In this document: one piece after another, positions 1 through 51,940 of the stretch | How positions within the stretch are numbered: the stretch's first letter is position 1 | Layout of the letters: each line of letters begins with the position of its first letter | Source of the DNA: an uncultured Pelagibacteraceae bacterium | Lineage (GTDB): Bacteria > Pseudomonadota > Alphaproteobacteria > Pelagibacterales > Pelagibacteraceae | Length of the DNA: 51,940 nt | Assembly (NCBI GenBank): GCA_902598595.1 | Contig: CACKCD010000003.1 | Span: 1 to 51,940 of the forward strand | Reading direction: 5' to 3' | Notes under the pieces: generated by a model | Databases searched by the model: none | What the model saw: the letters and a program-made list of their open reading frames with translations, nothing else | Told to the model about the DNA's origin: nothing | Translations under genes and position numbers: made by a program

Positions 1-54
1 TGGGAAGATAGAATTTATACAAACAAAAAATTAATTAATGAAAATTTAAACTAA
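1..54 (+). CDS. C-terminal tail of an unidentified gene, cut by window start
   Basis: The first 17 codons of frame 1 are open and end in TAA at 52-54; the other two plus frames stop sooner. The tail is charged and Asn/Lys rich (begins WEDRIYTNKK). It is too short to assign. Malate dehydrogenase or a CoA-lyase gene often precedes sucC in alphaproteobacteria, but I do not recognise either tail here. It lies 20 bp before sucC, so it may be the upstream member of the same operon. Confidence 0.45.
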   Translation, partial: WEDRIYTNKKLINENLN

Positions 55-74
55 ATTATATATAAGAATTACAA

Positions 75-1235
75 ATGAATATTCATGAACACCAGGCTAA
101 AGAGATATTAAAAGAGTATGGAGCACCAGTTTCTAAAGGTATAGTAATTTTGTCAATTAAGGACATAAAAGATAAAATATCAGAATTAAAGACCAACAAT
201 TATGTTTTAAAAGCTCAAATTCATGCTGGAGGAAGAGGAAAAGCGGGAGGTGTAAAGTTAGTCAAGAGCTTTGAAGAGCTAAAAAAAGAAGCCAAAATAA
301 TGATGGGTAAGGTATTAATAACTCATCAGACTGGCCCTGAAGGCAAAGAGGTAAAACGTCTTTATATAGAGGAAGCTTCTGACATATCAAAAGAGTTTTA
401 TTTATCATGCTTAGTAGATAGAGAAAGTTCAAAAATTGCTTTTATCAGTAGCACAGAGGGTGGCATGGATATTGAAAAAGTTGCAAATGAAACACCTGAA
501 AAAATAATAACAACTAAAATTGAGCTTAAGAATGAACTAACGATTGAGGAGACAGAAAAAATTATTTCTCCTTTTAATCTCAGCAATAATCAAAAAATGG
601 ATGCAATAAAATTAGTTCAATCTTTATATAAAATTTTAATTCAAAAAGATGCAAACTTAATAGAAATAAATCCTTTAATTATTAATAAAGAAGGCAAATT
701 AATCTGTTTAGATGCTAAAATGAATTTTGATGATAATGCAATTTTTAGAAGACCTGATATTTTAAAGCTTAGAGATTTAAATGAAGAAGAGCCAACTGAA
801 ATTGAAGCGAGTAAAAATGATCTAGCATATATAAAATTAAATGGATCTATAGGATGCATGGTAAATGGCGCAGGACTTGCTATGGCCACTATGGATATTA
901 TAAAACTTTATGGTGAAGAACCAGCAAATTTTTTAGATGTTGGTGGAGGAGCCTCTAAAGAAAAAGTATCTGCAGCTTTTAAACTTATTTTATCAGATAA
1001 GAATGTGAAAGGTATTTTAATTAATATATTTGGCGGTATCATGCGGTGTGATGTTCTTGCTCAAGGTGTAGTGGATGCTGCAAAAGAAGTGAGTTTATCT
1101 GTACCTTTAGTTGTAAGATTAGCGGGAACTAACTTTAAAGAAGGTCAAGAAATATTAAATAAGTCAAATTTAAAAATTTTATCTGCTTCAGATTTAAATG
1201 ATGCCGCTAAAAAGATTGTGAATTCTTTAAAATAA
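75..1235 (+). CDS. sucC: Succinyl-CoA synthetase (ADP/GDP-forming), beta subunit
   Basis: This is the beta subunit of the TCA-cycle enzyme that turns succinyl-CoA into succinate while making ATP or GTP in the cytoplasm. The N-terminus MNIHEHQAKEILKEYG is the family signature. An ATP-grasp domain fills roughly residues 1-240, with the Gly-rich HAGGRGKAGGV at residue 50 onward, and the CoA-ligase domain follows, with GSIGCMVNGAGLAM near residue 257. The length of 386 residues is normal. Its stop codon touches the sucD start with no gap, so the two subunits are probably made in equal amounts from one mRNA. It leads a sucC-sucD-sucA-sucB-lpd run. The ATG at 75 is the only start that fits the family. 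Confidence 0.97.
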   Translation: MNIHEHQAKEILKEYGAPVSKGIVILSIKDIKDKISELKTNNYVLKAQIHAGGRGKAGGVKLVKSFEELKKEAKIMMGKVLITHQTGPEGKEVKRLYIEEASDISKEFYLSCLVDRESSKIAFISSTEGGMDIEKVANETPEKIITTKIELKNELTIEETEKIISPFNLSNNQKMDAIKLVQSLYKILIQKDANLIEINPLIINKEGKLICLDAKMNFDDNAIFRRPDILKLRDLNEEEPTEIEASKNDLAYIKLNGSIGCMVNGAGLAMATMDIIKLYGEEPANFLDVGGGASKEKVSAAFKLILSDKNVKGILINIFGGIMRCDVLAQGVVDAAKEVSLSVPLVVRLAGTNFKEGQEILNKSNLKILSASDLNDAAKKIVNSLK

Positions 1236-2111
1236 ATGTCAGTATTAATAAACAAAAATACAAAAGTTATTTGCCAAGGTTTTACTGGTAAACATGGAAC
1301 TTTTCATTCTGAACAAGCGCTAAAATATGGAACAAAACTTGTAGGAGGAGTAACACCCAAAAAAGGTGGTCAAACTCATTTAAATCTTCCAGTTTTTAAT
1401 ACTGTTCAAGAGGCAAAAGATAAAAGTAACGCAAATGCTACCATGATATATGTCCCACCTAAATTTGCTGGAGAGTCAATAATTGAAGCTATTCATGCTA
1501 AAGTTGAATTAATAGTTTGTATCACAGAAGGGATACCTATTTTAGATATGATTAAAGTTAAAAAAGAATTGAAAAAAAGTAAATCAAGACTAATTGGTCC
1601 TAACTGTCCAGGAATAATTACTCCAGACGAGTGTAAAATAGGAATTATGCCAGGTAATATTCATAAAAAAGGAACAGTAGGCATCGTGTCAAGATCTGGA
1701 ACCCTAACTTACGAAGCAGTTGCCCAAACTTCAGTAAATGGCATGGGTCAGTCTACTTGTATAGGAATTGGAGGGGATCCGATTAATGGAACTAATTTTA
1801 TTGATTGCCTAGAACTTTTTTTAAAAGATGATGATACTAAATCAATCGTTATGATAGGTGAAATAGGAGGTTCTGCTGAAGAAGAAGCTGCAGAATTTTT
1901 AAAAAAAGAAAAGATAAAAAAACCTATGGTAGGTTTTATTGCTGGTTTAACCGCCCCTCCAGGAAGAAGAATGGGGCATGCAGGTGCAATAATATCTGGA
2001 GGAAAAGGTGGAGCAGAAGACAAGATAGAGCTGATGAAATCTGCAGGAATTACTATATCAAAGTCCCCAGCTGATATTGGAAAGACACTTTTGCAGAAAC
2101 TAAATGGTTGA
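1236..2111 (+). CDS. sucD: Succinyl-CoA synthetase, alpha subunit
   Basis: The alpha subunit carries the CoA-binding Rossmann domain and the histidine phosphorylated during catalysis. The N-terminus [23 protein letters not shown] is the classical start, and the catalytic histidine sits in [11 protein letters not shown] (His near residue 248). The length of 291 residues matches the family. The ATG follows the sucC stop directly. A 33-bp gap separates it from sucA. Nothing unusual is seen. Confidence 0.97.
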
Positions 2112-2144
2112 TTTTTTGTAATTTATGTTAAAATAAATTATTGA

Positions 2145-5033
2145 ATGTCATCATCTAATAGTAATACAACTTACAAAAAAACCTCTTTTTTAGTTGGAAA
2201 TAATTCTGAATTTATAAATGAATTTTATGCTGACTATCTTGCAGATCCACAATCCTTACCGGAGAGTTGGAGGCAGTTTTTTGAGGGATTAAGTGATGAG
2301 CAAAAATTAGTTTACAACGATTTAAAAGGTCCAAGCTGGTCACCTGAAAAAAAAAATATAAAAATTGTTCTCAATGAACAAAGTCAAAAAAATAAAGATG
2401 AAAACAAATCTTCTGAAATAAATTTAGAATCGACTAAACAATCTACAAAAGATTCTGTAAGAGCGATTATGTTAATTAGAGCTTATAGAATTAGAGGCCA
2501 TCTTATTTCATCTTTAGATCCACTCTCTCTTTTAAAAAAAGAGGAACATCCAGAATTAAGACCTGAAACATATGGTTTTACAAAAAAAGACTATAGTAGA
2601 AAAATATTTCTGGATGGGGTTCTTGGTTTACAGTATGCAGATTTGAATCAAATATTAAAGATTTTAAAAAAAACTTACTGTTCAAATATTGGTTATGAAT
2701 TTATGCATATGGGAGACCCAGATGAAAAGACTTGGATAAGAAATAGAGTAGAGGGTCCTGAAAAAGAAATTAAATTTACTGAAAATGGTAAAAAAGCAAT
2801 TCTAAATAAAATGGTTGAAGCAGAGGGATTTGAAAAATATTTGCATATAAAATTTGTTGGAACAAAAAGATTTGGACTAGATGGAGGGGAGTCTTTGGTT
2901 CCAGCTTTAGAACAGATTATTAAACGAGGAGGAAATTTAGGGGCTAAAGAAATTAAAATAGGAATGCCTCATAGAGGTAGATTGAATGTATTAGCAAATG
3001 TAATGGGTAAGCCATACAAAGCTATATTTAGTGAATTTTTTGGTAAAAGCGCCAACCAAGAAATTGGTGGAGATGTAAAATATCATTTAGGAGCATCATC
3101 TAATAGAGAGTTTGACGGAAACTCTGTTCATATAAGTTTAACAGACAATCCATCCCACCTAGAAGCAGTTAATCCTGTTGTTCTAGGTCAAGTTAGAGCT
3201 AAGCAATTTTTTCATAAAGATGCTAAAAGACAAAAGGTTATTCCTGTATTAATTCATGGTGATGCAGCTTTTGCAGGACAAGGAATAGTAGCAGAATGTT
3301 TTGCTATGTCTGGATTACCTGGGCATAACATCGGAGGTACAATACATATAATTGTAAATAATCAAATAGGTTTTACAACTGCTCCACGTTTTGCACGTTC
3401 ATCCCCATATCCTTCAGATGTTGCAAAGATTGCTCAGGCTCCAATTTTTCATGTTAATGGTGATGATCCCGAGGCAGTAGTGCACTGTGCAAAAATAGCT
3501 ACTGAATACAGACAAAAATTTAACAGAGACGTAGTTATAGATATGGTTTGCTACAGGCGTTTCGGTCATAATGAAGGTGATGAACCATCTTTTACTCAAC
3601 CAATTATGTATAAAAAGATAAAAACTCATCCTACGACTCTAAAAATTTATGGCAATAGATTATGTGAAGAAGGATTAACCTCGTTAAACAAAATAGAAGA
3701 TCAAAAAATAAAATTTAAGAAATTTTTAGAAACTCAATTGGAATTATCTAAAACTTATAAATCAGAGTTGACATGGTTTGAAGGCGCTTGGTCAAGATTT
3801 AAACCTGGATTAGGTAAAGATAAAAGAGGAAAAAGTGGTGTAGATAAAAATAAACTAATAGAAATAGGAAAAAAAATTTCTACTGTGCCTAATAATTTAA
3901 ATGCTCACAAAACAATAAAGAAGATATTTGATTTAAAATATCAAATGTTTGAAAAAAATAATCCTATTGATTGGTCTACTGCAGAAAATCTGGCTATTGG
4001 AAGTTTATTAACTGAAGGATTTTCAGTAAGACTCTCTGGTCAAGACTCTGGACGAGGGACTTTTAGCCAAAGACATGCAGTTTTAAGAGATCAAAATAAT
4101 CATGACAGATACATACCTTTAAACAATATAAAAATTAATCAAAAGAAATTTGAAATAATCGATAGTCTTTTGTCTGAGTTAGCAGTTTTAGGTTTCGAGT
4201 TTGGATATTCTTTATCTGAACCAGAAACTCTAGTTATATGGGAAGCACAATTTGGCGATTTTGCCAATGGTGCCCAAGTAATCATCGATCAGTTTATTGC
4301 ATCGGGTGAGTCAAAATGGGGAAGAGCTAGTGGACTTGTAATGTTACTACCCCATGGTTATGAAGGACAAGGACCCGACCATTCTTCAGCTAGACTAGAA
4401 AGATTTTTGCAATTATGTGCGGGAGAAAATATGCAAGTAGTAAACTGTACAACCCCATCAAATTATTTTCATGCATTAAGGAGACAAATGCATAGAGATT
4501 TTAGAAAACCATTGATAGTAATGACACCTAAATCTTTGTTAAGGCATAAAAGATGTATTTCAAATCTAAGCGAGTTTACAAAAAAAAATACATTTCATAG
4601 AGTATTAGATGACGATGCTTATTCTAAAAATAGTGGTTTAATTAAATTAAAAGGAGATAACGATATAAAAAAAGTAGTGATGTGTTCTGGTAAAATTTAT
4701 TACGACCTCGTTGAAGCTAGAGAAAATACTAAGAATAATGATGTTGTTTTTATACGTGTAGAACAGTTGTATCCTTTTCCTGCAAAAACTTTGGCTAATT
4801 TATTAAAGAAATACGAAAAAGCGGAATTCATTTGGTGTCAAGAAGAGCCGAAAAATATGGGTGCCTGGAATACCGTAAGAAATTACATAGATAGAACCTT
4901 AGAAATAATATACTTTAATAGAGATAAGGTAAAATATGTGGGAAGAAAAGCATCATCTTCAACTGCGACTGGAAATCTAAATAAACATCTTGCGCAACAA
5001 AAAGAAATATTAGAAAAGGTACTTAGAAGATAA
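2145..5033 (+). CDS. sucA: 2-oxoglutarate dehydrogenase E1 component
   Basis: This thiamin-diphosphate enzyme decarboxylates 2-oxoglutarate and passes the succinyl group to the lipoyl arm of SucB. At 962 residues it is full length. The N-terminal segment typical of OGDH E1 is present (SWRQFFEGL, residues about 41-49), followed by a short charged linker and the dehydrogenase core. Recognisable stretches include [29 protein letters not shown], the TPP-binding GDAAFAGQG, and [20 protein letters not shown] toward the C-terminus. sucB follows one base after its stop. Together with sucCD it forms a continuous TCA-cycle operon. Confidence 0.97.
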
Positions 5034-5034
5034 A

Positions 5035-6345
5035 ATGTCAGATAAAATTATTGTTCCAACTTTAGGTGAGTCAGTGACTGAGGCCACTGTTTCAAAATGG
5101 CTAAAAAGCCAAGGAGAAAAAGTTTCTGCAGACGAACCTATTGTAGAACTTGAAACTGATAAAGTAAATGTCGAGGTGCCAGCACCATCAAATGGTTTTT
5201 TAGAACTTATATCAGTAAAGGAAGGTGAAACCGTTAACGTAGGTGCGTTACTTGGAATGATAAATGGATCTGCTAAAGAAAGTTCAAAAAGTGTCAAAGA
5301 GGTTAAAAATTATTCTCCACCAAAGAAAAAAAATAAAGTAACAAAAGAAGCTACAGAAGAGGTTCTTAACCTTGTGGAAGAAAAAAAAGAAACTGAGACC
5401 GTAGAAATTCAGGAGGAAGAAGCATTAGTATTGGATAACTTTCATGAAGAAAAAAAAATAAAAGAAATCCCAAAAGCTAAAATTCAAAAGCCATCCGTCT
5501 CACCTGCTGCAAGAAAGATAGCTGAGGAAAATAAAGTAGACTTAAATAAGGTTGAAGGATCAGGCAAGCACGGAGTTATTTTGAAAGAAGATATTATGAG
5601 TTTGATGGGGTCTAAACCATCTCCTTCGGAAAGAAAAATTAAGCATGGACCTGAAGAAAGAATTAAAATGACAAGGTTACGATTAACTATTGCTAAAAGA
5701 TTAAAAGAGGCCCAAGAAAATGCTGCAATGCTTACTACTTTTAACGAAGTTGATATGAGCGAAGTAATTGCAATGCGAAATCAATATAAAGAAGAATTTC
5801 AAAACAAGTATGCTGTAAAACTTGGATTTATGTCTTTCTTTGTAAAAGCTTGTGTTATTGGATTAAAAAATTTTCCAGCTATAAATGCAGAAATACAAAA
5901 TGACGAGATAGTTTATAAAAATTATTATAATATAAGTATAGCTGTGGGAACGGACAGAGGTTTAGTAGTTCCAGTTTTGAGAGAAACTGATGAGATGTCT
6001 TTTGCAGACATAGAAAAAAATATAGGTCGATTAGGAGAAAAGGCTAGAGATGGGAAAATTACAATTGATGATTTACAAGGAGGAACCTTTACAATCACGA
6101 ATGGGGGAATATATGGTTCAATGCTATCAACACCAATATTAAATCCACCTCAATCAGCTGTTTTAGGGATGCACAACATTGTTCAAAGAGCTGTAGTAGT
6201 TGAGGGAAATGTTGAGGTAAGACCAGTTATGTATTTAGCTTTATCTTATGACCATAGAATAATAGATGGAAAAGAAGCAGTGTCATTTTTAAAAATAGTT
6301 AAAGAGTCATTAGAAAATCCAAAAAGACTTTTTCTTAATATCTAA
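5035..6345 (+). CDS. sucB: 2-oxoglutarate dehydrogenase E2, dihydrolipoamide succinyltransferase
   Basis: E2 moves the succinyl group from the lipoyl arm to CoA and forms the core of the complex. One lipoyl domain covers about residues 1-75, with the lipoylated Lys in [11 protein letters not shown] long charged, Lys/Glu-rich hinge follows. The E3-binding domain begins near [15 protein letters not shown], and the catalytic domain ends with [16 protein letters not shown], which holds the His/Asp pair. The length of 436 residues is usual. It starts one base after sucA, with lpd three bases downstream. The DHRIIDG motif does not separate SucB from AceF; the sucA neighbour settles it. Confidence 0.96.
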
Positions 6346-6347
6346 AA

Positions 6348-7751
6348 ATGGAAAATAATTTTGACGTAATCATAATTGGTGGCGGCCCAGGAGGATACGT
6401 TTGTGCTATTAGAGCTGCACAGCTAGGCCTTAAAACTGCTTGTATAGAGTCCAGAGGTTCTTTGGGAGGCACTTGTTTAAATATTGGATGCATACCTTCA
6501 AAAAGTTTATTAAATTTATCTGAAAATTTTTACAAAGCAAAAAAAGATTTTAATCATCAAGGAATAGAAATTAGCGATATAAAACTGAATATAGACAAGA
6601 TGATGTCTAATAAGAATAAATCAATTCAGATTTTGACAAAAGGAGTGGAATTTTTATTTAAGAAAAATAAAGTTACTTATTTAAAAGGAAAAGGTGTTCT
6701 TTTTTCAAAAAATGATGTTGTTGTTTATAACAATAATAAAAAAGAAAATTATAAAGCTAAAAATATTGTAATTGCAACTGGTTCAGACGCAACTACTCTT
6801 CCAGGTATAAAATTAGATGAAAAAAATATTATTTCATCTACTGGTGCTTTGTCATTAAACAAAGTTCCAAAAAAATTAGTAGTAATCGGAGGTGGATATA
6901 TTGGTCTTGAAATGGGTTCGGTTTGGTCTAGGCTAGGTGCTGAAGTTACTGTTATAGAATATTTAGATTATATTACTCCTGGTATGGACAGGGAGGTTTC
7001 TAATGAATTTCAAAAAATTTTAAGCAAACAAGGAATAAAATTTAAACTTAATTCAAAAGTAAATTCAGTTAAAAATAAAAATGACTCAGTTTTAATAGAA
7101 TTTACTGATAACAAAACTAAAAAAAATGAAATAATTGAGGCTGATAAAGTTTTAGTTTCTGTAGGCAGAAAACCTTACACTGAAGGATTAAACCTTTCTA
7201 AAGTTGGAGTCGTTAAAGACGAAAAAGGTAGAATTAAAGTAAACGGTAAATTGCAAACATCTATAAGCAATATTTATGCTATTGGAGATGTTATTAAAGG
7301 TCCAATGCTTGCTCATAAAGCAGAGGATGAAGGCATAGCTGTGGCAGAAATTTTAGCAGGACAAGCTGGACATGTTAATTACGATGTTATCCCAGGTGTT
7401 ATTTATACATCTCCAGAAGTTGCAGCAGTAGGAAAGACAGAAGAGCAACTCAAATCTGAGAAAAAATCTTATAAAGTAGGTAAATTTCCCTTTCTTGCGA
7501 ACTCAAGGGCCAAAGTTAACAACGAAACCGAGGGATTTGTTAAGATATTAGCAGATAGTATTACTGATAAAGTTTTAGGAGTTCATATTATAGGTCCTCA
7601 TTGCGGGGATATGATTGCTGAAATGGCACTAGCTATGGAATTTGGAGCAAGCTCTGAAGATATAGCAAGAACTTGCCATGCTCACCCAACTCATACTGAA
7701 GCAATAAAAGAAGCAGCATTAGCTGTTGATAAAAGACCAATTCATTTTTAA
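6348..7751 (+). CDS. lpd: Dihydrolipoamide dehydrogenase (E3)
   Basis: This FAD flavoprotein reoxidises the lipoyl arms of 2-oxoacid dehydrogenase complexes, making NADH. The FAD fold opens the protein ([20 protein letters not shown]). The redox disulfide is in [16 protein letters not shown], the NAD-binding Rossmann motif is [20 protein letters not shown], the second FAD motif is IYAIGDV, and the C-terminal catalytic His/Glu motif is HAHPTHTEA. The 467 residues are full length. It is the only E3 seen in this window, so it could also serve the AceE-AceF complex at the far end, which has no E3 next to it in the visible part. Confidence 0.96.
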
Positions 7752-7779
7752 ATAAAAATAATTCAAATACTATTGTTTT

Positions 7780-9723
7780 ATGAAAGCACAAGTTTTGTTG
7801 CCTAAGGTATTTAACTTTCCATTTACCTACATCTCAAAGATTAACATCGACGTTGGAGATATAGTTGAAGTACCATTTGGATCAAAAAAAGAAATAGGAG
7901 TCATTTGGAATAATAACTACCATGAACCTAAAAATATTAAAATTAAAGAGATAAATAAAAAGACAAACTATTCAATTGATAAAAAATTAGTTAATTTTGT
8001 CGAATGGTTTTCAATTTATAATATGGTTCCAATTGGTCTTGTATTAAAAATGGTAATTGGTAATGCTGATAAATTTATTAAAAAAGATAATGATTTTACA
8101 AAGTTTAAAAAAACAAAATCAAAAAAATATTCTTTAAGTAAAGAACAATTATCTGCACTTAAATTTCTTGAGAAAGCCAAAAATAAATTTGATGTATCAG
8201 TTTTGCAAGGAACCACTGGTTCAGGTAAAACATTAGTTTATTTTGAAAGAATAAAAAAAATTATAAATGAAAATAAACAAGCTTTAGTATTACTTCCAGA
8301 AATATTTTTAACTAATGATTTTAAGTTTAGATTTGAAGACTTTTTTGGTTTTGAACCAGCTATCTGGCACTCAAAAATTACGCCTAAACAAAAAAGAATA
8401 ATATGGAAAGGTATAATTAATAATAAAATAAAGATATTAGTTGGTGCACGATCTGCACTGTTACTACCTTTCAAAAAACTTGGGATTATAATCGTAGATG
8501 AGGAGCATGATACATCTTATAAACAGGATGAAGGGGTAATTTATAACGCCAGAGATATGGCAATCTCAAGAGCAAATTTTGAAAAAATTCCTGTTCACCT
8601 AGTTACTTCAATCCCTTCTATTGAAACTTTTAATAATATTGAAAATAAAAAATATAGACATATTAAAATTTTTCAAAGATTTGAAAATTATCCATTGCCT
8701 AAAACAAAAATTGTAAATTTAAATTTAGATAAGATTAAAAATAAATTTATTGCTGTTGAAACTATTGAACTAGTTAAAAAATATTTAGCAAAAGGAGAAC
8801 AGGTTCTTTTTTTTATTAATAGAAGAGGTTTCGCTCCATTTTTAATTTGTAAAAAATGCGGTTATAAACATGTCTGCAATAACTGCTCTATGTATTTAAC
8901 ATTTCATAAGATAAAGGATAGACTGATTTGTCATCACTGTTCATATGAAAAAGAAATAAAAAATAAATGTAAAGAGAAAGAATTTTGTAATTTTGTCATG
9001 TACGGTCCAGGAGTTGAAAAAATTTATGAAGAAGCGAAAGAAATTTTTCAAAATAAAAAGATTAATATTTTTTCAAGTGACTACCTTAAGAAAAAAGAGG
9101 AAATTAACGAATTATTTAGAAAGATAAAAGATAATCAAGTAGATATTTTGATTGGAACTCAAATGATTTCAAAGGGTTTTAACTTTCCAAAACTTAATTG
9201 CATAGTTGTAATAGATGCAGATTTTTCTGGGCGAGGCTTTGATTTGCGTACAACCGAAAAAAATATTCAGTTGTATCATCAATTAAGTGGTAGGGCAGGA
9301 AGATTCAGCTCGGAGTCTTTAATAATCTATCAAACTTTATCTCCTAAAGATGAAATACTTAATGAATTGATAAAAAACAAATCAGATGAGCTACTAAAAA
9401 ATGAACTTTCAATAAGGAAAAAAAATGAATTACCTCCGTTTGTAAGACTAATTGCAATTATTATTTCTTCAAAAGAACATAGTTTAAGTCTGAATGGCGC
9501 TAGAGAGATTAAAATGCAGTTAAATAAGATAAAAGGGATTGAGATTCTAGGGCCAATCGACTCTCCATTATTAAAGATAAAAAAAAATTTTCGTTCAAGA
9601 CTTCTAATCAAATTTAGTAATCAGAAATTGATGCAAAAAAAGATCTCAAATTTGCTTAATAAACTTCAGATATCATCGAAAATTAAACTTACGGTTGATG
9701 TGGATCCTGTCAATTTTGCTTAA
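7780..9723 (+). CDS. priA: Primosomal protein N' (PriA helicase)
   Basis: PriA is a 3'-5' superfamily-2 helicase that reloads the replisome at stalled forks. Visible motifs are Walker A GTTGSGKT (residues 144-151), the Walker B form DEEH (240-243), FFINRRGF, and the late helicase motif GTQMISKGFNFP. At 647 residues it is shorter than the E. coli protein (about 730), mainly at the N-terminus. The zinc region has Cys 357, 360, 366, 369, 384, 387 and 397, but the eighth ligand is not at the usual CxxC spacing; the next Cys is 403 (see findings). The gene lies between lpd and the ATP synthase operon, a placement seen in related alphaproteobacteria. Confidence 0.93.
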   Translation: MKAQVLLPKVFNFPFTYISKINIDVGDIVEVPFGSKKEIGVIWNNNYHEPKNIKIKEINKKTNYSIDKKLVNFVEWFSIYNMVPIGLVLKMVIGNADKFIKKDNDFTKFKKTKSKKYSLSKEQLSALKFLEKAKNKFDVSVLQGTTGSGKTLVYFERIKKIINENKQALVLLPEIFLTNDFKFRFEDFFGFEPAIWHSKITPKQKRIIWKGIINNKIKILVGARSALLLPFKKLGIIIVDEEHDTSYKQDEGVIYNARDMAISRANFEKIPVHLVTSIPSIETFNNIENKKYRHIKIFQRFENYPLPKTKIVNLNLDKIKNKFIAVETIELVKKYLAKGEQVLFFINRRGFAPFLICKKCGYKHVCNNCSMYLTFHKIKDRLICHHCSYEKEIKNKCKEKEFCNFVMYGPGVEKIYEEAKEIFQNKKINIFSSDYLKKKEEINELFRKIKDNQVDILIGTQMISKGFNFPKLNCIVVIDADFSGRGFDLRTTEKNIQLYHQLSGRAGRFSSESLIIYQTLSPKDEILNELIKNKSDELLKNELSIRKKNELPPFVRLIAIIISSKEHSLSLNGAREIKMQLNKIKGIEILGPIDSPLLKIKKNFRSRLLIKFSNQKLMQKKISNLLNKLQISSKIKLTVDVDPVNFA

Positions 9724-9805
9724 ATTCAAAATTGGTAACTTGATCAACCAATACTCTTGTGATACGACCAAGCAATATTTTCACTATTATTTCTAACAAT
9801 TAAAA

Positions 9806-10363
9806 ATGAGCACAAATAAAAATTTCTCAACTGAAACTTCAGAAAGGTATTCTCGTGCTTTATTTGAGGTTGCTAATGAAAATAACGAACTAGATAAAAC
9901 TGAAAATGATGTTAAAAATTTTCAATTTCTTTTTAAATCTAGTCAAGAAATAAGAAACTTTATAAAAAATCCTACTCAAAGTATTAAAGTCCAAAATAGT
10001 GTTATCATCTTATTGTCTGATAAAATAGGATTTTCAAAAAACTTAAAAAATTTCTTTTTACTACTAGTTGAAAAAAGAAGAATTTTTTTTGTTTATAAAA
10101 TTTTTGAAAATTTTTTGAGATTATGCTCTCAAAAAAGAGGAGAAGTTAAAGCTTCATTAATTTCTTCCAAAGAATTATCTAAAACAGAGCTTGATACAAT
10201 TAGTAAAGATTTATCTACGTCAATGGGATCTTCTATAATATTTGATTATAAAGTGGACAAAGAACTAATCGGAGGTTTAAAATTACAATTGGGAAGTTTT
10301 ATGATTGATACTTCAATTAAGAATAAATTGCAAAAATATGAACAGGCAATGATAGAAAATTAA
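9806..10363 (+). CDS. atpH: ATP synthase F1 delta subunit
   Basis: The delta subunit ties the F1 head to the peripheral stalk. The 185-residue protein has the typical opening ([19 protein letters not shown]) and the conserved C-terminal stretch around [25 protein letters not shown]. It is first in atpHAGDC, the usual alphaproteobacterial F1 operon; the F0 genes are absent here, as expected in this group, where they lie elsewhere. The 82-bp spacer before it probably holds the operon promoter, but I could not pick convincing -35/-10 boxes. Confidence 0.95.
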
Positions 10364-10364
10364 T

Positions 10365-11894
10365 ATGACTATTAATCCATCAGAAGTTACAAAATTATTA
10401 AAAGATCAGATTAAAAATTTTGGTGAAAAAGCTGAAATTTCAGAAATAGGAAAAGTTTTATCAGTTGGAGATGGAATCGCTCGAGTTTATGGGCTGGATA
10501 ATGTTCAAGCCGGAGAAATGGTTGAGTTTGAAGATGGATCAAAAGGAATGGCTTTAAATTTAGAAAACGATAACGTAGGTGTTGTAATTTTTGGTGATGA
10601 TAGAAATATAAAAGAGGGAGATACAATTAAAAGAACAAAAGCCATTGTAGATGTTCCGGTAGGTAAAGAACTTTTAGGTAGAGTTGTCGATGGATTAGGG
10701 AATCCTATAGATGGAAAAGGTGCACTTTCAGCAAAAAATAGAAAACGAGTTGAGGTGAAAGCGCCAGGTATTATCCCAAGGCAATCAGTAAATGAACCAA
10801 TGCAAACAGGATTAAAATCAATTGACTCTCTTATACCAATAGGTAGAGGACAAAGGGAATTAATAATTGGGGATAGACAAACTGGAAAAACAGCAGTAGC
10901 AATTGATGCAATAATTAATCAAAAAAAAATTAATGAATCAGACGATGAGAAAAAAAAATTATATTGTGTTTACGTTGCTATTGGACAAAAACGATCTACA
11001 GTTGCGCAGATATCTAAAACTTTAGAAGAAGCAGGAGCCCTTAAATATACTACAATAGTGGCTGCTACAGCATCTGACTCAGCTCCTTTACAGTTTTTAG
11101 CTCCCTATACAGGTTGTACAATTGGAGAATATTTTAGAGATAATGGAATGCATGCTTTAATAGTTTATGACGATTTATCAAAACAAGCAGTAGCATACAG
11201 ACAAATGTCTCTATTATTAAGAAGGCCACCCGGAAGAGAAGCCTACCCAGGTGATGTATTTTATTTACATAGTAGATTATTAGAGAGATCAGCTAAATTA
11301 AGTGACAAAAATGGAGGTGGATCACTAACTGCATTACCTATTATTGAAACTCAAGCGGGCGATGTATCTGCCTATATACCAACAAATGTTATATCAATTA
11401 CAGACGGTCAGATATTTTTAGAAACTGAACTTTTTAATCAAGGTATACGCCCTGCAGTGAATGTTGGTTTGTCTGTATCTAGAGTTGGATCTGCAGCCCA
11501 AACTAAAGCAATGAAAAAGGTAGCTGGATCAATTAAATTAGAGCTTGCTCAGTATCGAGAAATGGCTGCATTTGCTCAATTTGGATCAGACCTAGATTCA
11601 TCTACTCAAAAACTTTTAAATCGAGGTGCAAAATTAACTGAATTATTAAAACAAGATCAATATTCTCCCCTAACAGTTGCAGAACAGGTAATTTCAGTTT
11701 TTACCGGAGTAAAAGGATATTTAGATGATGTTGAATTGAACAAGATTAAAAAATTTGAAAGTGAAATAATAGATAAAATTAAATCAGACAAGCCTGAAAT
11801 TATAGAGGAAATACAATCAACTGGTAAACTAGACGAAAAAACAGAAAAATCTTTATCTCAAATAATAGAAAATTATAAAACTGAAAATAAATAA
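10365..11894 (+). CDS. atpA: ATP synthase F1 alpha subunit
   Basis: This is the non-catalytic nucleotide-binding subunit of the alpha3beta3 head. The P-loop GDRQTGKT lies near residue 170. Other family stretches are [39 protein letters not shown] and the arginine-finger region [19 protein letters not shown]. The 509 residues are full length. It starts one base after atpH and is followed two bases later by atpG. Confidence 0.97.
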
Positions 11895-11896
11895 AA

Positions 11897-14202
<2,306 letters not shown>

Positions 14203-14204
14203 TG

Positions 14205-14594
14205 ATGTCAGAAAATTTTTTTGTAGAAATTATAAGTCCTGACCAATCAATTTTAAGATCGGAAGCAGCAGAAGTAACTATCCCATCTTATGAAGGACAA
14301 ATGGGAATATTAAAAGACCATATATCTTTAATTACTTTTTTAAGACCAGGTTTGGTTGTAATTAAAAAAGAAAATGAAGAAAAAAAATTTTTTATCGAGG
14401 ATGGTATTGTAGAATTTAAGAATAATAATTTGCTAATATTAACTTCAACCTCAAAATCTTTGGAAAGTTTGGATAAAAATCTTTTAGATACAATAATTAA
14501 AGACTCCGAAAAAAAAATGAGTGATGAAGGGATTAGCGATAAAGAAAAGTATTTATTGTCCCATAAAGTAGATACAATTAGAGAAATCAATTAA
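14205..14594 (+). CDS. atpC: ATP synthase F1 epsilon subunit
   Basis: Epsilon couples the rotor and restrains ATP hydrolysis. The N-terminal beta-sandwich is recognisable (FFVEIISPDQSILRSEAAEV, then TIPSYEGQMGILKDHISL). Two starts are possible: a GTG at 14202 overlapping the atpD stop by one base, or the ATG at 14205; I prefer the ATG. The protein is about 129 residues, with a short C-terminal helical part. Its last 8 bp overlap the convergent rppH gene, so the two transcripts share an antisense 3' end. Confidence 0.93.
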   Translation: MSENFFVEIISPDQSILRSEAAEVTIPSYEGQMGILKDHISLITFLRPGLVVIKKENEEKKFFIEDGIVEFKNNNLLILTSTSKSLESLDKNLLDTIIKDSEKKMSDEGISDKEKYLLSHKVDTIREIN

Positions 14595-15057
14595 TAAATT
14601 TTTTTAATTCTGCAACTAATTCAATATAGACGTGTTTTTTAAAATCAACAATTACTTTTGTCAGCTCATCTATTTCAATCCATTTCCACTCAATGAACTC
14701 AGGGTGTTTTGTTTTTAAATTTATTTCACTTTCATTTCCAACAAATCTAACAACAAACCATTTCTGTTTTTGTCCTCTAAACTTACCTTTCCAAATAATA
14801 CCTAAAAGATTCTTAGGTAACTCGTATTCAAACCACTTATCTATTTCTTTTAAAACTTTTATGTTTTGGATACTTGTTTCTTCTTTTAACTCTCTTTTTA
14901 TTGCAGCCAAAAAATTTTCACCTTTATCTACTCCTCCCTGCGGCATTTGCCATTTATCTATGGGGTTGTCTAATCGTTTTCCTACGAAAATTTTATTTTC
15001 ACTATTTAAAACAATAGCTCCTACGCCGACTCTTAAAGGAAGCTTTTTTTGATTCAT
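14587..15057 (-). CDS. rppH: RNA pyrophosphohydrolase (Nudix)
   Basis: RppH trims the 5' triphosphate of mRNA to a monophosphate and so starts RNase E-type decay. The Nudix box occupies about residues 41-63, with the REL-EE core in IKRELKEETSI, and the start LPLRVGVGAIVLNSENKIFVG is typical. Length is 156 residues. It is the last gene of the rplU-to-rppH run, two bases after ctpA. A general (di)nucleoside-polyphosphate hydrolase would look similar, but RppH is the usual assignment for this sequence type. Confidence 0.9.
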   Translation of the reverse strand: MNQKKLPLRVGVGAIVLNSENKIFVGKRLDNPIDKWQMPQGGVDKGENFLAAIKRELKEETSIQNIKVLKEIDKWFEYELPKNLLGIIWKGKFRGQKQKWFVVRFVGNESEINLKTKHPEFIEWKWIEIDELTKVIVDFKKHVYIELVAELKKFIN

Positions 15058-15059
15058 CG

Positions 15060-16196
15060 CTAAGAATTAAATAATTTTAAAGCGTAATTTAGTTGATTGT
15101 CGTTCTCAGAATTAATTTTAAAATTGTTCTCTGTTTCTTCTACCACTATATCAGGAGTAACCCCTACTTCAGATATAGAGTCCCCCGAAGGTAAATAATA
15201 TTTAGAAATGGTCAGTCTAATTCCTCCACCATTACGTAAGGGAATAATTGATTGAACTGAACCTTTGCCGTAAGAGTTCTCTCCCAAAATGATTGCTCTT
15301 TTGTGATCTTTCAGTGCTCCTGCAAATATTTCTGAAGCGGACGCAGAACCATTATTAATTAAAACTATTATTGGTTTTCCTTTAATTTCATCTCCCTTTT
15401 TTGCAAAAAATCTCCTTGTTTCTGAGACTTTACGTCCTTTGGTTGAAACTATTTCACCATCATTTAAGAAAAAATCTGTAATATTTATAGCCTGAGTTAA
15501 TAGTCCTCCAGGATTATTTCTTAAATCTAATATGTAGCCTTCTATTTTTGAGTCTTTTTCTAATATTTTAACAATCTTTAGAAATTGTTTATCACTATTT
15601 TCATTAAATGATTTAAGTCTTATATATCCCAAATTTTTGCTTTTACCTAAAATTTCAGAATCGACTGATTTAATTTCTATTATTTTACGAGTAATTACAA
15701 ATTTTAAAGATTTTTTAATATTTTTTCTTCTTATGGTTAATTCGACTGAAGTGCCTATAGGTCCTCTCATTAATTTAACCGCCTCCATAAGAGATTTTCC
15801 TTGAACTTGATTGTCATCAATTTTTACAATGTAATCCCCAGCTTTTATTCCAGCTTTTGCCGCTGGAGTATCATCTATTGGAGCTATAACCTTTACTACT
15901 CCAGACTCCATACCAATTTCTATTCCTAATCCTCCAAATTCACCACGAGTATCAGTTTGCATTTCTTTAAATAATTCGGGACTCATATAAGCAGAGTAGG
16001 GATCTAAGGATTGAAGCACACCGTTAATAGCAGAGTCCATCATTTTTGACTCATTTACATCGTCAACAAAATCTTCTTTAATTTTTTCTAATACTTCTCC
16101 AAAAAGGTCAATCTTCTCATAGAGTTCGTTGTTAGAATAAGAACTCGTAAAATTTAAATTTAAAAATAAAATAATTAAAAAAATTTTTTTTTTCAC
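15060..16196 (-). CDS. ctpA: Carboxy-terminal processing protease (S41)
   Basis: This is a periplasmic serine protease that trims or degrades proteins from their C-termini. A hydrophobic N-terminal signal lies at residues 1-20. A PDZ domain covers roughly residues 85-170 (GGLGIEIGMESG, then AAKAGIKAGDYIVKID). The S41 core follows, with GYIRLKSF, the Ser in NNGSASASEIFAGALKDH and the Lys in GENSYGKGSVQ. The length of 378 residues is at the short end of the family. It overlaps rsfS by 4 bp. Confidence 0.93.
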   Translation of the reverse strand: MKKKIFLIILFLNLNFTSSYSNNELYEKIDLFGEVLEKIKEDFVDDVNESKMMDSAINGVLQSLDPYSAYMSPELFKEMQTDTRGEFGGLGIEIGMESGVVKVIAPIDDTPAAKAGIKAGDYIVKIDDNQVQGKSLMEAVKLMRGPIGTSVELTIRRKNIKKSLKFVITRKIIEIKSVDSEILGKSKNLGYIRLKSFNENSDKQFLKIVKILEKDSKIEGYILDLRNNPGGLLTQAINITDFFLNDGEIVSTKGRKVSETRRFFAKKGDEIKGKPIIVLINNGSASASEIFAGALKDHKRAIILGENSYGKGSVQSIIPLRNGGGIRLTISKYYLPSGDSISEVGVTPDIVVEETENNFKINSENDNQLNYALKLFNS

Positions 16197-16540
16197 AGCA
16201 TTGCCTTTTCTTTAGGTGTTTCTTCAGACCACATTTTTTCTAAGTCATAAAACTGTCTTTTTTCAGGGTGAAAAATATGAACAATGATGTCATTAGTATC
16301 TACCAACTTCCAGTCATTACTTTCTCTTCCTTCAATTCGACATTCTTCAAGGCCTATCTTTTTTAATTCAATTATAAGAATTTCTGCTAAAGATTGTAAG
16401 TGCCTAGATGACGTTCCTGAAGCGATAATCATATAATCTGCTATATAAGACTTATTCTTCAAATTAATAGAAGTAATATTTTTAGCTTTGTTATCATCTA
16501 AAATTTTTTCAATATTTTTCTTTACATCAGTTATTTTCAT
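16193..16540 (-). CDS. rsfS: Ribosome silencing factor RsfS
   Basis: RsfS binds L14 on the 50S subunit and blocks subunit joining when nutrients are short. The 115-residue protein has the family core (DYMIIASGTSSRHLQSLAE, then WKLVDTNDIIVHIFHPEKR, with FYDLEKMWSE near the end). It abuts nadD and overlaps ctpA. In many relatives rlmH lies directly after rsfS; no rlmH is found here. Confidence 0.93.
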   Translation of the reverse strand: MKITDVKKNIEKILDDNKAKNITSINLKNKSYIADYMIIASGTSSRHLQSLAEILIIELKKIGLEECRIEGRESNDWKLVDTNDIIVHIFHPEKRQFYDLEKMWSEETPKEKAML

Positions 16541-17082
16541 TAAAATTTATTTGAATAATTTTTTTTAATATTTGATGAAGAAATATCTATTGATTTGTTA
16601 TTTATGTAAATTATATTTTTTTTTTTAAGATATTTCACTACAACAGATTCTTTACTCTTTTTATCATATCCTTTTCTAGAAAAAACAATTAATTTCGTTA
16701 ATTTAACTATTTTCTTCCAATTTGTCCACTTATGAAACTTCAATAAATTATCTGCACCTAAAATTAAGTATAAGTCTTTTTGTTTTTTCACTTTTCTAAA
16801 GTAATTAATAACATTAATAGTACGAGAAGATCTAATTTTTTCGTCTAAAAACAAAACATTAATATTTCTATATTTTTTAACGGATCTTTTAGCTTTTGAT
16901 AATCTATCTTTTAAGGAAAAAAAGGGTTTTTCTTTAAAGGGATTTTTTTTGGTAACAATCCAAAAAATTTTTTTAAGTTTTATTTTCTTTAAACTAATTT
17001 TAGAAATTTCAACATGCCCTTTATGTGGTGGATCAAAGCTTCCTCCTAATATACCAATTTTTCCTTTGCTTGGATTCAACAT
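16540..17082 (-). CDS. nadD: Nicotinate-nucleotide adenylyltransferase
   Basis: NadD makes deamido-NAD from nicotinate mononucleotide and ATP. The nucleotidyltransferase motif GGSFDPPHKGH lies at residues 13-23 with the paired His 20 and His 23, and the second family motif ISSSNIKKN is near the C-terminus. At 180 residues it is slightly short. Its last base is shared with the first base of rsfS, the usual nadD-rsfS pairing. The sequence is unusually Lys rich, as are several genes in this A-rich genome. Confidence 0.92.
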   Translation of the reverse strand: MLNPSKGKIGILGGSFDPPHKGHVEISKISLKKIKLKKIFWIVTKKNPFKEKPFFSLKDRLSKAKRSVKKYRNINVLFLDEKIRSSRTINVINYFRKVKKQKDLYLILGADNLLKFHKWTNWKKIVKLTKLIVFSRKGYDKKSKESVVVKYLKKKNIIYINNKSIDISSSNIKKNYSNKF

Positions 17083-17085
17083 TAA

Positions 17086-18327
17086 TTAAGATCTAGTAAT
17101 TCCTTTTCCTGAAACAATATACTTATAAGAAGTAAGTTGATTAATTCCTACTGGGCCTCTAGGAGGAAGTTTGTTGGTAGAAATTCCAATTTCTCCTCCA
17201 AATCCAAATTCACCTCCATCAGCAAATTGAGTAGAAACATTATGCATCGCTATAGAGCTATTGACTCCTTCTAAGAATATTTTAGCAGTTTTGGGATTAT
17301 TTGTAATAATACTATCTGTGTGCATAGTTCCATACTTCAAAATATGATTAACCGCGGCTTGAACATTTTTAACAGTTTTTATTGATATTATTGAGTCCAG
17401 GTATTCTGTTTTCCAATCAATTTCTTTAGCATTTTTCAATTTATTATTAAAAAGTTTATTAATTTTTTTGTCAACTCGCACTTCGCAACCAGAAGATATT
17501 AATGAATTAATTATTATTTTACCGTGAGATTTTAATGCTTTTTCATTAATTAACAGAGTTTCTAAGGCTCCACAAATACTTGTTCTCCTCATTTTTGCAT
17601 TAATAACGATTTTTTTTGCCATAGATAGATTTGAATTTTTATCTAAATAGATATGGCACAATCCTTCAAGATGTCCAATAACATGAACATTAGAAAAAAT
17701 TTGAACTTTTTTTACTAATCCTTTACCTCCCCTTGGGACAATTACATCTATATAATTATTCATTTTAGACAAAAGAAAGTCTACTATTTTTCTGTCTTTT
17801 TTTTCTATAAATTGAACACAGTTTTTATCTATTCTATTCTTACCTAATGAGTCACGAAATAAGTTTGCTAGTAATTTATTGGAGTTGTAAGCCTCAGAAC
17901 CTCCCCTTAAAATAGAACAATTTCCTGATTTTAGACATAAAGCTGCAACATCTGCAGTAACATTTGGTCTACTTTCATAGATTACACCTATAACTCCTAT
18001 TGGAGTAGAAATTTTTTTAATTTTAAGTTTATTTGGTCTTTCCCATTTTTCTAGAACTCGTCCAACTGGGTTTTTAAATTTAGCTATTTCATTTATTGAG
18101 TTTCTAATTCCTTCAATTCTTTTATCGTTTAAAATTAATCTGTCTATTAAATTTTTTCTTTTTACATTTTTCACGTCTTTTAAATTCTCTTTTATTATTC
18201 TTTTTTTATTTTTTAGAATGGACGTATTATAATTATCAAGCACTAACTTAATTTTATTGTGTTTTATAGTTTTTAATTCCTCATAAGCTTTTTTTGCATT
18301 GAGACCTATTTTTTTTAAATATTTCAT
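17086..18327 (-). CDS. proA: Gamma-glutamyl phosphate reductase
   Basis: ProA reduces gamma-glutamyl phosphate to the semialdehyde in proline synthesis. It belongs to the aldehyde dehydrogenase superfamily; the catalytic Cys is in HLEGLCHIYLD. Other marks are IGVIYESRPNVTADVAALCL, LRGGSEAYNSN, and the C-terminal ADGGEFGFGGEIGIST followed by PPRGPVGINQL. Length is 413 residues. Its start overlaps the proB stop by one base, so kinase and reductase are made together. Confidence 0.95.
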   Translation of the reverse strand: MKYLKKIGLNAKKAYEELKTIKHNKIKLVLDNYNTSILKNKKRIIKENLKDVKNVKRKNLIDRLILNDKRIEGIRNSINEIAKFKNPVGRVLEKWERPNKLKIKKISTPIGVIGVIYESRPNVTADVAALCLKSGNCSILRGGSEAYNSNKLLANLFRDSLGKNRIDKNCVQFIEKKDRKIVDFLLSKMNNYIDVIVPRGGKGLVKKVQIFSNVHVIGHLEGLCHIYLDKNSNLSMAKKIVINAKMRRTSICGALETLLINEKALKSHGKIIINSLISSGCEVRVDKKINKLFNNKLKNAKEIDWKTEYLDSIISIKTVKNVQAAVNHILKYGTMHTDSIITNNPKTAKIFLEGVNSSIAMHNVSTQFADGGEFGFGGEIGISTNKLPPRGPVGINQLTSYKYIVSGKGITRS

Positions 18328-19418
18328 TATAATTTTACCATATCATCTTTATGAACTATTTCTGATTTACTAAAATAACCTAGAATATCTTCTATTTCTT
18401 TGCTCTGCTTTCCTTTAATTTTATTAATTTCAAATGATGTAAATGAAGATAATCCTCTAGCAAGGTTTTTGTTATTTTCATCTACCACAAGTACATTTTC
18501 TCCCTTTTCAAAATCACCTTCAACTTTTACAATTCCTGCTGCTAGTAAGCTTTTTCCTTGGTTTAATGCTCGAGCTGCCCCAAGATCAATATATATTTTG
18601 CCAGATGAGTTTAAAGAACTAATGATCCATTTTTTTCTTGCATCAAGTCTAGAAATTTTTGGAATAAAGTGTGTATAGGTTTTGTTTTTAATCATATTAT
18701 TAATGGGATTATTTCTTTTACCATTTCCGATAAACATATGACATCCAGAGTTTATACAAATTTTAGCTGCATCCAATTTTGTACTGATTCCTCCAGAACC
18801 ATAGGAATTTTTTTTATTATCTATTAAAGCACTTATTTTTGCATCTATTTTATATACAGTTTTAATAATTTGTTTACTTTTTGACTTATCGTAAAGACCA
18901 TCAACATCAGTTAGAATAATGAGAGTATCAGCACCAATGATTTGAGCAACTCTCGCTGCTAGTCTATCATTGTCCCCATACTTTATTTCTGCTGTAGCAG
19001 TAGTATCATTTTCATTTACAATAGGTATTGCTTTTAATTTAAATAAATTGTCAAAAGTTCTTCTAACATTTAACGCTCTTCTACGCTGTTCTGTATCATC
19101 TGGACTTATTAATATTTGGCCAGTCTTTATTTTATATTTATCGAATAATTTTTGAAATTCTCCTGCCAAATGAATTTGGCCAACAGCCGCGATAGCTTGA
19201 CTCATTTCTAATTTTATTTTTTTCTTTTTAATTTTCAAATAATTTTGACCTAGGGCTATAGCTCCAGAGGAAACAATGACTAAATCTGTTTTCTTCCTGA
19301 ATTTTTGAATATCTTTAATTAAACTTGTTACCCATTTTTTTTTGAACTTACCTTTGTTATCAACAACAGTAGATGATCCAAGTTTGATTACTATTTTTTT
19401 TGAATTTTTAATTAACAT
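18327..19418 (-). CDS. proB: Glutamate 5-kinase
   Basis: ProB phosphorylates glutamate, the first step of proline synthesis and the usual point of feedback inhibition by proline. The kinase domain starts with KIVIKLGSSTVVDNKGKF and contains NENDTTATAEIKYGDNDRLA and ILTDVDGLYDK. A PUA domain fills the last third (SGKIYIDLGAARAL, then SLLAAGIVKVEGDF). Length is 363 residues. It overlaps obgE by 11 bp. Confidence 0.95.
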   Translation of the reverse strand: MLIKNSKKIVIKLGSSTVVDNKGKFKKKWVTSLIKDIQKFRKKTDLVIVSSGAIALGQNYLKIKKKKIKLEMSQAIAAVGQIHLAGEFQKLFDKYKIKTGQILISPDDTEQRRRALNVRRTFDNLFKLKAIPIVNENDTTATAEIKYGDNDRLAARVAQIIGADTLIILTDVDGLYDKSKSKQIIKTVYKIDAKISALIDNKKNSYGSGGISTKLDAAKICINSGCHMFIGNGKRNNPINNMIKNKTYTHFIPKISRLDARKKWIISSLNSSGKIYIDLGAARALNQGKSLLAAGIVKVEGDFEKGENVLVVDENNKNLARGLSSFTSFEINKIKGKQSKEIEDILGYFSKSEIVHKDDMVKL

Positions 19419-20391
19419 TTTTTATTAATAGTTTTTTTACTTTTTTGATATCTTCATTTGAAAGCACTGATATAACTTCAAATTTTGTTTTGATTTTATT
19501 TTTAAACTCTCTTAATTTTTTATCAATATCATCTTTTTCTAATAAATCAGATTTATTAAAAAATATTATCTCTTTTTTTTTATCTAAAATTTTATCGTAT
19601 GACAAAAGCTCAATTTTAATTTTTTTATAACTATTTATTAGATCTTCTTCAGATAAGTCGATTAAATGCAACAGTATTTTGCATCTTTCAATATGGCGCA
19701 AGAATTTATCTCCTAGTCCTATACCCTTATGAGCGCCTTCAACCAAACCAGGTATATCAGCTAAAGTTATTTCTTTTCCATCGTAATATGTAACCCCTAA
19801 GTTTGGATTAATAGTAGTAAATGGATAATTAGCAATTTTTGGTTTAGCTCTGGTTAAAGCCGCAAGTAAACTAGATTTTCCAGCATTTGGCTTTCCTATA
19901 ATGCCTACATCAGCAATTACTTTTAATTGCAACCAAATCCAAAATTCCTCACCAGTCTTACCATTTGTTTTTTTTCTTGGCGCTCTATTCGTGGAACTTT
20001 TAAATCTTACATTACCTAACCCGCCTTTTCCGCCAGATGCTACAAGGTACTTTTCTTTATTTTTAGTAAAGTCATATATTAAGGTATTATTATCTTCTTC
20101 GTAAATTTGAGTCCCTGTAGGAACTTTTAAAATTAAATCTCTACCGTTACCACCTGTTTTATTTCGCTTACTTCCAGGTTTTCCATGTTGTGCTTTAAAA
20201 TGCTGAGCATATCTAAAATCTATTAACGTATTTAAATTACGATCGGACTCAATAATAATAGATCCGCCATTTCCTCCGTCTCCCCCATCTGGACCGCCAA
20301 ATTCAATAAATTTTTCTCTTCGGAAGCTAGCTGAACCGGAGCCTCCGTTTCCTGCTTTGATATATATTTTTGCTTGATCTAAAAATTTCAT
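19408..20391 (-). CDS. obgE: GTPase Obg (50S assembly factor)
   Basis: Obg is a GTPase that helps assemble the 50S ribosomal subunit. The Gly-rich Obg fold covers about residues 1-158 (GNGGSGSASFRREKFIEFGG, then DGGDGGNGGSI). The G domain follows with P-loop GKPNAGKSS, TTINPNLG, DIPGLVEGAHKGIGLG and NKSD. The protein stops at 327 residues, soon after the G domain, so the C-terminal extension of some Obg proteins is absent. It follows rpmA after a 38-bp spacer that holds a hairpin. Confidence 0.95.
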   Translation of the reverse strand: MKFLDQAKIYIKAGNGGSGSASFRREKFIEFGGPDGGDGGNGGSIIIESDRNLNTLIDFRYAQHFKAQHGKPGSKRNKTGGNGRDLILKVPTGTQIYEEDNNTLIYDFTKNKEKYLVASGGKGGLGNVRFKSSTNRAPRKKTNGKTGEEFWIWLQLKVIADVGIIGKPNAGKSSLLAALTRAKPKIANYPFTTINPNLGVTYYDGKEITLADIPGLVEGAHKGIGLGDKFLRHIERCKILLHLIDLSEEDLINSYKKIKIELLSYDKILDKKKEIIFFNKSDLLEKDDIDKKLREFKNKIKTKFEVISVLSNEDIKKVKKLLIKNVN

Positions 20392-20401
20392 TTTGGACAG
20401 A

Positions 20402-20427
20402 CTATAAATAACTAAAGTTATTTATAG
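20402..20427. other. Perfect A+T-rich hairpin between rpmA and obgE
   Basis: CTATAAATAAC at 20402-20412 and GTTATTTATAG at 20417-20427 are exact reverse complements, an 11-bp stem with a 4-base loop. It fills most of the spacer between the rpmA stop and the obgE start. No T-run follows on the minus strand, so it does not look like an intrinsic terminator. It could be an RNA-processing or stability element that separates ribosomal-protein mRNA from the downstream genes. Confidence 0.6.
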
Positions 20428-20429
20428 AT

Positions 20430-20684
20430 TTAGTTGGGGATTACAGAAACAAAAGTTCTGTTGAATTTAGATTTTTTAAATTTAACTTTTCCCTTAATAA
20501 GAGAAAAAATAGAATGGTCTTTGCCCATACTAACGTTGTCACCAGGATGGATTTTTGTCCCCCTTTGTCTCACAATTATGTTTCCTGGTATTACAACTTG
20601 ATCTCCAAATCTTTTAACTCCAAGACGCCTACCTTTACTATCTCGTCCATTTTTCGATGATCCACCAGCTTTTTTTGTTGCCAT
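20430..20684 (-). CDS. rpmA: 50S ribosomal protein bL27
   Basis: L27 reaches the peptidyl-transferase centre. The protein has 84 residues with the standard N-terminus [20 protein letters not shown], then [20 protein letters not shown] and [20 protein letters not shown]. It lies nine bases after rplU, the universal rplU-rpmA pair. No cleavable N-terminal extension of the Firmicutes kind is present. Confidence 0.97.
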
Positions 20685-20693
20685 AAATAGTCT

Positions 20694-21143
20694 CTATTTT
20701 TTTAAAGTTTGTTTACTAAGAGTTTTTTTCTCATTATCTTTTTTATCTTTAGTTTTATTTATATTTACTTTAGTTTTAGTTTTGGCTTGAGTCTTTACAG
20801 TCTCTGCACTTGCTATAAGTTTTCCATCCTTAGATAAAATCTTTGTTATTTGTATTTTAGAATGCCTTTGCCTATGTCCATTTTTTTTTCTGGAATGCTT
20901 TCTTCTTCTTTTATGAAAAACTAAGACAGTTCTATCCTTAACATTTTCTAAAAGTTTAGCTTCCACTGATGCTCCTTCAATATTGGGGCTACCAACCTCA
21001 GTATTTTTATCATCGTTTAGAAGTAAAACTTTTTTAAATTTTAAAACTTTTCCAACTTCAGCATCTATTTTTTCAATCTCTAATATCTTACTTGCTGAAA
21101 CCTTATATTGTTTTCCACCTGTTTCTATTATTGCAAATGACAT
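20694..21143 (-). CDS. rplU: 50S ribosomal protein bL21 with basic C-terminal tail
   Basis: L21 binds 23S rRNA. The core starts MSFAIIETGGKQYKVSASKI and includes VLVFHKRRRKHSRKKNGHRQ and RHSKIQITKI. The E. coli protein has 103 residues; this one has 149. The extra 40 or so C-terminal residues are rich in Lys, Thr and Asn and look disordered. It is first in a nine-gene co-directional run ending at rppH. A promoter-like sequence lies just upstream. Confidence 0.95.
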   Translation of the reverse strand: MSFAIIETGGKQYKVSASKILEIEKIDAEVGKVLKFKKVLLLNDDKNTEVGSPNIEGASVEAKLLENVKDRTVLVFHKRRRKHSRKKNGHRQRHSKIQITKILSKDGKLIASAETVKTQAKTKTKVNINKTKDKKDNEKKTLSKQTLKK

Positions 21144-21169
21144 AAATTATCTTTCTTTAAATTTATGGC

Positions 21170-21197
21170 AATATAGCCTTAAGAACTGTCAAGTCAA
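21170..21197 (-). promoter_or_regulatory. Predicted sigma-70 promoter of the rplU run
   Basis: On the minus strand TTGACT (21192-21197) is followed after 16 bases by TATATT (21170-21175). This places the transcript start about 20 bases before the rplU ATG and just after the gloB stop. A second TTGACA overlaps the first box. The leader would be too short for an autoregulatory L21 structure. Confidence 0.5.
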
Positions 21198-21208
21198 GAT
21201 GAATGAGA

Positions 21209-21973
21209 TTAAAAACTATCTTTTAAATCACGTAATTTAGAGAAAATTTCTTGTTCAGATGTACTATCTAATCCCAAAGCAATTTTTATCGCTGGTTCAT
21301 TACATCTTAGAAATATATTAGTTTTTTTTTCTTCATCAATTGAAACTGGAATAGTGGGGGTATTAGATTTTATTTTTGACTCAATCCAATTAATTTTTCT
21401 TTTTAAAAATTCGTTATTAGGATCATATTTAAGACAAAATTCTAAATTTTTTTTTGTATATTCATGGCCACAATATATCTTAGTGTCTGACGGTAAACTT
21501 TTTAATTTATTTAGAGATTTAAACATTTGTTCATGTGTTCCTTCAAAAATTTTACCACATCCTAAAGAAAACAACGTGTCACCAGAAAAAACTAATTTTT
21601 CATCTTTAGAGTAAAATGCTATATGACCCTTTGTATGACCAGGAATATATATAACTTCAAAAAAGGTATTACCAATTTTAAAATTTTGTTTTTCTTTGAG
21701 AGTTATATCAATACCAGGTATACGATGTTTATCTAATTCAAATCCTAAAACTTTAGATTTAAATTTATCTTTAAGTTTTTGATTGCCTCCTACATGATCT
21801 AAGTGATGGTGGGTATTTAAAATATAATCTAGCTTATTATACTTTTTAATTATTCTTTTTTCACAGGTATCGAAGTCTGCCGGGTCAATGATTGCTACTA
21901 TATTTGCACTTTCATCATGGATTAGATAACTATAGTTATCATTTAGACAAGGAATAATTTCTATGTTCAACAT
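21209..21973 (-). CDS. gloB: Hydroxyacylglutathione hydrolase (glyoxalase II)
   Basis: This metallo-beta-lactamase-fold thioesterase hydrolyses S-lactoylglutathione, the last step of methylglyoxal removal. The metal motif THHHLDH is at residues 54-60, followed by the later metal ligands in PGHTKGHIAFY, FSGDTLF and CGHEYT. Length is 254 residues. Its ATG overlaps the metW stop (TAATG), so it is probably translated from the metX-metW message. Confidence 0.93.
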   Translation of the reverse strand: MLNIEIIPCLNDNYSYLIHDESANIVAIIDPADFDTCEKRIIKKYNKLDYILNTHHHLDHVGGNQKLKDKFKSKVLGFELDKHRIPGIDITLKEKQNFKIGNTFFEVIYIPGHTKGHIAFYSKDEKLVFSGDTLFSLGCGKIFEGTHEQMFKSLNKLKSLPSDTKIYCGHEYTKKNLEFCLKYDPNNEFLKRKINWIESKIKSNTPTIPVSIDEEKKTNIFLRCNEPAIKIALGLDSTSEQEIFSKLRDLKDSF

Positions 21974-22566
21974 TAACTTATTAAAAATATTCCAAGCTTA
22001 GAAAAAAAATTTTTAATTTCAAGATTGTTTTTTGTTATTTCTGAAGTCTTATTTTCATTAATTCCTACAGCTTTTTTAATTTTTATTCTTTTTTTTACAC
22101 AAAAATCAAATAGATCCTTAATCGTGCACATATGTAGATTAGGAGTGTTATACCAAGAGTTTGGTAAAGTTTTTGTGACAGGCATCTTTCCAAAAAATAG
22201 TAAACTTGTTCTAACTTTCCAATATCCAAAATTAGGTATTGATATAATTACAGATTTTCCAATTCTTAACAAATCTTTCAGAACTTTTTCAGGGTTATAA
22301 AAAGCTTGAAGTGTTTGACTTAATATAACAAAATCAAAAGACTGATTGGGGAATTGATTAAGTTCTGTTTCAGCATTTCCTTCTATGACTGGAAGACCTT
22401 TATAAATACATTTTGTTACATTTTCCTTTTTCAGTTCTAAACCACGAGCTTCAATATTTTTTTCTGCAATTAAATGACTCATTAAAGATCCATCACCACA
22501 TCCCACATCTAGAACTCTTACGTTATTGGGTAATAAATCTGCTATTACTTTAAATTCTTTTTTCAT
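21973..22566 (-). CDS. metW: MetW, methyltransferase-like partner of MetX
   Basis: MetW has a class-I methyltransferase fold with the SAM motif VLDVGCGDGS (GCGDGS at residues 22-27). It usually lies directly after metX and in several proteobacteria is needed for or supports MetX function. Other family stretches are NQSFDFVILSQTLQAFYNP and ISIPNFGYWKVR. Length is 197 residues. It overlaps the end of metX by 17 bp, which suggests translational coupling. Confidence 0.93.
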   Translation of the reverse strand: MKKEFKVIADLLPNNVRVLDVGCGDGSLMSHLIAEKNIEARGLELKKENVTKCIYKGLPVIEGNAETELNQFPNQSFDFVILSQTLQAFYNPEKVLKDLLRIGKSVIISIPNFGYWKVRTSLLFFGKMPVTKTLPNSWYNTPNLHMCTIKDLFDFCVKKRIKIKKAVGINENKTSEITKNNLEIKNFFSKLGIFLIS

Positions 22567-23689
22567 TTTTAAATTTCACGTGCATAGAATCTATAAATCC
22601 TTTTAAAGTTTTTAGAAATTCTGTCTCATTTACTAAAAAGGAGTCATGACCTTTATCTGTTTTAATCTCAGAAAAAGAGACATCTGCTCCAGAGGCATTA
22701 AGTGCAATAACTATATCTTTATTTTCTTTTGTTGTATAAAGCCAGTCAGAAGAAAATGAGATTACTAAAAATTTTGTTTTTTGATTTCTAAAAGCTTCGA
22801 TTAGTCCATTTTTAAAATGCTTAGATAAATCAAAATAATCCATCGCTCTTGTTATGTATAAAATAGAATTTGCATCAAATCTTTCGACAAAAGTACTACC
22901 CTGATGTCTTAAATAACTTTCAACTTGAAAATTTGCATCAAAACTAAATTCGTAATCAGCTTTTTCCTGAAGTTTTCTTCCAAATTTTTCTTGCATTCCT
23001 TTCTCGGACAAATAACTAATATGTCCCACCATTCTTGCGACTGCTAATCCATTTTTTGGTTGAACATTTTTGGCCAGATATTTTCCTTTATCCCAAACAG
23101 GATCTGCCATGATAGCTTGGCGAGCTAATTCGTTAAGAGCAATATTTTGTGCACTATGACTTGTACTACAAGCGATAGGAATTGCTGAGAATGTTTTATT
23201 TGGGAATATTGTGCAAAATTCTAGTAATTGCATTCCTCCCATAGATCCTCCTGTAGCGCAAAGAAGTTTTTCTATTCCAAGATGATCTAATAGAGTTTCT
23301 TGAGCCTTAACCATATCTCTTATAGTTACGACAGGAAAATTTAAGCCATATGGTTCTCTAGTTTTTTTATCTATCTCCTTAGGACCCCATGAACCCATAC
23401 ATCCTCCAATTACATTTGCACAAATTACAAAGTATTTATTTGTATCAATTGCTTTACCTGGTCCTACAGCAGTTACCCACCATCCTTCTTTTTTTGTTAC
23501 TGGATTAATTCCACTTACAAATTGATCTCCAGTAAGAGCGTGGAAAACTAATATAGCGTTGTCCTTAGACTTATTAAGTTTTCCGTAGGTCTCATATGCT
23601 AAAGGAAAATCTTTAACAGTTTGTCCGCAGTCTAATTTTAGTGCCTTAGAGACATTAAATGTCTTAATATTTTCAATTTTATAGTTCAT
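22550..23689 (-). CDS. metX: Homoserine O-acetyltransferase
   Basis: MetX acylates homoserine (acetyl in most members) in methionine synthesis. It is an alpha/beta-hydrolase with the Ser nucleophile in ATGGSMGGMQ (Ser 149), Asp in SFSSDWLYTT and His in DKGHDSFLV near the end. Length is 379 residues. The ATG at 23689 is the only sensible start; it stands two bases after the U-tract of a terminator hairpin and has no Shine-Dalgarno sequence at normal spacing. A SAM-II riboswitch lies upstream, so expression should fall when SAM is plentiful. Confidence 0.95.
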   Translation of the reverse strand: MNYKIENIKTFNVSKALKLDCGQTVKDFPLAYETYGKLNKSKDNAILVFHALTGDQFVSGINPVTKKEGWWVTAVGPGKAIDTNKYFVICANVIGGCMGSWGPKEIDKKTREPYGLNFPVVTIRDMVKAQETLLDHLGIEKLLCATGGSMGGMQLLEFCTIFPNKTFSAIPIACSTSHSAQNIALNELARQAIMADPVWDKGKYLAKNVQPKNGLAVARMVGHISYLSEKGMQEKFGRKLQEKADYEFSFDANFQVESYLRHQGSTFVERFDANSILYITRAMDYFDLSKHFKNGLIEAFRNQKTKFLVISFSSDWLYTTKENKDIVIALNASGADVSFSEIKTDKGHDSFLVNETEFLKTLKGFIDSMHVKFKNEKRI

Positions 23690-23691
23690 TC

Positions 23692-23718
23692 AAAAAAAAA
23701 GCCCAGCTAAACTGGGCT
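23692..23718 (-). terminator. Intrinsic terminator (attenuator) between SAM-II aptamer and metX
   Basis: On the minus strand AGCCCAG (plus 23712-23718) pairs with CTGGGCT (plus 23700-23706) around the loop TTTAG, a 7-bp GC-rich stem followed by at least eight T. It starts two bases after the aptamer and ends two bases before the metX ATG. The segment TTTAGCT in its loop and 3' arm (23705-23711) is the exact complement of AGCTAAA in the 3' strand of the aptamer (23727-23733), which suggests a switch between antitermination and termination. Confidence 0.88.
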
Positions 23719-23720
23719 AT

Positions 23721-23774
23721 CCCCTTTTTAGCTAAATTTATTATGCGCTTGCAATATGGTTAAATCAGCGCGAG
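23721..23774 (-). promoter_or_regulatory. SAM-II riboswitch aptamer upstream of metX
   Basis: Read on the minus strand, the segment starts CTCGCGCTGATTTAACC, continues ATATTGCAAGCGC and ends TTTAGCTAAAAAGGGG. As I recall it, this is nearly identical to the marine SAM-II aptamer used in structural work. The P1 stem is GCGCT/AGCGC; the next outer pair is lost (C opposite A). The 3' A/G-rich strand can form the pseudoknot that binds S-adenosylmethionine. The classic SAM-II switch hides a Shine-Dalgarno; here an intrinsic terminator follows directly. Confidence 0.93.
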
Positions 23775-23777
23775 TAA

Positions 23778-23806
23778 TGTTTACTAAATCATCACAAACT
23801 TGTCAA
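23778..23806 (-). promoter_or_regulatory. Predicted sigma-70 promoter of metX-metW-gloB
   Basis: Minus strand: a perfect TTGACA (23801-23806), a 17-base spacer, then TAAACA (23778-23783). The start point would fall around 23770-23772, at the first bases of the SAM-II aptamer. The exact -35, ideal spacing and position at the aptamer edge support it; the -10 is weak. Confidence 0.6.
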
Positions 23807-23869
23807 TTTTATATGAAATGAAAGATTTATAGAAATAATCGAACATTTTATATATTAACATTAATAAAT

Positions 23870-24952
23870 ATGAGATTACCGAAACCAAATAAAATTCCAG
23901 GCATTAAATATGTAGCTGGTTTAAGCTCTTTTAAGCGAAAACTAGTCAAAATTAAACTTTCCGCCAATGAGTCAGCTTTAGGACCAAGTCCGAGAGCTAT
24001 AAAGGAATATAATAAAATTTCTAAAAATTTTAAAAGGTATCCCGATTCCAATGGCAATTCTTTGAAAAATACAATCGCAAAAAAATTTAAACTTGATAAA
24101 AATAGAATTATTTTAGGCTCAGGCTCTGATCAGATATTTGAATTAATTTGTAGAGCTTATATTAAAAAAGGTGACGAAGTAATAGTCCCTAGATACAGTT
24201 TTATTATTTATAGACTTTATAGCAAGAGTAATGGAGCTAAAATAGTTTACTCAAAAGAAAAAAATTTTACAGTTTCGGTTAAAGACATTCTTTCTAAAGT
24301 TACTAAGAAAACAAAAATAGTTTTTTTGGCTAATCCAAACAATCCGACTGGAACTTTTATAAATAAACAAGAACTTAAGAATTTAAGAAAAAAACTTAGA
24401 AATGATATTTTATTAGTCGTAGATGATGCGTACTTTGAATATGTTAAACAAAAAAATTATTCATCTGGTCTTAAATTATTTTCCAAATACAAAAATGTTT
24501 TAATAACAAGGACTTTTTCTAAAATTTATGGTTTAGCAGGATTAAGAGTTGGATGGGGATATGCGTCTAAAGCAATCATTGATATTTTAAATCAAATAAA
24601 ACCTCCCTTTAATGTTAACAGACCAGCTTTATTTGCTGCATCCGCAGCTATCGAAGATAGCAAATGGTTACAAAAAGAGATTAAACATATTAATAAGTGG
24701 AGTAAAATATTTTTTAATGCTTTTAAAAAAATGAAAATTGAAACAAATGAAAGTAAGGTTAATTTTTTACTAGTTAATTTTGATAGAGTTAATATTAGTT
24801 CTAATAAGGTGTTTCAAAAATTAGCTAGGTCAGGTATCTTAGTTAGAAAAATGGATATTTATGGTATAAAAAATTCACTAAGAATAACTATTGGTAAAAG
24901 CAAAGAGAATAAAAAATTAATTATTAGTTTAAATAAAATATTAAATGTTTAA
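23870..24952 (+). CDS. hisC: Histidinol-phosphate / aromatic aminotransferase
   Basis: This is a PLP-dependent class I/II aminotransferase of the HisC family, 360 residues. Visible marks are KIKLSANESALGPSPRAIKE, GSGSDQIFELICRAY, LANPNNPTGTF, DDAYFEYV, and the PLP Lys (about 218) in TRTFSKIYGLAGLRVGWGY. It overlaps tyrA by 8 bp, so it probably also or mainly transaminates aromatic keto acids for Tyr/Phe synthesis. HisC of several bacteria accepts both substrates, and sequence alone does not decide. It diverges from metX across 180 bp. Confidence 0.88.
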   Translation: MRLPKPNKIPGIKYVAGLSSFKRKLVKIKLSANESALGPSPRAIKEYNKISKNFKRYPDSNGNSLKNTIAKKFKLDKNRIILGSGSDQIFELICRAYIKKGDEVIVPRYSFIIYRLYSKSNGAKIVYSKEKNFTVSVKDILSKVTKKTKIVFLANPNNPTGTFINKQELKNLRKKLRNDILLVVDDAYFEYVKQKNYSSGLKLFSKYKNVLITRTFSKIYGLAGLRVGWGYASKAIIDILNQIKPPFNVNRPALFAASAAIEDSKWLQKEIKHINKWSKIFFNAFKKMKIETNESKVNFLLVNFDRVNISSNKVFQKLARSGILVRKMDIYGIKNSLRITIGKSKENKKLIISLNKILNV

Positions 24953-25841
24953 TAAAATTACTATCATTGGATGCGGATTAATCGGATCTTCTTTACTAAG
25001 GGCTATTGATAAAAAAAAACTATCAAAAGAAATAAATGTTTTTGATAAATCAAAAGAGGCTTCAGAATTTGTTAAAAAGAATCTTTCAGCTAAAGTTTTC
25101 AATAATGTTGCTGAGTCGGTGTTAGGATCGGATTTAGTAATTATTTCCTCTCCTCTAAGTAGTTATAAAGAAATTTTGCTTTCTATAAAATCTAATCTTA
25201 AAAAAGATGTTATTTTAACTGACACAGGATCTGCAAAGAAAGAAATTAATAAAATTATAAGTAATTTAAATTTAGATAATGTTCACTGGATATCTTCTCA
25301 CCCAATAGCTGGAACCGAGTTTAGTGGCCCAGAGTCTGGTTTTGCTGAATTATTAAAAGATAGGTGGTGTATTTTGTCAACTGAAAACCAAAAAGAGACT
25401 CAACAATTAAGCCTACTGAAAAAATTTTGGGAAGCATTAGGCAGTAAAGTTAAATTTATGTCTTTTGAGGATCATGATTATGTTCTTTCTTTAACTAGTC
25501 ATTTACCACATGCAATAGCTTACAGTATTATTAGAACAGTTACAAAAAATGATGACAAGTTTAAAGACGAAATAATCCAATATAGCGCCAGTGGATTAAG
25601 AGATTTTACTAGAATTGCTGCTTCTGACCCAATTATGTGGAGAGATATATTTATTGATAATAGTGAAAATATTTTAAAAGTTTTAGATAGTTTTTCAGAG
25701 AGTCTAGAGGAGATTAAAAAAGCTATTAAAAGTAAGAATAGTGATAAATTAAATAGTATTTTTTCTTCTACAAGAAAACTAAGAAAAGAAATAATAAAAG
25801 CTGGTCAAGAAACCGACAAACCAAACTTTGGTAGAAAATAA
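24945..25841 (+). CDS. tyrA: Prephenate / cyclohexadienyl dehydrogenase
   Basis: This enzyme makes the oxidative decarboxylation step of tyrosine synthesis, on prephenate or arogenate. It has an N-terminal NAD(P) fold (ITIIGCGLIGSSLLRAID), then ILTDTGSAKKEI, the family motif SSHPIAGTEFSGPESGF, LTSHLPHAIAYSI and SGLRDFTRIAASDPIMWRDI. Length is 298 residues, with no chorismate mutase or ACT domain fused. It overlaps the upstream aminotransferase; with it, it could complete tyrosine synthesis. It converges on plsC one base apart. Confidence 0.92.
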   Translation: MFNKITIIGCGLIGSSLLRAIDKKKLSKEINVFDKSKEASEFVKKNLSAKVFNNVAESVLGSDLVIISSPLSSYKEILLSIKSNLKKDVILTDTGSAKKEINKIISNLNLDNVHWISSHPIAGTEFSGPESGFAELLKDRWCILSTENQKETQQLSLLKKFWEALGSKVKFMSFEDHDYVLSLTSHLPHAIAYSIIRTVTKNDDKFKDEIIQYSASGLRDFTRIAASDPIMWRDIFIDNSENILKVLDSFSESLEEIKKAIKSKNSDKLNSIFSSTRKLRKEIIKAGQETDKPNFGRK

Positions 25842-25842
25842 C

Positions 25843-26550
25843 TTAATTAAATTTTTTAATTTCTGAATAAATTTTATTTTCTATTTCTTTAATAAATTCA
25901 TCTTTATTCTTGCCTGGCATAATTGGCTCTAAGAAAGAAACATTTATGTTGCCGGGGTGTTTTATAAAGCTGTTCTTAGGCCACACTTTTCCAGAGTCTA
26001 AAGCAACTGGCACACAAGGTAAATTTAATTTATCATAAATTCTTCCAACACCCTTTTTAAAGGGAACCTGTTCAAAGGGTTTAACTCTAGTGCCTTGAGG
26101 AAAAATTAATAAAGGTCTATTTTCATTAGTAATTTTATCTTTTACTTTATCAAAAAAATCTAAATTTTCTTTTGTTGTAGTTTCTCTTATAATTTCAATT
26201 GCACCAATTTTTTTTAAATACCATCCAAATAAAGGAATACTCAATAATTCTTTTTTAAGAATAAATACAGGCCCATTCAAGGGTATTTGTAGTACAAATG
26301 TTTCAAACATAGATTGATGAGCGGAGGCTACAAAAAATCTTTCTGTTTTTTTTAAATTTTCAACTCCATGAAAGAAAACTTTAGTATTAAGAATTAATCT
26401 CATTAATATGACGATATATCTTGCAGAGACTCTTCCAAAAAATAAAGTAAATTTACTTGGAAGAAACAATGTTGGAATAGCAAGAATAAAAATAAGAACT
26501 AAACCTGTATACAGTAAAATATTAAAAACAAAAGATTTTAAAAACTGCAT
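25843..26550 (-). CDS. plsC: 1-acyl-sn-glycerol-3-phosphate acyltransferase (PlsC family)
   Basis: This membrane acyltransferase of phospholipid synthesis has 235 residues with an N-terminal membrane segment at about residues 8-30. The catalytic block reads ASAHQSMFET: His 78 is followed after four residues by Glu 83, not the more common Asp. The second block is IFPQGTRVKPFE, with Gln where FPEGTR is usual; both variants occur in related proteins. Its start shares a base with the lysA stop. Which acyl donor or acceptor it uses cannot be read from sequence. Confidence 0.85.
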   Translation of the reverse strand: MQFLKSFVFNILLYTGLVLIFILAIPTLFLPSKFTLFFGRVSARYIVILMRLILNTKVFFHGVENLKKTERFFVASAHQSMFETFVLQIPLNGPVFILKKELLSIPLFGWYLKKIGAIEIIRETTTKENLDFFDKVKDKITNENRPLLIFPQGTRVKPFEQVPFKKGVGRIYDKLNLPCVPVALDSGKVWPKNSFIKHPGNINVSFLEPIMPGKNKDEFIKEIENKIYSEIKKFN

Positions 26551-27779
26551 TAGTAATTAATTAATTTGTGTAGATCTTGCTTTCGTCTGATGACAGTCAC
26601 TTTGTTTTTAGTTACAAGCAACTCAGCTATTAAAGGTTTTGTGTTATAATTTGATGAAAGAGATGCACCGTACGCTCCAACATCCATAATAGCCACATAG
26701 TCAGATTGACTAATTTTTTGGTAATTTTTGTATTTTATAAATCTACAAGTTGTTTCACATATAGGACCAACAAATTCTATAGCTTTATTAAATTTTTTGT
26801 TATTTTTAATTAAAGGTACAATATTGTGAGTAGCATCATATAGTGCTGGTCTCATAAAATCATTCATTCCAGCATTCAAAATAGCAAAAGTTTTATTAAC
26901 TCCTTTTTTCAAGTATTGAATTTTAGCAACAAGGACAGCTGCGTTTCCTAAAATAGCTCTACCAGGTTCAAAAATTATTTTACAATTATATTTTCTTTTA
27001 AATTTTTCAACTAAGTTTGAATAATTCTTCAGTTTAATTTTTCTGTCACTTTTTTTATAAGCAATACCAAAACCACCACCTAGGTCTACAAATTTAAAAT
27101 TAATTTTAGTTTTTAAAATAATTTCCTCTAAAACTTTTAGAGTTTTTTTAAAAGGATTTTCACTTAAAATTTGACTACCAATATGTACACTTATAGCCTC
27201 AAGTCTCAAATTTTTAAGTTTTTTAATATTTTGACAGAAGATTATTAAATTTTTTTTAGATAAACCAAATTTATCTTCTGCTTTTCCTGTAGATATTTTT
27301 TGATGTGTAGGAGCATTGATATCAGGATTTAGTCTGATGCCTATAGAAGTTTTTTTACCAATTTGACCAGATATTTTATTGATTACAACAGCTTCATTTT
27401 CAGACTCAACATTTATTAATAAGATATTCTTTTTAATAGCTAGTCTCAGCTCTTCTTCTGTTTTACCAACACCAGAAAATACAATCTTATTTGGTTTAAT
27501 ACCTGATTTTAATGTTTTTAGTAATTCTCCTCCAGACACTACATCTGCACCTGAGCCTATTTTTTTTAAAATTTTTAAGATCTGGACATTTGAATTTGCT
27601 TTAACGGAAAAACATATTAATGGATCTACTTTTTTAAAATTACTGTAAAAAGACTTATAATTTCTAATGATATTATCATTTGAGTATAGATAAAAAGGAG
27701 ATTTATACTTTAAGGCAAGTCTTTTTACAGAAGTGTTTTCAACAAATAGATTGTTATTTTTATATTTTATAGAGGACAT
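26550..27779 (-). CDS. lysA: Diaminopimelate decarboxylase
   Basis: LysA is the PLP enzyme that makes lysine from meso-diaminopimelate. The PLP Lys is residue 60 in CFSVKANSNVQIL. Other family blocks are SGGELLKTLKSG, SVHIGSQIL, VDLGGGFGIAY, FEPGRAILGNA and VGPICETTCRF. Length is 409 residues. It lies downstream of argH and a tiny lipoprotein gene, five bases from the latter, an arrangement common in alphaproteobacteria. Confidence 0.96.
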   Translation of the reverse strand: MSSIKYKNNNLFVENTSVKRLALKYKSPFYLYSNDNIIRNYKSFYSNFKKVDPLICFSVKANSNVQILKILKKIGSGADVVSGGELLKTLKSGIKPNKIVFSGVGKTEEELRLAIKKNILLINVESENEAVVINKISGQIGKKTSIGIRLNPDINAPTHQKISTGKAEDKFGLSKKNLIIFCQNIKKLKNLRLEAISVHIGSQILSENPFKKTLKVLEEIILKTKINFKFVDLGGGFGIAYKKSDRKIKLKNYSNLVEKFKRKYNCKIIFEPGRAILGNAAVLVAKIQYLKKGVNKTFAILNAGMNDFMRPALYDATHNIVPLIKNNKKFNKAIEFVGPICETTCRFIKYKNYQKISQSDYVAIMDVGAYGASLSSNYNTKPLIAELLVTKNKVTVIRRKQDLHKLINY

Positions 27780-27784
27780 TTTTA

Positions 27785-27895
27785 TTAAATTGTTATTATG
27801 AAATTAATTGATGATTTTTGATATTCTGGATCTGATTTTTTTCCACAAGACCCTAAAATAAATAATAAAATTATAACAGATAAAATTAATCTCAC
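27785..27895 (-). CDS. Small lipoprotein between argH and lysA (LptM/YifL-like)
   Basis: A 36-codon ORF starts at a GTG (27893-27895) overlapping the argH TGA stop by four bases (GTGA). It encodes a short hydrophobic signal, MRLILSVIILLFILGSC, with a lipobox LGSC (Cys 17), followed by GKKSDPEYQKSS and a short tail. A Cys-Gly pair just after a tiny signal, in this exact slot, is what the alphaproteobacterial LptM-type lipoproteins show; LptM of E. coli assists LptD maturation. The usual KGPLY motif is not obvious here (KKSDPEY instead). The product is probably an outer-membrane-directed lipoprotein; its function is inferred from context. Confidence 0.72.
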   Translation of the reverse strand: MRLILSVIILLFILGSCGKKSDPEYQKSSINFIITI

Positions 27896-29280
27896 TTTAA
27901 ATCCTTTTTGTATTTTTTTATCATCTTTGTAATGTTTTTTTCTGAAGTTCCCCCAAAAGAATTTTTTGAATTAACTGAATTTTTTACATTAAATACTTTT
28001 AAAACTTTATAATTTAAGTCTTTATAAAACTTTTTGAGTTCTTTTAAGCTTAGTTTATCTAAAGTCTTTTTATTTTTTTCAGCATAGTTGACTATTTTAG
28101 AAGATATTTTATAGGCTTCTCTAAAAGATAACTTTTTTTCTTTAACCAAATAGTCTGCAAAATCTGTTGCGGTTGTGTAACCTGTGTTGGCCATTTCTAA
28201 CATTCTTTTATTATTTGGTTTTACATTTTTGATTAATTCATTGCTCATTATTAAAGTATCTTTTAATGTATCAAATCCATCAAATACTAATGCCTTATCA
28301 TCTTGCAAATCTTTAAAATATGAAATTGGAAGACCTTTCATTATTGTAAGAATTGAATTTAGCTTACCATAATTTATTCCAGTTCTTCCTCTTATGAGTT
28401 CCGCAGGATCAGGATTTTTTTTCTGAGGCATAATTGATGAACCTGTCAACATTTTATCATTGAATTCAATTAGTTGATAAGCATCAGAATTTAAAATTAT
28501 AAAATCCTCTGCTAATCTTGACAAGTGCATTGCACAAACTGCACAACAATAAAGAAAATCTATAGCAAAGTCTCTATCGGAAACAGTATCTATAGAATTG
28601 TTAGTTGGTTTATTAAAACCTAATTTTTTTGCAGTAAAAGTTCTGTCGATATTATATGAAGTACCAGAGAGGGCTGCTGCTCCAAGAGGAGACTCATTCA
28701 TTAATACAAGACTATTGTAAAATCTCTTTTTATCTCTGTTAAGCATCTCATAGTAAGCTAAAAGATAATGAGCAAAAGAAATAGGTTGAGCATTTTTTAA
28801 ATGAGTGAAACCTGGCATCACAGTGCTAATATTCTTCTCAGCAATATTCACAATATTTTTCATTAATAAATTAAGTTCTTTAATTATTAGTAAAGTTGAA
28901 TCTTTAACCCAAAGCTTAAAATCTGTAACTACTTGATCATTTCTTGACCTAGCAGTGTGCATGTATCCCGCAGAATTTCCAATATTTTCATATAATTTTT
29001 TTTCTATATTTAAGTGAATATCCTCAAATTTTTCTTTAAAATTAAATTTACCTTTATCGATTTGTTTTTTTATTTTGTCTAAACCTCTAATAATTTTTTT
29101 TCCATCTTTTGAGGGTATGATTTTATTTTTAATAAGCATCTGCGTGTGTATTTTTGACGCAAAAATATCCTGGCTGTAGAGTCTTTTGTCTACATTTATT
29201 GATGCCCCGATTCTTTGAAAAGATTTAGAAGTAGAATTCTTAAATCTATTTGACCAAACAGTCTTATTTTTATTTACCAT
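27892..29280 (-). CDS. argH: Argininosuccinate lyase
   Basis: ArgH splits argininosuccinate into arginine and fumarate, the last step of arginine synthesis. Visible blocks include HTARSRNDQVVTDFKLWV, FTHLKNAQPISFAHYLLAY, SPLGAAALSGTSYNIDR and the superfamily signature GSSIMPQKKNPD. Length is 462 residues. It stands first in argH-lipoprotein-lysA and diverges from tlpA across only 27 bp. Confidence 0.96.
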   Translation of the reverse strand: MVNKNKTVWSNRFKNSTSKSFQRIGASINVDKRLYSQDIFASKIHTQMLIKNKIIPSKDGKKIIRGLDKIKKQIDKGKFNFKEKFEDIHLNIEKKLYENIGNSAGYMHTARSRNDQVVTDFKLWVKDSTLLIIKELNLLMKNIVNIAEKNISTVMPGFTHLKNAQPISFAHYLLAYYEMLNRDKKRFYNSLVLMNESPLGAAALSGTSYNIDRTFTAKKLGFNKPTNNSIDTVSDRDFAIDFLYCCAVCAMHLSRLAEDFIILNSDAYQLIEFNDKMLTGSSIMPQKKNPDPAELIRGRTGINYGKLNSILTIMKGLPISYFKDLQDDKALVFDGFDTLKDTLIMSNELIKNVKPNNKRMLEMANTGYTTATDFADYLVKEKKLSFREAYKISSKIVNYAEKNKKTLDKLSLKELKKFYKDLNYKVLKVFNVKNSVNSKNSFGGTSEKNITKMIKKYKKDLK

Positions 29281-29307
29281 AATCTATGTTATTCAATTTA
29301 AATTAAT

Positions 29308-29835
29308 ATGAAAATTAGTAAATCTTTTAAAATCTATATTCACATAATATTTGTATTTTTAATCAGCAAAACCCTTTTTGCCAGTGATGATTTTTCTAAA
29401 AATATAGTTATTTATGAAAAACCAAAGGCGATTAAAGAACTTAAATTTAAAGATTTTAATCTTCAAGAGGTCGATTTAACGAATAAAAAAGGCAACATAA
29501 TGATAATTAATTTTTGGGCATCCTGGTGCCTGCCCTGCAAAAGAGAAATGCCTTCTTTAGAAAAGCTAGCCCAAATGTATCCTGAGATAAAAGTTTACGC
29601 TATAAATATGGAGAAACCCAATAAACTTAGGGCAGCAGATTTTTTTAAAAGCATAGGAGTAATGAGTTTAGATATTTACTTTGATCCTGATTTTAAATTG
29701 GTTAAGCAGTTTAAAATGAGAGGTTTACCTACTAGCATATTAATAAATAAAAGCGGAAATGAATTTGGAAGAGTCGTTGGTGAAATTGATTTTAGTGATC
29801 AAAATTTTATAGAATTTCTTAAAAAGTATATTTAG
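29308..29835 (+). CDS. tlpA: TlpA-family periplasmic thioredoxin
   Basis: This is a thiol-disulfide protein with a signal/anchor segment at about residues 8-25 and a thioredoxin fold with the active site WASWCLPCKREMP (Cys 74 and Cys 77). The cis-proline motif MRGLPTSILI comes later. Length is 175 residues. The divergent tlpA-argH pair is common in alphaproteobacteria, where TlpA reduces partners in cytochrome oxidase copper-site assembly; that role here is inference. Its end overlaps the convergent HIG1 gene by 4 bp. Confidence 0.88.
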   Translation: MKISKSFKIYIHIIFVFLISKTLFASDDFSKNIVIYEKPKAIKELKFKDFNLQEVDLTNKKGNIMIINFWASWCLPCKREMPSLEKLAQMYPEIKVYAINMEKPNKLRAADFFKSIGVMSLDIYFDPDFKLVKQFKMRGLPTSILINKSGNEFGRVVGEIDFSDQNFIEFLKKYI

Positions 29836-30032
29836 TTTTTTAAAAAGTAAGCCATTAAGACTAAAACGATAATAGCGATAAACTGCAGTAGAACTCTTAG
29901 CTGCATCAATTTATTTGAATATTTTTTACTGGTACTTCCACCTTTAAATAAAGTATAAATACCCAATATTAAAACTATGGCAACAGCACCTAATAAGGAG
30001 AAACCAATAAAGTTAAATATAAATTCTGTCAT
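29832..30032 (-). CDS. HIG1-domain twin-transmembrane protein
   Basis: The 66-residue protein has two hydrophobic helices (about 8-28 and 46-63) joined by a basic loop, GGSTSKKYSNKLMQLRVLLQ. This loop and the following RVLLQFIAIIVL match the HIG1 (hypoxia-induced gene 1) family, whose mitochondrial members associate with cytochrome c oxidase supercomplexes. A related role in the inner membrane is plausible but inferred. Its start codon is 17 bp from the divergent esterase gene. Confidence 0.75.
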   Translation of the reverse strand: MTEFIFNFIGFSLLGAVAIVLILGIYTLFKGGSTSKKYSNKLMQLRVLLQFIAIIVLVLMAYFLKN

Positions 30033-30049
30033 TATAATAATTAAATATC

Positions 30050-30703
30050 ATGAGCTTTTCATTAAATACAATTGTTTTAGAGCCTTTATCAAAAGCTAAG
30101 CCTAAGAATGCTGTAATACTTTGTCACGGTTATGGAGGTGATGGAAAAGATATCTCTATTCTTGCAAGTTATTGGAAAACTCATTTGCCTGAAACAATAT
30201 TTATTTGTCCAGATGCTCCTGAAAAATGTGCAGCCAATCCATCTGGATTTCAATGGTTTGACCTTTTAGATCAAACTCCAGAACAGATTTTATCTAAGTC
30301 TTTGGTTGCTGAAATAAAATTAAATAAATTTATAGATGATATTAAAGAAAAATATAATCTACTAGCTAATCAAATTATAATTAGTGGATTCAGTCAAGGC
30401 TGCATGATAAGTTTGCAAACAGGTATTAAGAGAAAAGATAAAATTAATTCAATTATAGGTTATTCAGGTAAAATTATTGATACAGATCACTTAGGTAAAA
30501 ATATTTTTTCAAGACCAAATATTATTTTGATGCATGGAGATATAGACCAAGTTGTTACAATTGATGGATTGCTAGAAGCCAAAGATTTTTTTGCTAAAAA
30601 TGATTATAAAATTGAAACTAAGATTTTCAAAAATTGTGAGCACCGAATCCCGACAGAAGGATCAAGTTTAGGCTTACAATTTATAAAAAAACATTTGTAT
30701 TAG
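30050..30703 (+). CDS. Phospholipase/carboxylesterase family alpha/beta hydrolase
   Basis: A 217-residue serine hydrolase of the EstB/YpfH-like family. HGYGGDGKD forms the oxyanion region, the nucleophile elbow is SGFSQGCMI (Ser about 115), Asp is in LMHGDIDQVV, and His is in NCEHRIP. No signal peptide is visible, so it is likely cytosolic. The substrate cannot be read from sequence; the family includes carboxylesterases and lysophospholipases. Confidence 0.85.
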   Translation: MSFSLNTIVLEPLSKAKPKNAVILCHGYGGDGKDISILASYWKTHLPETIFICPDAPEKCAANPSGFQWFDLLDQTPEQILSKSLVAEIKLNKFIDDIKEKYNLLANQIIISGFSQGCMISLQTGIKRKDKINSIIGYSGKIIDTDHLGKNIFSRPNIILMHGDIDQVVTIDGLLEAKDFFAKNDYKIETKIFKNCEHRIPTEGSSLGLQFIKKHLY

Positions 30704-30769
30704 TTTATTTGGTCTGGTGTAACATATTTATAACTTGATAAAATTTTCTGTTTCAGTTAGCTTTTAGCA

Positions 30770-31339
30770 ATGATTATTTCTTCGATAGACAAAGTACCGT
30801 TAGAAAAATGTCCAGCATTAGTTCTTAATGCTGACTTTAGACCGTTAAGCTATTACCCTCTTTCATTATGGTGTTGGCAAGATGCAGTAAAATCAGTTTT
30901 TTTAAATCGAGTGAGCATTGTTTCAAATTATAAAAGAAAAATTAGAAGTCCATCTTTTGAAATGAACTTACCAAGCGTTATTGCTTTAAAAAATTTTATA
31001 AAACCATCTGAAAATCCTAATTTTACGAGATTCAATGTATTTTTAAGAGATAAATTTTCATGCCAGTATTGTGGAGATAAAAAAGATTTAACATTTGATC
31101 ATTTGTTGCCCAAGTCAAAAGGCGGACTTACAGACTGGAACAATGTAGTTACTGCTTGCTCGACATGTAATGTAAAAAAAGGTGGAAAACTTTATGAACA
31201 TTGTGATTTAAAATTAACAAATAAGCCATACGCTCCTACTGTTGAAGATTTGCATAAAAATGGAAGAAATTTTCCTCCAAATTTTCTTCATGAAAGTTGG
31301 ATGGACTACTTGTATTGGGATATTGAGCTAGAACCTTAA
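30770..31339 (+). CDS. HNH endonuclease family protein
   Basis: A 189-residue protein with an HNH nuclease fold in its second half: two zinc-knuckle pairs CQYCG and CSTCN flank LTFDHLLPKSKGGLTDWNNV, which holds the Asp-His and Asn of the motif. The N-terminal half (PALVLNADFRPLSYYPLSLW) is typical of a widespread chromosomal HNH family of unknown role. Nothing nearby suggests a phage, intron or toxin system. It ends exactly where the convergent coq7 gene ends. Confidence 0.85.
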   Translation: MIISSIDKVPLEKCPALVLNADFRPLSYYPLSLWCWQDAVKSVFLNRVSIVSNYKRKIRSPSFEMNLPSVIALKNFIKPSENPNFTRFNVFLRDKFSCQYCGDKKDLTFDHLLPKSKGGLTDWNNVVTACSTCNVKKGGKLYEHCDLKLTNKPYAPTVEDLHKNGRNFPPNFLHESWMDYLYWDIELEP

Positions 31340-31873
31340 TTAAATTTTTTCTGATATAGTAATTGCAATCCGAGAAGAAGTTTTAATTATTTTATCTAAA
31401 ACACCGAATAAACCTTTTTTGGTAGCTCCATTATCATAAGCAATATCTTTATGATCTAACTCATCTTGTCTAAATTTCATTATTTTTTCTTTTAATTTCT
31501 TTTCGTCTTTACCTAATTTGTATGTTTGATCTTTATAGTGACCGTCGATAACTTCTTCCACTGATGCAGTGCATAACATTGCTGCTTTTTCTCCTAGCAT
31601 AGCTGTTCCAAATCCCAAAGTAACACCCATTATATCCCACAATGGAAGTAATTTAGTTGGCTTTATATTTCTTTTTTTAATCTCACTATCGAAATATTCA
31701 TAATGTTCCCTTTCGTGTTCTTTCATTTCCTCTATCTTTCTTTTAAGAGAAGCATTTTGTTTAAAAGTTTTTAAAGCAAGTAGCTGACCTTCATAAATTT
31801 TGATAGCACCACGTTCACCTGCATGATCTACTCTTATTATTTCTTCTAAAGTTTTTTTATTTGTTTTGTCCAT
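31340..31873 (-). CDS. coq7: Demethoxyubiquinone hydroxylase Coq7
   Basis: Coq7 is a di-iron monooxygenase that performs the last hydroxylation of ubiquinone synthesis. The iron ligands are seen in RVDHAGERGAIKIYEGQ, EHEREHYEYFDSE, VEEVIDGHYKDQ and DELDHKDIAYD. Length is 177 residues. It overlaps the upstream dsbB gene by 17 bp and is transcribed with it. Confidence 0.93.
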   Translation of the reverse strand: MDKTNKKTLEEIIRVDHAGERGAIKIYEGQLLALKTFKQNASLKRKIEEMKEHEREHYEYFDSEIKKRNIKPTKLLPLWDIMGVTLGFGTAMLGEKAAMLCTASVEEVIDGHYKDQTYKLGKDEKKLKEKIMKFRQDELDHKDIAYDNGATKKGLFGVLDKIIKTSSRIAITISEKI

Positions 31874-32342
31874 AATTTTTAATAACTTTTAGCATAATAC
31901 CACTTAATAAGATTGATATAATTGTATTTATTGTAGCAAGAGAAAGCCCTAAAAGCCTAAAAGTAACATCTTTACAACTCACAACTGTTTTACTTTCCAG
32001 TTGTTTAAGAAGATCCTCTTTAGATAAATTTTCATTAGCGCTACCTAAATCACAAACTAAAGACTCGCTAAAAAAACCTTGTTCGATCCCTACATGATAA
32101 AAAGAGATTAAAGCTCCAAAAATAAAAAATAACATTACAATCCCAGCAATTACTTTCTCAAATTTTTTAATTATAAAGATCAAAGAAACCAAGATTATCG
32201 CAGAAATGTATGGAATTCTTTCAATTAGGCACAAGTTACAAGGTTTGTGTCCTAGTATGTATTGAATATAGTAAGCAATTACTAGAGAGAAAATACTAAA
32301 AGCTAAAATACCGTTTAAAATAAATTTATTATTATGCAACAT
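31857..32342 (-). CDS. dsbB: Disulfide bond formation protein DsbB
   Basis: DsbB reoxidises DsbA and passes electrons to quinone in the inner membrane. I place the start at the ATG at 32342, which overlaps the upstream stop as TAATG, and not at a longer in-frame start at 32408, because the added residues lie inside the previous gene. This gives 161 residues with four membrane helices. The first active Cys pair is HKPCNLCLIERIPY (Cys 35/38) and the second is Cys 97 and Cys 123 in the second periplasmic loop. Confidence 0.88.
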   Translation of the reverse strand: MLHNNKFILNGILAFSIFSLVIAYYIQYILGHKPCNLCLIERIPYISAIILVSLIFIIKKFEKVIAGIVMLFFIFGALISFYHVGIEQGFFSESLVCDLGSANENLSKEDLLKQLESKTVVSCKDVTFRLLGLSLATINTIISILLSGIMLKVIKNYGQNK

Positions 32343-32941
32343 TAAGTAAAAATTATGTACAGGACGACTGCTAAAATTACAATAAAGATTCCAGTTATAG
32401 TAAACCATATCGCACCTTTTTTCTCAATGAAGTCACCAAATTTTTTACCAAAAAGAAACGTAAAATAAGAAACTAAGAAAAATCTGAGCCCTCGGGTAAA
32501 TAAGCAAATGAAAAAGAATACTGGTAGGTTATAAGCAATAACTCCACTTGTTATGGTGAAAACTTTAAAAGGAAGAGGAGTAAATCCTGCTAGGAACATT
32601 ATACCTAACCAAGCTAGAAAACCTCCTTTTGTCGACATCTTATCTTGCATCTCAAAAACTTTTTCCTCATAACCGTAAAATTCAATAATCACCATTGAAG
32701 CATCAAGAAAAAAAACTCCCAGCATGTATCCAAATAATCCGCCCAATACGGAACCAGTAGTAGCAATTAAAAAAATTTTAAGATAATCCTCTTTTTTAGC
32801 CACTACCATCGGTACAATCATTAGATCTGGTGGAACCGGGAAAAAAAAACTTTCTATAAAAGCAACGAAACCCAATAAAGGCTTAGAAAATTTATGTCTA
32901 GCAAGCTCTACGCATCTATCGTATAATTTTTTTAAAATCAT
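32342..32941 (-). CDS. YqaA/DedA-type (VTT domain) membrane protein
   Basis: An integral membrane protein with the family block FVAFIESFFFPVPPDLMIVPMV, then GSVLGGLFGYMLGVFF and AGFTPLPFKVFTITSGV. Related DedA/YqaA proteins have been linked to lipid transport and envelope homeostasis. I prefer the ATG at 32941 (MILKKLYDRCVELARH, the usual start of this family) over an in-frame ATG at 32992. This start overlaps the start codon of the divergent gene in a shared CATG. Length from this start is 199 residues. It is translationally coupled to dsbB. Confidence 0.85.
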   Translation of the reverse strand: MILKKLYDRCVELARHKFSKPLLGFVAFIESFFFPVPPDLMIVPMVVAKKEDYLKIFLIATTGSVLGGLFGYMLGVFFLDASMVIIEFYGYEEKVFEMQDKMSTKGGFLAWLGIMFLAGFTPLPFKVFTITSGVIAYNLPVFFFICLFTRGLRFFLVSYFTFLFGKKFGDFIEKKGAIWFTITGIFIVILAVVLYIIFT

Positions 32942-33125
32942 GAATTTAAAATGCACAATACTTAGGTACCTGGCAAGTTTAATATTATCCACCGTAGTTA
33001 TATATGCAATCGTGATTATTGCAGGGTTATTTGGAGCTGATTACGGCTTTTCTCCCGGAGAAACATTTATCATTTGGATACTAATGGCAATTTTAATTAA
33101 TCAAAGTGTTACTTGGAAAAAATGA
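32940..33125 (+). CDS. Small two-helix membrane protein of unknown function
   Basis: The 61-codon ORF has two hydrophobic helices (about 9-30 and 42-57) separated by GADYGFSPGET and a short basic end, VTWKK. No family is recognised. Evidence that it is real: its TGA stop overlaps the ATG of the next gene (ATGA), the form of a coupled gene pair. Evidence against: its ATG overlaps the start of the divergent YqaA gene, and there is no clear ribosome site. Confidence 0.55.
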   Translation: MNLKCTILRYLASLILSTVVIYAIVIIAGLFGADYGFSPGETFIIWILMAILINQSVTWKK

Positions 33126-34138
33126 ACGATCCGATTGATTTAAAAACTAAAAAAATAATACCAAAAGTAGAAAATAAGTTTCAAAAATCTCTAGTCCTAG
33201 AAAGTCTTGAACAAAATATACTTTCTCACTGGGATACATGGGGTAAATTTCAACAAGCTTGGACTAGTCGAGCTTATAAATCCTTTAAAGATTTAGATAA
33301 GTATGTAGTTCTAATATATTTAATAAGAAATAATTGGATGACTTTATCTGGCAAATTTCAATATCAATCGATGGATGAATTTTATGAAACAGAAGGAGTT
33401 ACTATAGAAAAAATTAACTTAATTCAAATATCAAATGATCTCAATATCCCAAAAGAAACTATTAGAAGAAAAGTTAATGAACTACAAGAATCTAATATTC
33501 TTAAAAGAGAAGGAAAGTCTATTATATTTAATAGAAAAGGAATAGAAACTCAAAAACCAAATGACATGATCGAACTACTGTCAATATTTATTGAAAAAAA
33601 ATCAAAAATGTTACACGGTAAAGAATGGTTTGGCGAACACCTGGAAAAAGATTATATTAAAGCATTTGTAAAGAAATATTTTACAATAGTTTGGTTAAGA
33701 TTTTTTAGAATGCAAATACCTTTTTTAACAAGACATAGAACAGTTTTTGGGGATCTAGAAACTTGGATAGTCTGGGGGAATATAGGTCTTAGTCATCAAT
33801 ATCAATTAGCAAAAGCGGCTGAAAGAAATTTAATAACTTCAGAAATTACACTTAAAAGTTATTATTCAAATGTCGCAGATGTGAAAATTGATAGGGGGGT
33901 AAATGCTTCATCAATAGCTGATATTTCGTCAATACCCAGGGCAACAGTAATTAGAAAATTAAAATGGTTAGTTTCACAAAAAGCTATTAAAAAAAATAAA
34001 AATTTAGAATATCAAATGACAAAAGGCGGCAAACTAAATAAAAAAATTTCAGAGAATTTTTTGTTAAATCAGCACAGTGTTGCTGAATTTTTAACTGATA
34101 TTTTTGATTTAATGAAAAATTCGCAATTTAAATTATAA
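33122..34138 (+). CDS. Putative regulator with two winged-helix domains
   Basis: I do not recognise a named family. The 338-residue protein contains two similar helix-turn-helix/wing segments: residues about 95-138 (ISNDLNIPKETIRRKVNELQ, then ILKREGKSIIF) and 260-302 (SIADISSIPRATVIRKLKWL, then AIKKNKNLEYQMT). This spacing resembles a duplicated MarR/GntR-like winged helix. Between them lies a helical, aromatic-rich region. I use the ATG at 33122, which overlaps the stop of the small membrane protein, rather than a TTG at 33113. It is probably a DNA-binding regulator; target and ligand are unknown. Confidence 0.75.
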   Translation: MNDPIDLKTKKIIPKVENKFQKSLVLESLEQNILSHWDTWGKFQQAWTSRAYKSFKDLDKYVVLIYLIRNNWMTLSGKFQYQSMDEFYETEGVTIEKINLIQISNDLNIPKETIRRKVNELQESNILKREGKSIIFNRKGIETQKPNDMIELLSIFIEKKSKMLHGKEWFGEHLEKDYIKAFVKKYFTIVWLRFFRMQIPFLTRHRTVFGDLETWIVWGNIGLSHQYQLAKAAERNLITSEITLKSYYSNVADVKIDRGVNASSIADISSIPRATVIRKLKWLVSQKAIKKNKNLEYQMTKGGKLNKKISENFLLNQHSVAEFLTDIFDLMKNSQFKL

Positions 34139-34152
34139 ATTTCAATTAAATA

Positions 34153-34998
34153 ATGGAAATAGCAAAATCAATAGCTCCTGTTTGTCTAGCGATAATAATG
34201 TTCGGTTTAGGTCTTGGCTTAACTATTTCAGATTTCACTAGAGTTGTAAAAAATCCAAGAGACTTTTTCGTTGGCTTTATCTGTCAGGTTATTTTACTTC
34301 CAATTATAGCTTTTCTGCTAATACAAATTATTTCACTTCCTATTGAAATAGCTATGGGGGTCATGATAATTGCAGCAGCTCCAGGAGGTGTAACCTCAAA
34401 TATTTTAACTAAATTCGCTGATGGAGATGTTGCTTTATCAGTAAGTTTAACAGCAATTGTAAGTTTATTATCTGTTTTAATAGTTCCATTGATTATTTTT
34501 AATTCTGCAGATTTTTTAGGCATAGAAATTATAAAGGAAATATCAATGTTTAATATAGCCACAAAAATGTTTTTTGTAGTAACTATTCCAGTTATTTTTG
34601 GAATGATTGTTAGAAGTTTAATGACTGATTTTATTGTCTCCAAAACTCTTATTATCCAAAGACTGTCAGTAACTTTATTCTTAGTCGTATTTATTTCAAT
34701 TTGGATAGAGGAATGGGATAGAATTGTTTCTTTTATTACTAGAGCAGGTTTAATAGCTTTAATTTTAAATATGACAATGATTTTTGTAGGATATTATGTT
34801 GCAAAATTTTGGACCTCAGGTATTGCGCAAAGAAAATGTATTTCTTTAGAATGTGGCTTACAAAACGGAACTTTAGCAATAGTAGTAGCTACCCAATTAT
34901 TTAATGATATTGTATATATGGTTCCTACTGCAGCTTATGCTTTAGTAATGTTTACAACATCTATATTTTTTGTTCTCATAGTAAGAAAAATCAATTAG
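34153..34998 (+). CDS. Bile acid:sodium symporter (BASS) family transporter
   Basis: A 281-residue inner-membrane protein with about nine or ten helices. The block IMFGLGLGLTISDFTRV and the AAAPGGVTSNILTKFADGDV motif are typical of BASS proteins, as is ECGLQNGTLAIVVATQLF, which matches the second core-domain crossing. Family members carry organic acids or small organic anions with sodium; the substrate here is not known. It starts 14 bases after the regulator-like gene and is followed after 12 bases by a tRNA. Confidence 0.85.
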   Translation: MEIAKSIAPVCLAIIMFGLGLGLTISDFTRVVKNPRDFFVGFICQVILLPIIAFLLIQIISLPIEIAMGVMIIAAAPGGVTSNILTKFADGDVALSVSLTAIVSLLSVLIVPLIIFNSADFLGIEIIKEISMFNIATKMFFVVTIPVIFGMIVRSLMTDFIVSKTLIIQRLSVTLFLVVFISIWIEEWDRIVSFITRAGLIALILNMTMIFVGYYVAKFWTSGIAQRKCISLECGLQNGTLAIVVATQLFNDIVYMVPTAAYALVMFTTSIFFVLIVRKIN

Positions 34999-35010
34999 AT
35001 TACTAAAAAA

Positions 35011-35097
35011 GGGCGAATGGTGGAACTGGTAGACGCGCCGGACTCAAAATCCGGTGGTAGCAATGCCTTGAGAGTTCGAGTCTCTCTTCGCCCACCA
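35011..35097 (+). tRNA. tRNA-Leu (anticodon CAA), CCA encoded
   Basis: The acceptor GGGCGAA (35011-35017) pairs with TTCGCCC before the A-CCA end (35094-35097). The anticodon stem CCGGA/TCCGG encloses the loop CTCAAAA, giving anticodon CAA at 35045-35047, which reads UUG. The long variable arm (GGTAGCAATGCC) and the GGTTCGAG-type T-arm (GAGTTCGAGTCTC) confirm a class II leucine tRNA. It lies between two protein genes on the same strand with no obvious promoter of its own. Confidence 0.96.
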
Positions 35098-35101
35098 AAT
35101 T

Positions 35102-36778
35102 ATGGATGTAAGTAAATTAAACAGTTTAGTTGAACTTTATTTTAAAAAAATAGAGGAAGTTAATGGTAAACAACCATTTTTAAGGTGGTTAAAACCAGAG
35201 AAACCAACTTATAATTGGGAAGATATCACTCAAAGAATTTTTAAATTAACTACAAAAATTAAATCGTTAATTAATGAGAGAGATAGATGTTTAATATTAT
35301 CTGAGAATAGACCTTATTGGCTAATGACTGACATTGCTATTATGAATGCTGGAGGTATTTCAGTTCCGATATTTACAACTTATTCTGCAAATGATTATGA
35401 GTACATTTTAAATGATTGTAAGCCTTCTTTGATATTTGTGTCAAACCAGGATCAATTTAACAAAATAAAAAAATTTATTAATAAAGATGTCAAAAAAATA
35501 ATATCATTCGAGAAAATTGATACAGACAGTTTATTAATTGAAGAAATACTTGATAAAGAAATTAATGAAAAAATCATAAATAAAAATTTAAAAAGAAATA
35601 TGCCAGCATGTATAATTTATACTTCAGGTACTTCAGGAAATCCAAAAGGAGTAGTGTTAAGTCATGGAGGTATTTTATCAAATTGCGAGGGCGCAGTTGA
35701 GTTACTAGAAACTTTAACTAAAAAAAAGGATCCGGTATTTTTAACTTGGCTACCTTTGTCGCATTCGTATGAGCACACAGTTCAGTTTATACAAATTATA
35801 GTTGGTGCAAAAGTTTTTTATGCAGAAAGTTTAGAAAAACTAATTTCTAATATGCAGGTTGCTAAACCCACAATAATGACAGCTGTTCCAAGGTTTTATC
35901 AAAACCTTTATACAAAAATAAATATGAATTTCGAAAAACAAACTGGCTTAAAAAAAAAATTAATACATAAAACCCTGGAGCTTGGAATAAAAAAACTCAA
36001 AAAAGATAAGTTAAATTTTATAGAAAAAAGCATTAATTTTTTATGTGAAAAATTAGTGCGAAAAAAAGTGCAAAAACAATTTGGAGGAAATCTTCAAACC
36101 TTTGTATCTGGTGGAGGGGCACTAGATCAAAAAATAGGTGAATTTTTAAACGCTATAGGACTGCCCACCCTTCAAGGATATGGACTGACAGAGGCTTCTC
36201 CAGTAGTAAGTTGTAATTTACCAGATATGGTAAAGGTTGAAACTGTAGGACCAGCTTTTAGAACAAATAAAGTTAAAATAGCTGAAGATGGAGAAATTTT
36301 AGTTAAAGGAGAAAATGTAATGTTGGGCTATTGGAATAAAAAAGAAGAAACAGATAAAGTCATAAAAGATGGTTGGTTGCATACTGGTGATATAGGTGAG
36401 TTAGATCAAAATAATTATTTAAAAATAACTGATAGAAAAAAAGATATTATAGTTAACCTCGGAGGCGATAATATCTCTCCAAGTAAAATAGAAAATATTT
36501 TGTGTTTGAATGAATCTATTAAACAATCTTTTGTTTATGGAGATAAAAAGAATTATCTAGTAGCATTAATTGTTGTAGAAAAAGATACAAATAAAGAAAA
36601 AATTAACAAAATTTTAGAAAATATTAATAAAAACTTAAGTTTAATTGAAAAAATAAAAAAATTTATTTTAATTTATGAAGAATTTACAATCAATAATGGA
36701 ATGTTAACACCGACTTTAAAGTTAAGAAGAAAAGATATAGTTAAAAATTATAAACAACAATTAGAAAATCTTTATTGA
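35102..36778 (+). CDS. Long-chain acyl-CoA synthetase (AMP-forming)
   Basis: This enzyme activates fatty acids to acyl-CoA through an acyl-AMP. Family motifs are IIYTSGTSGNPKGVVLSH (residues about 169-186), LPLSHSYEHTVQF, LQGYGLTEASPVVSCN, DGWLHTGDIGELD and DRKKDIIVNLGGDNISPSKIE. The 558 residues are full length for the FadD15-like group. The ATG is only four bases after the CCA end of tRNA-Leu, so there is no room for a normal ribosome site outside the tRNA. Confidence 0.92.
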   Translation: MDVSKLNSLVELYFKKIEEVNGKQPFLRWLKPEKPTYNWEDITQRIFKLTTKIKSLINERDRCLILSENRPYWLMTDIAIMNAGGISVPIFTTYSANDYEYILNDCKPSLIFVSNQDQFNKIKKFINKDVKKIISFEKIDTDSLLIEEILDKEINEKIINKNLKRNMPACIIYTSGTSGNPKGVVLSHGGILSNCEGAVELLETLTKKKDPVFLTWLPLSHSYEHTVQFIQIIVGAKVFYAESLEKLISNMQVAKPTIMTAVPRFYQNLYTKINMNFEKQTGLKKKLIHKTLELGIKKLKKDKLNFIEKSINFLCEKLVRKKVQKQFGGNLQTFVSGGGALDQKIGEFLNAIGLPTLQGYGLTEASPVVSCNLPDMVKVETVGPAFRTNKVKIAEDGEILVKGENVMLGYWNKKEETDKVIKDGWLHTGDIGELDQNNYLKITDRKKDIIVNLGGDNISPSKIENILCLNESIKQSFVYGDKKNYLVALIVVEKDTNKEKINKILENINKNLSLIEKIKKFILIYEEFTINNGMLTPTLKLRRKDIVKNYKQQLENLY

Positions 36779-36909
36779 TTAGTTAATAAATTACTAATTA
36801 AATTGCTTAAAAAAACATTGATATTACTAACTTTTTTTAAATTTAATTAAATATTAAATTTTTGATTAATTTTTTAAATTTGAAACAATAATTACAAATT
36901 ATTTAATAA
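36779..36909. other. A+T-only spacer with a weak hairpin
   Basis: About 130 bp of almost pure A/T between the acyl-CoA synthetase and the small basic gene. AAATTTAAT (36839-36847) and ATTAAATTT (36853-36861) form a 9-bp stem with a 5-base loop, followed by T-rich sequence. It might weakly end the upstream transcript. I see no gene in it. Confidence 0.4.
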
Positions 36910-36937
36910 TTGACATGAATACTAAATTAATTAAAGT
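36910..36937 (+). promoter_or_regulatory. Predicted sigma-70 promoter of the basic-peptide gene
   Basis: A perfect TTGACA (36910-36915) is followed after 16 bases by TAAAGT (36932-36937). A transcript would start near 36944, about 45 bases before the ATG. Chance boxes are common in such A+T-rich DNA, but an exact -35 at this position before an SD, a short ORF and a terminator is suggestive. Confidence 0.55.
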
Positions 36938-36988
36938 TTAAATTAACAAACGAATCATTAAGATTTGTTTAAAACAAGGGAGAATAAG

Positions 36989-37060
36989 ATGGCTAAACGT
37001 AGAAGAAAAAAAGCTAAAAAAGCTAAAAAAGCTAAGAGAAGAAGAAAAAGAAGAAGATAG
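36989..37060 (+). CDS. 23-residue Lys/Arg-rich peptide
   Basis: An ATG with a good Shine-Dalgarno (AAGGGAGA at 36976-36983, five bases before the ATG) opens a 23-codon ORF ending in TAG. The product begins MAKRRRKKA, continues with KKA repeats and ends KRRRKRRR: 19 of 23 residues are Lys or Arg, the rest Met and Ala. A strong terminator begins 11 bases after the stop, so the gene looks like a complete one-gene transcription unit. I recognise no family. Such a polycation would bind RNA or DNA; a ribosome-associated or nucleoid role is inference. The middle is three copies of the 9-base unit AAAAAAGCT. Confidence 0.78.
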   Translation: MAKRRRKKAKKAKKAKRRRKRRR

Positions 37061-37071
37061 TTTCGCTTTTT

Positions 37072-37111
37072 AAAACGCCCTTTTTAATTATTCTTTTAGA
37101 AAGGGCGTTTT
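37072..37111 (+). terminator. Strong intrinsic terminator, possibly bidirectional
   Basis: AAAACGCCCTTT (37072-37083) pairs with AAAGGGCGTTTT (37100-37111) in a 12-bp stem around a 16-base loop; T-rich sequence continues on the plus strand. It ends the basic-peptide transcript. It lies five bases after the carD stop on the minus strand, where only a short T-run follows, so it may also stop the carD operon. Confidence 0.88.
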
Positions 37112-37115
37112 TTTA

Positions 37116-37781
37116 TTACACGCTTTCTAAACTTACAGTCCTTCCAAGTGCTTTATCCATTTTTTTCTGAACATCCTCAGGACTAACTTTTAATACTGCT
37201 TCGAATTCTGATTTTAATCTTTCATAAGCTTTTTCAAAAAGCTGTCTTTCAGAATAAGATTGATCAGCAATAATATCTGTATTTTTATTTAAGTCTTTTA
37301 CAACTTCAGCAAGCTCATAGATTTTTCCTGAGTTGATCTTTTGATCGTATTCTTGCGCTCTTCTACTCCACATTGTTCTTTTGATTTTGGGCTTAGTTTT
37401 TAAAATAGAAATACATTTATTAATCTGATTGATAGATGATATGGGTCTAAGTTTAGATTGCTGATTAATAGGGACGGTCAGAGTTAATTTTTCTTTTTCA
37501 ATAAATATTTTGTAGAATTGTATATCTATCTGCCCAATAGTTGCTTTTTCGACAGCAGTTATTTTTCCTACTCCATGTTTCGGATAAACTACATAATCTT
37601 TCAAATTATAAATACGTTTTTCAGTTGGTTGTTTTTTAATTTTCTTTATCTCTGGTTTTTCGTCTGGACTATTATTAAATGTTTTTTTATCAGAAGCTTT
37701 TATGCTTGGGTTTATTTTAGTTATCTTTTTTTTAAGAATTTTAGTTTTTTTAGTTTTTTTGATTTTTTTCTTTTTTGGCAT
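37116..37781 (-). CDS. carD: CarD-family transcription regulator with Lys-rich N-terminal extension
   Basis: CarD binds RNA polymerase beta and stabilises open promoter complexes. The RNAP-interacting domain starts at LKDYVVYPKHGVGKITAVE (about residues 61-79) and the helical DNA-contacting domain follows, with RRAQEYDQKINSGKIYELAEV and the C-terminal block LFEKAYERLKSEFEAVLKV. At 221 residues it is longer than most CarD proteins (about 150-170) because of some 55 N-terminal residues that are mostly Lys and Thr and look disordered. It is last in helicase-TerB-fdxA-carD, a neighbourhood typical of alphaproteobacteria. Confidence 0.9.
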   Translation of the reverse strand: MPKKKKIKKTKKTKILKKKITKINPSIKASDKKTFNNSPDEKPEIKKIKKQPTEKRIYNLKDYVVYPKHGVGKITAVEKATIGQIDIQFYKIFIEKEKLTLTVPINQQSKLRPISSINQINKCISILKTKPKIKRTMWSRRAQEYDQKINSGKIYELAEVVKDLNKNTDIIADQSYSERQLFEKAYERLKSEFEAVLKVSPEDVQKKMDKALGRTVSLESV

Positions 37782-37787
37782 ATTTAT

Positions 37788-38129
37788 TTATTTTCCAGGT
37801 TTTTCTGAAAAATGTTTTTCATACTTATCTTTAATATTTCTAAATTTTTCATGTTCTTTCATAGGTTCTTTTTTTTCAGAAATATTAGGCCATATTGCAG
37901 AAAACTTTTTATTAATCAACAACCATTTATCCATATCTTTTACAGTTTCATCAGTATCTGCTTTTATAGCATCTATCGGGCATTCAGGTTCACACACCCC
38001 ACAATCTATACATTCGTCAGGGTTGATTACTAAGAAATTCTCACCTTCATAGAAACAATCTACTGGGCATACCTCTACACAATCAGTAAGCTTACATTTA
38101 ATACACTCATCTTTAACGATATAAGTCAT
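37788..38129 (-). CDS. fdxA: 7Fe-type ferredoxin FdxA
   Basis: A 113-residue ferredoxin with Cys 9, 17, 21 and 25 in [19 protein letters not shown] and Cys 40, 43, 46 and 50 in [18 protein letters not shown], the layout of proteins that carry one 3Fe-4S and one 4Fe-4S cluster. The C-terminal tail after residue 60 is typical of FdxA. Its ATG overlaps the stop of the TerB-like gene by four bases. It is a cytosolic electron carrier; its partner is unknown. Confidence 0.93.
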
Positions 38130-38515
38130 TTATTATTTAATAGTCTTAATTTTATTTCAGCACACATTTTATCAGGAAAGTAAATCAGTCCACAAATTCG
38201 TCTCATCAAATTCGATTCATATTGATCAATGGTATTGTCAGATATAATAATTTTCCATAGATGTTCTATAATATCCGCTTTAACTTCTGTAGTATTTTTT
38301 TTTACTAAATTAGTAAAATTTAATAATTGATTAGAATTACTTTCTATTTCCTCTGCTTCTTTTAATATTTCATTATCTTTACTGTCTTTTAAATAAGAAT
38401 TAATAAATCCTTTAATAAGTATTTTTTCATGATCTGAGTATTGTTCATCAATTTTTGCCGCATGAACTAATAAAGCTGCAATACCTACAATTTGTTTTTG
38501 ATCTAAAATTTTCAT
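38126..38515 (-). CDS. TerB-like (tellurite resistance/DnaJ-type) helical protein
   Basis: A 129-residue all-helical protein with the pattern of the TerB domain: [20 protein letters not shown] and, in the second half, [19 protein letters not shown] followed by [10 protein letters not shown]. Acidic Asp/Glu residues of these two repeats ([11 protein letters not shown] and SDNTIDQYE) may bind metal. It stands directly after the helicase gene, the place where many relatives have an S4 RNA-binding protein. Role unknown. Confidence 0.75.
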
Positions 38516-40984
38516 TTATTTAATATTTAAATTAAGGAGCTTTTTAAATGGGTTTTCATTTTTGTCAAACTTAATAAATTTATTTGATTTTTTCTTTTTT
38601 TCTCCTTTAAAAATATAAGTATCCTCTGATTTATCTTTTTTATAGTCCATATAAGTCATTAATTTATAGAAATTTTCTTTTGTACAACCAAGTAAATTCA
38701 TCATTTCTGAGTTTATTTTAAATTTACGATCTTTAGTATTATTTAATATTTTGATAAATAATTTTTCTAAAATATCTATTCTTATAAAATAATCTTTAAA
38801 TTTTTCAAAACCACATAATAGAAGAAAATTCTTTTCATAATCTTTATTAACAATAAAATTTAGCCCTGACTTTGGTATAGTATGATTTTTAGTAAGATTA
38901 TAAAAAATCTTCCATAGTGATATTCTAAATTCGACAGCTTTAGGTTTTAACATTTTATGTAAATAAACATGATATCTTCCAATTTTAATACCCATTCCCC
39001 ATAATTTTTTCCTTTCTTCAGGTGGAATTAATTTTACGATATTATCTATTTCACTTCTCTTTATTACTCCATTTTTTTCATAAAGTTGAAATACTAAAGC
39101 TCTTAAATATTGGTTATCTTTTTTTTGTTTTGTTAAATTAATTAAATCTCCAAGTATTTCATTTATATAATCCTTAAACCATTTTTTTAAAAATTCTTCT
39201 AATTTTAGCTTTGAGTCTGGGTCTATAGTCTCATCTGCGATCACTTCAATTTCAGGGTTGAGATAATCATGACCTTTTTTGAGTCTTCCTATAGGATTGT
39301 TTTTCCAAATAATTTTGCTATTTGGGTCAATAGATATCTCTTTATTTTCTATAATCCTATCAATTCTTTTCTTTAATTCTTCCTTCACACCTTTTCGTGC
39401 AGCTTTTTTTATAGATTTAATATCTGTATCAAGGGTTTTAGAAGTAAGTTCAATTATAAATTTAAGACCTTTAAGCTCTCCTATTAATTGTCCATCAATA
39501 TATATTTTATTTTCTTTATTAATCTCAGTTTTTAAAATTAAATCTTGTTTTAAACTTCTAGACAAAATGCTAATTTTTTTATCAATAAAGCTTTTAGTGA
39601 GTTCATCGTGTAACTTATCGGATAATTTATCTTCAATATTTTTTGTTAATTGAACCCAATAATCTGAATTTTCAACCCAATTTTTTTTATTTGCGACATA
39701 TGACCAAGTCCTAACATTTGAAAGTCGATGGGATAATAAATCAACATTACCATGATCCTTTTCAAGTCCTTTTAATTGTTCTTTCATAAAAGTGCTTGGT
39801 ATTTTTCTTTTTCGAGTAGACAAAAATTGAAAAACTTTATCTACAATACTTATATGTTGGCCGTAAGCCTTTTTTTCAAAATCAGGAATTTGACAACACT
39901 CCCAAAGTAACTCAAGGTTTTTATGATATAATATATTATTTGCACCCTTTTTTAAAAAAAATCTCAATACACTTTCATCAAGAGAGTCGTTAGTTCTTAA
40001 AAGATTTTTTCTACCAGGTTTAAGTTCAAGAGAGGTAATAAGCTTGTTGGGACTTTGAAAATTTAGATCAGAGTTTCGCCAATAAATCATCTTTGTTTCA
40101 GGGAGTTGATGTTTTTCTATATTTTCGATTTCATCTGAATTTATTTGTTCACAATCACCAGTTGTTCCAAATCCACCGTCATTTTTATATCTGCCAGCTC
40201 TTCCAGCTATTTGAGACAACTCAATTAAATTTAGCCTTCTTGTTTTTTTTCCATCGAATTTTTTTAAATTTGAAAAATAAATTTCATTAATATCCATATT
40301 TAAACCCATACCAATAGCGTCAGTAGCAATTAAATAGTCAACATCTCCTGATTGATAAAGACCTACTTGAGAATTTCTGGTTCTAGGACTTAAAGATCCC
40401 ATGATAACTGCTGCGCCACCTTTTTGTCTACGGACCAATTCTGCTATCGCATAAACTTCTTCTATTGAAAATGCAATAATTGCAACTTTTCTATCTAATC
40501 TAGAAATTTTTTTGTATCCTGCATGGCTCAATTTTGAAAATCTTTCTTTTTTTTCAAATTCAACATTCTTAATTAAATCTTTTATTATGCAGGCCATTAC
40601 TTGAGATCCCAGAAACATGGTTAACTTTTGTCCTCTAGAATTTAATAATCTCTCAGTAAAAATATGTCCTCTTTCACGATCTCCACACATTTGAATTTCG
40701 TCAATAGCAATGAAATCTACCTGCTTATCTTTTGGCATAGACTCTACTGTGCAAATAAAATAGTCAGCAGAACTTGGAATAATTTTTTCTTCACCAGTAA
40801 TTAAAGCGACTTTATCTATACCGATTTTTTTAACACATTTATCATAAACCTCTCTTGCAAGAAGTCTTAAAGGTAAACCAAAAATACCTGAACTAAATTC
40901 AAGCATTTTTTCAATCGCCACATGGGTTTTGCCAGTATTAGTTGGACCTAAGAGAGCAATAATTTTTTCAGATCGATTTTGCAT
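38516..40984 (-). CDS. SUV3-like superfamily-2 RNA/DNA helicase
   Basis: An 822-residue helicase. Walker A is GPTNTGKTH (residues 13-21), Walker B is the DEIQ form in AIDEIQMCGDRERGH, and motif VI is QIAGRAGRYKNDGGFGTTGD. DAIGMGLNMDI is also typical of the mitochondrial Suv3 type. The large C-terminal half is charged and matches only the alphaproteobacterial helicase family. Suv3 acts with RNA degradation enzymes in mitochondria; that role here is inference. It is first in the minus-strand run helicase-TerB-fdxA-carD. Confidence 0.88.
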   Translation of the reverse strand: MQNRSEKIIALLGPTNTGKTHVAIEKMLEFSSGIFGLPLRLLAREVYDKCVKKIGIDKVALITGEEKIIPSSADYFICTVESMPKDKQVDFIAIDEIQMCGDRERGHIFTERLLNSRGQKLTMFLGSQVMACIIKDLIKNVEFEKKERFSKLSHAGYKKISRLDRKVAIIAFSIEEVYAIAELVRRQKGGAAVIMGSLSPRTRNSQVGLYQSGDVDYLIATDAIGMGLNMDINEIYFSNLKKFDGKKTRRLNLIELSQIAGRAGRYKNDGGFGTTGDCEQINSDEIENIEKHQLPETKMIYWRNSDLNFQSPNKLITSLELKPGRKNLLRTNDSLDESVLRFFLKKGANNILYHKNLELLWECCQIPDFEKKAYGQHISIVDKVFQFLSTRKRKIPSTFMKEQLKGLEKDHGNVDLLSHRLSNVRTWSYVANKKNWVENSDYWVQLTKNIEDKLSDKLHDELTKSFIDKKISILSRSLKQDLILKTEINKENKIYIDGQLIGELKGLKFIIELTSKTLDTDIKSIKKAARKGVKEELKKRIDRIIENKEISIDPNSKIIWKNNPIGRLKKGHDYLNPEIEVIADETIDPDSKLKLEEFLKKWFKDYINEILGDLINLTKQKKDNQYLRALVFQLYEKNGVIKRSEIDNIVKLIPPEERKKLWGMGIKIGRYHVYLHKMLKPKAVEFRISLWKIFYNLTKNHTIPKSGLNFIVNKDYEKNFLLLCGFEKFKDYFIRIDILEKLFIKILNNTKDRKFKINSEMMNLLGCTKENFYKLMTYMDYKKDKSEDTYIFKGEKKKKSNKFIKFDKNENPFKKLLNLNIK

Positions 40985-41154
40985 TATTGTGTCAGGTAAA
41001 TTTTTTTATACTATATATAGATCAATGTTGAGAACAAAATAGGATTAAAACATGACCGAATCAATTTGTCAAATGTTCTAATTAACAAAATTTGAATTGA
41101 CTTAAAACCCTAAGTCCCCGTAAGGTCAGAAATAGCTTTTATCAAAAAGTTATT
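40985..41154 (+). other. Divergent spacer with a small hairpin and a mini-ORF
   Basis: A 170-bp region between the divergent helicase and aminotransferase genes. GACTTA (41099-41104) and TAAGTC (41111-41116) form a 6-bp hairpin, followed by a more GC-rich CCCCGTAAGGTCAG. An ATG at 41052, eight bases after AGGA, opens a nine-codon ORF (MTESICQMF). Neither matches a riboswitch or leader that I know. Promoters for both genes probably lie here. Confidence 0.4.
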
Positions 41155-42390
41155 ATGAAGCACCTTACCAAAAAAAGTATTTTAAAGCTTAAGCAGTCTT
41201 CAACATTAGTTATTAACGAAAAATGTAAGAAACTTATAAGCAAAGGAAAAAAAGTATATCAATTTGGTTTTGGACAATCTCCATTTCCAGTTCCAGAAAA
41301 AATTGTAACTGCATTAAGAAATAATGCTCACAGAAAAGAATATTTACCAATACAAGGTTTAGATAAGTTAAGAGACTCCATATCTAAGAATTTAAAGAAA
41401 AAAACAGGAATAAATTACCCTAAAGAAAATATTGTAATTACCCCAGGATCAAAAGAGGCGATGCTTCTTATGCATGTGGCATTTAATGGGGAAATAATTC
41501 TTTCTGCTCCAAGTTGGGTATCTTATGAGCCTCAAGCAATTATTGGCAGAAATAAAGTTCACTGGATACAAACTTCAAGAGAGAACAATTGGTTTCCAAC
41601 TGCTAAACAACTTGAGAAAAAAATTAAATCTATAAAAAAGAAAAATCTTATTCTTATTATTAATTCACCTAATAATCCCTCAGGAACTATATGCAAAAAT
41701 CTGAAAGAATTGGCTGTTGTTGCAAAAAAATATGATCTTATTGTTTTATCAGATGAAATTTATACGGATTTAACTTTTTGTAATAAATATGAATCAATTT
41801 CACAATATTATCCTGAGAAAACATTTATTAGCGGAGGTTTGAGCAAATGGTGTGGGGCTGGTGGATGGAGAGTAGGATTTTTTGCAGTTCCAAACCAATT
41901 ATCAGAACTTTTAGAAAATATAAAAACTTTAGCTAGCGAATCATATTCTACAGTTAATAGCCCAGCGCAATTTGCTGCAGTAGAGGCGTACAGCGGTGAT
42001 TTTAGTGAATATAAAACTAACACCTTAAATATTTTAAGATCGGTAGGTTACTATGTTTATAATAATCTTAAATCAAATAAAGTTTTAATTAATCCTCCTC
42101 AAGGCGCATTCTATTTAATGCCAGAGTTTCCAAATCAAAAATATAAAAGCTCTACAGAATTATGCGAAAAAATATTAGATGAAACTGGAGTAGCAATGCT
42201 TCCAGCCTCAGATTTTGGTTTTGGATCAAAAAGGATGCTAACAAGATTATGTTACATTGATTTTGATGGAAATGAGTTTCTTAAGGCCACAAAAAATGAC
42301 AAAGTTATTGATGATAAAATAATTGAAAAGTATGCACCAAATGTGGTCGAAGGTGTCAAAAAATTATCAAATTGGGCTAAAAATCTATAA
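41155..42390 (+). CDS. Class I/II pyridoxal-phosphate aminotransferase
   Basis: A 411-residue aminotransferase of the aspartate-aminotransferase superfamily. Marks are QFGFGQSPFPVPEKIV, PGSKEAMLLMHVAF, INSPNNPSGTIC, LSDEIYTDL, the PLP Lys (about 231) in ISGGLSKWCGAGGWRVGFFA, and PQGAFYLMPEF. The substrate is not clear from sequence; aspartate, alanine or another amino acid is possible. It precedes a TRAP-TAXI transporter by 64 bp, which might point to a shared keto- or amino-acid substrate, but the genes have a promoter-like sequence between them. Confidence 0.88.
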   Translation: MKHLTKKSILKLKQSSTLVINEKCKKLISKGKKVYQFGFGQSPFPVPEKIVTALRNNAHRKEYLPIQGLDKLRDSISKNLKKKTGINYPKENIVITPGSKEAMLLMHVAFNGEIILSAPSWVSYEPQAIIGRNKVHWIQTSRENNWFPTAKQLEKKIKSIKKKNLILIINSPNNPSGTICKNLKELAVVAKKYDLIVLSDEIYTDLTFCNKYESISQYYPEKTFISGGLSKWCGAGGWRVGFFAVPNQLSELLENIKTLASESYSTVNSPAQFAAVEAYSGDFSEYKTNTLNILRSVGYYVYNNLKSNKVLINPPQGAFYLMPEFPNQKYKSSTELCEKILDETGVAMLPASDFGFGSKRMLTRLCYIDFDGNEFLKATKNDKVIDDKIIEKYAPNVVEGVKKLSNWAKNL

Positions 42391-42399
42391 AGATTCTCT

Positions 42400-42428
42400 T
42401 TGACCTTAGTCTTCATCCATAGTTAAAT
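42400..42428 (+). promoter_or_regulatory. Predicted promoter of the TAXI receptor gene
   Basis: TTGACC (42400-42405), a 17-base spacer and TTAAAT (42423-42428) lie just after the aminotransferase stop. The transcript would start near 42435. A separate promoter fits the high expression usually needed for a periplasmic receptor. Confidence 0.45.
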
Positions 42429-42454
42429 TATTACATTAACAAATGGGGGATCAC

Positions 42455-43459
42455 ATGAAAAAAATAATATCAATGATTTCTGCTATTTTAGTAACTTTTG
42501 CTTTATCGAGCCCAATTACTTCAATCGCGAAATCAGCGGAGTTCTTCACAATAGGAACTGGTGGACCTACTGGAGTATATTTCCAAACAGGTAATGCTAT
42601 TTGTAAAATGCTTCACAAATCAGCAATAAGTGCTGATCACGGTAGAAAAAAAGGTACAGCTAAAGCTTATAGATGTACTGCACCTTCTACAGGTGGTTCA
42701 AACTACAATATTGGTCAAATCAAAGATGGTGAGTTTCAATTTGGTGTAGCTCAGTCTGACTGGCAATTCCATGCTTATAACGGATCAAGCAAATGGGAAG
42801 GAAAACAGTTCGGAGATTTAAGAGCTGTATTTTCTGTTCACAATGAACCTTTCCAAATTTGGGCTAGTAAAAAATCTAAAATTAAAGATTTTAAAGGCTT
42901 AAAAGGAAAAACAGTAAACATTGGTAACCCTGGTTCTGGTCAAAGAGGAACAATGGAAGAATTAATGAAAGCTATGGGAGCAGATATGAGTATGTTTAAA
43001 GCAACTACTGAACTTACTTCATCTGAGCAAGTAAAAGCTCTTTGTGATGGTAAAATAGATGCATTCGGATATTCTGTAGGATTTCCTAATGGAGCTATGG
43101 AGCAAGCAGCAACATGTAAAGCAAAAGCTAGCCCAATTAATTTAACAGGTGCGCCTGTTCAAGGTTTAATTGATGGAGCTGACTATTATGCTAAAGCTGT
43201 TATTCCAGCCGGAACTTATTCAAATCAGAAAAAAGACGCTACAACGTTTGGTGTAAAAGCTACTGTTGTAACAAGTGCTAATGTTTCTGAAGAACTTGTA
43301 TACTTAGTAACAAAAGCGGTAATGGAAAACTTTGATGATTTCAGAGCTCAACACCCTGCTTTTGGACCTCTGGAAAAGAAAAATATGATAGCTGATGGTT
43401 TATCAGCTCCATTACATCCAGGTGCAGTTAAGTATTATAAAGAAGCTGGATTAATGTAA
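42455..43459 (+). CDS. TRAP transporter periplasmic receptor, TAXI family
   Basis: A periplasmic solute-binding protein of a TRAP transporter. I choose the ATG at 42455, preceded by GGGGGA, over an ATG at 42443, since this starts a clean signal peptide (MKKIISMISAILVTFALSS, cleavage near residue 28). The mature protein begins AEFFTIGTGGPTGVYFQTG, the TAXI family signature; GGSNYNIGQIKDGEFQFGVA and NIGNPGSGQRGT follow. Length is 334 residues. Known TAXI ligands include glutamate and 2-oxoacids; the ligand here is unknown. An intrinsic terminator separates it from the permease gene. Confidence 0.92.
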   Translation: MKKIISMISAILVTFALSSPITSIAKSAEFFTIGTGGPTGVYFQTGNAICKMLHKSAISADHGRKKGTAKAYRCTAPSTGGSNYNIGQIKDGEFQFGVAQSDWQFHAYNGSSKWEGKQFGDLRAVFSVHNEPFQIWASKKSKIKDFKGLKGKTVNIGNPGSGQRGTMEELMKAMGADMSMFKATTELTSSEQVKALCDGKIDAFGYSVGFPNGAMEQAATCKAKASPINLTGAPVQGLIDGADYYAKAVIPAGTYSNQKKDATTFGVKATVVTSANVSEELVYLVTKAVMENFDDFRAQHPAFGPLEKKNMIADGLSAPLHPGAVKYYKEAGLM

Positions 43460-43480
43460 TCTAATTAATTGATTAAATTA

Positions 43481-43511
43481 AAAAGGCCCAAATTTTTGGG
43501 CCTTTTTTTTT
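43481..43511 (+). terminator. Intrinsic terminator between TAXI receptor and permease
   Basis: AAAAGGCCCA (43481-43490) pairs with TGGGCCTTTT (43497-43506) around a 6-base loop, and T continues to 43511. It sits 21 bases after the receptor stop and 22 bases before the permease ATG. Partial read-through would give much more receptor than permease, a common design for binding-protein transporters. Confidence 0.88.
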
Positions 43512-43533
43512 AGAATAATATATCTAAATCAAA

Positions 43534-45855
43534 ATGGATAAAAATATTCAAAGTAAGATTAAAGATAAAATTCAAGGAGATATATCTCCTACACGAAATT
43601 TATCTGGCATTCATTTAAAAGTTGTTTTTGGTATTGCTATTCTTTGGACATTTTTTCAACTTTGGTATGCTTCACCGTTTCCTTTTTGGTTTAACTTTGG
43701 AATGTTTAAAGGCTTACCTGCTAGAGCTATACATTTAGGTTTTGCTTTGACATTAACGTTTTTGATTTTTCCTATAACTAGAGGAAAAAAAATTTCGGTA
43801 TTTGATATTCTTATAAGTATTGTAGCGGCTTTTTGTTGTTTATATATTTATTTTTTTTATGATGATCTTGTAAACAGAGGTGGAATACTTTTAGTAAAAG
43901 AATTATTTGGAATTAAAATCCCTGTTGAACTCATATTAGGGACTATAGGAATATTGATTTTATTAGAGGCGACACGACGTGCAATAGGAATGCCTTTGGT
44001 TATAATTGCTATCTGTTTTCTTTTATTTTCTTACTTTGGAAAGTATGCTCCTGATATTATTTCTCATGGAGGTCTTTCATTAAAAAGATTAGTTGGGTTT
44101 CAATGGTTTGATCAAGAGGCAATATTTGGAATTCCAATAGGAGTTTCAGTAGACTTTATATTTTTGTTTGTACTTTTTGGAGCATTACTGGAAACTGCTG
44201 GTGGAGGAAAATATTTTTTAGATTTAGCTTTTGCTATGGTTGGTAAGATGCGAGGAGGGCCTGCCAAAGCTGCTATATTGGGATCAGGAATGACAGGCAT
44301 GATTTCAGGCTCTTCAATTGCAAACACTGTTACGACTGGAACATTTACAATCCCAATAATGAAGAAAACTGGTTTCTCCCAAGAAAAAGCTGGGGCTATT
44401 GAAGTCTCTTCATCAGTTAATGGTCAAATAATGCCACCAGTTATGGGAGCTGCAGCATTTGTAATGGCAAGTTTCATAGGAGTTACTTATTTTGAAGTTG
44501 TTAAACATGCTTTTTTACCTGCTGTTATTTCATATATTGCTTTGTTTTATATATCTCATTTAGAAGCTCTTAAATTAGGTCTTAAAGGAATGGATGACGC
44601 TGATGTACCGCATTTGAAGAAAACTTTTTTATCAGGATTACATTTTTTAATACCAATTTTTGTTTTAATTTTTCTACTTGTTTATATGAGATATACTGCA
44701 GGCTTTTCGATTTTTTATGCAACTTTATCTTTGATTTTTGTAAATTTAATAAACAGAGTAATTAAAAATCCAGATTTTAAAACTGGTTTGATTGACTGGT
44801 ATAATCAAACAATTGTTGGACTTCAAAAAGGTGCAATTAACATGGTAGGAGTGGGGATTGCAATTGCGACAGCAGGTATAATAGTAGGCGCTGTTGGTTC
44901 AACAGGTTTAAGCACTAATCTAATTATAGTTATTGAGACAATTGCTAGAGACAATGTAATCATTTTAATTTTGCTTACAATAATACTTTGTTTATTACTT
45001 GGAATGGGTCTTCCAACAACTGCTAATTATGTTGTTGTAGCCTCACTTATGGCCTCAGTTCTTGTAGATGTTGGAAATGCTTCAGGTTTTATTTTTCCCT
45101 TAATAGCTGTTCATTTATTTGTTTTTTATTTTGGCTTAATGGCAGATGTAACGCCACCCGTTGGATTAGCTTCTTATGCAGCGGCTGCAATTTCTGGGGG
45201 TGATCCATTAAGAACTGGATTGCAAGCAATTTGGTATAGTTTAAGAACAGGTATCTTGCCCATAGTATTTTTATTCAACCACGAGCTTTTACTTATTGGG
45301 GTGGATAATATTTGGCAAGCTTTAATAGTAATAACAACTTCTTTAATTGGAATCTTAGTTTTTACCGCTGCAACTCAACAATGGTTTATAAATAAATTAA
45401 GATGGTATGAGATTATTGCCTTCTTGATTATTTCTCTTTCTTTTTTAGCTCCTGACTATGTTTTAAGTAAATTTTATCCTAAATTTAATGAGCAAGATTT
45501 ATCTTCAAAATCAATTCACAGTTTAACCTTCGATCCTTTAAAAGAAGTACATATTAAAGTAACGAGAGTTACTGAATATGGAGAAAGATATAAATTATTT
45601 GTGATTGATAAAGGAATATTCGAAAATGATTATAACCTAGAAGATTTTGGAATTAATTTAACTGAGGATAACAATCAAGTTGTTGTAGACAAACTTAACT
45701 GGAAGGGACTTGCAAAAAAATCAGGTATTCAATTGGGCGATATAATCAGTAATTTTAAAATTGAAAATCCAGAGAGACCCAACAAAGCTTTAGTTTATCC
45801 ATTTGCGTTATTATGTCTTTTTGTCTTTGGATATTTTAATTATAAAAGAGGATAA
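43534..45855 (+). CDS. TRAP transporter fused permease (4TM + 12TM) with C-terminal soluble domain
   Basis: A 773-residue permease in which the small and large TRAP subunits are fused, as is usual for TAXI systems. The large-subunit core shows GSGMTGMISGSSIANTVTTG, GQIMPPVMGAAAFVMASF, LGMGLPTTANYVVVASLMAS and MADVTPPVGLASYAAAAISG. The last 140 residues resemble the DUF3394-type extension and include a PDZ-like stretch, KGLAKKSGIQLGDIISNFKI, before a final hydrophobic helix. Its stop overlaps the next ATG (TAATG), so the downstream sugar-dehydrogenase-like gene is coupled to it. Confidence 0.92.
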   Translation: MDKNIQSKIKDKIQGDISPTRNLSGIHLKVVFGIAILWTFFQLWYASPFPFWFNFGMFKGLPARAIHLGFALTLTFLIFPITRGKKISVFDILISIVAAFCCLYIYFFYDDLVNRGGILLVKELFGIKIPVELILGTIGILILLEATRRAIGMPLVIIAICFLLFSYFGKYAPDIISHGGLSLKRLVGFQWFDQEAIFGIPIGVSVDFIFLFVLFGALLETAGGGKYFLDLAFAMVGKMRGGPAKAAILGSGMTGMISGSSIANTVTTGTFTIPIMKKTGFSQEKAGAIEVSSSVNGQIMPPVMGAAAFVMASFIGVTYFEVVKHAFLPAVISYIALFYISHLEALKLGLKGMDDADVPHLKKTFLSGLHFLIPIFVLIFLLVYMRYTAGFSIFYATLSLIFVNLINRVIKNPDFKTGLIDWYNQTIVGLQKGAINMVGVGIAIATAGIIVGAVGSTGLSTNLIIVIETIARDNVIILILLTIILCLLLGMGLPTTANYVVVASLMASVLVDVGNASGFIFPLIAVHLFVFYFGLMADVTPPVGLASYAAAAISGGDPLRTGLQAIWYSLRTGILPIVFLFNHELLLIGVDNIWQALIVITTSLIGILVFTAATQQWFINKLRWYEIIAFLIISLSFLAPDYVLSKFYPKFNEQDLSSKSIHSLTFDPLKEVHIKVTRVTEYGERYKLFVIDKGIFENDYNLEDFGINLTEDNNQVVVDKLNWKGLAKKSGIQLGDIISNFKIENPERPNKALVYPFALLCLFVFGYFNYKRG

Positions 45856-47210
45856 TGTTTAAATATAAAAAACTTTTAATATTTACTTTCATTACTATTA
45901 TTTCATTGTTAGCAATAAGTTTTTGGTCAATCACTAGCAAAGGATATGATAGACAAAATAGAATAATCTTATTTTTAAAGAAAATAATTCCAGCACATAT
46001 TGCTAGATCGATAAGAGAAACTGTTTTTTTTATACCTAATTTAAAGCAAAGAAATGAGTTCTTAAAGATCCAAGTCGATAAATATGAACAAGGATTAGAT
46101 GGAAACCTTTTCAACCAAACATTGGTTAAGTCAAAAAATAATAAAAAATTTGAGATTAAAGAGTTTTTTTTACCATTTCCTAGATTAGATACTAGACTGG
46201 GTTGGGCTGCTACGGAAAATTCAAAAAGGGCTCATTATCTTGAAATTGTAAATGATAAAGTTTTAGTTATTTCTGGACTAGGACAAACTATTATTTTTGA
46301 TAAAAAAAATATAAATAGTAAGCAACTTAAACAAATTAATATCCCAAATAATTTAAATAATTATTTAAAAAAAAATGATTTTAATTTAATTGGCATAAGA
46401 GATTTGTTCGTTGATGATAACTTTGTTTATATATCTCTTGTACATAAAGAAGAAAAAGGAATTACTATAAATGTTTATAGAGCACCTATGAATACTGATC
46501 GACTTACCTTTTTAAAGTTTTTTGAAACAAATGAGTACTGGAAAGATTATAACGTTTTTTCGGGAGGTCGTTTAGAAAAATATAAAGATAATAAAATTTT
46601 ATTTAGTATTGGATTTTCCGGAATACCAAAAGTTGCACAAAATAAAGATTCTTTGCTAGGTAAAATTATTTCAATAGATAAAAATACATCTAAATATGAA
46701 TTAATATCCATAGGGCATAGAAATCCTCAAGGACTTTATTATGAAGCTTCAAGAGATTTAGTAATTAATTCTGAACATGGCCCAAAAGGAGGAGATGAAA
46801 TAAATTTAAATTTTCAAAATCATAGAGATATACCAAACTATGGATGGGATATAGCTTCATATGGCTCTCCATATAGCGGTGAGGATTTTTTTAAAAAATC
46901 TCACAAAGAGAATGGATTTGTGGAACCTTTTAAAAATTTTACGCCATCTATTGGAATAAGTGAAATTGTTAGTATTACAAAAGATAAAAATTTTTTTAAT
47001 AGTAGTAATACTATTTTTGCTTCGTCATTAAGAGCTGGTTCAATCTACATAATAGAGACAGATGAAAAATTTCAAAAAATAATAAGTGAAGATAGATTAT
47101 TTTTTAAAGAACAAAGAATAAGAGATTTAGAATTTGATGAGGACTTAAAAATTTTATTTGTATTGTTTGAGCATACACCTTCTATTGGAACTATAAATTA
47201 TTTAAATTAA
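45855..47210 (+). CDS. Membrane-anchored PQQ-dependent sugar dehydrogenase-like protein
   Basis: A 451-residue protein with one N-terminal membrane anchor (about residues 7-25) and a beta-propeller of the glucose/sorbosone dehydrogenase family. Family motifs are SIGHRNPQGLYYE (about residues 286-298), SEHGPKGGDEINL (306-318) and NYGWD (near 332). It probably faces the periplasm. Whether it uses PQQ or oxidises sugars cannot be shown; several homologues have unknown substrates. It overlaps the permease stop by one base and converges with the thioesterase gene by 4 bp. Confidence 0.8.
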   Translation: MFKYKKLLIFTFITIISLLAISFWSITSKGYDRQNRIILFLKKIIPAHIARSIRETVFFIPNLKQRNEFLKIQVDKYEQGLDGNLFNQTLVKSKNNKKFEIKEFFLPFPRLDTRLGWAATENSKRAHYLEIVNDKVLVISGLGQTIIFDKKNINSKQLKQINIPNNLNNYLKKNDFNLIGIRDLFVDDNFVYISLVHKEEKGITINVYRAPMNTDRLTFLKFFETNEYWKDYNVFSGGRLEKYKDNKILFSIGFSGIPKVAQNKDSLLGKIISIDKNTSKYELISIGHRNPQGLYYEASRDLVINSEHGPKGGDEINLNFQNHRDIPNYGWDIASYGSPYSGEDFFKKSHKENGFVEPFKNFTPSIGISEIVSITKDKNFFNSSNTIFASSLRAGSIYIIETDEKFQKIISEDRLFFKEQRIRDLEFDEDLKILFVLFEHTPSIGTINYLN

Positions 47211-47596
47211 AGTATTTTCCAGGTTCCTGATGCTGTAGCAACAATTTTTTCTGAGCTAAATATTTCACTTGAAATAAAAACTAATGTTTTTGTTCTTTTT
47301 AAAACTTTAACTTTTCCAATTAGTTTTTCATTTAATTTTCCAGCTGATATAAATTTAATATCTAGATTTATTGTTACACATCTTTTATTTCCTGCTGCAA
47401 TATGAGCTGCATTACCCATTCCTGTATCAGCGATTGTAGCAATAAAACCTCCGTGAGCTATACCACCAGTGTTCAAACAGTTTTCTGAAATTTCGATTCC
47501 ATATTCGAAATTTGATTCATCTATCTTCTTAAAAGATAAATTCCCGATATTTTGCATAAAACCTTTTTTAGTTTTGTCCATAGTATTTTTTACCAT
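47207..47596 (-). CDS. PaaI-like hotdog thioesterase
   Basis: A small acyl-CoA thioesterase of the hotdog fold. The core has NTGGIAHGGFIATIADTGMG, including the catalytic HGG-Asp region, then VTINLDIKFISAGKLNEKLIG. Length is 129 residues from an ATG at 47596, or 124 from an ATG at 47581; both overlap the upstream EamA gene, and no ribosome site decides. Its acyl-CoA substrate is unknown. It closes the aceE-aceF-EamA-thioesterase run. Confidence 0.82.
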   Translation of the reverse strand: MVKNTMDKTKKGFMQNIGNLSFKKIDESNFEYGIEISENCLNTGGIAHGGFIATIADTGMGNAAHIAAGNKRCVTINLDIKFISAGKLNEKLIGKVKVLKRTKTLVFISSEIFSSEKIVATASGTWKIL

Positions 47597-48470
47597 ATAT
47601 TGGAGCTAGTTGAGAGAAAATTACGGCCAATAATATTAATACAATCCCAAATATTTTAAGATCACTTAAGAATTGACTTAAAAGGATCCATCCAAATATT
47701 GCAGCGAAAACACCTTCCAAAGAAAAAATAATTGCAACTGGCGCAGGAGACAAATTCTGTTGACTGTAAGCTTGTAGCAAAAATGCTATTCCACTAGATA
47801 AAACGCCAGCATAAAGAAGTTCATTTTTTTCCAATAATAAATTTTCTAGCGAGATATTTTCAAAGGCTAAAGATGGGATAAAAGTAATTATGGATCCAAT
47901 CAGACAAGTTCCCATCGTTATAGTAATTGGATAATTAAATAATTTTAAAAATTTTGATAAATAAACAATATGAAAAGCCCAAAAAAAAGCTCCTAGCAAG
48001 ACCAATGAATCCCCTAATCTTACTGTTACATTATTTGTTTCAGTAAGTAAAAATCCTCCAATTACACAAACGAAGACCGAAGGCCAAACTGACCAATGAA
48101 TTCTTTTAGAAAACAAAAAATAAGATATGGCAGGAACAATTAGAACATAAAATATTGTAAATATTGCTGCATTTGCAACATCTGTATAAAGCAATGAATA
48201 CTGTTGGAATGCAAATCCTCCACTTAGAAAAAGAGCAAGAAGAACTAAATAAGTTAAAATCATATTATGAGAAAATTTTTTTTCTTTAATTTTTTTAAAT
48301 TCGAAAAAGAAAAAAAAGGGGATTAATGTAATAAAACCTAGAAACATTCTTCCGGCAGTAAAGGAAAAAGGACCGATATAATCCATTCCCAAGTCTTGAG
48401 CAACGAATGCTGTACCCCATAAAAATGAGCAAGAGATAGCACAGATCAATGAGATCAATTTTTTATTCAT
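47568..48470 (-). CDS. EamA-family (DMT) transporter
   Basis: A 300-residue inner-membrane protein with ten predicted helices in two EamA repeats. The first repeat has SCSFLWGTAFVAQDLGMDYI and FTAGRMFLGFITLIPF, and the second has LSSGIAFLLQAYSQQNLSPA and AIIFSLEGVFAAIFGWILLS. DMT exporters of this type carry amino acids or other metabolites; the substrate is unknown. It begins 23 bases after aceF and overlaps the thioesterase gene. Confidence 0.87.
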   Translation of the reverse strand: MNKKLISLICAISCSFLWGTAFVAQDLGMDYIGPFSFTAGRMFLGFITLIPFFFFFEFKKIKEKKFSHNMILTYLVLLALFLSGGFAFQQYSLLYTDVANAAIFTIFYVLIVPAISYFLFSKRIHWSVWPSVFVCVIGGFLLTETNNVTVRLGDSLVLLGAFFWAFHIVYLSKFLKLFNYPITITMGTCLIGSIITFIPSLAFENISLENLLLEKNELLYAGVLSSGIAFLLQAYSQQNLSPAPVAIIFSLEGVFAAIFGWILLSQFLSDLKIFGIVLILLAVIFSQLAPIYGKKYYGQN

Positions 48471-48493
48471 GAGGCTTATTATTGTAATTTAAG

Positions 48494-49747
48494 TTAAACA
48501 GCAAGCTTGAAAGCAAAATCTTTACCTAAACATTCACTTAAATAAACGCAAAATCTTGCTCCTTCAGCTCCATCAATTATTCTATGATCATAAGATAAAG
48601 AAATTGGCAAAATTTTTCTTGAAACTATTTTACCTTTTACCTTAACTAATCTATCAAAACTTTTGCCAACACCTAAAATTGCTACTTCTGGAGGATTTAT
48701 AATTGGCGTAAAAAAAGTTCCTCCTATCCCCCCTAAACTTGATATTGTCATGGATCCACCAAAGAATTCTTTTTTATCTATTTTTAATTCTCTACAAAGT
48801 TTACTAATTTCTTTTAGTTCTTCACCTATCTCTTGAATACTTAGTTGCTCTGCATTTCTTAATTTAGGAACCATTAAACCATGAGGTGTATCTACTGCAA
48901 AACCAATATGAAAATACTTTTTATATATAATTTTACTTGAATGCATGTCTATAGAAGCATTAAAATTTGGAAATTCTTTAAGAGCACTAACTAGAGCTTT
49001 TGCAATAAATGCTAATGGTGTGACTTTTATTTTTTCACCAGAGTAATAGTCGTATAAAGAAGATCTAAACTGCTCCATCTCCGTAATATCTATCTCTTCA
49101 TGTTGTGTCACATGGGGAATTTCAGTCCAAGATCTTACTAAATGAGGTCCAGATAACTTTTTTACTCTTGGTATATCTTTTATTTGAATTTCACCAAATT
49201 CTTCATGAGAATATTCTTCAACATATTTTTTCTTCTCAACTTTACCTCCACTTACAGTAACTTGTGATCTTACAAAATTTTTTACATCATCTTCTGATAC
49301 ACGTCCTAATCTTTGAGTGCCTTGTACTGCAGAAATATCAGCTCCAAGTTCTCGAGCAAATTTTCTTACTTTGGGGCTTGCTGAACTTTTACCACTTCTT
49401 GGGACTTCAGGTGCAGATATTATTGGAGATGCAATTTTTTGAGGGACTTTTACTTTTTTTGACTCTTTTTCTACCATTTTAACTTCTTTCTTAACTTCTT
49501 TTGTACTTTCGGTTGAATCTAGAGTTAAAATAGTATCACCTTTATTTACTTTGTCTCCGACAGACACATTTACTTTTTCTATTTTACCTGAGTGAGTAGA
49601 TGGCACCTCAACACTAGATTTATCACTTTCTAATGTAATAAGAGAATCATTCTTATTTATAGTTTGGCCATCTTTTACCAATACTTCAATAATTTCGACA
49701 TCCTTGAAGTCACCCATATCAGGAACAGAAATTTTTATTTTAGTCAT
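48494..49747 (-). CDS. aceF: Pyruvate dehydrogenase E2, dihydrolipoamide acetyltransferase
   Basis: E2 of pyruvate dehydrogenase transfers acetyl to CoA. One lipoyl domain covers about residues 1-78, with the lipoylated Lys in LESDKSSVEVPS; many AceF proteins have two or three. A Lys-rich hinge follows, then the peripheral-subunit-binding domain (ASPKVRKFARELGADI) and the catalytic domain ending with [16 protein letters not shown]. Length is 417 residues. The ATG directly follows the aceE stop. No lpd is next to it, so it may share the E3 at the start of the window. Confidence 0.94.
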   Translation of the reverse strand: MTKIKISVPDMGDFKDVEIIEVLVKDGQTINKNDSLITLESDKSSVEVPSTHSGKIEKVNVSVGDKVNKGDTILTLDSTESTKEVKKEVKMVEKESKKVKVPQKIASPIISAPEVPRSGKSSASPKVRKFARELGADISAVQGTQRLGRVSEDDVKNFVRSQVTVSGGKVEKKKYVEEYSHEEFGEIQIKDIPRVKKLSGPHLVRSWTEIPHVTQHEEIDITEMEQFRSSLYDYYSGEKIKVTPLAFIAKALVSALKEFPNFNASIDMHSSKIIYKKYFHIGFAVDTPHGLMVPKLRNAEQLSIQEIGEELKEISKLCRELKIDKKEFFGGSMTISSLGGIGGTFFTPIINPPEVAILGVGKSFDRLVKVKGKIVSRKILPISLSYDHRIIDGAEGARFCVYLSECLGKDFAFKLAV

Positions 49748-51940
49748 TTATAAATTAGCTGGAAAATCTCTATTTTTATCTATTTTAAATTTTTTAATTG
49801 CTTTTTCTGCATCTTTAGAAGCAATTAGCTGTTCTTTTACAAGAGCACTAAGTGTAAAAGCAACAATATGTTCTTTATCAACTTCAAAAAACTTTCTTAA
49901 ATTTTTTCTTGTGTCACTTCTTCCATAGCCATCAGTACCAAAAGAGTAAAACGTTTTATCTGTGTAAGGTCTTATCTGATCAGCAAATGCTCTAGTGTAA
50001 TCTGAAGCTGCAATAATTGGTCCCTCTCGCTTATCTAAACATTTTTGTACATACGTTTTTTTTGGTTTTTCTTTAGGGTTTAAAAGATTTACTCTCTCAG
50101 TTTCCATCCCGTTTCTTCTAAGTTCGTTAAAGCTAGTAACACTCCATATATCAGCATCAATATTATATTCCTTTGATAAAATTTTTGAAGCTGCAATAAT
50201 CTCTCTAAGAATTGTTCCTGAACCAAGTAATTGAACTTTTGTTTTTCCTTTGTTTCCACCCTCTTTAAATAAATACATGCCTTTTAAAATTCCCTCATCA
50301 CTACCCTTAGGTTTTTCAGGATGTGAATAATTTTCATTCATAGCTGTGATATAATAAAAAATATTTTCTTTTTTCTCGTGCATTCTTTTAATTCCTTCTC
50401 GAAATATTGTTGCCATTTCATAAGCAAAAGTTGGATCGTAACTAATACAATTTGGAATATTCGATGCTAATAAATGACTATGGCCATCTTGGTGTTGAAG
50501 ACCCTCTCCTGCGAGTGTCGTTCGTCCTGCTGTAGCTCCGATTAAAAACCCTCTAGCCTGTGAGTCTCCTGCTGCCCAAGCAAGATCTCCTACTCTTTGA
50601 AATCCAAACATAGAATAAAAAATGTATATAGGTATCATTTCGATATCATGATTAGTATAAGCAGTACCAGCAGCAATCCATGAAGACATTGCTCCAGATT
50701 CATTAATACCTTCTTCCAATACTTGACCACTTTTATCTTCTCGGTAAGAGCTTAATTGTTCTGAGTCAACAGGTTCGTATTTTTGACCTTCGTGAGCATA
50801 AATTCCAATTTTTTGAAAAAATCCTTCCATACCAAAAGTTCTTGCTTCATCTGGAATTATAGGAACTAATCTTGGAGAAACATTTTTGTCTCTAAGTAAA
50901 GCTGTCATCATTCTAACAAGCGCCATAGTAGTTGACATTTCTTTCTCACCAGTTGATTTCATGAAGGTATCAAAAATATCTTTTGGTGGTGCTTTAATTT
51001 GTTTAGCAAAAGATGATCTTTCTGGAATAAATCCACCTAGTTTTAATCTTTTATCTTTTAAATACTTAATTTCTTCTGAGTCTTCTTTAGGCTTATAATA
51101 TTCAATGTTTTTTACTTGATTATCTGTAAGTGGAACTTTGAATCTGTCTCTGTAATAAAGTAAATCTTGCTCATCTAGCTTCTTTTGTTGATGAGTAGTA
51201 TTAACACTTTCACCTGTCTTACCCATCCCATAACCCTTAATTGTTTTAGCTAAAATTACCGTCGGAGAACCTTTATTTTTCATTGCGGCATCGTATGCTG
51301 CGTAAACTTTATGTGGATCATGGCCACCTCTATTTAATTTCCAAATATCTTTGTCTGTCATTGAAGAAACAAGCTCTTTTAGTTCAGGATATTTTCCAAA
51401 AAATTTTTCTCTAACATACGAACCACCTTTAGCCTTAAAAGCCTGGTACTCTCCATCTAGACATTCATTCATACGTTTTATTAAAAGACCTGTTTTATCT
51501 TTTGCTAACAATTGATCCCAGTATGACCCCCAGATAACTTTGATCACATTCCAACCTGAACCTCTAAAACTGCCTTCAAGCTCTTGAATAATTTTTCCAT
51601 TACCTCTAACTGGTCCGTCTAATCTTTGTAAATTACAATTAATAACAAAAATTAAATTATCTAGTTTTTCTCTTGCAGCTAATCCAATAGCCCCTAGAGA
51701 TTCGGGCTCATCCATTTCTCCGTCACCTAAGAAGACCCAGATTTTTCTTCCCTCATCTTTAACTAAACCTCTATTAATTAAATATTTTAAAAATCTCGCT
51801 TGGTAAATTGCCATGATAGGGCCAAGACCCATAGAGACAGTTGGAAACTGCCAAAAATTCGGCATTAGCCATGGGTGAGGGTAAGAAGAAAGACCTCCTT
51901 TATTTACCTCTTGTCGAAATCCATCTAATTGGGAAGCGCT
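49748..51940 (-). CDS. aceE: Pyruvate dehydrogenase E1, homodimeric AceE (5' end outside window)
   Basis: E1 decarboxylates pyruvate with thiamin diphosphate. The frame stays open to the window edge; the 25 codons before the first ATG in the window encode LSSYPHPWL and other conserved sequence, so that ATG (51865) is internal. Visible blocks are FWQFPTVSMGLGPIMAIYQA, the TPP motif FLGDGEMDEPES, LDGPVRGNGKIIQELEG, VQLLGSGTILREIIAA and the C-terminal FGTDGYGRSDTR. About 730 of roughly 890 residues are present. It is the single-chain AceE type, not the alpha/beta PdhA-PdhB type usual in other alphaproteobacteria. Confidence 0.95.
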   Translation of the reverse strand, partial: SASQLDGFRQEVNKGGLSSYPHPWLMPNFWQFPTVSMGLGPIMAIYQARFLKYLINRGLVKDEGRKIWVFLGDGEMDEPESLGAIGLAAREKLDNLIFVINCNLQRLDGPVRGNGKIIQELEGSFRGSGWNVIKVIWGSYWDQLLAKDKTGLLIKRMNECLDGEYQAFKAKGGSYVREKFFGKYPELKELVSSMTDKDIWKLNRGGHDPHKVYAAYDAAMKNKGSPTVILAKTIKGYGMGKTGESVNTTHQQKKLDEQDLLYYRDRFKVPLTDNQVKNIEYYKPKEDSEEIKYLKDKRLKLGGFIPERSSFAKQIKAPPKDIFDTFMKSTGEKEMSTTMALVRMMTALLRDKNVSPRLVPIIPDEARTFGMEGFFQKIGIYAHEGQKYEPVDSEQLSSYREDKSGQVLEEGINESGAMSSWIAAGTAYTNHDIEMIPIYIFYSMFGFQRVGDLAWAAGDSQARGFLIGATAGRTTLAGEGLQHQDGHSHLLASNIPNCISYDPTFAYEMATIFREGIKRMHEKKENIFYYITAMNENYSHPEKPKGSDEGILKGMYLFKEGGNKGKTKVQLLGSGTILREIIAASKILSKEYNIDADIWSVTSFNELRRNGMETERVNLLNPKEKPKKTYVQKCLDKREGPIIAASDYTRAFADQIRPYTDKTFYSFGTDGYGRSDTRKNLRKFFEVDKEHIVAFTLSALVKEQLIASKDAEKAIKKFKIDKNRDFPANL

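Follow-up and report, generated by a model that had tools for sequence, protein, structure and literature searches.

The locus examined here raises the question of whether a 23-codon open reading frame (ORF) rich in lysine and arginine, lying next to carD, is a gene at all and, if it is, what its product would do. It lies in a stretch of 51,940 nucleotides from an uncultured Pelagibacteraceae bacterium (hereafter the window), whose source genome comprises 725 kb and is 66% complete. SAR11 bacteria rank among the ocean's most abundant cell groups and have shed most of their dispensable DNA.

A short gene facing carD

An earlier sequence-only reading of the window had described a self-contained gene with a promoter, a Shine-Dalgarno (SD) sequence, a 23-codon ORF closed by TAG and a terminator. 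It was right in calling the gene self-contained, and all of these elements, positions included, were confirmed (Table 1). One detail needed correction: the 19 Lys/Arg residues it had counted were one too many, the peptide consisting of 18 K/R, 4 Ala and 1 Met with no acidic residue. The terminator stem, given as 12 bp, comprised 16 pairs in our scan. Its remark that many genes in the window have no SD agreed with our count, in which 37 of the 42 ORFs of at least 150 aa lacked an SD-like triplet, a rough figure based on a three-base motif before the first ATG with frames and start codons uncurated. The RNA from 36945 to 37120 folded at -38.1 kcal/mol (z -3.5), and two hairpins, one at the 5' end and one at the terminator, were common to the minimum-energy and centroid structures, both of which contained extra, weaker pairs.

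Table 1. Features of the unit and its neighbours, in window coordinates
Feature	Position	Strand	Basis or remark
Whole unit (promoter, hairpin, SD, ORF, terminator)	36910-37115	+	Convergent to carD
Sigma-70-like promoter, TTGACA-N16-TAAAGT	TTGACA 36910-36915, TAAAGT 36932-36937	+	Promoter scan and conservation
5' hairpin, AAACGAATC-ATTAA-GATTTGTTT	36948-36970	+	At or near the predicted transcript 5' end; conserved, folded
Shine-Dalgarno GGGAGA	36978-36983	+	Sequence; GGAG core conserved
Polycationic ORF, 23 residues, ATG...TAG, MAKRRRKKAKKAKKAKRRRKRRR	36989-37060	+	Sequence, conservation, coding pattern
Intrinsic terminator, stem-loop and U run	37072-37115 (stem 37072-37111)	+	Terminator scan (16 pairs), fold
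carD/cdnL, convergent neighbour with Lys-rich N-terminal extension	37116-37781	-	Domain matches
AMP-binding (acyl-CoA synthetase-like) gene, upstream, outside the unit	35102-36778	+	Domain search

Taken alone, the promoter scan did not rise above chance, with 10 sites over 3 kb and 17.9 in shuffles, and the terminator scan found 1 site against 0.8 in shuffles of the same 3 kb. The ORF itself might have arisen by chance within a purine-rich tract, given that Lys codons are cheap in an AT-rich, A-rich genome. However, it was the only one of the 229 ATG ORFs of at least 20 aa in the window to reach 50% K+R, and none of the 11,974 ORFs in 40 first-order Markov shuffles reached 60%. Together with the conservation across the SAR11 order and the pattern of codon changes described below, the shuffle test in our view refutes the chance reading, whose probability we regard as negligible.

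Because the peptide as a query recovered no more than 8 of the 101 relatives at E<=10, the relatives were found through CarD, and the adjoining junction was then read. In what follows, g1 to g10 are genera and f1 and f2 are families; g1 is the genus of the window, f2 is the sister family, and g6, we infer, is Pelagibacter proper. An intact Lys/Arg-rich ORF was present at all 202 CarD junctions with enough flanking sequence, which covered each of the ten genera in the SAR11 order sample and two families; 13 further CarD loci were cut by contig ends. First, 50 of the 61 g1 genomes gave a CarD match, and a complete ORF of 20-25 aa lay beside 48 of them, while in the other two a contig end truncates the locus but leaves the ORF end visible. 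Second, 45 further loci drawn from the 216 CarD-positive genomes among 247 of the order all held the ORF (24 g6, 4 g8, 3 g9, 2 g5, 2 g7 and 10 g1). Third, the ORF was found at 73 of the 80 named public loci that ranked best of 256 by CarD (7 were cut); the named contigs of this set, at 84-95% CarD identity, belong to SAR11; most bear the label Pelagibacteraceae, and HIMB058 and PRT-SC02 are among them. Fourth, it was present at 36 of 40 f2 loci, the remaining 4 being cut, 3 of them with the ORF end visible; these 40 include all 32 CarD-positive f2 genomes of the first CarD survey and one from g10. Named and unnamed loci overlap as sets, 184 loci representing 151 distinct units. In these 184 loci an ORF was accepted if it began with ATG, measured 18-110 aa at a K+R of 50% or more, lay no further than 420 nt from the CarD match and had an SD-like triplet; the triplet was not demanded in the g1/f2 reading, the 45-locus set and the later f2 reading, and demanding it in the 184 loci cost none.

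The sequence-only reading had held that an ORF broken in close relatives would speak against it, and the ORF was intact in 202 of 202 loci with room. Its claim of a deliberately expressed gene under selection is well supported as far as the sequence goes, expression itself being a prediction; on conservation, its core idea is supported, and the observation is stronger than was stated. Since SAR11 genomes are streamlined and the ORF is intact at every readable CarD junction, the gene is likely to be important to these bacteria.

Additional searches addressed the limits of the distribution. An 85-aa f2 query matched 36 of the 247 order genomes, all f2, and three f2 matches flagged with an internal stop were in fact intact ORFs of 60, 79 and 40 aa (L419, L426, L427). 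A 35-aa query gave no match in 190 genomes of the class and missed its own genome too, so that this search was blind. Among 50 carD stretches from other alphaproteobacteria, 41 held no ORF of 18-150 aa with K+R above 38%, and the remaining 9 (L217 and L227 among them) held short K/R-rich frames (38-56%) with no visible kinship. Carriage of the unit by phages was rejected, a K/R-rich ORF following the leader core in none of the 112 IMG/VR stretches that matched it. The leader pattern was found in none of 24 tested genomes without a CarD match, a search that lacked a positive control and used a pattern unfit for f2, g5, g7 and g8; in CarD-less genomes gene loss and assembly gap cannot be told apart. 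Two g1 genomes, G119 and G006 (98% and 94% complete), had neither a CarD match nor the leader pattern, through loss or an assembly gap.

Coding pattern and leader

The sequence-only reading had proposed weighing third-position changes against amino acid changes, and this comparison spoke for a coding gene. In 52 nearest-neighbour pairs of equal length, which are not phylogenetically independent, we counted 60 synonymous codon changes, 32 Lys<->Arg, 7 Ala<->Lys and 9 others, with no Lys<->Glu change. The A<->G changes at codon positions 1, 2 and 3 numbered 9, 33 and 29, against 1564, 1232 and 1309 purine sites, of which position 1 thus has the most. A noncoding purine-rich RNA should show as many changes at position 1, so the deficit there fits coding, and the pattern as a whole would agree with a translated ORF.

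The leader is also conserved. The heptamer CGAATCA was found in 176 of the 177 loci with room (the remaining one has CGAATCG) and in 18 of 18 additional f2 loci, and TTGACN preceded CGAATC by 32-36 nt in all 172 loci with room, a distance which, counted from the -35 box, puts the hairpin at the start of the transcript or close to it. The GGAG core of the SD was present in 183 of 183 testable loci. The first half of the hairpin is constant and its pairing partner shifts between groups: the constant half pairs directly in the folded g1, g6, g9 and f2 leaders and just partly in those of g5, g7 and g8, where the loop-side stem is longer. Folding covered 31 of 82 unique leaders, with z from -2.2 to -7.7, and by eye the g8 stem shows a G-C versus A-U exchange on both sides (L172 vs L173). 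The constant half may alternatively be a DNA site. In g8 and g5 leaders (L172-L175, L210, L212) an upstream CTCC could, by eye, pair with the SD, a possible translational switch that has no counterpart in the leader of the window. The pattern TTGAC-N18-46-CGAATCA found the unit in 11 of 12 genomes, the exception being G113 with its CGAATCG. A CGAATCA regulon was considered and rejected, since there were only five other matches in the 12 genomes against 26 for the backwards control, and judged by these matches the promoter-leader pattern looks private to this gene.

At the 3' end, a crude fold test of the terminator was passed by 121 of 151 units; of the 30 that failed (15 g1, 14 f2, 1 g6), six were inspected and show a visible ACGCCC- or GCGCCC/GGGCGT stem. 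The terminator sequence pattern failed in all 24 g6 loci, 23 of which passed the fold test, and three inspected g6 terminators have a different stem sequence.

The conserved hairpin with its nearly invariant CGAATCA is what would be expected if the functional product were an RNA, either a small RNA or a regulator antisense to the convergent carD, with the ORF incidental, and an antisense transcript, AscarD, is described as controlling mycobacterial carD (PMC8820732). However, AscarD covers the carD coding region, whereas the transcript as predicted here would not: the predicted terminator stem does not reach the carD stop codon (37116-37118), which sits directly behind the terminator on the opposite strand. 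The codon-position pattern, the in-frame length changes and the good SD also argue against an RNA product. In a search of the whole window at gathering thresholds, the sole Rfam match was a tRNA at 35011-35094, with none at the unit. The missing Rfam match and the coding substitution pattern led us to disfavour a noncoding RNA, which we consider very unlikely.

The peptide family and the basic tail of CarD

The orthologues range fivefold in length, from 20 to 99 aa, with a mean K+R per group of 58-83%, and the f1 peptides contain no acidic residue. The pattern seen most often in g1, g9 and g6 begins M-A/P-K-R-R-K-K and continues with a Lys core with Ala or Thr and an Arg-rich end; the Arg clusters at both peptide ends are conserved, and position 2 is preferentially A/P. 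The g8 orthologues (34-58 aa) mostly carry PAKK-like repeats, and those of f2 (40-99 aa) start with MEELK or MEDLK and continue with KKAAPKKK repeats, rich in Lys, Ala and Pro. By their composition, the f2 and g8 forms appear like the tail of histone H1. The orthology of the f1 and f2 peptides is based on their place convergent to carD, their leader and, for many, a similar terminator, rather than on alignable sequence alone. Pfam and NCBIfam gave no family match, and two peptides had no sequence match in the PDB at E<=10, the low complexity blunting all of these comparisons; two sub-threshold Pfam rows (fungal PH domain) are composition noise.

Such low-complexity K/R sequences with freely varying length and, in f1, no acidic residue would suit a general counter-ion of polyanions, that is, a polyamine substitute or a condenser of polyphosphate or RNA with no fixed partner. 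However, the end Arg residues, the A/P at position 2 and the constant adjacency to carD all exceed what charge needs, as does the spacing of small residues, which falls at 3 or 4 positions in 74% of cases in g1 (shuffle mean 28%) and 83% in g6 (27%). There was no such excess over shuffles in g8 and f2, and the 47% of pooled g5/g7/g9 lay inside the shuffle range. A counter-ion without a partner is, in our estimate, improbable.

The neighbouring protein itself carries a basic tail. The CarD of the window matched CarD_TRCF_RID (2.8e-12) and CarD_C (9.4e-20), and 63 residues with 38% K/R precede its conserved core (37593-37781, minus strand). An H1-like, Lys-rich tail of 62-127 residues with 32-45% K/R, measured from the first in-frame ATG, the assumed start, to the conserved Y-P-x-H-G core, was present in all 35 distinct SAR11 loci with a placed start; one g9 locus has a 65-residue extension without an ATG, and other loci were cut. 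Among 50 non-SAR11 alphaproteobacterial CarDs, the stretch back to the first ATG measures 7-54 residues in 39, no ATG was found for 7, and 4 (L217, L227, L245, L253) carry a long basic extension of 81-132 residues with 29-33% K/R, perhaps acquired separately. An RGRP AT-hook is absent from the CarD of the window; one such motif lies in the tail of each of the two g7 loci (L211, L213), and GRP in that of one g6 locus (L290). Eight g6 carD genes (L284-L287, L289, L291, L293, L297) have a short inverted repeat, GATCC...GGATC, just before the first in-frame ATG, and L288 has a partial one. In L209 (genome G134, 96% complete) the CarD match was flagged with an in-frame TAA beside an intact peptide ORF; the alignment, which begins at query residue 30, does not contain this stop, and it would thus fall in the variable N-terminal part.

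The arrangement on the carD side of the junction is identical in f1 and f2. Upstream, 84 of 95 f1 loci had a relative of the acyl-CoA synthetase gene, and the 11 without one hold at most 354 nt beyond CarD; none of the 40 f2 stretches had it. The shared carD side and the f1-only synthetase favour linkage to carD over plain synteny, without amounting to proof.

Proposed role and likeness to known systems

We therefore asked which partner would best account for these observations. The reading we prefer, with a probability of about 0.5, is that the ORF would encode a translated, nucleic-acid-binding microprotein resembling an H1 tail, whose target would most likely be nucleoid DNA beside CarD. 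A sigma-70-type promoter would give a short monocistronic mRNA of about 170 nt, presumably protected at both ends by the stem-loop at its start and the terminator hairpin, and the good SD would drive translation. The product, whose hydrophobic content is merely Met1 and four Ala, is probably disordered; it would bind the phosphates of nucleic acids non-specifically and may form a short helix on binding, as the end Arg clusters and, in two genera, an Ala or Thr every 3-4 positions suggest. Nucleoid DNA, including the promoters where CarD acts, is the most likely target because SAR11 CarD has a tail of the same kind, so that there would be two basic tails, one in cis on CarD and the other in trans from the next gene. 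The basic disordered domain of Myxococcus CarD is described as binding DNA, raising activity and being exchangeable with other basic disordered domains (PMC4374960), and Caulobacter CdnL as localising to an rRNA promoter, with reduced rRNA transcription upon depletion (PMC5324124); from these findings we propose a common nucleic-acid surface for the peptide and the tail of CarD. A bolder extension, which we hold only tentatively and consider rather doubtful, is a split H1-like transcription module in which a tailed CarD/CdnL and a separate H1-tail microprotein package AT-rich promoter DNA and tune rRNA transcription.

Several points speak against the preferred reading. Plain synteny alone could hold the peptide gene and carD together, and the two genes converge rather than sharing a direction of transcription. 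The basic domain of CarD is also placed differently, at the C-terminus in myxobacteria and at the N-terminus in SAR11. A short Arg-rich peptide is an equally good ligand of RNA. No such gene lies alongside the four non-SAR11 CarDs with similar tails, which indicates that a basic CarD tail does not need the peptide gene, and with Lys codons cheap in an AT-rich genome the basic character of the two stretches may have unrelated causes.

A ribosome-associated peptide that binds rRNA and stabilises or hibernates ribosomes, as bTHX, Sra/bS22 and mycobacterial bL37 do, is the main rival, though a less likely explanation. The size, the charge and the end Arg residues suit rRNA, and a high-copy product would be consistent with the good SD and with conservation across the order. 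However, a family that grows by repeat expansion from 20 to 99 aa is unlike an embedded ribosomal protein, the neighbours seen are non-ribosomal genes, and the PDB gave no sequence match, a weak test for such a composition. The sequence-only reading had suggested a new ribosome- or nucleoid-associated peptide; of these two candidate roles, the H1-like longer orthologues, the fivefold length range and the CarD tail favour the nucleoid and transcription side.

If the peptide does bind DNA with CarD, the organisation of AT-rich DNA and the control of rRNA synthesis in regulator-poor, streamlined bacteria become testable. Under the split-module extension, few known proteins dedicated to chromatin would be as small as the 20-25-residue form, and rRNA transcription would be tuned in this way in very small, slow-growing cells. 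Since trypsin pieces of the peptide are too small and its composition defeats family searches, it may have escaped proteomics and annotation. Compared with the sequence-only reading, the conserved leader hairpin, the CarD tail, the kinship and the neighbourhood are new here. Among the open-licence papers listed as matches, judged by title and the start of the abstract, no report describes this gene. An intergenic survey of SAR11 strain HIMB5 by Stav et al. (2019) reported at least three sORFs of unknown function, among which the peptide gene could be, and its main text contains no word beginning with carD (PMC6429828); the main text of Meyer et al. (2009) mentions neither carD nor histone (PMC2704228).

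With respect to known systems, three likenesses can be drawn. First, the small basic ribosomal peptides bTHX, Sra/bS22 and bL37 share tiny size, strong basicity and a single short gene with the SAR11 peptide, but no sequence kinship was found in the PDB search, blunted by low complexity, the SAR11 peptide ranges fivefold in length, and its longer members have H1-like repeats. Second, bacteria possess histone H1-like, Lys-rich nucleoid proteins, including chlamydial Hc2 (PF07382), which resemble the SAR11 peptide in their low complexity, rich in Lys and Ala (and Pro), and in having no hydrophobic core. Unlike Hc2, the SAR11 peptide is 20-25 aa long in the genus of the window, is fixed beside carD and has a private leader hairpin. 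The HC2 model matched none of 11 SAR11 genomes at E<=1, a test weakened by composition filters and in which 4 of 14 control genomes matched, none above the cut-off; hmmscan of three f2 proteins and the window peptide gave no HC2 match either. H1-like and HMGA-like domains are reportedly equivalent, according to the title of a 2009 PNAS paper. Third, the CarD of M. xanthus combines a CdnL-like part with a basic, disordered, HMGA-like domain, and SAR11 CarD likewise joins an RNA polymerase-binding domain to a basic tail. The tail is C-terminal in the myxobacterial protein and N-terminal in that of SAR11, and in contrast to M. xanthus, SAR11 encodes a second basic polypeptide next door.
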